39,384 nt of DNA. Source: Flavobacteriaceae bacterium. Lineage in GTDB: Bacteria > Bacteroidota > Bacteroidia > Flavobacteriales > Flavobacteriaceae. Location of the stretch: assembly GCA_002691685.1 (NCBI GenBank), contig NZIQ01000032.1:1-39384 (forward strand), read 5' to 3'. The translations under genes were made by a program, and so were the position numbers. Of the stretch, positions 1 to 39,384 are shown in pieces; positions within the stretch are counted from its first letter, which is position 1; each line of letters begins with the position of its first letter. The notes beneath the pieces are model-generated. The model searched no databases. It was not told where the DNA came from and was given only the letters and a program-made list of their open reading frames with translations.

Positions 1-21
1 GAAGAACACGAACATCATTAA
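1..21 (+). CDS. atpB: 3' end of ATP synthase subunit a (atpB), partial
   Basis: The first 21 bases read EEHEHH followed by TAA in frame 1. Only the last six codons are inside the window. The gene just upstream of atpE is normally atpB (the membrane a subunit), and flavobacterial a subunits often end in a Glu/His-rich tail. The call therefore rests on position plus a tail of fitting composition, not on a domain. Confidence 0.45.
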   Translation, partial: EEHEHH

Positions 22-41
22 CTCGTAATTATTTCGTTTAA

Positions 42-251
<210 letters not shown>

Positions 252-261
252 TAATTAAGCT

Positions 262-294
262 ATACAAACAGGGACGGTTGGTTCCTGTTTGTAT
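262..294 (+). promoter_or_regulatory. Strong mRNA hairpin between atpE and atpF
   Basis: ATACAAACAGG (262-272) is perfectly complementary to CCTGTTTGTAT (284-294). The stem extends inward by G273-T283 (wobble), A274-T282 and C275-G281, giving about 14 pairs around the loop GGTTG. It starts 11 bases after the atpE stop. No run of T follows, so it is a poor classical terminator. A 3' stabiliser of atpE mRNA, a processing site or a partial attenuator would fit the high demand for subunit c; this role is inferred. Confidence 0.7.
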
Positions 295-319
295 TCATTA
301 TTGTCATTAAACAAAACGT

Positions 320-820
320 ATGGATCAATTATTAAACGATTTTTCTCCAGGTTTATTTATCATACAAACCGTATTGATGTTAGTGGTTATCTTTTTGATG
401 ATCAAATTTGCTTGGAAACCAATTTTAAGTGCACTTGAAGAGCGTGAGTCAGGAATTCAAGATGCTTTAAATGCTGCACAAAAAGCTAAAGAGCAAGTTG
501 AAGCGATGAATAGCGACAACGATCGCCTGCTTAAAGAAGCACGAGCAGAGCGAGAAGAAATGCTCAAAGAGGCACGCGCAATAAAGGACAAAATCATTGC
601 CGATGCAGAGGAAATGGCTCAAGCAGAATCTCAAAAAATCATAGACAAAGCTAAAAGCACCATTGAAACCGAGAAGAAAGCCGCACTTGAAGACATTAAA
701 ACTGAGGTAGCTAAGCTTTCTATTGCGGTGGCTGAAAAATTATTACAAGATGAGTTGGCAAAAGATCAAAAGCAGACTGCTCACATCGACGCCATTATTG
801 ACGAAGTAAAGTTATCCTAA
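320..820 (+). CDS. atpF: ATP synthase F0 subunit b
   Basis: The 166-residue peripheral-stalk subunit links the membrane sector to F1. One N-terminal transmembrane helix (about residues 10-30) is followed by a FAWKPI segment (30-35), the usual boundary of b subunits. A long charged coiled coil rich in Ala, Glu and Lys then runs to the C-terminus, ending in the delta-contacting part. The stop codon is followed at once by the ATG of atpH, so the two are probably translationally coupled. The gene lies in the order E-F-H-A-G expected for the family. Confidence 0.96.
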   Translation: MDQLLNDFSPGLFIIQTVLMLVVIFLMIKFAWKPILSALEERESGIQDALNAAQKAKEQVEAMNSDNDRLLKEARAEREEMLKEARAIKDKIIADAEEMAQAESQKIIDKAKSTIETEKKAALEDIKTEVAKLSIAVAEKLLQDELAKDQKQTAHIDAIIDEVKLS

Positions 821-1360
821 ATGATTAATTCTAGAGCATCTGTAAGATACGCAAAAGCACTTTTTGAAGCTGCCGTTGAAAGCAACAAAGTGGAGACCGT
901 TTCGAAAGACATGATGCAAATTGCCCAAACAGTTGAAGGCTCAATTGAGCTAAAACAGATGTTGCAAAACACTACAGTTTCTTCAACTGTGATTAAAATC
1001 TATCTGGATAAGATATTTTCAGATAGCTCAAGTCTTGTCAAGAGTTTAATTGATGTATTAGCCACCAATAAGCGATTGTTGTTAATTGCTCAAATCGCTA
1101 ATGAATACGAGAGAAAATGTCAGGCTTTAAATGACACTAAAAAGGTGACGGTAATTTCTGCAGTAGCCTTGAATGAGTCATCTCAAAAAGCAATTATCAC
1201 CAATCTTGAAAAACAAGGGCTTAAAAATATAAGTCTTGAAAACACAGTTGATCCGAGTATTCTCGGAGGGTTTGTCTTAAAATTTGACGACAACCAATTT
1301 GATGCAAGCATCAAAAACAAATTAACACGAATTAAAAGAGAATTTTCTAAAAGTCTATAA
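821..1360 (+). CDS. atpH: ATP synthase F1 subunit delta
   Basis: The 179-residue OSCP/delta subunit caps F1 and binds the b-subunit stalk. The N-terminus [14 protein letters not shown] (5-18) is the typical first helix, and the C-terminal part [11 protein letters not shown] (about 147-157) matches the conserved family motif (usually GGxxLxxxD). Its ATG directly abuts the atpF stop and its own stop is one base from atpA, so it sits in a tight operon. An open frame of 107 codons on the opposite strand here is only a shadow. Confidence 0.96.
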
Positions 1361-1361
1361 A

Positions 1362-2939
1362 ATGGCAGAAGTAAAAGCTGCTGAGGTATCAGCAATATTA
1401 AAACAACAAATAGAAGGGTTTGACGCAAGCGCCAAGCTAGATCAAGTCGGAACTGTATTAACCGTAGGAGACGGTATCGCACGTGTATTTGGGCTCTCAA
1501 ACGCACAATACGGTGAGCTTGTTGAATTTGAAACAGGAATGCAAGGGATAGTTCTTAACCTTGAGGTAGACAACGTGGGTGTCGTATTGTTAGGAGCTTC
1601 AAAAGATGTTAGTGAAGGTTCTCAAGTAAAAAGGACAGAGCGCATCGCCTCTATTAATGTTGGAGAAGGAGTAGTTGGACGTGTTTTAGACACCTTGGGT
1701 AATCCCATTGACGGTAAAGGTCCAATCTCTGGAGAAACTTACGAAATGCCATTGGAGCGAAAAGCACCAGGAGTAATTTACAGACAACCAGTAAACGAAC
1801 CTCTACAAACAGGAATCAAGTCTATTGACGCTATGATTCCAGTGGGAAGAGGTCAGAGAGAGCTAGTGATTGGTGACAGACAGACAGGTAAAACTACAGT
1901 TTGTATCGACACCATCTTAAATCAAAAAGAATTTTATGATGCAGGAGAGGCTGTCTATTGTATCTATGTAGCTATCGGTCAGAAAGCTTCTACAGTTGCC
2001 GCCATCGCGCAGGTTTTAGAAGACAAAGGCGCTTTGGCATATACTACAATTGTTGCTGCCAATGCATCAGACCCTGCTCCTATGCAAGTATATGCTCCTT
2101 TCGCTGGAGCTGCCATTGGAGAATATTTTAGAGACACTGGAAGACCAGCCTTAATCGTATATGATGATTTATCAAAGCAGGCCGTAGCTTACCGTGAGGT
2201 TTCTCTTTTATTGAGAAGACCTCCAGGACGTGAAGCTTACCCAGGGGATGTTTTCTACCTTCACTCAAGATTGTTAGAGCGCTCTTCTAAAGTTATTGCT
2301 GATGATAATATTGCTGCTCAAATGAACGACTTACCTGAAAGCCTTAAGGACAAGGTTAAAGGAGGAGGATCATTGACCGCTTTACCAATTATCGAAACGC
2401 AGGCAGGTGACGTTTCAGCCTATATCCCTACCAATGTAATTTCCATTACTGACGGTCAGATTTTCTTAGAACAAGATTTATTCAACCAAGGGGTTAGACC
2501 TGCTATTAATGTTGGTATCTCCGTATCAAGGGTAGGAGGTTCTGCACAGATCAAATCGATGAAAAAAGTTTCGGGCACATTAAAGTTAGACCAGGCGCAG
2601 TTTAGAGAGCTTGAAGCTTTCGCCAAATTCGGATCAGACTTAGACGCTGCAACCTTGAATGTGATCGAGAAAGGAAAACGTAACGTTGAAATTTTAAAGC
2701 AGGCTCAGAATGATCCTTTCACCGTTGAAAATCAGGTAGCTATCATTTTTGCAGGTTCAAAAAACTTGTTGAGAAATGTTCCTGTTCATCAAGTAAAAGC
2801 TTTTGAAAGTGATTATTTAGAAGTGCTAAACGCACAGCACAGAGATGTTTTAGACGTTCTTAAATCTGGAAAATTGACAGATGAAGCGATTGAAACATTG
2901 ACTAAAGTAGCTGCTGAGGTATCTGCAAAATTTGAATAA
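1362..2939 (+). CDS. atpA: ATP synthase F1 subunit alpha
   Basis: At 525 residues this is a full-length alpha subunit of the F1 catalytic hexamer, which binds nucleotide at non-catalytic sites. The Walker A motif GDRQTGKT is at residues 171-178. The Walker B region [10 protein letters not shown] has its acidic pair at 268-269. The arginine finger that reaches into the beta-subunit catalytic site is Arg390 in [10 protein letters not shown]. The N-terminal beta-barrel domain and C-terminal helical domain (to VSAKFE) are both complete. The catalytic partner beta (atpD) and epsilon (atpC) are not adjacent, as is usual in Flavobacteriia, where they lie at another locus. Confidence 0.98.
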
Positions 2940-2962
2940 AAACGTAACCTTTTAGCAAGACT

Positions 2963-3829
2963 ATGGCAAACCTGAAGGAAATAAGAAATAGAATCACCTC
3001 CGTATCTTCAACGATGCAGATTACATCTGCAATGAAGATGGTTTCTGCTGCCAAACTCAAAAAGGCTCAAGATGCTATTACAGCGATGAGACCCTATGCA
3101 GAAACATTAACAGGCCTGATCAATGGACTTAGTGCTGATCTTAATGACGATTCCTCTAATGCTTATTCTTCTGAAAGGCCATTAAAGAAGGTTCTCGTTG
3201 TGGCAATCAACTCTAATCGCGGATTGTGTGGGGCTTTTAATTCAAATATCACTAAACGCGTAAAAGAGCTTCACGAGCAGTATTCAAATACCGCTGAGGT
3301 TGAGTTTATTGCGATTGGAAAAAAAGTAGCTGAATTTGTTCAACGAAGTGGATACAAATTGGCAGGAGACTTTAGCCAGGTTTTCGACAACTTACAATTC
3401 AGCGAGGTTGCTCCTATAGCTGATGATATTATTGAAAGCTTTATCGCTAAGAAATACGACAAGGTTGAAGTAGTGTATAACTCCTTTAAGAATGCCGCAA
3501 CTCAAACTGTCAAGACAGAAGCGTTTTTACCACTACAACCAATAGAGAGTGAAGGCAACGAAGCTTCAGAGGATTACATTTTTGAGCCTTCAGCTGCTGA
3601 AATTGTGAGTCAATTGATTCCCAAGGCACTTAAAACACAACTCTTTAAAGCAATTAGAGACTCTTTCGCCAGTGAACACGGCGCAAGAATGACGGCAATG
3701 CACAAAGCCACAGACAACGCCCAAGAGCTTAAAGATCAATTAAAGCTAACCTACAACAAAGCGCGTCAGGCAGCCATTACAAATGAGATTCTTGAAATCG
3801 TTGGTGGAGCCGAAGCCTTAAATTCTTAA
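2963..3829 (+). CDS. atpG: ATP synthase F1 subunit gamma
   Basis: The 288-residue central rotor shaft couples c-ring rotation to F1 catalysis. The N-terminal helix begins MANLKEIRNRITSV and contains TSAMKMVSAAKLKKA (about 21-35), the typical gamma signature. The C-terminal helix contains ASEHGARMTAMHKATDNA (about 236-253), ending in NEILEIVGGAEAL. It is the last ATP synthase gene of this cluster; the next gene encodes an unrelated lipoprotein. Confidence 0.97.
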   Translation: MANLKEIRNRITSVSSTMQITSAMKMVSAAKLKKAQDAITAMRPYAETLTGLINGLSADLNDDSSNAYSSERPLKKVLVVAINSNRGLCGAFNSNITKRVKELHEQYSNTAEVEFIAIGKKVAEFVQRSGYKLAGDFSQVFDNLQFSEVAPIADDIIESFIAKKYDKVEVVYNSFKNAATQTVKTEAFLPLQPIESEGNEASEDYIFEPSAAEIVSQLIPKALKTQLFKAIRDSFASEHGARMTAMHKATDNAQELKDQLKLTYNKARQAAITNEILEIVGGAEALNS

Positions 3830-3885
3830 GATCGGCTTTAGGCCTAAATTGTTTGGGTTATCTTTATAGAAACCTTAATCGATTT

Positions 3886-4317
3886 ATGCGTAAAATTTTG
3901 CTGTACAGCGCTACTTTTCTTATGCTGAATTCATGTTCTTTACTCGGCGCTGTCGACTTCGTTTGGCCTAAAATCACTTCTTCTCAACTCAAAACCATAT
4001 ATGGCGGAAGGGCTGAGCAAGAAATACAACAACAGTTGACTATTGAGTTCGGCAAGGACGTTTTACCCTCAACTCATTTTTATGTAAAAATCAGAAAAGA
4101 CTGGCTAGAACTCAAAGCTTTAGACCAAACACGTACAACTTTTTTTGTCAATTTTGATAAATTAGAAGACGTCAAAAGAACTAATACTTCTGGAAGAAAC
4201 GGGAGTTCGTCCGCAGTATTAGTGAGAAGTTTTAATCTAAAAATAGAAGGGGCTTACACCAAAAAAACTCAACGTATTCAAGCACAAATTAACAGTAAAC
4301 CAATCCTTAGACAGTAA
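3886..4317 (+). CDS. Small lipoprotein of unknown function
   Basis: I do not recognise a family. From the ATG at 3886 the protein has 143 residues and a classical lipoprotein signal, a hydrophobic stretch ending in LMLNSC with the lipid-acceptor Cys at 17. An alternative start 33 bases upstream would put 11 extra residues ahead of the signal and is less likely. The mature part is basic and mostly soluble, with a Ser/Gly-rich segment (TSGRNGSSSA). It lies between atpG and a flippase gene, five bases from the latter, so it may be the first gene of the envelope cluster. TATCTTTA at 3860-3867 resembles a -7 element but differs at the last base and has no clear -33 partner. Confidence 0.7.
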   Translation: MRKILLYSATFLMLNSCSLLGAVDFVWPKITSSQLKTIYGGRAEQEIQQQLTIEFGKDVLPSTHFYVKIRKDWLELKALDQTRTTFFVNFDKLEDVKRTNTSGRNGSSSAVLVRSFNLKIEGAYTKKTQRIQAQINSKPILRQ

Positions 4318-4322
4318 TCCAT

Positions 4323-5735
4323 ATGAACGCAATGGCTTCTTTGTTTAGGCAAACGGCAGTTTATGGTTTTGCAACCGTCTTTCCCAGAGCTTTATCTTTT
4401 CTATTGCTGCCGTTATATACGTCTGTTTTTATTGATTCCTCCGGTTATGGAGAGTATGTTCTTATTTATTCTTGGATTGCCATATTTAACATCCTCTTTT
4501 CATATGGAATGGAAACCGCATTTTTTAGGTTTTTTCACAATAAGACTAATGCTGAGAATACGGTTTTTACTGCCCTTTTTTCACTCTTTGGGAGTTCGAT
4601 AGTTCTAGGCATATTAGGCTATATGCTTATCCCTCAATTAGCTGTTCTTACTGGAATAAGAATCGAGTTTTTGAGATATGTTTTAGCTATTTTGATTTTA
4701 GACGCCTTAGTGGTCATTCCATTTGCCTTATTAAGAGCAAATGAAAAAGCGATGAGGTATGCCACTATAAAATCAATTAGCGTTGCTGTCAACTTTGGTT
4801 TTAATTTGTTCTTTTTGTTGGTTCTAGGAGTCGATCAGAATGGACAGGCTATCACATACATTTTCTTAGCAAACATTATTGCAAGCACATTTACGCTTTT
4901 AATTTTCACAAAGACTTTTTTCGGTCAAAAAGGAAAATTCGAGTTCGCAATATGGCAAAGCATGTTAAAATATGCTCTGCCAGTAATGTTCGCAGGCATC
5001 GCCTTTACTATTAATGAAGTTCTCGACAAAATTTTAATCAATCAAATGCTCTCCAGTAAAGAGGCTGGTATTTATGCCGCATGTTATAAGTTAACTGTCT
5101 TTATGACCTTATTTGCAACTGCATTTAGAATGGGAGTTGAGCCTTTTTTCTTTAAACAGGCAAAAGAAGAAAACAGAAACCAAACCTATGCTTTAATTAC
5201 ACGGTTTTTTGTGGCTTTTGGCGTGATTTTATTTCTTACCGTAGTGGTGTTTATTGAGCCTTTAGCTCGTTTATTCATAACGAAAGAACAATATTTAGAA
5301 GGCTTGAGCATTGTACCTATTGTTTTGTATGCGGCCTTATTTTTAGGAATTTATCACAGCCTATCTGTATGGTACAAAATAATTGACAAGCCAATTATTG
5401 GCACTTATATTTCATGGGGAGGAGCTTTGATAACTCTATTTATTAACATCCTTTTTATTCCCCAATGGGGATATTATGCCGGGGCAATAGCTACCCTTAG
5501 TGCTTATTTTTTTATGGCGGCACTCAGTTTTCTACTTTCAAAGAAACTCAATCCAATTCCATATGATTTAAAAAGCATTTTAATTTATTTAGTATTAGCC
5601 TTAATCTTAGCCTATATCGTTTATATCCCTTTTGATAAAGTTCTTTGGAAATCAGGAATTGTACTTCTTGCTTTTAGTAGTTTTGTTTTGAGGAGAGAAT
5701 TAAAACACTACAAAAATCAAGCAGATGAAAGTTAG
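4323..5735 (+). CDS. Polysaccharide flippase of the Wzx/MATE-like (MVF) superfamily
   Basis: This is a 470-residue polytopic inner-membrane protein with roughly 12-14 hydrophobic helices spread over its whole length. The N-terminus ([17 protein letters not shown], then LLPLYTSVF and [12 protein letters not shown]) is typical of the oligosaccharide flippases that move lipid-linked sugars across the inner membrane. The overlap of 11 bases with dut, and the nucleotidyltransferase just after, fit an envelope glycan role. The substrate cannot be read from the sequence. A second ATG three codons in (4332) is also possible as the start. Confidence 0.88.
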
Positions 5736-6159
5736 AATTATAAATAAATCAGAAAATGACCTGCCAAAATATCAGACTGTAGCTTCGGCAGGAGTAGACA
5801 TTAGAGCTAACAATAAAGAAACAATTGTTTTAGGGTCTTTAGAACGAACGATTGTACCGACTGGTTTATTCTTAGAAATTCCTCCAGGATTTGAAGTTCA
5901 GGTCCGTCCTAGGAGTGGTTTGGCAGCAAAACACGGAATCTCACTTCTCAATTCTCCAGGAACGATTGATGCGGATTATAGAGGAGAAATAGGTGTAATC
6001 TTAGTCAATCTTTCCAAGGATACATTTGAAATTAAGCGAGGAGAGCGGATAGCTCAAATGGTCTTTTGCAAACACGAAACCTTTGAATTTGAACAAGTAG
6101 AGCGACTCAGCGATTCTGAAAGAGGAGCAGGAGGTTTCGGAAGTACGGGAAAACAATAA
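5725..6159 (+). CDS. dut: Deoxyuridine 5'-triphosphate nucleotidohydrolase (dUTPase)
   Basis: The 144-residue trimeric dUTPase hydrolyses dUTP to dUMP and pyrophosphate, keeping uracil out of DNA and feeding dTMP synthesis. All five family motifs are visible: AGVDIRAN (22-29), PRSGLA (62-67), the uridine-binding [12 protein letters not shown] (79-90) with catalytic Asp82 and Tyr85, [10 protein letters not shown], and the glycine-rich C-terminal arm [10 protein letters not shown]. The start lies inside the end of the flippase gene, with an 11-base overlap. Confidence 0.97.
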
Positions 6160-6172
6160 AATTGATTAAAAA

Positions 6173-7195
6173 ATGAAAATAATAGTCCCAATGGCTGGAA
6201 GAGGTTCAAGATTAAGACCTCACACCCTTACAGTACCTAAACCTTTAGTTCCTGTTGCAGGCAAGCCTATAGTTCATAGACTTGTGAGCGATATTGCTGC
6301 AATAGTCGATGAGCCTATTGAAGAAGTAGCCTTTGTAATTGGCGATCCAGCTTTTTTTGGTGAGGAGGTCGAAGAACAATTAAAAGATTTGGCGCAGAGC
6401 CTAGGCGCGAAGTGCTCTATTTTTAGGCAAGATCAACCCTTAGGGACAGGTCATGCTATTATGTGTGCAAAGGAAGCTTTGAGTGGGCCAGCAGTGGTGG
6501 CTTACGCCGATACACTGATAAGAGCAAACTTCAAGATTGATAAAAATGCAGATGCTGCGATTTGGGTAAAACAAGTAGACCAGCCAGAAGCATACGGGGT
6601 AGTTCAACTCAACGAAGAAGGCCATATTGTAGAATTGGTTGAAAAACCACGTGACTTCGTTTCTAATTTAGCTGTTATAGGGATTTATTATTTTAAGGAA
6701 ATAGCGCAATTAAAAGAAGAATTACAGGTCGTTCTCGACCAAAATCTAACACATGGAGGGGAATATCAAATAAACGACGGAATCAAGAGAATGTTTCAAA
6801 AGGGGAAAGTATTTGTAACGGGCGAAGTAAGCGAATGGATGGATTGCGGAAACAAACAAATTACAGTCGAAACAAACAAAAAAATGCTTGATTTCTTACA
6901 AGAGGAAAAGAAAGAAGAGCTAATCGCCACAAATATTCAGCGCATCAACTCTACTATTGTTCCTCCATGTTTTATTGATCAGGGGGTACAGCTTATAAAT
7001 GCTAAGGTAGGACCTTATGTATCCATTGGACCTCAAACAATTGTAGAAAACGCGGCAGTGTCCAACAGCATTATACAATCCAAATCTGTGGTAAAAAACA
7101 CAGATTTAAAAGATGCTATGATAGGGAATCAAGTTCATTTTGATGGCTCATTTACCAAAATAAGTATCGGAGATTACAGCGAATTAAAGGCCTAA
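6173..7195 (+). CDS. Sugar-1-phosphate nucleotidyltransferase with left-handed beta-helix tail
   Basis: The 340-residue protein has the pyrophosphorylase signature MAGRGSRLRPHTLTVPKPL (residues 7-25) followed by GKP (30-32). This is the nucleotide-binding and catalytic motif of enzymes that make NDP-sugars from sugar-1-phosphates. GTGHAIMCA and WMDCGNK are further conserved parts of the fold. The C-terminal third (from about 255) shows hexapeptide-like IGPQTIVENAAVSNSIIQ repeats typical of a left-handed beta-helix, as in RmlA-long, GlmU or archaeal-type bifunctional enzymes. The sugar and base are not determinable here; glucose-1-phosphate thymidylyl- or mannose-1-phosphate guanylyltransferase are both possible. 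Confidence 0.92.
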   Translation: MKIIVPMAGRGSRLRPHTLTVPKPLVPVAGKPIVHRLVSDIAAIVDEPIEEVAFVIGDPAFFGEEVEEQLKDLAQSLGAKCSIFRQDQPLGTGHAIMCAKEALSGPAVVAYADTLIRANFKIDKNADAAIWVKQVDQPEAYGVVQLNEEGHIVELVEKPRDFVSNLAVIGIYYFKEIAQLKEELQVVLDQNLTHGGEYQINDGIKRMFQKGKVFVTGEVSEWMDCGNKQITVETNKKMLDFLQEEKKEELIATNIQRINSTIVPPCFIDQGVQLINAKVGPYVSIGPQTIVENAAVSNSIIQSKSVVKNTDLKDAMIGNQVHFDGSFTKISIGDYSELKA

Positions 7196-7202
7196 GACCA
7201 TA

Positions 7203-7964
7203 ATGAAAAATACCAAACGCTTCAGTTATTTGATTTTACTTTTTGGATTGATGTCCTGTGGGGTAAAGAAAGCAAGCGTTGAAACTGTAAATACTGTTAG
7301 CTCAACTGGTAAATATGCCCTATTTCAGCAGAGTCAAAAAGCCATTGAACTCAATTCCCTTAGGGGACGTTTAAGAATGACATTAAATGAAAATGGAAAA
7401 TCCCAAACAGTAACTAGTACAGTTCGTTTTGAGCGTGATTCGGCGCTTTTAATTTCAGCGCCATTTGGGGTGATAAAGGCTTATCTAGACCAAAAACGTT
7501 TGAGTTATTACAATAAACTAGAACGCTCTTATTTTGATGGTGATTACAAGTATTTACAAGAGTTAATAGGTGTTGAGTTAAATTTTACACAATTACAAAA
7601 CTTGCTTTTTGCAAAACCACTGATTAACGTCAGTTCTAGAAGAGGACTTATTTTAAAAAGTGAAGAGTCCTATTGGGTGTTGAGCAACAAGAATAAAAGA
7701 GAGTATGATTTTAGTTTGACATTTGACAAAAACACCCTGCAGTTGATAGTTCAAGATTACCGCATCACAAGGAGCAATCAGGCCGCTCGAATTACCTATA
7801 CATATAAGAAAAACACAGACGTACTCCCCACACGTATCAAGTTAAAATCGCTTGTTCAAGGTTCAGATATAGAAGTAGATTTGCAATGGACACAGTCCGA
7901 ATACAACAGGAAGGTTCAATTTAATTATAATATTCCTCAGGGATATAAAAGTATTTTGGAATGA
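7203..7964 (+). CDS. DUF4292 family lipoprotein
   Basis: The 253-residue protein has a lipoprotein signal ending in LMSCG (Cys19). The mature domain opens with helices and then beta strands (LRMTLNENGKSQTVTSTVRF, SALLISAPFGVIKAYLD), the pattern of DUF4292 in Bacteroidota. That domain resembles the LolA/LolB lipoprotein-carrier fold, so an outer-membrane lipid or lipoprotein handling role is possible but unproven. It overlaps the next gene by four bases (ATGA), so the two are probably made together, consistent with a shared envelope job. Confidence 0.82.
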   Translation: MKNTKRFSYLILLFGLMSCGVKKASVETVNTVSSTGKYALFQQSQKAIELNSLRGRLRMTLNENGKSQTVTSTVRFERDSALLISAPFGVIKAYLDQKRLSYYNKLERSYFDGDYKYLQELIGVELNFTQLQNLLFAKPLINVSSRRGLILKSEESYWVLSNKNKREYDFSLTFDKNTLQLIVQDYRITRSNQAARITYTYKKNTDVLPTRIKLKSLVQGSDIEVDLQWTQSEYNRKVQFNYNIPQGYKSILE

Positions 7965-9160
7965 GAATTAAAGTGCTTTTTATATTTCTTTTTAGTTTTT
8001 CTGCAGTTGTTGCCCAGCGTACTGAAGATCAAAAAAATCTAGAAAGAAGAAAGCAAGAATTAAATCGTGAAATACAGAATATAAATGCACTTCTGTTAAA
8101 AGAACAAAAACAAGAAGGGTCAGTTTTACAGGAGCTAAGAGCTTTAGGTCAACAGTCGACGGCAATCCGTAGAGTAATTCAAATTACGAATCAACAAATT
8201 CAAATCCTCGAAGAACAAATTGAAAACAACGAATCTCAGGCGATTGAACTCAAAGAAACCTTAAAGGTATTAAAGGAAGATTACGCCTTGATGATTCGCA
8301 AATCCTATCAGAAGAACCTAGAGAAAAACCGCTTGATGTTTTTGTTGTCAGCAAAGAGCTTTAAAGAAGCTTACAAGCGATGGGACTATATGATTCAATA
8401 CGCAGACTTCAGAAAATCTCAAGGCGAGAAAATAGAACAAAGTCAGGTCGAACTTGAGCGCGTAAATCAAGAACTATTAGGCCAATTAAAAGAGAAACAG
8501 GCACTGTTAGATGAGAATAATAACGCTAGAGCGAATTTATTATCACAGCGCAAAAGACAAGAGTCAATACTCACGACGATTCGAAAAAACGAAACCAAAT
8601 ATCAAAAAGAGATCGACACAAAAGTTGCTGAACAACAAAGAATTGATCAAGAGATTAGAAGTTTAATCGAACTGGAAATCAAAAAATCAAGTTCGAGCAG
8701 AAGCAGTTCTGCTTTTGAGCTGACGCCTGAAGCCAAGATAATAGCGGGGAACTTTGCTGCCAATAAGGGAAATCATATTTGGCCCGTTGAAAAGGGAGTC
8801 AAAAGTGAAGGATTTGGACAGTACACGGACAAGCTATATCCTGGATTAAAGTTGAACAACAATGGCGTAACTATTGCCACAGAACAAGGAGCTGTCGCAC
8901 GATCAATCTATGAAGGACAGGTCATGACCATTATGACCAATAAACAAGGAATAAAAGGGGTGTATGTCAGGCATGGAGATTATATTACCATGTATTACAA
9001 CTTAGAAAGCGTATATGTAAAAGAAGGTCAAAAAATTGAGGCCAAAACTGCTTTGGGAAATGTTCACACTGATAAAATAGAGAACGTTACCAAGTTAAAG
9101 TTTTATGTCTATAAAAATAAAGAGCGATTGAACCCTGAATCCTGGGTCAACAAACTGTAG
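7961..9160 (+). CDS. EnvC-like murein hydrolase activator with degenerate LytM domain
   Basis: The 399-residue protein has a signal peptide (1-18, ending VVAQ), a long coiled coil (about 20-250, rich in Gln, Glu and Leu) and a C-terminal LytM/M23-like domain (272-399). In active M23 metallopeptidases zinc is held by an HxGxD motif and an HxH motif. Here the equivalent positions read NNGVT (300-304) and KLK (378-380), so the zinc site is gone. That matches EnvC-type proteins, which do not cut peptidoglycan but bind and activate amidases at the division site. It is translationally coupled to the DUF4292 gene and ends 12 bases before a convergent gene. Confidence 0.88.
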   Translation: MRIKVLFIFLFSFSAVVAQRTEDQKNLERRKQELNREIQNINALLLKEQKQEGSVLQELRALGQQSTAIRRVIQITNQQIQILEEQIENNESQAIELKETLKVLKEDYALMIRKSYQKNLEKNRLMFLLSAKSFKEAYKRWDYMIQYADFRKSQGEKIEQSQVELERVNQELLGQLKEKQALLDENNNARANLLSQRKRQESILTTIRKNETKYQKEIDTKVAEQQRIDQEIRSLIELEIKKSSSSRSSSAFELTPEAKIIAGNFAANKGNHIWPVEKGVKSEGFGQYTDKLYPGLKLNNNGVTIATEQGAVARSIYEGQVMTIMTNKQGIKGVYVRHGDYITMYYNLESVYVKEGQKIEAKTALGNVHTDKIENVTKLKFYVYKNKERLNPESWVNKL

Positions 9161-9172
9161 TTCAAAAGGCTC

Positions 9173-9682
9173 TTATTCGAAAATCGCTTTTAACTCATGA
9201 GCCTCTGTTGGTTTCATTTTACCAGCCAGCACCAAACTCAATTGTCTTCTTCTCAAAGCACCATTAAAACGTTCTATTTCAAGATCAGTATCAGGAATAA
9301 GCTCAGGAACCGCAGTGGGTTTTCCTGCTTCATCTACGGCGACAAAGGTGTAGATGGCCTCATTCACTTTTGTTTTTACACCAGAAATTCGGTCCTCTGT
9401 CCACACATCGATAAAAACTTCCATGGATGTGCTAAATGACCTTGAAACGCTAGCTTCTAAACTTAGAATGCTTCCAACAGGGACGGCGTTGTTGAAGGCA
9501 ACGTGATTCACAGATGCAGTGACAGCGATACGCCGACTATGTCTTTGGGCCGTGATATAAGCAGCTCTATCCATGCGGGCCAACAATTCTCCACCAAAAA
9601 GGTGGTTTAGATGATTGGTCTCGCTAGGAAGAACCATATCAGTTGTTGTAGTTCTTGATTCAGAAGGGGTTTTACCTTTCAT
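9173..9682 (-). CDS. Acyl-CoA thioesterase, hotdog fold (YciA/BFIT type)
   Basis: The 169-residue cytoplasmic enzyme is likely to hydrolyse acyl-CoA to free acid and CoA. The domain opens with MVLPSETNHLNHLFGGELLA (16-35), the hallmark of the ACOT/YciA family, including the Asn and the HLFGG turn. It continues with ITAQRHSRRIAVTASVNHVAF and the paired strands of a hotdog fold ending around FVAVDEAGKP. The C-terminal 40 residues are helical and charged. It is the second gene after the HU/SPOR gene, separated by nine bases. Chain-length preference cannot be predicted. Confidence 0.9.
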   Translation of the reverse strand: MKGKTPSESRTTTTDMVLPSETNHLNHLFGGELLARMDRAAYITAQRHSRRIAVTASVNHVAFNNAVPVGSILSLEASVSRSFSTSMEVFIDVWTEDRISGVKTKVNEAIYTFVAVDEAGKPTAVPELIPDTDLEIERFNGALRRRQLSLVLAGKMKPTEAHELKAIFE

Positions 9683-9691
9683 GGCATTTGT

Positions 9692-10690
9692 TTATTCAGA
9701 AATTTCTATATGATCTACCAATATCCAGGCATTGGGTTCTATTGAAGACTTTATCTCTTGGAGATAGTCTTGTGCTTCGGCATAGGATTGAAAGTTTTTG
9801 TAGGTTGCATAATGAATCGTTTGCCCAAGATCTCCTTCGTTTTGACTTGTTAGGTATTCAGACGCAAAACCCTTGTCAGCAAGTGCAGTTATTCGGCGTT
9901 CAGCATCTTCTTTGGTCCTGTAAGAACCTGCTACTACACTGTAGCGTTTAACAACTTTGATTTGAATGGCAGGAAGCTCTAAAGGGCTATCTGAATAATA
10001 GGTATGCGCTTCGATTTCATTCAGGAACATTTCATTAGCCTCTGATTCGACTGAATTCAGCATTTTTTGGTATTGAGAATAAAAATAATAACCGCTAACT
10101 GTGAGCGAGACGAATAGTAAGGTCAATGCAGAATATTTGAACCAAGGATTGACATCAGCACTATCTTCTTCTACTAAATCAAGTTTTTCGGCAACAACTT
10201 TTTCGTTTAATTGATATGAGTCTAAACTCTTCACCCTTAAATTTAGATTTACTTCTTCTGCAACAACGGACTCTCTGCCTGCCGCGGGAATTTCAACAAC
10301 ACCTAAACCATAGGAACTCTTTAACAAGCTTTGTTTAGCAAACGAACTCACAACTATATTATCATTGGACTTTTCTAGCACTCCAAGGCCTTCGATTTGG
10401 ACTTTTTCACCTAAAGCGAGCTTGCTTTGCCAATTCTTAATGAGCTCCGTAACTCTTTGCTCTATTTCAGCTAAACTCTTGTCTTCTTTTTGTGCAATGT
10501 GTTTACAAAGAACACCGTCGTTTTCTTGCAAGTAGGGGTTGAAGCCAATACTCTTGTGAGGAGGCATTAAATGACTTTGATCCGCAAAGGAGGCAGCCCC
10601 AGAAGCATTAGTTACAAAGGCGCCAAATTCAGGCATGACCACAAAAGGCTTGGAGTAAAGTAAGTTACTGATATACGTTCCTATATCCAT
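9692..10690 (-). CDS. HU-CCDC81 and SPOR domain membrane protein
   Basis: The 332-residue protein has an N-terminal CCDC81-like HU domain (about 1-115; VVMPEFGAFVTN, then HKSIGFNPYLQENDGVLCKHI and VQIEGLGVLE). A linker leads to one transmembrane helix (about 185-205, ALTLLFVSLTVSGYYFY), and a C-terminal SPOR domain follows (about 253-330; YSVVAGSYRTKEDAERR). SPOR domains bind denuded glycan strands of septal peptidoglycan, so a cell-division or envelope role is likely. The domain order puts the HU part in the cytoplasm and SPOR in the periplasm. Its start is one base from the listed dprA start. CAAATATC at 10695-10702 may be its -7 element (GATATTTG on the - strand, one mismatch). Confidence 0.87.
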   Translation of the reverse strand: MDIGTYISNLLYSKPFVVMPEFGAFVTNASGAASFADQSHLMPPHKSIGFNPYLQENDGVLCKHIAQKEDKSLAEIEQRVTELIKNWQSKLALGEKVQIEGLGVLEKSNDNIVVSSFAKQSLLKSSYGLGVVEIPAAGRESVVAEEVNLNLRVKSLDSYQLNEKVVAEKLDLVEEDSADVNPWFKYSALTLLFVSLTVSGYYFYSQYQKMLNSVESEANEMFLNEIEAHTYYSDSPLELPAIQIKVVKRYSVVAGSYRTKEDAERRITALADKGFASEYLTSQNEGDLGQTIHYATYKNFQSYAEAQDYLQEIKSSIEPNAWILVDHIEISE

Positions 10691-10691
10691 A

Positions 10692-11813
10692 TTGCAAATA
10701 TCTGCATTAATACTGATATGTTTTTACACTGAATCTAAAGAAAATTACATAAAAATACCACCTATAAAAACGCAAGAAATATATCATATAGTATTGAGAA
10801 ACCTAAAGGTTCAACATCAAGTGAGACTAAAAGACGTACTTATCGAGTTAAAAGATATAGATAAAGTAGTCCAAAAATTGGCATTACGAATAAGTCGCAC
10901 GGAGCTTATCGAAGCCAAATCAGAATTGGAACAAGCCAAAAAAGCCAACATGAAGTGGGTCTTATTGAGCGATAAAAATTATCCTGTTTTGCTCAAACAG
11001 TCTGAGGACCCTCCGCTAATACTCTATTACAAAGGCGATATCACCTTGTTGAATGACAGGTTAAACAAGATTCTCAGTATTGTAGGAACAAGAAAAATGA
11101 CAGCTTACGGTTCACAATTAATCCAAAATTGTTTACATGAGTTGGCGTCTATCAACCCAGTAATTGTCAGTGGTTTAGCCTACGGGGTGGACTACTTAGC
11201 GCAAGAGTTGGCCATTGATTTAAATTTGAAAACCGTTCAGGTATGTGCCCATGGCTTAGATATAATTTACCCAAAAAAGCATAAGGCTTTATTTAAAAAA
11301 ATTGAAACCCATGGCTTGGTGTTGAGTGAATATCCACCTGGAACATCGCCTTTAAAGCATCATTTTCTGAGAAGAAATAGAATTATAGCAGGAGTTTCTT
11401 GGGCCACCTTGATTATAGAATCAGCTCTCAAAGGAGGGAGTTTAACTACAGCAAAATACGCTTTTGAATACAATAGACCACTTTTTTGTTTTCCCGGCAG
11501 AGTCACAGATGCGTATAGTCAAGGGTGTAATCTACTTATTCATGGTCAAATGGCTATTGGCATATTGTCAGTTCAAGATTTGGCAAATGAATTGCAATGG
11601 CCTTTAGAGAGCCCAGCTTCTTATTCAAAGACAAAGCTTGGTCCAGTCGAGCAACAGATTCTTGAATTAGCTCAAAAAGACATGAGAATATCTATTCCAA
11701 GCTTGCTCCAAAAAACAAATTACAGAAAAGAAGAATTAACGCTTACCCTTGTACGATTGGAAAATCAGGGTTATTTAAAAAGAACAAGGGGTTTGTGGTA
11801 TGAAAAAATATAA
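10692..11813 (+). CDS. dprA: DNA processing protein DprA
   Basis: DprA loads RecA onto incoming single-stranded DNA during natural transformation. The Rossmann-like core is clear: LSIVGTRKMTAYG, VSGLAYGVDYLAQELAI, HGLDIIYP, SEYPPGTSPLKHHFLRRNRI and KGGSLTTAKYAFEYNRPLF. A C-terminal winged-helix segment (about 310-373) follows. The N-terminal SAM-like part is short and lacks an obvious GIG hairpin. The start is uncertain. No ATG lies near the expected position. The coordinate given is a TTG that abuts the divergent gene and could instead be part of a promoter (TTG at 10692, TATGTTTT at 10717-10724). CTG at 10713 and TTG at 10794 are alternatives. It converges on trpS with only four bases between stops. 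Confidence 0.92.
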   Translation: MQISALILICFYTESKENYIKIPPIKTQEIYHIVLRNLKVQHQVRLKDVLIELKDIDKVVQKLALRISRTELIEAKSELEQAKKANMKWVLLSDKNYPVLLKQSEDPPLILYYKGDITLLNDRLNKILSIVGTRKMTAYGSQLIQNCLHELASINPVIVSGLAYGVDYLAQELAIDLNLKTVQVCAHGLDIIYPKKHKALFKKIETHGLVLSEYPPGTSPLKHHFLRRNRIIAGVSWATLIIESALKGGSLTTAKYAFEYNRPLFCFPGRVTDAYSQGCNLLIHGQMAIGILSVQDLANELQWPLESPASYSKTKLGPVEQQILELAQKDMRISIPSLLQKTNYRKEELTLTLVRLENQGYLKRTRGLWYEKI

Positions 11814-11817
11814 TGAA

Positions 11818-12786
11818 TTAATAACCAAGTTTGCTTCTTACACGCCTTAGCACTTCATTAGCTCTGGTTTGAGCCTTTTGAGCTCCAGCGTTTAAGACGT
11901 CATCGATTAAAGATTTGTTTTCCATGAAGTAATGAAATTTCTCCATAGGCTCCTTGAATTTGCTTTCGATGAGCTCTAGAAGTTCCTTTTTGGCATGTCC
12001 ATAACCGTAACCTCCTGCTAGATAATTGGCACTCATCTCTTCAACGGCCTCTTGTGACGCCAAGAGCTTGAAAAGATTAAATACATTATCATTACTAGGG
12101 TCTTTAGGTTCTTCTAGGGCCTTTGAATCTGTCTGTATACCCATAATGGTTTTTTTGAGCTTTATGGACTCTTCAAAGATGTTGATGGTGTTTTCTTTGC
12201 TCTTACTCATCTTTTCTCCATCTGTGCCTGGCACGTACATAGTTTCTTTGCTAATTTGTGCTTCAGGTAAAACAAAAGTCTCTCCAAATTTTGCATGAAA
12301 CCTTTGAGCTACGTCTCTAGTCATTTCTATGTGTTGCAACTGATCTTTTCCAACAGGAACAACATCGGCATCGTAGAGCAAAATGTCTGCGGCCATTAAC
12401 ATGGGATAGGTAAAAAGACCTGCATTTACATCTTCAAGACGATCAGCCTTGTCTTTAAATGAGTGTGCAAGAGTGAGTCTTTGATAAGGAAAAAAACAGT
12501 TCAAATACCAAGCAAGTTCTGTGACTTGGGGCACATCACTTTGCCTGTAAAAGACAGTGTTATTAGTGTCTAATCCGAAGGCAAGCCAAGTGGCTGCTGT
12601 GGCATAGGTATTCAGTCTAAGGGTCTGACCATCTTTAATTTGAGTCAAAGAATGCATATCAGCTATAAACAAAAAAGATTCATTATCGGGTTGATTAGAA
12701 AGACTAATAGCTGGCAATATGGCTCCTAATATATTACCTAAATGTGGAGTGCCAGTACTTTGAATACCGGTCAGAATTCTAGACAT
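11818..12786 (-). CDS. trpS: Tryptophanyl-tRNA synthetase
   Basis: The 322-residue class Ic synthetase charges tRNA-Trp. The HIGH-equivalent is TPHLGN (13-18) and the KMSKS loop is GEKMSKS with Met at 193. VPVGKDQLQHIEMTRDVA (about 144-161) is the strongly conserved tryptophan/ATP-site helix. The length is usual for the bacterial enzyme. The gene is convergent with dprA, four bases apart. A small unknown gene lies upstream on the same strand, with a weak hairpin between them. Confidence 0.97.
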   Translation of the reverse strand: MSRILTGIQSTGTPHLGNILGAILPAISLSNQPDNESFLFIADMHSLTQIKDGQTLRLNTYATAATWLAFGLDTNNTVFYRQSDVPQVTELAWYLNCFFPYQRLTLAHSFKDKADRLEDVNAGLFTYPMLMAADILLYDADVVPVGKDQLQHIEMTRDVAQRFHAKFGETFVLPEAQISKETMYVPGTDGEKMSKSKENTINIFEESIKLKKTIMGIQTDSKALEEPKDPSNDNVFNLFKLLASQEAVEEMSANYLAGGYGYGHAKKELLELIESKFKEPMEKFHYFMENKSLIDDVLNAGAQKAQTRANEVLRRVRSKLGY

Positions 12787-12811
12787 TACGATTTATTTTG
12801 AGATACAAAAT

Positions 12812-12829
12812 AAACGCATCTAAGCGTTT
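12812..12829 (-). terminator. Weak hairpin between the 12851-13162 gene and trpS
   Basis: AAACGC (12812-12817) pairs with GCGTTT (12824-12829) around a six-base loop. Read on the - strand it lies after the 103-residue gene and is followed by an AT-rich stretch beginning ATTTTG. It could end that transcript just before trpS. The stem is short, so confidence is low. Confidence 0.35.
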
Positions 12830-12850
12830 TAAAAAACAAAAAACAAAAAT

Positions 12851-13162
12851 TTACTGTTTGGCAAAAAAGAAGCTTTGAAATCGCTCTTTGAGCGAAGGTG
12901 ATCTGCGACGATGAAAAGATAAACTTACACCTCTACAAACCCCTTCTGGAGTAACGGGATAATAAGACTGCACGGCTTGAACCACTTTGCCATAATCATT
13001 GTCATACAGTTGTTCTAAGACGTCATTAACTTGGGACCCATAAAACTCATTTGACGGCGTCCCCGTTTTATTGGCAAATATCTGAACGATTTTATCTGTT
13101 TCTGAGTTTCTTCTATTTTTTGAAATCATTGCAAGCAGTGTTAAAATCGTAAGTTTCTCCAT
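12851..13162 (-). CDS. Small protein of unknown function (103 residues)
   Basis: I do not recognise this protein. It starts with an ATG and looks soluble and basic, with no signal peptide or transmembrane helix. The middle is helical and charged (NDVLEQLYDNDYGKVVQAVQ), and the C-terminus is rich in Arg, Ser and Phe (FHRRRSPSLKERFQSFFF). One Cys is present (GVCRG). It lies alone between trpS and the maleate-isomerase-like gene, with 255 non-coding bases upstream. The clean start and absence of a competing frame suggest a real gene, probably lineage-specific. Confidence 0.55.
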   Translation of the reverse strand: MEKLTILTLLAMISKNRRNSETDKIVQIFANKTGTPSNEFYGSQVNDVLEQLYDNDYGKVVQAVQSYYPVTPEGVCRGVSLSFHRRRSPSLKERFQSFFFAKQ

Positions 13163-13417
13163 TTTTTGAGATTTTTGTAGCGTTAATCGTATAAACTTTG
13201 TAGTGTAATTCTTATAATGTTAAAGTTATTAACATTAAGCGAAAATCCAAACAAATAGACTTAAATTATTGATTTAAAATTCTATACGTGTCCTAACTTA
13301 TTTAAAAAGAGAAAGTTATTAACAGTTTAAACTTGTTGTGTTTAAAATTATTCTACCTTGAAATATTGTAGAAATCGATAATTCGAATTCCTGAAGCTCT
13401 TTAAAATTAAAAAGGCG
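13163..13417. other. AT-rich intergenic region with a 13-base direct repeat
   Basis: These 255 bases separate two divergent genes and should hold both promoters. AAAGTTATTAACA occurs exactly twice, at 13222-13234 and 13312-13324, 90 bases apart. The first copy sits in an inverted repeat, ATGTTAA/TTAACAT (13218-13236). A possible + strand promoter is a TTG followed 18 bases later by TACCTTG, about 45-55 bases ahead of the 13418 start. No tRNA or small gene was seen. Confidence 0.5.
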
Positions 13418-14176
13418 ATGAGAAAAAACATAAGAATTGGAATGATTGTTCCCAGCTCCAATATCACCATGGAGAAAGAAATTCCACAGGCAATCAATTG
13501 CAATCGTTTTGAATCCAAACCAATCATAACATACCATTCTGCCCGAGTAGGCCTTAAAAAAGTATCTAGAGAAGAATTGAAACAAATGAATTTAAGTGCA
13601 GTAGGTGCCGCAGAATCATTGGCCGATGCGTCTGTCGATATCATTCTTTATGCTTGTTTGGTAGCTGTAATGGTCGAAGGGAAAGGGGCACATAAGATTT
13701 CTGAAAAAGAATTGAGAGAAGCAGCTTCTTCTGCAGTTAAGGAGATACCTGTAGTTACTAGTGCTGGAGCGTTAGTTCAAACTTTAAAAGACATTGGTGT
13801 TAAAAAAGTCGCTGTTATTGCACCTTATTTGCCCTCATTAACGGATACAGTGTGCGGATATATTCAAGATGAGGGTGTTGATGTCATAGATTCGCATTCA
13901 TTATCCGTTACTAACAATCTAGAAGTGGGTGAATTAGACCAAACTCAATTGGTTTCTATAGCATCTAGTATGTCGGAAAAGGCGGAAGTCGTGGTGTTAT
14001 CTGCCTGTGTTCAAATGCCCTCATTAGATGTTTTGGCCAAAACAGAAGAACTATTGGGTAAACCAGTAATTTCTGCTGCGACCGCAACAGTTTATCAAGC
14101 TATGAAAAAATTGGGAATGCCTCTTAACATGAACACATATGGAAAATTACTTTCAGGAAAATTAGAGGTTAAATGA
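13418..14176 (+). CDS. Maleate isomerase-like protein (Asp/Glu racemase superfamily)
   Basis: The 252-residue protein opens with RIGMIVPSSNITMEKEIP (6-23), the signature of maleate cis-trans isomerases. It has the two superfamily catalytic cysteines: Cys80 in LYACLVAV and Cys197 in LSACVQMPS. Maleate isomerase turns maleate into fumarate through a covalent cysteine adduct. Related enzymes include arylmalonate decarboxylase and hydantoin or aspartate racemases, so the substrate is uncertain. No maleamate or nicotinate degradation gene lies nearby, which makes the usual pathway doubtful. It overlaps the next gene by four bases, implying coupled expression with a YrdC-domain protein. Confidence 0.8.
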   Translation: MRKNIRIGMIVPSSNITMEKEIPQAINCNRFESKPIITYHSARVGLKKVSREELKQMNLSAVGAAESLADASVDIILYACLVAVMVEGKGAHKISEKELREAASSAVKEIPVVTSAGALVQTLKDIGVKKVAVIAPYLPSLTDTVCGYIQDEGVDVIDSHSLSVTNNLEVGELDQTQLVSIASSMSEKAEVVVLSACVQMPSLDVLAKTEELLGKPVISAATATVYQAMKKLGMPLNMNTYGKLLSGKLEVK

Positions 14177-14865
14177 AAAAGATGTGGATTAACGACAAAG
14201 GGCTTGTAGAGGAAATTATAAATATTTTTCATTCTGATTATCCTGTTGTCATGTTTCAGCTCCCTACTGTTTATACTCTTATTGCCCCACCTACTAAAGC
14301 AGGAGCTCAAGCTTTAAATCACGCAAAACAGCGATTACCTGAAAAAAATTATGGCTCTGCCATAGGAAATTTAAATGCTTTTCACAAAATAGCAAATAAA
14401 GGTTCTCTGCCAGAGGAGTTAGATTCTCCTGAAAAGTTAGAACTTTTTTCAGGAGCCTTTATGAGAATTAACGTGGGCGACAGCGATTTTAATTCTGTTC
14501 TGGTTCGCTCTGGCACACATCAAGGCTTATTGCTTAACTGGCCTTTTAGAGACGTCTTCATTGCATTAGAAAAAGCCATAAAACCTATAGTAGAGCCAGA
14601 ATTATTCCAAGGTAAATCATACGCTTCAGTTTTGTGCACAAGTGCTAATTTGAGCGGGAATCCAAAAGGATCTATTACAAAATGGAGAAGGGCGAGAAGA
14701 TTTGCACGAAACAGAGCAATTAAGCTCATCATCAGAACGCATTCGACAGAGGATATCTTAGGGTCTTATCCCATTTTTCATTTGACATCAAATAAAGTTG
14801 AAATTAAGCGACACGGACCGAGAGAAAAAGAAATCATGGGTCGACTTCCTGAGCACTTGCGCTAA
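14173..14865 (+). CDS. YrdC/Sua5-domain protein, divergent
   Basis: The 230-residue protein has features of the YrdC/Sua5/YciO fold: LPTVYTLIAPPTKAG (30-44), AIGNLNAF, and CTSANLSGNPKGS with SANLSG at 157-162. In Sua5/TsaC this fold makes threonylcarbamoyl-AMP for tRNA t6A modification, binding nucleotide partly through the SxNxSG motif. Here the N-terminal lysine/arginine-rich nucleotide-binding segment (normally a KxR-S-type motif) is not obvious, so it is probably a paralogue with another substrate. The C-terminal part (RRARRFARNRAIK, ending in RLPEHLR) is basic. It is coupled to the maleate-isomerase-like gene by a four-base overlap. Confidence 0.72.
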   Translation: MKKMWINDKGLVEEIINIFHSDYPVVMFQLPTVYTLIAPPTKAGAQALNHAKQRLPEKNYGSAIGNLNAFHKIANKGSLPEELDSPEKLELFSGAFMRINVGDSDFNSVLVRSGTHQGLLLNWPFRDVFIALEKAIKPIVEPELFQGKSYASVLCTSANLSGNPKGSITKWRRARRFARNRAIKLIIRTHSTEDILGSYPIFHLTSNKVEIKRHGPREKEIMGRLPEHLR

Positions 14866-14902
14866 TTCCATAATCAATTAAAAACAAATTATATTTAAAT
14901 CT

Positions 14903-14910
14903 TATTTTTG
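14903..14910 (+). promoter_or_regulatory. -7 promoter element of the plsC-like gene
   Basis: TATTTTTG matches the Bacteroidota -7 consensus TAnnTTTG exactly. No TTG is placed well for a -33 element. The ATG at 14919 lies only nine bases after the last G, so a transcript from this site would have almost no 5' leader. Confidence 0.5.
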
Positions 14911-14918
14911 CCTCAATT

Positions 14919-15650
14919 ATGAAGGCTATTTTTCAATTGTTTTACAAAGTTTGGTTTTACATATTAGCGGGCACTCCAGTTATCCTCTTTTTCCCACTAT
15001 TACTTCTCTTATCGGCAAAAGAAAAATACTATGCTAGCCTTTATTGGTTTGCCCGAAACGTATGGTCTAAATACATTCTTTTTTTTATGGGTTGTCCGCC
15101 AAAAAAACTAGAAGGAAGTTTAAATTTACCCGAACCTCCTTTTGTTTTCATTGCCAACCATACAAGTCAATTAGACGTTATGCTCCTTATGCACATTTGC
15201 CCTAATCCTCTCGTTTTTGTAGGCAAAAAAGAGTTGAGTAAAACTTGGCTCTTCGGGAGTGTTTACAAACGAGCGGCAGTTTTAGTACAAAGAGATAGTG
15301 CAGAAAGCAGAAAGCAAGTTTATTACAGCATCAAAGAAAAAATGGACAACAAAAGGGGCATAGCGATTTTTCCTGAGGCTGGGGTTCCTTCTGAGGAGGT
15401 TCTTCTGGCGGAATTTAGAAGAGGCGGTTTCTCAATGGCCGCCGAACACAAATTAAAAATTGTAGTTGCCTCTTTTTACGACTGCAAAAAGAGACTGAAT
15501 TGGACCTATTTTCACGGTGGACCAGGTAAATTAAGATATCGCATTATTGATGTCATCCCATGGCAAAAAAGAGACACCCTAGAAGAGATTGATGCCTTAA
15601 AAGGTATGGTTTATGAAAAAATGAGAAAGGACCTTATTGCTAATCCTTAG
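14919..15650 (+). CDS. 1-acyl-sn-glycerol-3-phosphate acyltransferase (PlsC family)
   Basis: The 243-residue membrane-bound acyltransferase probably acylates lysophosphatidic acid to phosphatidic acid in phospholipid synthesis. Motif I is NHTSQLD, with catalytic His81 and Asp86. Motif III is FPEAGVPSE (151-159), where most family members have FPEGTRS, so Gly-Thr is replaced by Ala-Gly. Hydrophobic helices occupy about residues 5-32 and 48-60. Because of the changed motif III, another acyl acceptor such as an ornithine lipid or glycolipid cannot be excluded. It converges on recA, ten bases apart. Confidence 0.85.
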   Translation: MKAIFQLFYKVWFYILAGTPVILFFPLLLLLSAKEKYYASLYWFARNVWSKYILFFMGCPPKKLEGSLNLPEPPFVFIANHTSQLDVMLLMHICPNPLVFVGKKELSKTWLFGSVYKRAAVLVQRDSAESRKQVYYSIKEKMDNKRGIAIFPEAGVPSEEVLLAEFRRGGFSMAAEHKLKIVVASFYDCKKRLNWTYFHGGPGKLRYRIIDVIPWQKRDTLEEIDALKGMVYEKMRKDLIANP

Positions 15651-15660
15651 GTTTTTTAAT

Positions 15661-16665
15661 CTAAGCTTCTCCTTTTATGGCTTGCGTTATTTTTCCTTCT
15701 ATTTCATCAGACAGTTCAGGGTTGTCTAATAAAATATTTTTCACAGCATCTCTGCCTTGCCCAAGTTTGGTGTCGGCATAGCTAAACCATGAACCACTTT
15801 TATTAATGATTTCATAAGCAACCCCGTGGTCTATGATCTCACCTACTTTAGAAATACCTTCTCCATACATAATATCGAATTCTGTAGTTCTAAACGGAGG
15901 GGCAACTTTATTTTTCACCACTTTTACTTTGGTTTTATTACCACCAACATTGCCTTCGTTGTCTTTGATTTGAGAAGATCTTCTTATATCAAGTCTTACA
16001 GAAGCATAAAATTTTAGGGCGTTTCCACCAGTTGTGGTTTCAGGATTTCCAAACATAACACCAATCTTTTCACGCAATTGATTGATAAAGATGACAGTAC
16101 ATTGGGTTTTGCTTATTGTTGAGGTGAGTTTTCTCAGTGCTTGGGACATAAGTCTTGCATGAAGACCCATTTTTGAATCTCCCATTTCACCTTCAATCTC
16201 ACTTTTAGGCGTTAATGCAGCTACAGAATCAATAATGACAATGTCAATAGCCCCCGAACGAATTAAATTATCAGCAATTTCAAGAGCTTGTTCTCCGTGA
16301 TCAGGCTGTGAGATAATTAAATTATCTATGTCAACACCCAATTTTTCAGCGTAAAAACGATCAAAAGCGTGTTCAGCATCAATAAAAGCAGCAATACCTC
16401 CATTCTTTTGAGCCTCGGCAATGGCGTGTAAGGTAAGAGTTGTTTTTCCTGACGATTCAGGCCCATAAATTTCAATTACTCTGCCTTTTGGATATCCTCC
16501 TACACCTAAAGCCAAATCTAAACCTAAAGAACCAGAAGATATGACTTCCACCTGCTCTACAACACTGTCTCCTAGCTTCATAACAGCACCTTTTCCATAG
16601 GTTTTATCTAACTTGTCTAATGTTAATTTTAGCGCTTTTAGTTTTTGATTTTCGTCTTTACTCAT
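15661..16665 (-). CDS. recA: Recombinase RecA
   Basis: From the ATG at 16665 the protein is 334 residues and starts [12 protein letters not shown]. An upstream in-frame start would add 26 residues that do not look like RecA. Walker A is GPESSGKTT (68-76). Other family blocks are [23 protein letters not shown] (DNA-binding loop 1 region follows [19 protein letters not shown]) and [19 protein letters not shown]. The acidic C-terminal tail is short. RecA forms filaments on single-stranded DNA for repair and recombination, and works with the DprA encoded nearby. A -7 element TAATTTTG lies 22 bases upstream on the - strand. Confidence 0.97.
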
Positions 16666-16686
16666 AACTCGTGAATTAATGATTTT

Positions 16687-16694
16687 CAAAATTA
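16687..16694 (-). promoter_or_regulatory. -7 promoter element of recA
   Basis: Read on the - strand this is TAATTTTG, an exact match to TAnnTTTG, placed 22 bases ahead of the recA ATG. A -33 TTG is not evident. The short leader supports the start at 16665. No LexA-like operator was recognised. Confidence 0.5.
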
Positions 16695-16840
16695 AGCTAT
16701 TCTCTACATGAAAATTGCAGGCTTTATAATTAGTTCTTAACATGCAGGGCTCTTTGATTTTGTTCTTTCAAAGCGATTATTTTCGAGCGCTAAAAGGGAG
16801 CATAAATATCAGTATCTTTACTTTGCAAAATGAAGATGAA

Positions 16841-17992
16841 ATGAGTTGTAATACCTGCAGCACAAGCGAAACACATCCAGGATGCAAAAGCAATGGCTCT
16901 TGCGGAGTAGACTCGTGCAACAAATTGCCAGTTTTCGATTGGCTGAGCAATATGCAACCTGAAGACCAAGCCTCACAATTATACGTCGAAGTTCGATTCA
17001 AAAACAGCAGAAAAGAATTCTATAAAAACAGCGAAAACTTGAGCCTTTACATTGGAGATGTGGTTTCAACACAATCCAAATCGGGTCATGATGTGGGAAT
17101 AGTCTCGCTCACTGGTCCTCTTGTCGCCGTACAAATGAAAAAAAAGGGAATAGAAAAGGAAAAAGATGAGCTCTATAAAATTTATAGAAAGGCTTCTTCA
17201 AAAGACGTTTCTGTTTGGCAATCTTCCAGAGATAAAGAAAAGGAAATCCAGAAAAGAGCCAGAGAGATCATCATTCACTTGAACCTACAAATGAAACTCA
17301 GCGATGTAGAATTTCAAGGTGACGGCTCTAAGGCTACCTTTTATTACACTGCCGAAGAGCGAGTAGATTTTAGACAATTGATTAAAGAACTGGCGAAGGC
17401 TTTCGGAATTCGTATAGAAATGCGTCAGATTGGCTATCGTCAAGAAGCGCAAAGGTTAGGGGGAATTGGTTCTTGCGGAAGAGAACTTTGTTGTTCTTCT
17501 TGGTTATCTGATTTCAGATCGGTGAGCACATCTGCAGCCCGATATCAGCAACTAGCCCTCAATCCACAAAAACTGGCTGGACAATGCGGCAAATTAAAAT
17601 GTTGTTTGAACTATGAATTAGACACCTATCTTGAAGCACTTAAAGATTTTCCTCCAACAGATTGTAAACTTCAAACCGAAAAAGGAGTAGCGTATTGTCA
17701 AAAAACGGACATCTTTAAAGAACTCTTGTGGTTTACCTACAAAGATGAGCCCTCGAACTGGCATGAGGTTCACAAGGATGTCGTACAAGAAATTCTTGAA
17801 ATCAATAAATCAGGCAAAAAAATAAGCAGTATTGAAGACTACATTGGAGAGTCTTCAGAAACTGAAGAAATAAAAAGTTATCTGGAAAAAGACGTCTTAG
17901 AAGACTCCATCACTCGATTTGACAAGCCAAAAAATAAGAAGCGAAGAAAATCAAAAAACAGACCTAGAAATAAACAAAAAACGAAATTGTGA
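16841..17992 (+). CDS. ricT: PSP1-domain regulatory iron-sulfur subunit RicT (YaaT-like)
   Basis: The protein is 383 residues from the ATG at 16841; the 33 codons of open frame before it are unlike the family. The N-terminus is Cys-rich (MSCNTCSTSETHPGC, then GSCGVDSCNKL, VFDWL). The PSP1 domain follows, with GIGSCGRELCCSSWLSDF and QCGKLKCCLNYE. In Bacillus, RicT joins RicA and RicF in a complex carrying [4Fe-4S] clusters that helps RNase Y mature mRNAs; the role in Bacteroidota is unknown. The C-terminus is very basic (KNKKRRKSKNRPRNKQKTKL). It overlaps gldH by four bases. TTACTTTG at 16818-16825 is a likely -7 element with one mismatch. Confidence 0.9.
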   Translation: MSCNTCSTSETHPGCKSNGSCGVDSCNKLPVFDWLSNMQPEDQASQLYVEVRFKNSRKEFYKNSENLSLYIGDVVSTQSKSGHDVGIVSLTGPLVAVQMKKKGIEKEKDELYKIYRKASSKDVSVWQSSRDKEKEIQKRAREIIIHLNLQMKLSDVEFQGDGSKATFYYTAEERVDFRQLIKELAKAFGIRIEMRQIGYRQEAQRLGGIGSCGRELCCSSWLSDFRSVSTSAARYQQLALNPQKLAGQCGKLKCCLNYELDTYLEALKDFPPTDCKLQTEKGVAYCQKTDIFKELLWFTYKDEPSNWHEVHKDVVQEILEINKSGKKISSIEDYIGESSETEEIKSYLEKDVLEDSITRFDKPKNKKRRKSKNRPRNKQKTKL

Positions 17993-18483
17993 AATTTGTC
18001 CCTCCAGCAGTTATTCTAATTTTAGGTTTTTGCTTTTTTTCTTGTGCAGACATAGGCCAAAGTCAATTTCAAACTTTAGAATACGCAGAGTGGTCAAAAT
18101 CAGATACTTTAAGCTTCGAATTTTCGATAACAGATACACTTAGTCGATACGATATACTAATTCACATTCGAAATAACAAAGACTATGATTTTAGCAATAT
18201 CTTTTTGGTTTCGACCTTAGATTTTCCAGAATCAGACAGGACTATAGTGGACACATTAGAATACGAAATGACAGATGTGGAGGGAAATTGGCTGGGACAA
18301 TCTCAAGGAACGGTAGTAGAAAACATATTGTTTTTTAGAGAAGGTGTGGTTTTTCCTGAAAAAGGGAAGTATGAAATGAGCTTTAATCATTTAATGCGCA
18401 GAAAAGGTTTTGTTGGGGGGTTATCAGCTTTAAAGGGAATAACAGATGTGGGCGTGGAGATAAAACCCGAAAATAATCAATAA
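17989..18483 (+). CDS. gldH: Gliding motility lipoprotein GldH
   Basis: The 164-residue lipoprotein has its lipid-acceptor Cys at 19 (FCFFSC). The mature part contains the conserved GldH pattern: DTLSFEFSITDT, IRNNKDYDFSNIFL, VDTLEYEMTDVEGNWLG, and the C-terminal GGLSALKGITDVGVEI. GldH is needed for gliding and for function of the type IX secretion and motility machinery in Flavobacteriia. It uses a GTG start that overlaps the ricT stop (GTGA), so translation is likely coupled. The gene marks the host as a gliding-type flavobacterium. Confidence 0.93.
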   Translation: MKFVPPAVILILGFCFFSCADIGQSQFQTLEYAEWSKSDTLSFEFSITDTLSRYDILIHIRNNKDYDFSNIFLVSTLDFPESDRTIVDTLEYEMTDVEGNWLGQSQGTVVENILFFREGVVFPEKGKYEMSFNHLMRRKGFVGGLSALKGITDVGVEIKPENNQ

Positions 18484-18499
18484 TAAGAATTAGCATCAT

Positions 18500-20830
18500 A
18501 TGGGAAAATACGTGTGGGGAAAAGTAGAAGAATACTGGAAATTCATTAAAATTTTCTGGGCTGTTATGCTTCTGTTTATTCTTATAGGGGTATCTTTTTT
18601 TATCATCGCTTCTAAAGGAGGCTTTGGATCAATGCCTACCTTTGAGCGTTTAGAAAACCCGGAGACCAATCTGGCTTCTGAATTTATATCTGCCGACGGC
18701 ATTACCTTCGGAAAATTGTTCTTGAGCGACAATCGAACGCCAGTATTTATTGAAGAGTTGCCAAACCATCTCATTGAGGCTTTGATTTCTACAGAAGACG
18801 TTAGGTTCTACAAACATTCGGGGATAGATGTTAGAGGAACGTTTCGTGCACTGCTATTCTTGGGATCTCGAGGAGGCGCTAGTACAATTAGTCAACAACT
18901 CTCAAGGCAGTTATTCGTAGGAGTACGATCTAGAAATCTAAAAGAGGCTATTTTACAAAAATTAAAAGAATGGGTAATCGCCGTGCAACTCGAACGGAAC
19001 TACACCAAAGAGGAAATCATTGAGATGTATTTCAACAACTATGATTTCAATTACAATGCTGACGGAATTCGCTCAGCTTCTCGTATTTATTTTGGCAAAG
19101 AACCTTCAGCGCTCAAAATAGAAGAAGGAGCAATGCTAGTGGGGATGCTTAAGAACTCATCCTACTATAACCCTATTAGAAGAACAGCGTTAGTACTCGA
19201 TAGACGAAACACTGTTTTGAATCAAATGGAGAAGTACGGAAAAATTTCGGAGCAGGAACGGGATTCGCTTAAAACATTACCCTTAGAATTGAATTTTCAA
19301 CCCGAGTCTCATCGACAAGGCTTAGCGACATATTTTAGAATGTATATGCAAAGTTGGTTGTCCAAATGGGTAAAAGAAAACTTTAAGAGTGATGGCAGCC
19401 CATATAATATTTATAAAGACGGCTTAAAGGTATACACAACCATTGATTCGAGACTCCAGGAAAACGCAGAAAAGGCAATGCGGGGGCACTTAAAAAATCT
19501 TCAAAAAGCTTTTTTTAGACAAAACAATAAAAAGACCAATCCAACGGCTCCTTTTGTAGAATTAGAACAAGAGGTTATTGATGGAATCGTGAACAGGTCG
19601 ATGAAAAACAGTGACCGATGGAGAAAGCTCAAACAACTCGGGAAACCTGAAGATGAAATCAAGGCGAGTTTTTACAAGCCTGTAGAGATGAAAGTTTTTG
19701 ATTACGACAGCCCAAGAAATGAGAAAGACACCTTGCTCTCACCAATGGATTCGCTGCTGTTATATAAATCTTTTCTCAGGTCGGCGATGATGAGCTTAGA
19801 CCCTAGCAATGGTCATGTTAAATCCTGGGTTGGAGGAGTGGATTACAAGCACTTTCAATATGACAACGTGTTTCAAGGCACCCGACAAGTAGGATCAACG
19901 TTTAAACCTTTTGTTTATGTAGCGGCTATAGACCAGCTTAGAATGTCTCCTTGTGATTCTCTGCCAGATGTGCAGTACTGTATAGCCCCAATGAAACACG
20001 GCAATGTTGAAGCATGGTGCCCAAAGAATTCAGGAAGTAAATACAGTGGAGGAAATAGAACGCTCAAAAACGCATTAGCTAATTCAATCAATACCGTGAC
20101 AGCCCAACTTATAGATCGTGTAGGTCCTGGTTCAGTGGCATCAATTGCCAAGGAAATGGGAATCAGCAGTTATGTCCCTAAAGTCCCTTCAATTGCATTA
20201 GGAACCCCAGATATCAACGTAATGGAATTGGTTGCTGCTTATGGGACATTTGGTAATGAAGGCGTGTTTACCGCACCTGTTATGGTTACTCGAATAGAAG
20301 ACAGAAACGGTGTTGAAATTTACAATCATGCTCCCCAAACAAAAGATGTATTGAGTAAGGAAATTGCCTATACTATCGTCAAATTGCTAGAAGGTGTCAC
20401 AGAGGCAGGTTCAGGAATGCGTTTAAGACATGATGTAGCTTTAGAAAACGAAGTGTATAAAGATGTGGTCACTGGCTACCCCTATATGTTTGAAAACCCT
20501 ATTGCAGGTAAAACAGGTACTACACAAAATCATTCGGACGGATGGTTTATGGGGATGGTACCCAACTTGGTCACTGGTGTTTGGGTTGGGGGAGAAGACC
20601 GATCGGTACATTTTGACAATATTGCCTACGGGCAAGGAGCAACTATGGCTTTACCAATCTGGGCGAATTACATGAAGATGAATTATGAAAACCCAGAGAT
20701 TGGAATTTCAATGGAAGAATTTGTTATGCCTGAAAATTTTGATATACGCGTGGACTGTTCTGTTTCCGAGCTTGAAGATGCAGAAATTGAACTCGACAAC
20801 GACGACTTAGATTTAGAATCTTTTGAATAA
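18500..20830 (+). CDS. Bifunctional penicillin-binding protein 1A (class A PBP)
   Basis: The 776-residue inner-membrane enzyme polymerises and cross-links peptidoglycan. A short cytoplasmic tail is followed by a transmembrane helix (about 14-34). The glycosyltransferase domain (about 75-250) has the catalytic Glu99 in [14 protein letters not shown], then [15 protein letters not shown] and [15 protein letters not shown]. The transpeptidase domain (about 420-720) has the active-site STFK (466-469), SIN (529-531) and KTGT (671-674). The C-terminus is acidic ([17 protein letters not shown]). It follows gldH by 16 bases and overlaps scoA by eight. Confidence 0.96.
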
Positions 20831-21515
20831 ACAAGTACACACTAAACAAGAGGTATTAGCCGGTCTTGAATACGGAATGACTATTATGTTCGGAGGCTTT
20901 GGTTTATGTGGGATTCCAGAAAAGAGTATTTCTTTTATATCAGAAACAAACTTAGGAGGCTTTCACTGTATCTCAAATAACGCTGGAGTAGACGACTTTG
21001 GGTTGGGCATATTACTCAACAAAAAGCAGGTCAATAAAATGACAGCCTCTTATGTTGGAGAAAATGGCGAGTTTGAAAGACAGCTCATTGCAGGTGAACT
21101 CGAAGTAGATCTAATCCCACAGGGAACTCTTGCAGAACGGTGTCGAGCAGCACAAGCTGGAATACCCGCTTTTTATACTCCTGCAGGATATGGAACTGTA
21201 GTGGCCGAAGGAAAAGAAAGTCGAAATTTCAACGGAAAGGACTATATCTTAGAGAAGGCCTTTGTTGCTGATTTTGCCTTTGTAAAAGCATGGAAAGCAG
21301 ATACTGCAGGCAATTTAATTTTTAATGCCACAGCGCGTAATTTCAATCCACTCATGTGTGGGGCCGCTAAAATTACTGTAGTAGAAACAGAGGAAGTCTA
21401 TCCAGAAGGGGCACTAAACCCAAATGAAATTCATATACCAGGGATATTTGTCAACAGACTCTATCACGGAAAAAATTATGAGAAGCGGATTGAAAAGTTA
21501 ACGGTTCAAGAATAG
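20823..21515 (+). CDS. scoA: 3-oxoacid (succinyl-CoA:acetoacetate) CoA-transferase subunit A
   Basis: The 230-residue alpha subunit has the CoA-binding glycine-rich motif [14 protein letters not shown] (22-35). Further conserved blocks are [41 protein letters not shown] and FYTPAGYGT. With ScoB it moves CoA from succinyl-CoA to acetoacetate (ketone-body use), yielding succinate. The start is a TTG at 20823 inside the end of the PBP gene. No ATG is available nearby, and the resulting [14 protein letters not shown] matches the family's usual N-terminus, so the TTG looks real and translation is coupled. Confidence 0.93.
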
Positions 21516-21516
21516 G

Positions 21517-22170
21517 ATGCTAACCAAAGACCAAATCGCACGGCGAATTGCAAAAGAGTTAAAAGATGGCTATTACGTTAATCTAGGCATAGGAATTCCA
21601 ACTCTTGTAGCCAATTACATTCCTCTAGATATTAACGTGGCTTTTCAAAGTGAAAACGGAATTATAGGAATGGGTCCGTTCCCTACAAAAAATGAAGTTG
21701 ATGCCGATTTAATCAACGCAGGAAAGCAAACGATAACAGCTCTTAATGGCGCCTCATATTTTGATTCTGCCATGAGTTTCTCCATGATTCGGGGTCAACA
21801 TGTAGACCTCACCGTTTTAGGAGCTATGGAAGTGGCTCAAAATGGAGACATTGCGAATTGGAAGATTCCAAATAAACTGATTAAAGGAATGGGAGGTGCG
21901 ATGGATTTGGTAGCTTCAGCAGAACAGATTATCGTAGCTATGATGCACACGAATAAAGCAGGAGCATCGAAACTCTTAAAGCGTTGTAGCCTGCCGTTAA
22001 CGGGCGTACGTTGTGTGAAAATGATTGTAACTAATTTAGCAGTTCTCGAAATTAGAGAAGAGCAATTTATTTTGAAGGAACGCGCACCGGGAGTCACTAT
22101 TGATGAAGTTCGAAAGGCCACAATGGGTGATTTAATCGTCGAATCAGAGGTTCCCGAAATGCAATTCTAA
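21517..22170 (+). CDS. scoB: 3-oxoacid (succinyl-CoA:acetoacetate) CoA-transferase subunit B
   Basis: The 217-residue beta subunit carries the catalytic glutamate Glu46 in SENGIIGMGP, which forms the glutamyl-CoA thioester. NLGIGIPTLVAN (22-33), ASYFDSAMSFSMIRGQHVDL and GAMDLV are further family blocks. It begins one base after the scoA stop. A hairpin follows the gene, then the convergent succinate dehydrogenase operon. The product succinate is the substrate of that neighbour. Confidence 0.95.
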   Translation: MLTKDQIARRIAKELKDGYYVNLGIGIPTLVANYIPLDINVAFQSENGIIGMGPFPTKNEVDADLINAGKQTITALNGASYFDSAMSFSMIRGQHVDLTVLGAMEVAQNGDIANWKIPNKLIKGMGGAMDLVASAEQIIVAMMHTNKAGASKLLKRCSLPLTGVRCVKMIVTNLAVLEIREEQFILKERAPGVTIDEVRKATMGDLIVESEVPEMQF

Positions 22171-22175
22171 CAAAA

Positions 22176-22199
22176 AAGCCCCAACAATTGTTGAGGCTT
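22176..22199 (-). terminator. Hairpin terminator shared by scoB and the sdh operon
   Basis: The 24 bases form a near-perfect palindrome: AAGCC(C)CAACAA pairs with TTGTTG(A)GGCTT, one mismatch. On the - strand the stem is followed by six T (22172-22177 on the + strand read as A), making it a good intrinsic terminator for sdhCAB. It lies between the two convergent stops, so it may also end the scoAB transcript, although a T run is missing on that side. Confidence 0.75.
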
Positions 22200-22221
22200 G
22201 TATCGTTTCTAGAAGTACGTA

Positions 22222-22968
22222 CTATTTCTTAAGTGAAGCAAAAAGGTATTCTCTATTCAATCGCGCTATATTTTCAAGTGAAATTCCTTTTGGACATTCA
22301 AGCTCGCACGCTCCAGTGTTGGTGCAGTTTCCAAAACCTTCTAGGTCCATCTGCTTTACCATATTTAGTACTCTTGTGGTAGCTTCCACCTGTCCCTGCG
22401 GTAGAAGAGCGTACTGCGAAACCTTGGCTGAAGTAAAGAGCATTGCTGATGCGTTTTTACAGGCAGCAACACAGGCACCACATCCAATACAAGTGGCCGC
22501 ATTGAAGGAAAGGTCTGCATGTTCTTTTTCAATTGGAATGGCATTAGCATCAACTGGATTCCCAGAAGTATTTACTGAAATATATCCACCTACTTGTTGA
22601 ATGCGATCAAAAGCACTTCGATCTACAATAAGGTCTTTAATAACAGGAAACGCGGCAGCTCTAAAAGGCTCCACCGTAATAGTGTCTCCGTCACTAAAGC
22701 TTCTCATGTGTAACTGGCAGGCCGTTGTTCTGTGCTGAGGTCCGTGTGGACGACCATTAATGGTCATAGAACAGGTTCCGCAAATTCCTTCGCGGCAATC
22801 GTGATCAAATTCAATGGGCTCTTCACCTTTTAAAATAAGCGATTCATTTAAGATGTCAATCATTTCTAAAAATGACATGTCTGCCTCAACGTGATCTAGG
22901 TCGTAAGAAACCATTGCTCCTTTAGAAGAGGCATCTTTTTGTCTCCAAACGTTCAATTTTATTTTCAT
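22222..22968 (-). CDS. sdhB: Succinate dehydrogenase/fumarate reductase iron-sulfur subunit
   Basis: The 248-residue subunit passes electrons from SdhA to the membrane heme subunit. The N-terminal ferredoxin-like domain has the 2Fe-2S ligands in [19 protein letters not shown] and a later Cys in TTACQLH. The C-terminal domain has [14 protein letters not shown] and [16 protein letters not shown] for the 4Fe-4S and 3Fe-4S clusters. The open frame reaches a TTG two codons earlier, but the ATG at 22968 is the natural start. It follows sdhA by eight bases and is the last gene of the operon. Confidence 0.96.
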
Positions 22969-22976
22969 AATCAACT

Positions 22977-24980
22977 CTATTTGTATGATCGTGTTTTCAA
23001 TTCGATATTTTCATACACCAGGTCTTCTCGATGTAAAACAGCCTCAGAAGGGGTGCCTTTGTATTCCCAAGCAGCAGTGTACTTGTATTGCTCATCATCT
23101 CTTAAGGCTTCTCCTTCTTCGGTTTGATATTCTTCTCTAAAGTGCCCACCACAAGATTCGTTACGCTCTAAGGCGTCTTTGGCAAAGAGCTCTCCTAATT
23201 CCAAGAAATCAGCAACTTTTCCAGCTTTTTCCAACTCTTGATTTTTAGAATCAAGCATTCCTGGCACTTTAACGTTTTCCCAGAAATCTGCACGGAGTGC
23301 GGCTATTTCTGAAATAGCCTCTCTAAGCTCTTTTTCATTACGGGACATGCCGCATTTGTTCCACATGATTTTGCCCAATTTCTTATGGTAATAATCTACA
23401 GAGTACTTTCCTGAGCCAGACATTAGTTTTTCTAATTTTTCTCTTACAGCCTCTTCGGCTTGCACGAAATCTTCTGTTTCTGTTGAAATAGCCCCTGTTC
23501 GTATGTCGTCACTTAGGTAATCCCCTATAGTATAAGGGAGCACAAAATAACCGTCTGCAAGACCTTGCATTAGTGCTGAAGCTCCGAGACGATTTGCTCC
23601 ATGATCACTAAAATTGGCTTCACCTGCCGCATAACAACCAGGAATACTCGTCATAAGGTTGTAATCAACCCATAATCCGCCCATGGCATAGTGCACGGCT
23701 GGATAGATTTTCATAGGGGTTTTATAAGGATTTTCGTCGGCGATTTTCTCATACATCTGAAACAGGTTTCCGTATTTTGCCTCTACAATGACTTCTCCTA
23801 AGGCTCTTACCTCAGCATCACTCGCATCTTTTTGACCAGAAGTATTTGCCTTTTCTCGTCCGTAACGCATGATGGCTGCATCAAAATCCAAATACACAGC
23901 TTCGCCAGTTTTGTTAACCCCGTAACCTGCATCACAGCGTTCTTTGGCAGCTCTTGAGGCTACATCTCTCGGCACTAGATTTCCGAATGCAGGATAACGA
24001 CGCTCTAAATAGTAATCTCTGTCTTCTTCTGCGATTTGTGTAGGTTTTAATTTGCCTTCACGAATGGCTTGAGCGTCTTCTAATTTTTTTGGAACCCAAA
24101 TTCTTCCATCGTTTCGAAGTGATTCTGACATCAGTGTTAGTTTAGACTGATGATCTCCAGAAACTGGTATACAAGTAGGGTGAATTTGAGTGTAACAAGG
24201 GTTCGCAAAATAAGCTCCCTTTTTATGTGCTCTCCAAGCTGCGGTTACATTGGCTCCCATACAGTAAGTGGAAAGGTAGAAAAGATTACCATATCCGCCA
24301 GTAGCTAAAACTACCGCATGAGCAGCATGGCGCTCTAATTTTCCACTGACTAAATCTCTTGCAATAATACCGCGGGCCTTACCATCTACTAAAACGAGAT
24401 CGAGCATTTCATGACGTGTAAATGATTGAATCTTTCCTCTTTGGATTTGGCGATTCATCGCAGAATAAGCACCTAATAATAACTGCTGACCTGTTTGACC
24501 TTTTGCATAAAAGGTTCTTGAAACCTGGACTCCTCCAAAAGAGCGGTTATCTAGAAGCCCTCCGTATTCTCTTGCAAAAGGAACACCTTGAGCAACACAT
24601 TGGTCGATAATATTTGTTGATACTTGGGCAAGTCTATATACGTTTGCCTCTCGAGAACGATAGTCACCTCCTTTGATGGTGTCATAAAATAAACGGTAAA
24701 CACTATCTCCATCTCCTTGATAGTTTTTAGCCGCATTTACTCCTCCTTGAGCAGCAATAGAATGTGCCCTTCGCGGGGAGTCTTGATAGCAAAACGTCTT
24801 GACGTTATAACCGAGTTCAGCCAATGTGGCAGAAGCAGAGGCGCCCGCTAGGCCAGTTCCAACGACGATGATATCAATATTTCTTTTGTTGGCAGGGTTG
24901 ACCAAGTTGATACGATCTTTATGTTTATTCCATTTTTCGGCTAAAGGTCCTGCTGGAATTTTTGAATCTAATATGGCCAT
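22977..24980 (-). CDS. sdhA: Succinate dehydrogenase/fumarate reductase flavoprotein subunit
   Basis: The 667-residue catalytic subunit oxidises succinate to fumarate using covalently bound FAD. The dinucleotide-binding motif is [19 protein letters not shown] (about 36-54), and the flavin-linking His lies in [21 protein letters not shown] and [19 protein letters not shown] are further active-site and FAD blocks. The large size and the partner b-type cytochrome put it in the SdhCAB/Frd class B group found in Bacteroidota and Epsilonproteobacteria. It is two bases from sdhC. Confidence 0.97.
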
Positions 24981-24982
24981 GT

Positions 24983-25639
24983 TTAAAATTGATTAAGATG
25001 GTGAAACAAGGCGATAAAAGCGAAACCTACTGGAATCCCTATCGAAAATAAGGTCGCGAATGATTTCAAAGCCATACCGAGTTTATTGTCTAATCCAAGT
25101 GTTTGTATTGAAGAGGCGAATCCGTGCAACAAGTGCAGCGCCAACAAAAAGAAGGCAAAGACATAAATAGCAGTGCGTTCAATAGTTGCGAACTTTAACA
25201 CTGTGTAGGCGTAGTAGCGCTCTTCATCTACAGGTAATTGCTCTACGTACTTATAACTCATTTCGTGCACCCAAAAGTCGTACATGTGAAGACCGATAAA
25301 AGCAAGAATTACTGCTCCAGAAAGAATCATATTTCTAGAAATCCAACTGCTGTTTTTTGATTTTCCGCTTACTTTATAATTTACAGTACCGCGCGCTTTG
25401 TTGTTTTGAATTTCGAGGACAAAGCCCATCACAAAGTGTACGATAACACCAGCGATTAAAACGGGCTGAAGTATAAATTGCACCAAACCATTGTAGCCCA
25501 TAAAATGAGACCATTGATTATAGATTTCCTCTGAAAAAACAGAGGCGAGGTTAATCGCGAAGTGCAGACTTAAAAAGGAGATTAAAAATAATCCCGACAA
25601 AGCCATAACTATCTTTCTTAACAAAGAAGACTTAAACAT
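24983..25639 (-). CDS. sdhC: Succinate dehydrogenase cytochrome b subunit (class B, five helices)
   Basis: From the ATG at 25639 the protein has 218 residues; four upstream codons from a TTG are open but unlikely to be used. It begins [19 protein letters not shown] and shows five hydrophobic helices. Histidines suited to binding two b hemes occur in [24 protein letters not shown] and [10 protein letters not shown] single large anchor with no SdhD is typical of the Bacteroidota enzyme, which reduces menaquinone. It is the first gene of sdhCAB and has a good promoter just upstream. Confidence 0.95.
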
Positions 25640-25671
25640 AATTGTTATCAATTAATTGATTAAAACCATAA

Positions 25672-25702
25672 CAAATGTAAACCCCAACAAGGTCTTAAGC
25701 AA
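25672..25702 (-). promoter_or_regulatory. Promoter of the sdhCAB operon
   Basis: On the - strand a TTG (25700-25702) is followed after 20 bases by TACATTTG (25672-25679), an exact match to the Bacteroidota TTG-N17-23-TAnnTTTG promoter. The ATG of sdhC lies 32 bases further on, leaving a leader of about 25 bases. This is one of the two best promoters in the window. Confidence 0.7.
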
Positions 25703-25888
25703 CGTTGAGGCTTAAAATAAAATCTGTATAGTTTTATTCTAAATAATCACATAAATAACTGAATATCAACTACATGAACTCTGTTTTTAAAAAAAAATGA
25801 AAAAGGAAGAACATAATTCACGACAAAAACTAAGGTGGTTGTAATAAAAACTTAGCTAAGTCTTAAAACTTAGATAGGTGCAAAATTC
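25703..25888. other. Intergenic region between sdhC promoter and the BNR gene terminator
   Basis: No gene was seen. The region is AT-rich. AAAACTTAG occurs twice (25847-25855 and 25865-25873), and the first copy runs into the palindrome CTTAGCTAAG (25851-25860). A run of nine A follows five T near 25785-25798. No function can be assigned. Confidence 0.4.
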
Positions 25889-25915
25889 AAAATCCGCTTG
25901 TGAAAAGCGGATTTT
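25889..25915 (-). terminator. Intrinsic terminator of the BNR/VPS10-like gene
   Basis: AAAATCCGCTT (25889-25899) is perfectly complementary to AAGCGGATTTT (25905-25915), an 11-pair stem with a five-base loop. It starts nine bases beyond the stop codon of the - strand gene ending at 25925, and the stem ends in TTTT on that strand. No + strand gene leads into it, so it serves the - strand gene. Confidence 0.75.
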
Positions 25916-25924
25916 GTTTAACGT

Positions 25925-28777
25925 TTACTCTATCGTGATTTCAGTGGATGAAGTTACTCCGTCTGGTGAAACAATACTGTAAGTGTAAGTTCCTTTAGAA
26001 AGAAAATACATTCCATTTGATGCTTTTGCTGGTTTCTTTCCCTTGGCAGTTTCATAGTTTTGTATTCCTTTTTCTGATAGACTTAGGTCGTACTTCAAAT
26101 AGTGTAAGCCTGAACTTAAATCAAGAGCGTCTTGCATTAATTCTACCCCGTCTTCATCTTTTAGGTTAACCACATAGGTGGATGCATTTTTGAGATAAAC
26201 AGGAACATCGATACTTGGCACATATGCCTCAGACCATGTCGACCAGCTCATTCCCCATCTTCTGTTAGATTTGACGGAATTTACGTTAAAGAAATGAACA
26301 TTCTTATCCATTATGCTTGGACTTAGTCCTTCTATATGCTCAATATTGAGTCTGTAGATACTCCTTCCGTGTGTTCCAACTAATAAATCTTTAGCCTCGG
26401 GCTGAATGACCAGGTCGTGAACCGCAACCTCAGGAATACCTTGCTGTAAACTTTCCCATGAGGACCCGCGATCAACAGACACATAAACTCCGTTGTCTGT
26501 GCCAATAAATAAGACCGACTCGTTGTGTGGATCTTCGAGTATCACGTTTGCGGGAGACATCGGAATTTCCTGTGCAATTTGTTTCCAAGTCCTTCCATAA
26601 TCTTCACTTAAATAAGCGTAAACATTAAAGTCATCCCATCGATAACCATTTAAGGTGAGATATACTCTTGAAGGGCTGTGTTTTGAAGCAGCCACTCGGC
26701 TCACCCAAAGGTTTTGAGGAAGGTTTTTTGAGAGCACACTCCAGTTCTTTCCTCCATCACGTGTAAGCTGAACAAGGCCATCATCACTACCTGTATATAT
26801 TGTTCCAAAATCAAAAACAGATTCGCTGATCGTGGTAAGTGTTCCAAAGGCAACATTACCTTTTCTTCCTCCCGCAGTTAAATCTTCAGATAAATTCGTC
26901 CAGTGGTCTCCTTGATCCATAGATCTGTGCAGTATATTACTACCCATATAGAGCACGTCTTGATTGTGACTTGAGAGTAAAATAGGAGTTTGCCAGTTGA
27001 AGCGATAGGGAGACTCTCCCAAACTGTGTTTCGGCGTGATGAACTTTCTTGAATTATCCGCCAAATTCAAGCGATAGTAGTTTCCAAATTGAAGGCCAGT
27101 ATATACGATGTTAGCGTTTCTATTGTCGATTTGAACCTGCATTCCATCTCCTCCCATGATGCGTTTCCAAGGGTTTTGCCCCTCACTTAACCACCTGCGA
27201 TTTACTGGACTATTATGCGGTGCTTTCCACACCCCGTTATCCTGAAGTCCGCCGTATATTTGATAAGGCTTTTGATGGTCTACATTGATGGCATAGAATT
27301 GACCAACAGCAGGGGTGTTTGCAATCATCCAATCCTCACCATCGTTATAGGTAATATTAACACCACCATCATTTCCATTGATAATATGTCCAGGTTTATT
27401 GGGGTTGACCCAAATGGCATGATGATCTGAATGTACATTTTCTTTTCCAATGGCAGAGAAGGTTTTACCTCCATCATCACTTTTTATAATCGGTACACCC
27501 GCTAAATAAATCTTATCAGTATTTGAAGGATCAACGGTTACTTGAGCGAAATAATAGCCATAACTAAAAAACAGGCCATCCAAATAATCTTTATGTGTTT
27601 TCGAAAAAGTCGTTCCGCCGTCAGTGGACTTATACAATTCAGCTCCGACTACGGGCGTGTCAAAGAGCATGGAGTTTGCATCTTCAAGAAAAAGAGCAAT
27701 GTCCTTAGGGCTTGCTTTACTTGCTTTAACCATTTGCTTGACACTTGCAGCTTTATAGGTTGCAGGAAATCTATTTTGGCGCAAAAAGATATTGAGTTTT
27801 TTGTCATCAAGAGCTAGGAAATCAGCATTTGACATGCTTTTAAAGTCATCCTTTTTCAATGAAGATCTCGTCGTATTTTGGCCCACGGCTTTTGGTCTTC
27901 TAAATTGAGAATCATGAACTGCAAAAACAGTATTTGCATCAGTAACGGCTAATCCAATTCTACCAACTCCAGTTCCTGTAGGAAACCCGCTTTCTTCATT
28001 TGTTATTAAGTCCCAGGTATTACCAGCATCTGTGCTCTTGTAAATTCCAGATCCTGAGCCACTTCCTTCAAAATTCCATGCTTTTCTGTCTTTTTGCCAG
28101 CTCGCCGCATACATGATATTAAAATCTTGAGGCGCATGAGCTAGGTCAATGATTCCAGTTGAGTCGTTCACGTATAAAGTTTGTATCCAATCTGCACCGC
28201 CGTTAGTAGAACTAAACACTCCTCGATTTGGATTATTGGTGTAAAGATGGCCCACAGAACCAACAACAATATGCTCAGCATTTTCTGGATTAATGACAAT
28301 TCGCCCAATATGATGGGAGTCTTCTAAACCTAAGAAAGACCAATTTTCACCATTATCAGTTGATTTATAAAGTCCTGTTCCAGCATACGATGATCGTGAA
28401 GAGTTGTTTTCTCCGGTTCCTACATAGACTGTATTGCTTTCCCAGTGCACCGCAATGTCCCCAACATTTTGTGTAGGGGCATTATCAAATATGGGGTCAA
28501 AGGATATGCCATTATCTGTGGTGTGCCATACACCTGCGGTAGCGTAGGCCACATAGAATTCTGTAGGGTCATTTTCATTTACGGCTAGATCTACAACACG
28601 CCCACTCATTATACTTGGGCCAATATTTTCAAAGGATAAGGTCTTAAACTTTGAGGTATTTTTATATTCTGTTTTCGATTGGATGGCACTTAGGAGATCT
28701 TGGCCTGATGTAGGGTTTTGTTGCGCCACTATAATACCTATACAGGACAAGGCGAAACAAGTTATCAGTTTTTTCAT
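25925..28777 (-). CDS. Secreted BNR/VPS10 (sortilin-like) beta-propeller protein
   Basis: The 950-residue protein has a signal peptide (1-18, ending in IIVAQ). It then has many Asp-box/BNR repeats of the form STDNGENW, STNGGADW, STDAGNTW, STDGGTTF, SDDGGKTF, TRDGGKNW, SEDYGRTW and SVDRGSSW, each ending a propeller blade. The VPS10/sialidase-like architecture suggests one or two large propellers, followed by a C-terminal beta domain (from about 860). Such proteins are annotated as exo-alpha-sialidase- or glycosyl-hydrolase-like, but no catalytic residues can be assigned and a binding or scaffold role is as likely. No type IX sorting domain is obvious at the C-terminus. An insertion of about 90 residues around 290-380 (KKDDFKSMSNADFLALDD) has no BNR repeats. 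It diverges from the PUL regulator. Confidence 0.82.
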   Translation of the reverse strand: MKKLITCFALSCIGIIVAQQNPTSGQDLLSAIQSKTEYKNTSKFKTLSFENIGPSIMSGRVVDLAVNENDPTEFYVAYATAGVWHTTDNGISFDPIFDNAPTQNVGDIAVHWESNTVYVGTGENNSSRSSYAGTGLYKSTDNGENWSFLGLEDSHHIGRIVINPENAEHIVVGSVGHLYTNNPNRGVFSSTNGGADWIQTLYVNDSTGIIDLAHAPQDFNIMYAASWQKDRKAWNFEGSGSGSGIYKSTDAGNTWDLITNEESGFPTGTGVGRIGLAVTDANTVFAVHDSQFRRPKAVGQNTTRSSLKKDDFKSMSNADFLALDDKKLNIFLRQNRFPATYKAASVKQMVKASKASPKDIALFLEDANSMLFDTPVVGAELYKSTDGGTTFSKTHKDYLDGLFFSYGYYFAQVTVDPSNTDKIYLAGVPIIKSDDGGKTFSAIGKENVHSDHHAIWVNPNKPGHIINGNDGGVNITYNDGEDWMIANTPAVGQFYAINVDHQKPYQIYGGLQDNGVWKAPHNSPVNRRWLSEGQNPWKRIMGGDGMQVQIDNRNANIVYTGLQFGNYYRLNLADNSRKFITPKHSLGESPYRFNWQTPILLSSHNQDVLYMGSNILHRSMDQGDHWTNLSEDLTAGGRKGNVAFGTLTTISESVFDFGTIYTGSDDGLVQLTRDGGKNWSVLSKNLPQNLWVSRVAASKHSPSRVYLTLNGYRWDDFNVYAYLSEDYGRTWKQIAQEIPMSPANVILEDPHNESVLFIGTDNGVYVSVDRGSSWESLQQGIPEVAVHDLVIQPEAKDLLVGTHGRSIYRLNIEHIEGLSPSIMDKNVHFFNVNSVKSNRRWGMSWSTWSEAYVPSIDVPVYLKNASTYVVNLKDEDGVELMQDALDLSSGLHYLKYDLSLSEKGIQNYETAKGKKPAKASNGMYFLSKGTYTYSIVSPDGVTSSTEITIE

Positions 28778-28814
28778 ATATGTCTTAAATTAGTAGTTTT
28801 TAAAGATAAGAATT

Positions 28815-28842
28815 CAAATTTATCTCCAAAGTAAATGCTCAA
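28815..28842 (-). promoter_or_regulatory. Promoter of the BNR/VPS10-like gene
   Basis: On the - strand TTG (28840-28842) is followed after 17 bases by TAAATTTG (28815-28822), an exact Bacteroidota promoter match. The -33 element lies inside the first codons of the divergent regulator gene, so the two start regions are interlocked in a 57-base gap. Confidence 0.6.
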
Positions 28843-31633
28843 GATGTATAAATCTTATGTCAATAGTAAGGCTGTAGTCTATTCCTTAGTTCTCATAGTA
28901 TTGTTTGTGATTTCTCTTCAAGGGCAAACAGCAGTTCCAATTCAAAATTACAGCCCCACATCATTGCCGCTCAATCCACAAAATTGGTCTATAGTTCAGG
29001 GAGGGAATAATAAAATCTATACAGCTAGTGATAACAAGCTCATTGAGTTTGACGGTGTCAATTGGAATGAATACAACTCATCTAATGGTTCGCAAATTAG
29101 ATCATTATTGGCAACGGAGGACTACATCTACTCCGGAGCTTACATGGATTTTGGCTTTTGGAAAGTGAACCAGCAGGGAATTTTAGAATACACTTCAATA
29201 GTGCAAAAGAATGACATCAATCTAAAAGCTGACGAACAGTTTTGGGATGTCAAATCATTTTACGGTTCCATTATATTTAGGTCGTTAGATCGCGTGTATA
29301 TCTATAATCCTAGTAAATCTTCAGTTGATTGGATAGAGGCTAGCTTCGACAGAGGTTTACTGTTTTTGATCGATTCTAATATTGTTTTTCAAACAGATGA
29401 AGGACTGTATTATATACGAGATGGTAAAAAACAATTGTACACTGAGGTTCCCTCAGAAGTAGGGGTTGTTCTTGGACTTTTTGACTTTGAAGATCAAATA
29501 TTTGCCATTAATCAGTCTGCTGAAGTGTTCGAACTAAGAGCGAGTCAATGGATACCAAACCTTTCTTTGCTTGGCCCTATAATGAGTAACGCTTTATTCA
29601 ATGTCAATTATGACAGTGATAAGGGCATTTTGAATTTAGGCGCTGTAGATGAAGGCTTAATACGTGTTGATTTAAACACGAAGTCTGTGTCTAACTTCAA
29701 TAGAGCTAACGGGCTGCAAGACAATACCGTTTTAAATTCCTTTAGTGACAATCAGTCTGGCCTGTGGTTAGCCCTAAATTACGGTGTGAGTCGAATAGAT
29801 TTTGGGTCTAAAATATTTGAGTATCAAGATTCATCTTCACAGTTAGGAGCTGTATATAAAGCCATTGACTTTGAGAACTACCGTTATTTGGCGACCAATA
29901 GTGGACTGTATGCAAAGCCTTTAAACAGCCCTCAAGACTTTGAGTTTATCAAGGGTAGTCAAGGGCAAGTATGGAATCTTCAAAACATTAATGATGAGCT
30001 TTTTATGGGCCATGATCGAGGAGGGTTTATCATCAAGGGTAAGAATATTGAGCGAATCACGGAGGTAGTAGGAACATGGGAGTTTAAGCTTATGCCTAAT
30101 AATGATTCGACTATGATACAAGCCCATTATAACGGTTTATCTGTGTTGAAAAAAGAAAATAAGCGTTGGAAGTTTTCTAATACCATTGAAGGTTTTGATA
30201 TTTCTACCCGATTTTTTGAATGGATTAGTCCTAATGAAATTCTAATTAATCATGAGTTTCAAGGCTTAAAACGGTTAGTTCTCGATGAAAAATACGATAG
30301 GGTTACCAATATTATTGACCTTGGCCGATTGGGATATTCCACCTGCATTGTAAAATGGAATAACGAGATCAAATACATCACTGAAAATGCGGTGTACCGC
30401 TACATTACTGACACCAATCGTTTGTTTGTTGATGAAGACTTACAGCCTATCTTATTTGAGGAAGAAAACATAAGAAATAGTGTGGTTTGGGTTGACGATG
30501 AACAAAATCTAAGTTATTTTGACCAGCGAGGTCTGCGGCTAATTTCGAATGGACTTCTTGAAAATGAAATTAAATACGAAGCTTTTTCTTTGACCAACAC
30601 TATTGTGAATAACCTCAATTTAAAAGGCTTTGAAAATGCTTCTAGACTTTCTGACGGCACTTACCTTATAGGGCTTAATCGTGGTTTTGCCGTTTTATCA
30701 GGAAATAATGATTTGAATCAAAATCAATTTAGAGACTTGAACTATGTGCAATCCATTAAGCACAATTTGGCAGATAAAGATAGCCTTTTGAATTTAAGTC
30801 AAATTCCAGAGTTCATTCAAGATAATGCAACATTTTCATTGGTTTTAGCGCACAAGAAATACGATAAATACGCGAATAAAGATTTTAGGTATAGAATAAT
30901 AGGCAAAGATTCAACCCAGTGGATGAAGTTAAAGTCAGAGGAGCTCAGAATTCAAAATTTAGAAACTGGAAGCTATTCCCTACAAATTCAGATGGTAAAT
31001 CAAGAAGATAATACATTGAGCGAATTAGAATTCGACATTGTACCTAGTTGGATTGACACTGCAGGCGCACGGATTCTAATACTAGCCATCGTAATCCTGC
31101 TGATTGCTGGATCACAATTCATCTACAGATGGTATTACAAACGAGTTCAGAAAGATTTGCTTGACAAAAAGCAGCAACAAATAACCGCTCTTAAAAATGA
31201 AAAGCTGAATCAAGAAATAAAATCTAAAGGAAAAGAGTTGGCCAATTCAACTTTGAGTCTAGTTAAAAAGAATGAATTACTAAATCAAATTAAGCAGGCG
31301 CTTAAAAATGTGAGCACAAAAACAGACGTGGCCAATGTTTTGCGATTGATCGACGCTAATATTGAAAAAGAAGACGACTGGGAATTATTGAAATCTGCCT
31401 TCAATAATGTCGATAAAGATTTTATAAAAGCATTGCACGAAAAACACGGCAGTCTAACACACAACGACCTACGTCTGTGCACCTATTTGCGCTTAAATTT
31501 AAGCTCAAAAGAAATCGCACAGCTCTTAAATATCTCTACAAAAAGCGTAGAAGTTAAACGTTATAGATTGCGGAAAAAATTGGATTTGTCCCATGAACAG
31601 AGCTTAACGGACTATATAATAAGTCTTAAATAG
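28835..31633 (+). CDS. Transmembrane propeller/Y_Y_Y sensor with LuxR-type DNA-binding domain (SusR-like)
   Basis: The 932-residue protein is a one-piece membrane regulator. A signal anchor (about 12-30) exports a two-component-regulator-type beta-propeller (about 40-640), and a Y_Y_Y domain follows (about 665-740; RYRIIGKDSTQWMKL, LETGSYSLQIQMV). One transmembrane helix (745-765) leads to a cytoplasmic coiled coil (KKQQQITALKNEKLNQEI) and a LuxR/GerE-like helix-turn-helix at the C-terminus (about 868-932; LSSKEIAQLLNISTKSVEVK). No histidine kinase or receiver domain is present, so it is not a hybrid two-component sensor. It sits directly upstream of susC and probably activates the PUL when its propeller binds an oligosaccharide. 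ATG at 28844 is an alternative start. Confidence 0.88.
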   Translation: MLKMYKSYVNSKAVVYSLVLIVLFVISLQGQTAVPIQNYSPTSLPLNPQNWSIVQGGNNKIYTASDNKLIEFDGVNWNEYNSSNGSQIRSLLATEDYIYSGAYMDFGFWKVNQQGILEYTSIVQKNDINLKADEQFWDVKSFYGSIIFRSLDRVYIYNPSKSSVDWIEASFDRGLLFLIDSNIVFQTDEGLYYIRDGKKQLYTEVPSEVGVVLGLFDFEDQIFAINQSAEVFELRASQWIPNLSLLGPIMSNALFNVNYDSDKGILNLGAVDEGLIRVDLNTKSVSNFNRANGLQDNTVLNSFSDNQSGLWLALNYGVSRIDFGSKIFEYQDSSSQLGAVYKAIDFENYRYLATNSGLYAKPLNSPQDFEFIKGSQGQVWNLQNINDELFMGHDRGGFIIKGKNIERITEVVGTWEFKLMPNNDSTMIQAHYNGLSVLKKENKRWKFSNTIEGFDISTRFFEWISPNEILINHEFQGLKRLVLDEKYDRVTNIIDLGRLGYSTCIVKWNNEIKYITENAVYRYITDTNRLFVDEDLQPILFEEENIRNSVVWVDDEQNLSYFDQRGLRLISNGLLENEIKYEAFSLTNTIVNNLNLKGFENASRLSDGTYLIGLNRGFAVLSGNNDLNQNQFRDLNYVQSIKHNLADKDSLLNLSQIPEFIQDNATFSLVLAHKKYDKYANKDFRYRIIGKDSTQWMKLKSEELRIQNLETGSYSLQIQMVNQEDNTLSELEFDIVPSWIDTAGARILILAIVILLIAGSQFIYRWYYKRVQKDLLDKKQQQITALKNEKLNQEIKSKGKELANSTLSLVKKNELLNQIKQALKNVSTKTDVANVLRLIDANIEKEDDWELLKSAFNNVDKDFIKALHEKHGSLTHNDLRLCTYLRLNLSSKEIAQLLNISTKSVEVKRYRLRKKLDLSHEQSLTDYIISLK

Positions 31634-31837
31634 CACGCGATTTAGAGCAATACCCCTACATTACCACTACAAGTTTAGAAATCCTACGCTACATTACACG
31701 TTAATTATCTCTTAAATAGAGCATTTCTATAACTCTAGGGTCTTCTGCATTACAGATGTATAGATTTTGTAGGGTAAAGATTCTTTAATTCTCATTTTTA
31801 ACTTAATAATATTGGATATTACTCAAAGTATCCACGA
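31634..31837 (+). promoter_or_regulatory. susC leader with three CTRCATTAC motifs
   Basis: This 204-base region must contain the PUL promoter. CTACATTAC occurs at 31656-31664 and 31689-31697, exactly 33 bases apart, and CTGCATTAC occurs at 31745-31753. TACCCCTACA at 31651-31660 is also nearly the inverse of TGTAGGGTA at 31769-31777. A -7-like TAGATTTTG at 31761-31769 has one extra T and no -33 TTG, which suits an activator-dependent promoter. The adjacent LuxR-type regulator is the obvious candidate binder; this is inferred. Confidence 0.5.
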
Positions 31838-34800
31838 ATGAAGAATGTTTTTCTGGTTTTAAGTTTGTTTTGTTTAAGCTTATTGCAAGCGCAAAACTTT
31901 ACAGTCACTGGTGTTGTAAAAGACGCCAATACAAATGAGCCGTTACCTGGAGTTACTGTCGTTGTAAAAGGAACTCAACGTGGAGTGTCTGCAGATTTTG
32001 ATGGACTGTTTTCCATTGACGAGCTAAAAGACACTGACATTTTAATATTTGCCTATTTAGGGTACCGCGATCAGGAATTAAAAGTTTACGGCAATTTAGA
32101 AGTGGAAATTGAGCTTCAAGAAGATGTCGCCGCACTAGATGAGGTTGTTGTTGTCGGATACGGCGTACAGCGAAAAAAAGAATTGACAGGTGCTGTAGCA
32201 GTCATAGGAGAAGCTCAAATTGAAGAATTAAACCCAACCCGATTAGAACAAGCCATTCAAGGACAAGTTGCTGGGGTAGATATTACTTCTCAATCGGGAT
32301 CACCAGGAAGTGGATTAAATATTCGAATTAGAGGAGTCACAACTAATGGAGACAATAGACCTTTGATTTTGGTTGATGGAAATGTTATAGAGGATTTAAG
32401 TGTTTTGAACCCTTCTGATATAATGAGCATGAACATCCTTAAAGATGCAACTGCAGGTATCTACGGAGTAAGAGCAGCAAATGGGGTCATCTTAATTACG
32501 ACGAAAACAGGTCGTAAAAACACCAAACTCAAGATATCTCTAGACTCTTACGCGGGTATTCAAAATACGACACGCCAAATTGGAGTACTTAACGGATTCG
32601 AATATGCATACCTACTAAACGAAGCCTATATAGCGGATGGACAGTTACCTCCTTATACGGACTTTTCGACAATTGGATCAGGTACAGATTGGCAAGATGA
32701 GGTATTCGAATTTGCCCCAACACATAACCATGCCTTAACTGCTTCTGGAGGAACGAAAAAGTCTGCGTATTCATTTGGTTTGTCTTACTTAGACCAGCAA
32801 GGTATTGTAGGGCTCGACAAATCAAGCTTTCAAAGAATCACAGCGAGAATAAATTACCAATACGACATTTTAGAGAATTTAAAGTTTACAGCTAATACCA
32901 TTTATACAGAATCTGACAGAAGAGGACTTCCGGAGAGCGGACTGGGGTCGGTATTATTTAATGCAGTAAATAATTCACCCCTACTTCCTGTCTTTGATCA
33001 AACCGGGACATATACCTTAAGCGAAGGCTTGGGTAATGAAGTAGTAAATCCTTTAGCACAAATTGATAACACCTTCAATTTGACAGAGGTCAAGAGAATC
33101 AGTGGAAAAACAGGCTTGCAATACAAGCTAGGAGATCATATAACGGCAGTAGCTAACGCACAATTCAATTATGCTGAAGTTTACGGAAACAACTTTTCGC
33201 CATTAGTATTCTACGGTTCAGGAAAAGTATTTAACAATACATCAAGAATATCACTCACCCAGAATAAAGATATTTTTAGAGATTACACAATAGATGCCTT
33301 CGTCAATTACAAGAAGCTTTTCAGTAATCATGAAGTACAGTTTACATTAGGTACTAGTATTTTTGCAACAAGAGGTCAATTCTCAGGTGGAAACCAAGGA
33401 TTCTTTAATGCTACCGATATCACATTCGATAATGCAGATTTAGCCAATGCTGATGAATTGAGAAACTCCTTAGTGGAAAGTGGTTTAAGCGGAAGATTTG
33501 ATGAGCGACTGCTGTCGTACTTCGCAAGACTGCAATACAACTACAAAGAGCGATTATTATTTTCTGGTGTAATCAGAAGAGACGGTTCGACAAAATTTGG
33601 GCCTAACAATCGCTTTGGATATTTCCCATCTGTTTCTTTGGGATACATCTTAAAAAGTGACAGTTCATTTAAGTCGACAGACCTTGTTTCCTTTGCAAAA
33701 TTGAGATGGAGTTATGGAATTTTAGGAAACGACAGAATAGCGGGTAACGCATTTAGAGCTATTTTGAATGGAGAAGGAGCTTATGTTTTAGGAAATACGC
33801 TCCAATTTGGTCAGGCTATTGGGGTGCTTCCAAACCCAGAAATTCAATGGGAAGAGCAAGAAACCATGAATGTAGGAGCTGACTTTAAATTCTTTAACAA
33901 CAGCCTTGATTTTACTTTTGATTATTTCATCAAACAAACAAGCGGTTTATTATTACAGCCGCCAGTATCGGGAATTTTAGGAGCTACAGGACCTGGAGCT
34001 CAACCACCTGTTGTAAATGCGGGAATCATTGAGAATAGCGGATTTGAATTTGTTTTAGGGTATCAGTTTTTTGACAACGAGGATTTTAGTTTATCGGCCA
34101 ATGCAAATGCAACTATTTTGACCAATGATGTTATCTCGGTAAATAATGGAGTAGGCTTTTTACAAGGAGGATCTTTTGGAGTTGGATTAGAACCACCTTC
34201 TCGAATGGAAGCAGGATTTCCAATCGGATATTTCTTTGGTTTGAAAACGGATGGAATATTCCAAAACACTCAAGAATTAGAGGCTCATGCTGATCAACTC
34301 AACGCATCAGTTGGAGACCTGCGTTATGTAGATTTAAATGAAGATGGCATAATCGATAGTAACGATAGAACTTATATTGGAGACCCAATCCCAGAATTTA
34401 CAGCTGGATTCAATCTCAACATGACATTCAAACAATTTGATCTAAGCGCCTATGCGTTTGCCTCTGTTGGGAACGAAATGGTTAGAAACTACGAGCGAAA
34501 CCAACCTTTAGTTAACAAGTCTGTTTATGCGATTAACCGATGGACTGGAGAAGGCAGTACGAGCACTGACCCAAGGCTTACAGTTGGCGCCTCTTCGAAC
34601 GCCTTATTCTCGGATTATTTTGTCGAAGACGCTTCATTTGTGCGTTTGCAAAATGCGCAAATTGGGTATTCATTTAAACCAGAAACTCTTGAAAAATTAG
34701 GTTTGACAAAACTTAGACTATACCTCTCAGGAAACAATTTATTCACATTTACAAAGTATAGAGGATTCGATCCATCGGCAAGCTCAGGCGAGCCTATCGG

Positions 34801-34870
34801 AGGAGGAATTGATTATGGATTTTATCCAGTTCCTCGAACTGTATTACTTGGATTAAACCTAAAAATGTAA
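31838..34870 (+). CDS. SusC/RagA-family TonB-dependent outer-membrane transporter
   Basis: The 1010-residue protein has a signal peptide (1-19) and an N-terminal CarboxypepD_reg-like domain (about 22-98; VTGVVKDANTNEPLPGVTVV). The TonB box region follows (DEVVVVGYGVQRKKELTGAV, near 104-123). The plug contains IRIRGVTT, PLILVDG, and LKDATAGIYGVRAANGVILI. A 22-stranded barrel carries the SusC marker RRDGSTKFGPNNRFGYFPS and a C-terminus ending in LLGLNLKM. It imports oligosaccharides using the proton gradient via TonB-ExbBD and forms a lidded pair with the SusD made five bases downstream. Confidence 0.95.
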   Translation: MKNVFLVLSLFCLSLLQAQNFTVTGVVKDANTNEPLPGVTVVVKGTQRGVSADFDGLFSIDELKDTDILIFAYLGYRDQELKVYGNLEVEIELQEDVAALDEVVVVGYGVQRKKELTGAVAVIGEAQIEELNPTRLEQAIQGQVAGVDITSQSGSPGSGLNIRIRGVTTNGDNRPLILVDGNVIEDLSVLNPSDIMSMNILKDATAGIYGVRAANGVILITTKTGRKNTKLKISLDSYAGIQNTTRQIGVLNGFEYAYLLNEAYIADGQLPPYTDFSTIGSGTDWQDEVFEFAPTHNHALTASGGTKKSAYSFGLSYLDQQGIVGLDKSSFQRITARINYQYDILENLKFTANTIYTESDRRGLPESGLGSVLFNAVNNSPLLPVFDQTGTYTLSEGLGNEVVNPLAQIDNTFNLTEVKRISGKTGLQYKLGDHITAVANAQFNYAEVYGNNFSPLVFYGSGKVFNNTSRISLTQNKDIFRDYTIDAFVNYKKLFSNHEVQFTLGTSIFATRGQFSGGNQGFFNATDITFDNADLANADELRNSLVESGLSGRFDERLLSYFARLQYNYKERLLFSGVIRRDGSTKFGPNNRFGYFPSVSLGYILKSDSSFKSTDLVSFAKLRWSYGILGNDRIAGNAFRAILNGEGAYVLGNTLQFGQAIGVLPNPEIQWEEQETMNVGADFKFFNNSLDFTFDYFIKQTSGLLLQPPVSGILGATGPGAQPPVVNAGIIENSGFEFVLGYQFFDNEDFSLSANANATILTNDVISVNNGVGFLQGGSFGVGLEPPSRMEAGFPIGYFFGLKTDGIFQNTQELEAHADQLNASVGDLRYVDLNEDGIIDSNDRTYIGDPIPEFTAGFNLNMTFKQFDLSAYAFASVGNEMVRNYERNQPLVNKSVYAINRWTGEGSTSTDPRLTVGASSNALFSDYFVEDASFVRLQNAQIGYSFKPETLEKLGLTKLRLYLSGNNLFTFTKYRGFDPSASSGEPIGGGIDYGFYPVPRTVLLGLNLKM

Positions 34871-34875
34871 GGGCA

Positions 34876-36324
34876 ATGAAAAAATATTTAGCACTCGTTT
34901 TATTTTCGGTTCTTTTAGCATGTTCAGACGAATTTGTCGACGTAGATTCTTTTGACCAAGATTCTGAAAGTTTTTTCAATACACCAGAAGATTATCAGTC
35001 AGCGTTGATTGCCGCATATGATTTATTACAGGCAACATATATCAATGTTATGCTTGGAGAAATCGCCTCTAACAACACCTTAGCCGGTGGGGAATCTGCA
35101 ACAGATGTTCCTGGAATTCAAGAAATCGACGACATGATTCACACACCAGTGAACCAGCAACTAAGAGATATGTGGTCTTGGATGTACGCAGGAATCAATC
35201 GAGCCAATTTTATTTTAGAATTTAAAGACAATATTGAATTTGCGGAAAAAGAAGGGATTTTGGCAGAAGCCCGTTTTTTAAGAGCATACTATTATTTCGA
35301 ATTGATTAAATGGTTTGGAGATGTTCCATTTGTATTGGATCAGCGCATTCAATTTGGAGATCAATACATCATAGATCGCACGCCAAAGGCAGAAATCTAT
35401 GCGCAGCTTGAAGTTGATCTTGCTCAAGGGGCACAGGTCTTACCAGATGTTACTGCCGAAGCAGGAAGAGTGACCAAAGGAGCCGCCTTAGCCTTATTAG
35501 GAAAAATACATTTGTATCAAGGGGAGTTCGAAGCTGCTGCAACTGCACTTGAGGAGGTAATCAATTCTGGAGCCTACGATTTAGTTGGTGATTACGGCAC
35601 CCTTTTCGAAAATGATAACGAGAATACTGTAGAGTCTGTTTTTGAAGTGCAGTACACTGATATAGAAGGAGCAGGTTTTGGATGTTTGCAGTGTTCAGAA
35701 GGGAATATTGCTGTAGGATTTAATGGAATTCGAAACTATTCGGGTCCTGTTTTCGAATCAGGATTTAGTTTCAACGTACCAACAGCAGAAGCCTATCAAG
35801 CATTTGAACCTCAAGATTTGAGAAGAGATGTAGCCATTCTCGATATCGAGGCTTGGGCCAATGCTAACACTGACGTTTCTTACGATATTGGCTTTGAGCA
35901 TACAGGATACTACAATAGAAAATATTTAGCGCGTCAAGGAGATTTAAATACCCCAGATGCGAACTTGACCAATCCAAACAACTACCGATCTATTCGCTTT
36001 GCAGATGTTTTACTCATGGCTGCAGAAGCATTGAATAGAGGACAAATCAGCGATACAAGAGCACAAGTTTATTTGAATAGAGTTCGCGGTAGAGCGGGAC
36101 TTACTTCGGCAGCAGAAACAGGTCAAGCCTTAACAGAGGTCATTTATCAAGAACGCAGGTTAGAGTTGATGGGTGAGGGACATCACTTCTTTGATTTGGT
36201 GAGAACCCAAAGAGCAGCCAGCGCAATAACAGGATTTGTAAGTGGAAAACACGAGTTGTTTCCCATTCCAAATATAGAAATTGAACTAGCGGGAAATCGC
36301 TGGTCTCAAAACCCAGGATATTAA
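34876..36324 (+). CDS. SusD/RagB-family glycan-binding outer-membrane lipoprotein
   Basis: The 482-residue lipoprotein has its lipid-acceptor Cys at 16 (LLACSDEF). Acidic residues follow, as in Bacteroidota surface-export signals. Helical TPR-like SusD blocks are clear: MWSWMYAGINRANFIL, LAEARFLRAYYYFELIKWFGDVP, AEIYAQLEVDL, ALLGKIHLYQGEFEAA, RFADVLLMAAEALNRG and IYQERRLELMGEGHHFFDLVR. It caps the SusC barrel and captures glycan. The segment EIASNNTLAGGESATDV resembles what I recall of SusD proteins in beta-1,3-glucan loci; this is from memory and not a proof of substrate. Confidence 0.94.
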   Translation: MKKYLALVLFSVLLACSDEFVDVDSFDQDSESFFNTPEDYQSALIAAYDLLQATYINVMLGEIASNNTLAGGESATDVPGIQEIDDMIHTPVNQQLRDMWSWMYAGINRANFILEFKDNIEFAEKEGILAEARFLRAYYYFELIKWFGDVPFVLDQRIQFGDQYIIDRTPKAEIYAQLEVDLAQGAQVLPDVTAEAGRVTKGAALALLGKIHLYQGEFEAAATALEEVINSGAYDLVGDYGTLFENDNENTVESVFEVQYTDIEGAGFGCLQCSEGNIAVGFNGIRNYSGPVFESGFSFNVPTAEAYQAFEPQDLRRDVAILDIEAWANANTDVSYDIGFEHTGYYNRKYLARQGDLNTPDANLTNPNNYRSIRFADVLLMAAEALNRGQISDTRAQVYLNRVRGRAGLTSAAETGQALTEVIYQERRLELMGEGHHFFDLVRTQRAASAITGFVSGKHELFPIPNIEIELAGNRWSQNPGY

Positions 36325-36353
36325 AATAACTACTAATTAATTTTAAAAAGAAG

Positions 36354-39300
36354 ATGAATACAACTAAGAAATTATTAGCTTTTATGGCCCTAATGGCCAT
36401 AGTTTTAGTGAGTTGTGAAAAAGACGAGGAGCCAGAACCAGAGGTTATGCCTCCAAGTAATGTTGCTGCTACAGTCGTAGTTTCGACAGACAACTCAGGT
36501 GACGTAACGGTCACTCCAACTGCAGATGGTGCAAGTAGATTCGACCTTTATTGGGGAGATGCAACAACTGCTCCTACGACAGTGAACCCAGGTTCAAGCG
36601 CTACACATACTTACGAAGAAGGTGATTATACCTTAAGAGTGGTAGCTGTTGGATCAACAGGTTTAACCGCAGAAATCACAAAACCAGTTAACGTTACTTT
36701 TGCAGCACCTGCTAACCTAGCAGTAAATGCCGCTATTTCTGAAACCAACTTGTTTGAAGTTACGGTTACACCAACCGCTGACAATGCGTCTATGTTTGAT
36801 GTAGACTTTGGCGTTGAAGGTGCAGACGTACAAAGTATTTTGGCAAGTGAATCAGCGACTTACGAGTATGCTGAAGCTGGCGATTACACCATTACAGTTA
36901 CAGCTAAAGGAGCTGGAGCTGCCACTTCTGAAGCGACAGAGACCGTTTCAATCACTGGACCAACAGGTTCAATAGAATTACCTATTGATTTCGAAGATGC
37001 TACTGTTGCTTATGAGTTCTTTGATTTTGAAGGAAACTTTGCCTCTGTTGTAGACAACCCAGACACTAATGGTAACGAAAGTGCTAAAGTAGGGTCGATT
37101 TTAAAGACTTCAGGTTCAGCCGTATTCGCTGGATCAATAATCACTCTAGGAAGCGCTATTGACTTTACGCAAGGTAACACGTTTCAAATGAAGGCTTGGT
37201 CTCCAAAAGCTGGAGGTACAGTAAAAATGAAATTAGAAGACAGCAGCGACCCACCAGTTGGAATTGAAGTTGATGCAACGACTGAAAACGCAAGTGCTTG
37301 GGAAACCTTATCATTCAATTTTGCTGCTCAAATCAATCCGGAAATTTCTTATAACAAAGTCATTATATTCTTTGACTTTGGAAACCCAGGAGATGATACA
37401 ACTTACTATTTCGATGACATCGAATTGGTTGAAGGCGCAAGTAAAGAAAGACCACAATTACCACTAGGTTTTGAAAACAGTGATACTGAGGACTACACTT
37501 GGGGTGTATTTGGAGGTGTTGACCCTGCCGAGGTTATTGCCAATCCTGACACCAATGGTAATACATCAGCAAATGTTACTGCTATTACTAAAAATGCCGG
37601 AGCAGAAGTTTGGGCAGGTGCCTCATTAAATTTAAATGGTGCAATTGATTGGTCGGCTGGAACAACGGTTAAAATAGATGTATGGTCACCAAGAGTAGGA
37701 ACACCAATTTTATTGAAACTTGAAGATTCAAGTACGAATACAGGAGGTGGAGCTTCGACTTTTGCAGAAGTAAGTGTATCGTCTACTCAAGCTGGAATGT
37801 GGGAGACACTATATTTTGACATGACAGGTGCCAATGGTGGATTTGCTACCACAACTACCTATGATGCAGTTGTAGTCTTCCCAGACTTTGGAACAAACGG
37901 TGGAGGAGAAACTTTCTACGTTGATAATATTGAAGTTACTGCTGACAACGGCGGTAACGGCGGAAATGATGCGCCAACAATGGCTGCACCAACTCCAACC
38001 CAAGACGCTGCAGATGTTATCGCTATTTATAGTGATACCTACACGCCAATCACAGTGACTGAGTTCCCAACTGAATGGTCTTCGTCAGGATATGAAGAGG
38101 TTCAAATCGCTGGAAACAATACGGTTAAATATGCCGGTCTTGATTTCACGGGAATTGTTACTGATTATAATAATCCAACAGATTTAACAGGCATGACGCA
38201 CGTTCACTTTGACTATTGGACTGCTGATGGAGAAGAAATCGGATTAAAACTAGTAAACACAGTTATAAGTCAAGAGGACATAGAAACTAGAGTTACTACA
38301 AAGAATGAGTGGGTAAGTGTTGACATTGCATTAGATGATTTTGCATTTGATCGCTCTCAAGTGACTCAAATTCTTTTTGACAACATGCCAGCAGGTAATA
38401 TCACTTTATACATGGATAACCTTTATTTCTATGCTGAAGCCACGGGAGGAGATGCACCATCTACTGCAGCTCCAACACCAGCGCGTGACGCTGCAGATGT
38501 TATCTCAATCTACAGTGATGCCTACACCCCTACCACAGTTACTGAATTACCAACTGAATGGTCAGGTTCTGGATTTGAAGCAATTCAAATCGAAGGCAAC
38601 AACACAATCAAATATGTTGATTTAGATTTCACAGGTATCGTAACTGATTATGGTAACCCAACAGACTTATCATCAATGACACACGTTCACTTTGATTATT
38701 GGTCACCTGACGGAGAAACGATAGGATTAAAATTAGTAAACACTACTACAGATCCAGTTCAAGAAGACATTGAAACTACAGGAGTAGCTCAAGGCCAATG
38801 GGTAGGTGTTGACATTGCATTAGATGATTTTGCATTTGATCGTTCTGCTGTAACTCAAATATTGTTTGACAATATGGTAGCAGGAACAATTACATTATAT
38901 ATGGACAATTTATATTTTTATGTTGACGATAATGGAGGAGGTGGAAACACTGCACCAACTACTGCAGCTCCAACACCAACTAAAGACGCCGCTAATGTTA
39001 TTTCAATCTACAGTGATGCCTATACCCCTACGACAGTTAGTGAATTACCAACTGAATGGTCAGGTTCTGGATTTGAAGAAATTCAACTCGAAGGAAACAA
39101 CACAATCAAATATTTTGATTTAGATTTCACAGGTATAGTTACTGATTACGGTAACCCAACAGACTTGTCAGGAATGACTCACGTTCATTTTGATTATTGG
39201 TCAGCTGATGGTGAAACGATAGGATTAAAATTAGTAAACACTACTACAGATCCAGTTCAAGAAGACATTGAAACTACAGGAGTAGCTCAAGGTCAATGGG

Positions 39301-39384
39301 TAGGTGTTGACATTGCATTAGATGATTTTGCATTTGATCGTTCTGCTGTAACTCAAATATTGTTTGACAATATGGTAGCAGGAA
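36354..39384 (+). CDS. Multidomain surface glycan-binding lipoprotein, 3' end outside the window
   Basis: The frame is open from ATG at 36354 to the window end (1010 codons, no stop). The lipoprotein Cys is at 21, followed by EKDEE, a good surface-export signal. Domains in order are two PKD-like domains (33-116, 117-202), two related CBM-like beta-sandwich domains (204-360, 367-530; each with NPDTNGN, a WSP motif and LKLEDSS or similar), and three copies of a ~160-residue module starting at 540, 701 and 867 (APTPxxDAADVIxIYSD, GNNTxKY, THVHFDYW, FDNM, YMDNLYFY). Gly/Asn-rich linkers join them. The third copy is cut by the window. By position it is the SusE/SGBP-type third component of the PUL. 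Laminarin is a plausible ligand, because similar C-terminal modules occur on flavobacterial laminarinases (recalled, not searched). Confidence 0.88.
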   Translation, partial: MNTTKKLLAFMALMAIVLVSCEKDEEPEPEVMPPSNVAATVVVSTDNSGDVTVTPTADGASRFDLYWGDATTAPTTVNPGSSATHTYEEGDYTLRVVAVGSTGLTAEITKPVNVTFAAPANLAVNAAISETNLFEVTVTPTADNASMFDVDFGVEGADVQSILASESATYEYAEAGDYTITVTAKGAGAATSEATETVSITGPTGSIELPIDFEDATVAYEFFDFEGNFASVVDNPDTNGNESAKVGSILKTSGSAVFAGSIITLGSAIDFTQGNTFQMKAWSPKAGGTVKMKLEDSSDPPVGIEVDATTENASAWETLSFNFAAQINPEISYNKVIIFFDFGNPGDDTTYYFDDIELVEGASKERPQLPLGFENSDTEDYTWGVFGGVDPAEVIANPDTNGNTSANVTAITKNAGAEVWAGASLNLNGAIDWSAGTTVKIDVWSPRVGTPILLKLEDSSTNTGGGASTFAEVSVSSTQAGMWETLYFDMTGANGGFATTTTYDAVVVFPDFGTNGGGETFYVDNIEVTADNGGNGGNDAPTMAAPTPTQDAADVIAIYSDTYTPITVTEFPTEWSSSGYEEVQIAGNNTVKYAGLDFTGIVTDYNNPTDLTGMTHVHFDYWTADGEEIGLKLVNTVISQEDIETRVTTKNEWVSVDIALDDFAFDRSQVTQILFDNMPAGNITLYMDNLYFYAEATGGDAPSTAAPTPARDAADVISIYSDAYTPTTVTELPTEWSGSGFEAIQIEGNNTIKYVDLDFTGIVTDYGNPTDLSSMTHVHFDYWSPDGETIGLKLVNTTTDPVQEDIETTGVAQGQWVGVDIALDDFAFDRSAVTQILFDNMVAGTITLYMDNLYFYVDDNGGGGNTAPTTAAPTPTKDAANVISIYSDAYTPTTVSELPTEWSGSGFEEIQLEGNNTIKYFDLDFTGIVTDYGNPTDLSGMTHVHFDYWSADGETIGLKLVNTTTDPVQEDIETTGVAQGQWVGVDIALDDFAFDRSAVTQILFDNMVAG
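37971..38453 (+). repeat. Repeat module copy 1 of the surface lipoprotein
   Basis: Codons 540-700, 483 bases. It begins APTMAAPTPTQDAADV and ends at YFYAEATGGD. It is the most diverged of the three copies but shares a stretch of about 37 identical bases with the others around 38319-38355 (encoding VDIALDDFAFDR). Confidence 0.85.
38454..38951 (+). repeat. Repeat module copy 2 of the surface lipoprotein
   Basis: Codons 701-866, 498 bases. It begins APSTAAPTPARDAADV and ends at a DDNGGGGNT linker. By hand count it differs from copy 3 at about 28 of the first 261 bases but at only one of the next 172. Confidence 0.88.
38952..39384 (+). repeat. Repeat module copy 3 of the surface lipoprotein (cut by the window end)
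   Basis: Codons 867 onward, beginning APTTAAPTPTKDAANV. The 433 visible bases align with copy 2 without gaps at an offset of 498. From 39213 to the end, 171 of 172 bases are identical to 38715-38886. Further copies may lie beyond the window. Confidence 0.88.

Follow-up and report, generated by a model that had tools for sequence, protein, structure and literature searches.

Probable gene conversion between adjacent modules of a predicted glycan-binding array in a Flavobacteriaceae bacterium

Interlocus gene conversion and the concerted evolution of repeats within a genome are known processes, as the available parts of two published accounts describe (PMC3924818, PMC12046097), and in the available part of a third source PKD-domain proteins are named among the laminarin PUL proteins of Formosa, marine Flavobacteriia (PMC6246565). 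Judged by title and the start of the abstract, papers on gene conversion in carbohydrate-binding repeats of Bacteroidetes did not concern such repeats, and those on laminarin binding, X584, CBM105 and new CBM families did not concern the module described below; both may be published. The window, that is, the whole stretch of DNA analysed (39384 bases, its end being the end of the contig), carries three tandem copies of this module within a single open reading frame. The locus is laid out as follows.

28835-31633, forward strand: putative locus regulator, with a LuxR-type GerE match and a weak Y_Y_Y match under its cut-off
31838-34870, forward strand: susC-like TonB-dependent receptor gene (Pfam CarbopepD_reg_2 and Plug)
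34876-36324, forward strand: susD-like gene directly 5' of the array reading frame (Pfam SusD_RagB, E 1.1e-26)
36354-39383, forward strand: array protein reading frame, 1010 aa, running off the contig, with a lipoprotein-like N-terminus, a weak PKD_4 match and three tandem modules
37968-38450, forward strand: module copy 1 (c1), 161 aa, its DNA about 25% different from c2 and c3
38451-38948, forward strand: module copy 2 (c2) with linker, 166 aa, the presumed recipient
38949-39384, forward strand: module copy 3 (c3), incomplete, cut by the contig end, the presumed donor

The Pfam matches in the window place the array next to susC and susD. Its product begins with a lipobox and an acidic stretch, judged by eye from the translation, and its PKD_4 match (E 6.8e-5) lies under the curated cut-off. 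The array is present in three of the 11 genomes of the genus, namely the window's own and those of two sister species, each represented by one genome and referred to here as G001, the nearer sister, and G003. In both sisters the order of reading frames, judged by size and position, is alike, and the array protein has exactly three modules and ends in ...DNLYFYNE followed by a stop, so that the window's array protein is probably short of about 14 residues. The gene 3' of the array encodes a GH16 protein in both sisters, and Maribacter arenosus (L023), Gelidibacter pelagius (L035) and Flavobacterium frigoris (L038) likewise have GH16 as their next large downstream gene. Psychroflexus curvus (L028) has in that place a gene without a Pfam match, with GH3 beyond it, and in Hyunsoonleella aestuarii (L024) the single downstream gene checked gave no Pfam match.

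The module comprises about 160 aa, and an AlphaFold2 model built with 50 sequences (pLDDT 95.5, pTM 0.90) is a beta-sandwich. The model matches the CBM11, CBM29 and CBM30 folds with Z of 13 to 14, among them CBM11 (1v0a; Z 13.7, 3.0 A over 139) and CBM30 (2c24; Z 13.1, 2.7 A over 139), and it matches the laminarin-binding X584 (PDB 8qx6) with Z 12.2 and 2.9 A over 133, identity in these alignments being just 11-20%. A complex I assembly factor chain (7zkq) scores as high as the carbohydrate-binding modules (Z 14.0), and the ligand therefore cannot be read from the fold by itself. No carbohydrate-binding relative by sequence emerged when solved structures were searched with a profile of the module, sequence searches of solved structures with the array protein and the module returned chance-like matches only, and c2 of the window matched no Pfam family at E 0.1. 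When 50 modules were scanned against Pfam, one matched CBM_11 (E 0.0034) and four matched SGBP_B_XBD (best E 0.00094). On fold, then, the modules are predicted to be of a carbohydrate-binding beta-sandwich type, and the array probably encodes a surface lipoprotein that binds glycan and has three beta-sandwich CBMs in tandem. The locus is predicted to serve beta-1,3-glucan (laminarin-type) utilisation, the glycan specificity being presumptive; given the fold of the modules and the GH16-type neighbours, a surface protein that holds a laminarin-type beta-glucan is the likely function.

Two stretches within the array, one in each of the last two copies, are central to the comparison.

38715-38886, forward strand: near-identical tract in c2, differing from c3 at 1 of 172 positions, the presumed conversion tract
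39213-39384, forward strand: matching tract in c3, its last 91 bases an exact repeat of 38796-38886

Offset by 498, copies 2 and 3 give a gap-free alignment. Across 38454-38714 they differ at 28 of 261 positions and across 38715-38886 at a single position of 172 (38795 C against 39293 T), which on recount are exactly the figures that the first-pass annotation had reached by hand. It had further held that such a step is unlike uniform divergence, and this is borne out both by the contrast of the two counts (Fisher p = 6e-6) and by a change-point scan with codon-wise shuffling, which places the step at module column 264 (30/264 to the left, 1/171 to the right) and whose observed value was reached by none of 1000 shuffles. 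Its remark that many of the differences are silent also stands, 15 of the 25 differing codons listed being synonymous. By NG86, dS between the copies falls from 0.309 in the 5' part to 0.026 in the 3' part, and dN from 0.075 to 0.

A step of this kind might be expected with no recombination at all if the 3' half of the module simply evolved slowly, and the c1 orthologs of the window and G001 do diverge a little less in the 3' part (11/165) than in the 5' part (24/264). However, this account is very improbable, and as a full explanation it is refuted, for three reasons. First, c1, which behaves like an ordinary ortholog between species, changes in its 3' part at a rate (6.7%) far above 1/172, so that the 3' half is not specially constrained. 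Second, c2 and c3 of G001 differ at 10 of 171 positions in the very stretch concerned. Third, the loss is seen at synonymous sites, with a dS of 0.026 against 0.31-0.36 for c1 orthologs.

Comparison with the nearer sister identified a sandwich within c2. Differences between window c2 and G001 c2 number 14/264 in the 5' part, 11/171 over the tract and 2/63 beyond it in the tail, and within the tract window c2 differs from both the window's c3 and the c3 of G001 at only 1/171. At the sites that separate the two copies in G001, window c2 is of copy-2 type at 28 of the 34 that lie up to column 263, of copy-3 type at ten of ten consecutive sites in columns 287-422, and of copy-2 type again at 10 of 11 from column 437 on, the right edge being judged from G001 c3 because the tail of the window's c3 is missing. 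The diagnostic copy-3-type sites run from 38738 to 38873, and the nearest outer copy-2-type sites are 38714 and 38888. A triplet test with window c2 as child and G001 c2 and c3 as parents gave p = 5e-5, the lowest value that 20,000 shuffles allow, and p = 0.0021 with sites collapsed to codons; with the window's own c3 as donor the signal was weaker (p = 0.0016; 0.0025 with 2000 shuffles; 0.020 codon-collapsed). This alternation of c2, c3 and c2 sequence is consistent with a conversion tract that lies inside the module, measures about 136-173 nt and passed from c3 into c2. Part of the contrast between the window and G001 could lie in G001 c2, which carries some copy-1-like bases at columns 365-422; conversion from c1 into c2 in G001 was considered, and no significant tract was detected (p = 0.16 and 0.69). 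In G003, c2 and c3 are homogenised across most of the module (11/264, then 1/171) and not in the tail (10/42).

Given these observations, it is probable, with good confidence, that this array, predicted to bind a laminarin-type glycan, underwent a conversion of about 136-173 nt from c3 into c2 after the window's species had split from G001. Recent conversion in the 3' half, as the first-pass annotation had proposed, is thus the best reading, and it now has a polarity, with c3 as donor, c2 as recipient and c2 sequence on both sides. The event would have involved homologous recombination between adjacent modules, presumably RecA-dependent, in which the c3 stretch was copied over the matching stretch of c2, in a direction suggested by the sister comparison, with c2 sequence left on both flanks; a single base would have changed since. 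The effect on the protein would have been nearly silent: compared with c2 of the sister, one residue of the tract is changed, from Gln to Ala (SQV to SAV).

The same annotation had raised unequal crossover, and either this or a recent duplication of one module could in principle have produced the identity. Relatives do carry tandem arrays of 2 or of 3 modules, one of four Gelidibacter arrays having two and the other three having three. This is quite improbable, given that the 5' halves of c2 and c3 are old (dS 0.31) and that three copies in the same order already exist in both sister species; the presence of c2 sequence on both sides of the tract further disfavours a single crossover.

Trees agree with conversion from c3 into c2 to a limited extent. 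In the tract tree, window c2 groups with c3 of the window and G001 (bootstrap 91), and in the tree of the 5' part bootstraps within copies 2 and 3 are low (33-67). Four fixed trees were compared by AU test on both regions. On the tract, the best tree (0.962) joins window c2 to the c3 of the window and G001, and c2 to c3 of G003; rejection is clear for the tree that groups copies by position (3.5e-7) and marginal for the one that pairs window c2 with G001 c2 (0.0385). On the 5' part, the tree that pairs window c2 with G001 c2 fits best (0.829), the best tree of the tract is not rejected (0.185), and the remaining two are (1.1e-4, 8.3e-6). The simplest conversion tree, written before testing, in which c2 and c3 of the window stand beside the other c3 copies and the other c2 copies stand together, is rejected for the tract (2.4e-5) and for the 5' part (8e-6), since G003 c2 joins G003 c3 and the c3 of the window joins that of G001. 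With the value of 0.185 and the low bootstraps of the 5' part, the conflict between trees is on its own modest.

The position of the tract at the very end of the contig raises the possibility of an assembly artefact, in which the repeat was collapsed or wrongly routed during short-read assembly and either the c2 tract or the end of c3 is false. Among exact repeats of 30 nt or more, none in the window is longer than the 91-nt run at 38796-38886 and 39294-39384, and the last base of this run is also the last of the contig; in G001, c2 and c3 diverge two bases past the point that matches the contig end. The locus is taken up again on another contig of the window's genome (C36), close to where the GH16 gene ends, with about 2 kb missing between, and the first 250 bases of that contig differ at 2 positions from G001 and at 3 from G003. 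No close copy of the module was found on the other contigs of the same genome, in which one relative of 41% occurs on contig C32. The end of c3 holds one further feature.

39174-39384, forward strand: run of 211 bases identical to G001 c3, the next longest in the aligned region being 86

N and gap columns were counted as breaks in this run, and a run of 210 was reached by 1 of 20,000 codon shuffles of the array gene. Despite the 211 identical bases, the 5' part of c3 has a dS of 0.43 against the same module of the sister. G001 and G003 share long identical runs too (163 and 150 nt), and their run within the gene, 155, was reached by 1 of 5000 shuffles.

That the last bases of the contig equal the c3 of another species, together with its end at the longest repeat and the break to the next contig, speaks for an artefact. 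Nevertheless, this is unlikely for several reasons: first, the two tracts do not stem from double use of a single graph edge, since the C at 38795 is private to c2, with T in c3 and in all seven remaining module copies across the three species, which makes simple re-use of one assembled repeat unlikely. Second, the c3 tract agrees with the independent assembly of another species. Third, a false c2 tract would need two wrong joins, and c2 keeps a proper copy-2 tail. Finally, similar homogenised modules occur in the isolate genomes of Maribacter arenosus and Flavivirga amylovorans. The artefact that the first-pass annotation had feared is therefore weakened by the private base and the independent match, and it is not dismissed, since the end of the contig coincides exactly with that of its longest exact repeat. 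The 211-base identity itself reflects either exchange between species or an assembly break, perhaps a false join, where sequences of related organisms coincide. A two-step course, in which the 3' part of c3 was exchanged between two congeneric species and then copied by conversion into c2, is suggested tentatively and is itself rather doubtful; were it true, the array would serve as a gateway for imported module sequence, which would then spread inside the protein.

Arrays were also sought in 48 sources (the window, L018-L020 and L023-L066; L021 and L022 were omitted, being the places already covered by L018 and L019), which yielded 64 reading frames, and 15 arrays in four sets were used for triplet tests. 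Within proteins, the change-point scan covered 32 module pairs with an identity of 70% or more, lower pairs having been dropped. Nine of these, the window's pair included, lie at the permutation floor (p = 0.001), and in the other eight the step falls at most 70 columns from one or other end of the module, near the linker; only in the window is it mid-module. The pair of modules 2 and 3 in G001 has no significant step (p = 0.19). An internal step is seen in modules 1 and 2 of Flavivirga amylovorans (L041; 28/165 then 19/315, p = 0.006), and in Maribacter arenosus c2 and c3 differ at 13/413 and then at 20/70 positions, so that two isolate genomes have comparable homogenised modules. In Maribacter arenosus and Hyunsoonleella aestuarii, copies within the protein are closer to one another than to the same copy in the other species of the set.

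The triplet tests reached p < 0.001 in 26 of 184 cases. In the window's genus this was 1 of 36, in G003, the window's best value there being 0.0025. The Maribacter set gave 22 of 72, with distant stand-ins for parents, triplets that are non-independent, and conversion indistinguishable from separate duplication. The Gelidibacter set gave 3 of 36, two of which were rejected as conversion and read as linker effects, being module-end runs with c1 as donor. None of 40 reached it in the Psychroflexus set, whose two copies per protein differ by 35 to 38%. Taken together, the change-point and triplet results indicate that homogenisation of modules is recurrent but not universal. When the tract DNA was searched against 299 genomes of the family, 11 matched, the window's own included, and the best local match outside its own genome was 82% over 94 bases, or 75% over about 150; G001 and G003 were not among the matches of this search.

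In summary, the modules of a predicted sugar-binding protein appear not to be independent in evolution: in more than one of the related bacteria, neighbours swap short pieces, with the linkers remaining distinct. This bears on how module phylogenies are read, and it carries the warning that in such arrays metagenome contigs break and may contain errors. No new kind of mechanism is opened: the mechanism is well known, and the case is a clean example of it that is cut off by a contig end. As in known gene conversion, a short, non-reciprocal tract would have passed between paralogous copies with unconverted flanks, and over the tract adjacent copies are closer than orthologs; there is no difference in principle, the present case lying between domains inside one reading frame of one MAG. 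The modules share the beta-sandwich fold of CBM11, CBM29, CBM30 and X584 (8qx6) at an identity of only 11-20%. With the laminarin PULs of Formosa, as far as the available part of that source describes them, the locus has in common a SusC/SusD pair with GH16-type enzymes, and the weak PKD match of the array fits the PKD proteins named there; the module array is not described in that part (PMC6246565).

The final 211 bases of the window's contig (39174-39384) agree base for base with the orthologous stretch of G001, one of the two sister species that carry the same three-module array, and this is by far the longest identical run in the aligned region. Such identity at the contig end reflects either an exchange between species or an effect of assembly. 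The locus carries on in a second contig of the same genome, C36, whose start lies approximately 2 kb past the window's end when measured in sister coordinates and whose first 250 bases, the intergenic stretch included, show only 2 and 3 differences from the two sister species. The genes upstream of the locus, this continuation and a relative of the module located elsewhere in the genome are as follows:

22222-25651, minus strand (opposite to the locus): succinate dehydrogenase/fumarate reductase-type genes, upstream
25925-28777, minus strand (opposite to the locus): 950-aa protein with Sortilin-Vps10 matches, upstream
C36 (L091, 1-250): contig carrying on the locus, with its start close to where the GH16 gene ends
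C32, 24246-24758 (L020, 4229-4750): single-copy module, 41% identical, within a 713-aa open frame

A similar counterpart of the single-copy module is present in both sister species, G001 and G003.

Further afield, the arrays of Psychroflexus lacisalsi and P. gondwanensis (L030, L031), each with two modules, show 0% difference (rounded) between the two named species. The module family of the array also occurs, in two copies each, at three loci (L048, L050 and L053) in MAGs that carry the labels Betaproteobacteria, Burkholderiales and beta proteobacterium, which is attributable either to horizontal spread or to mis-binning.
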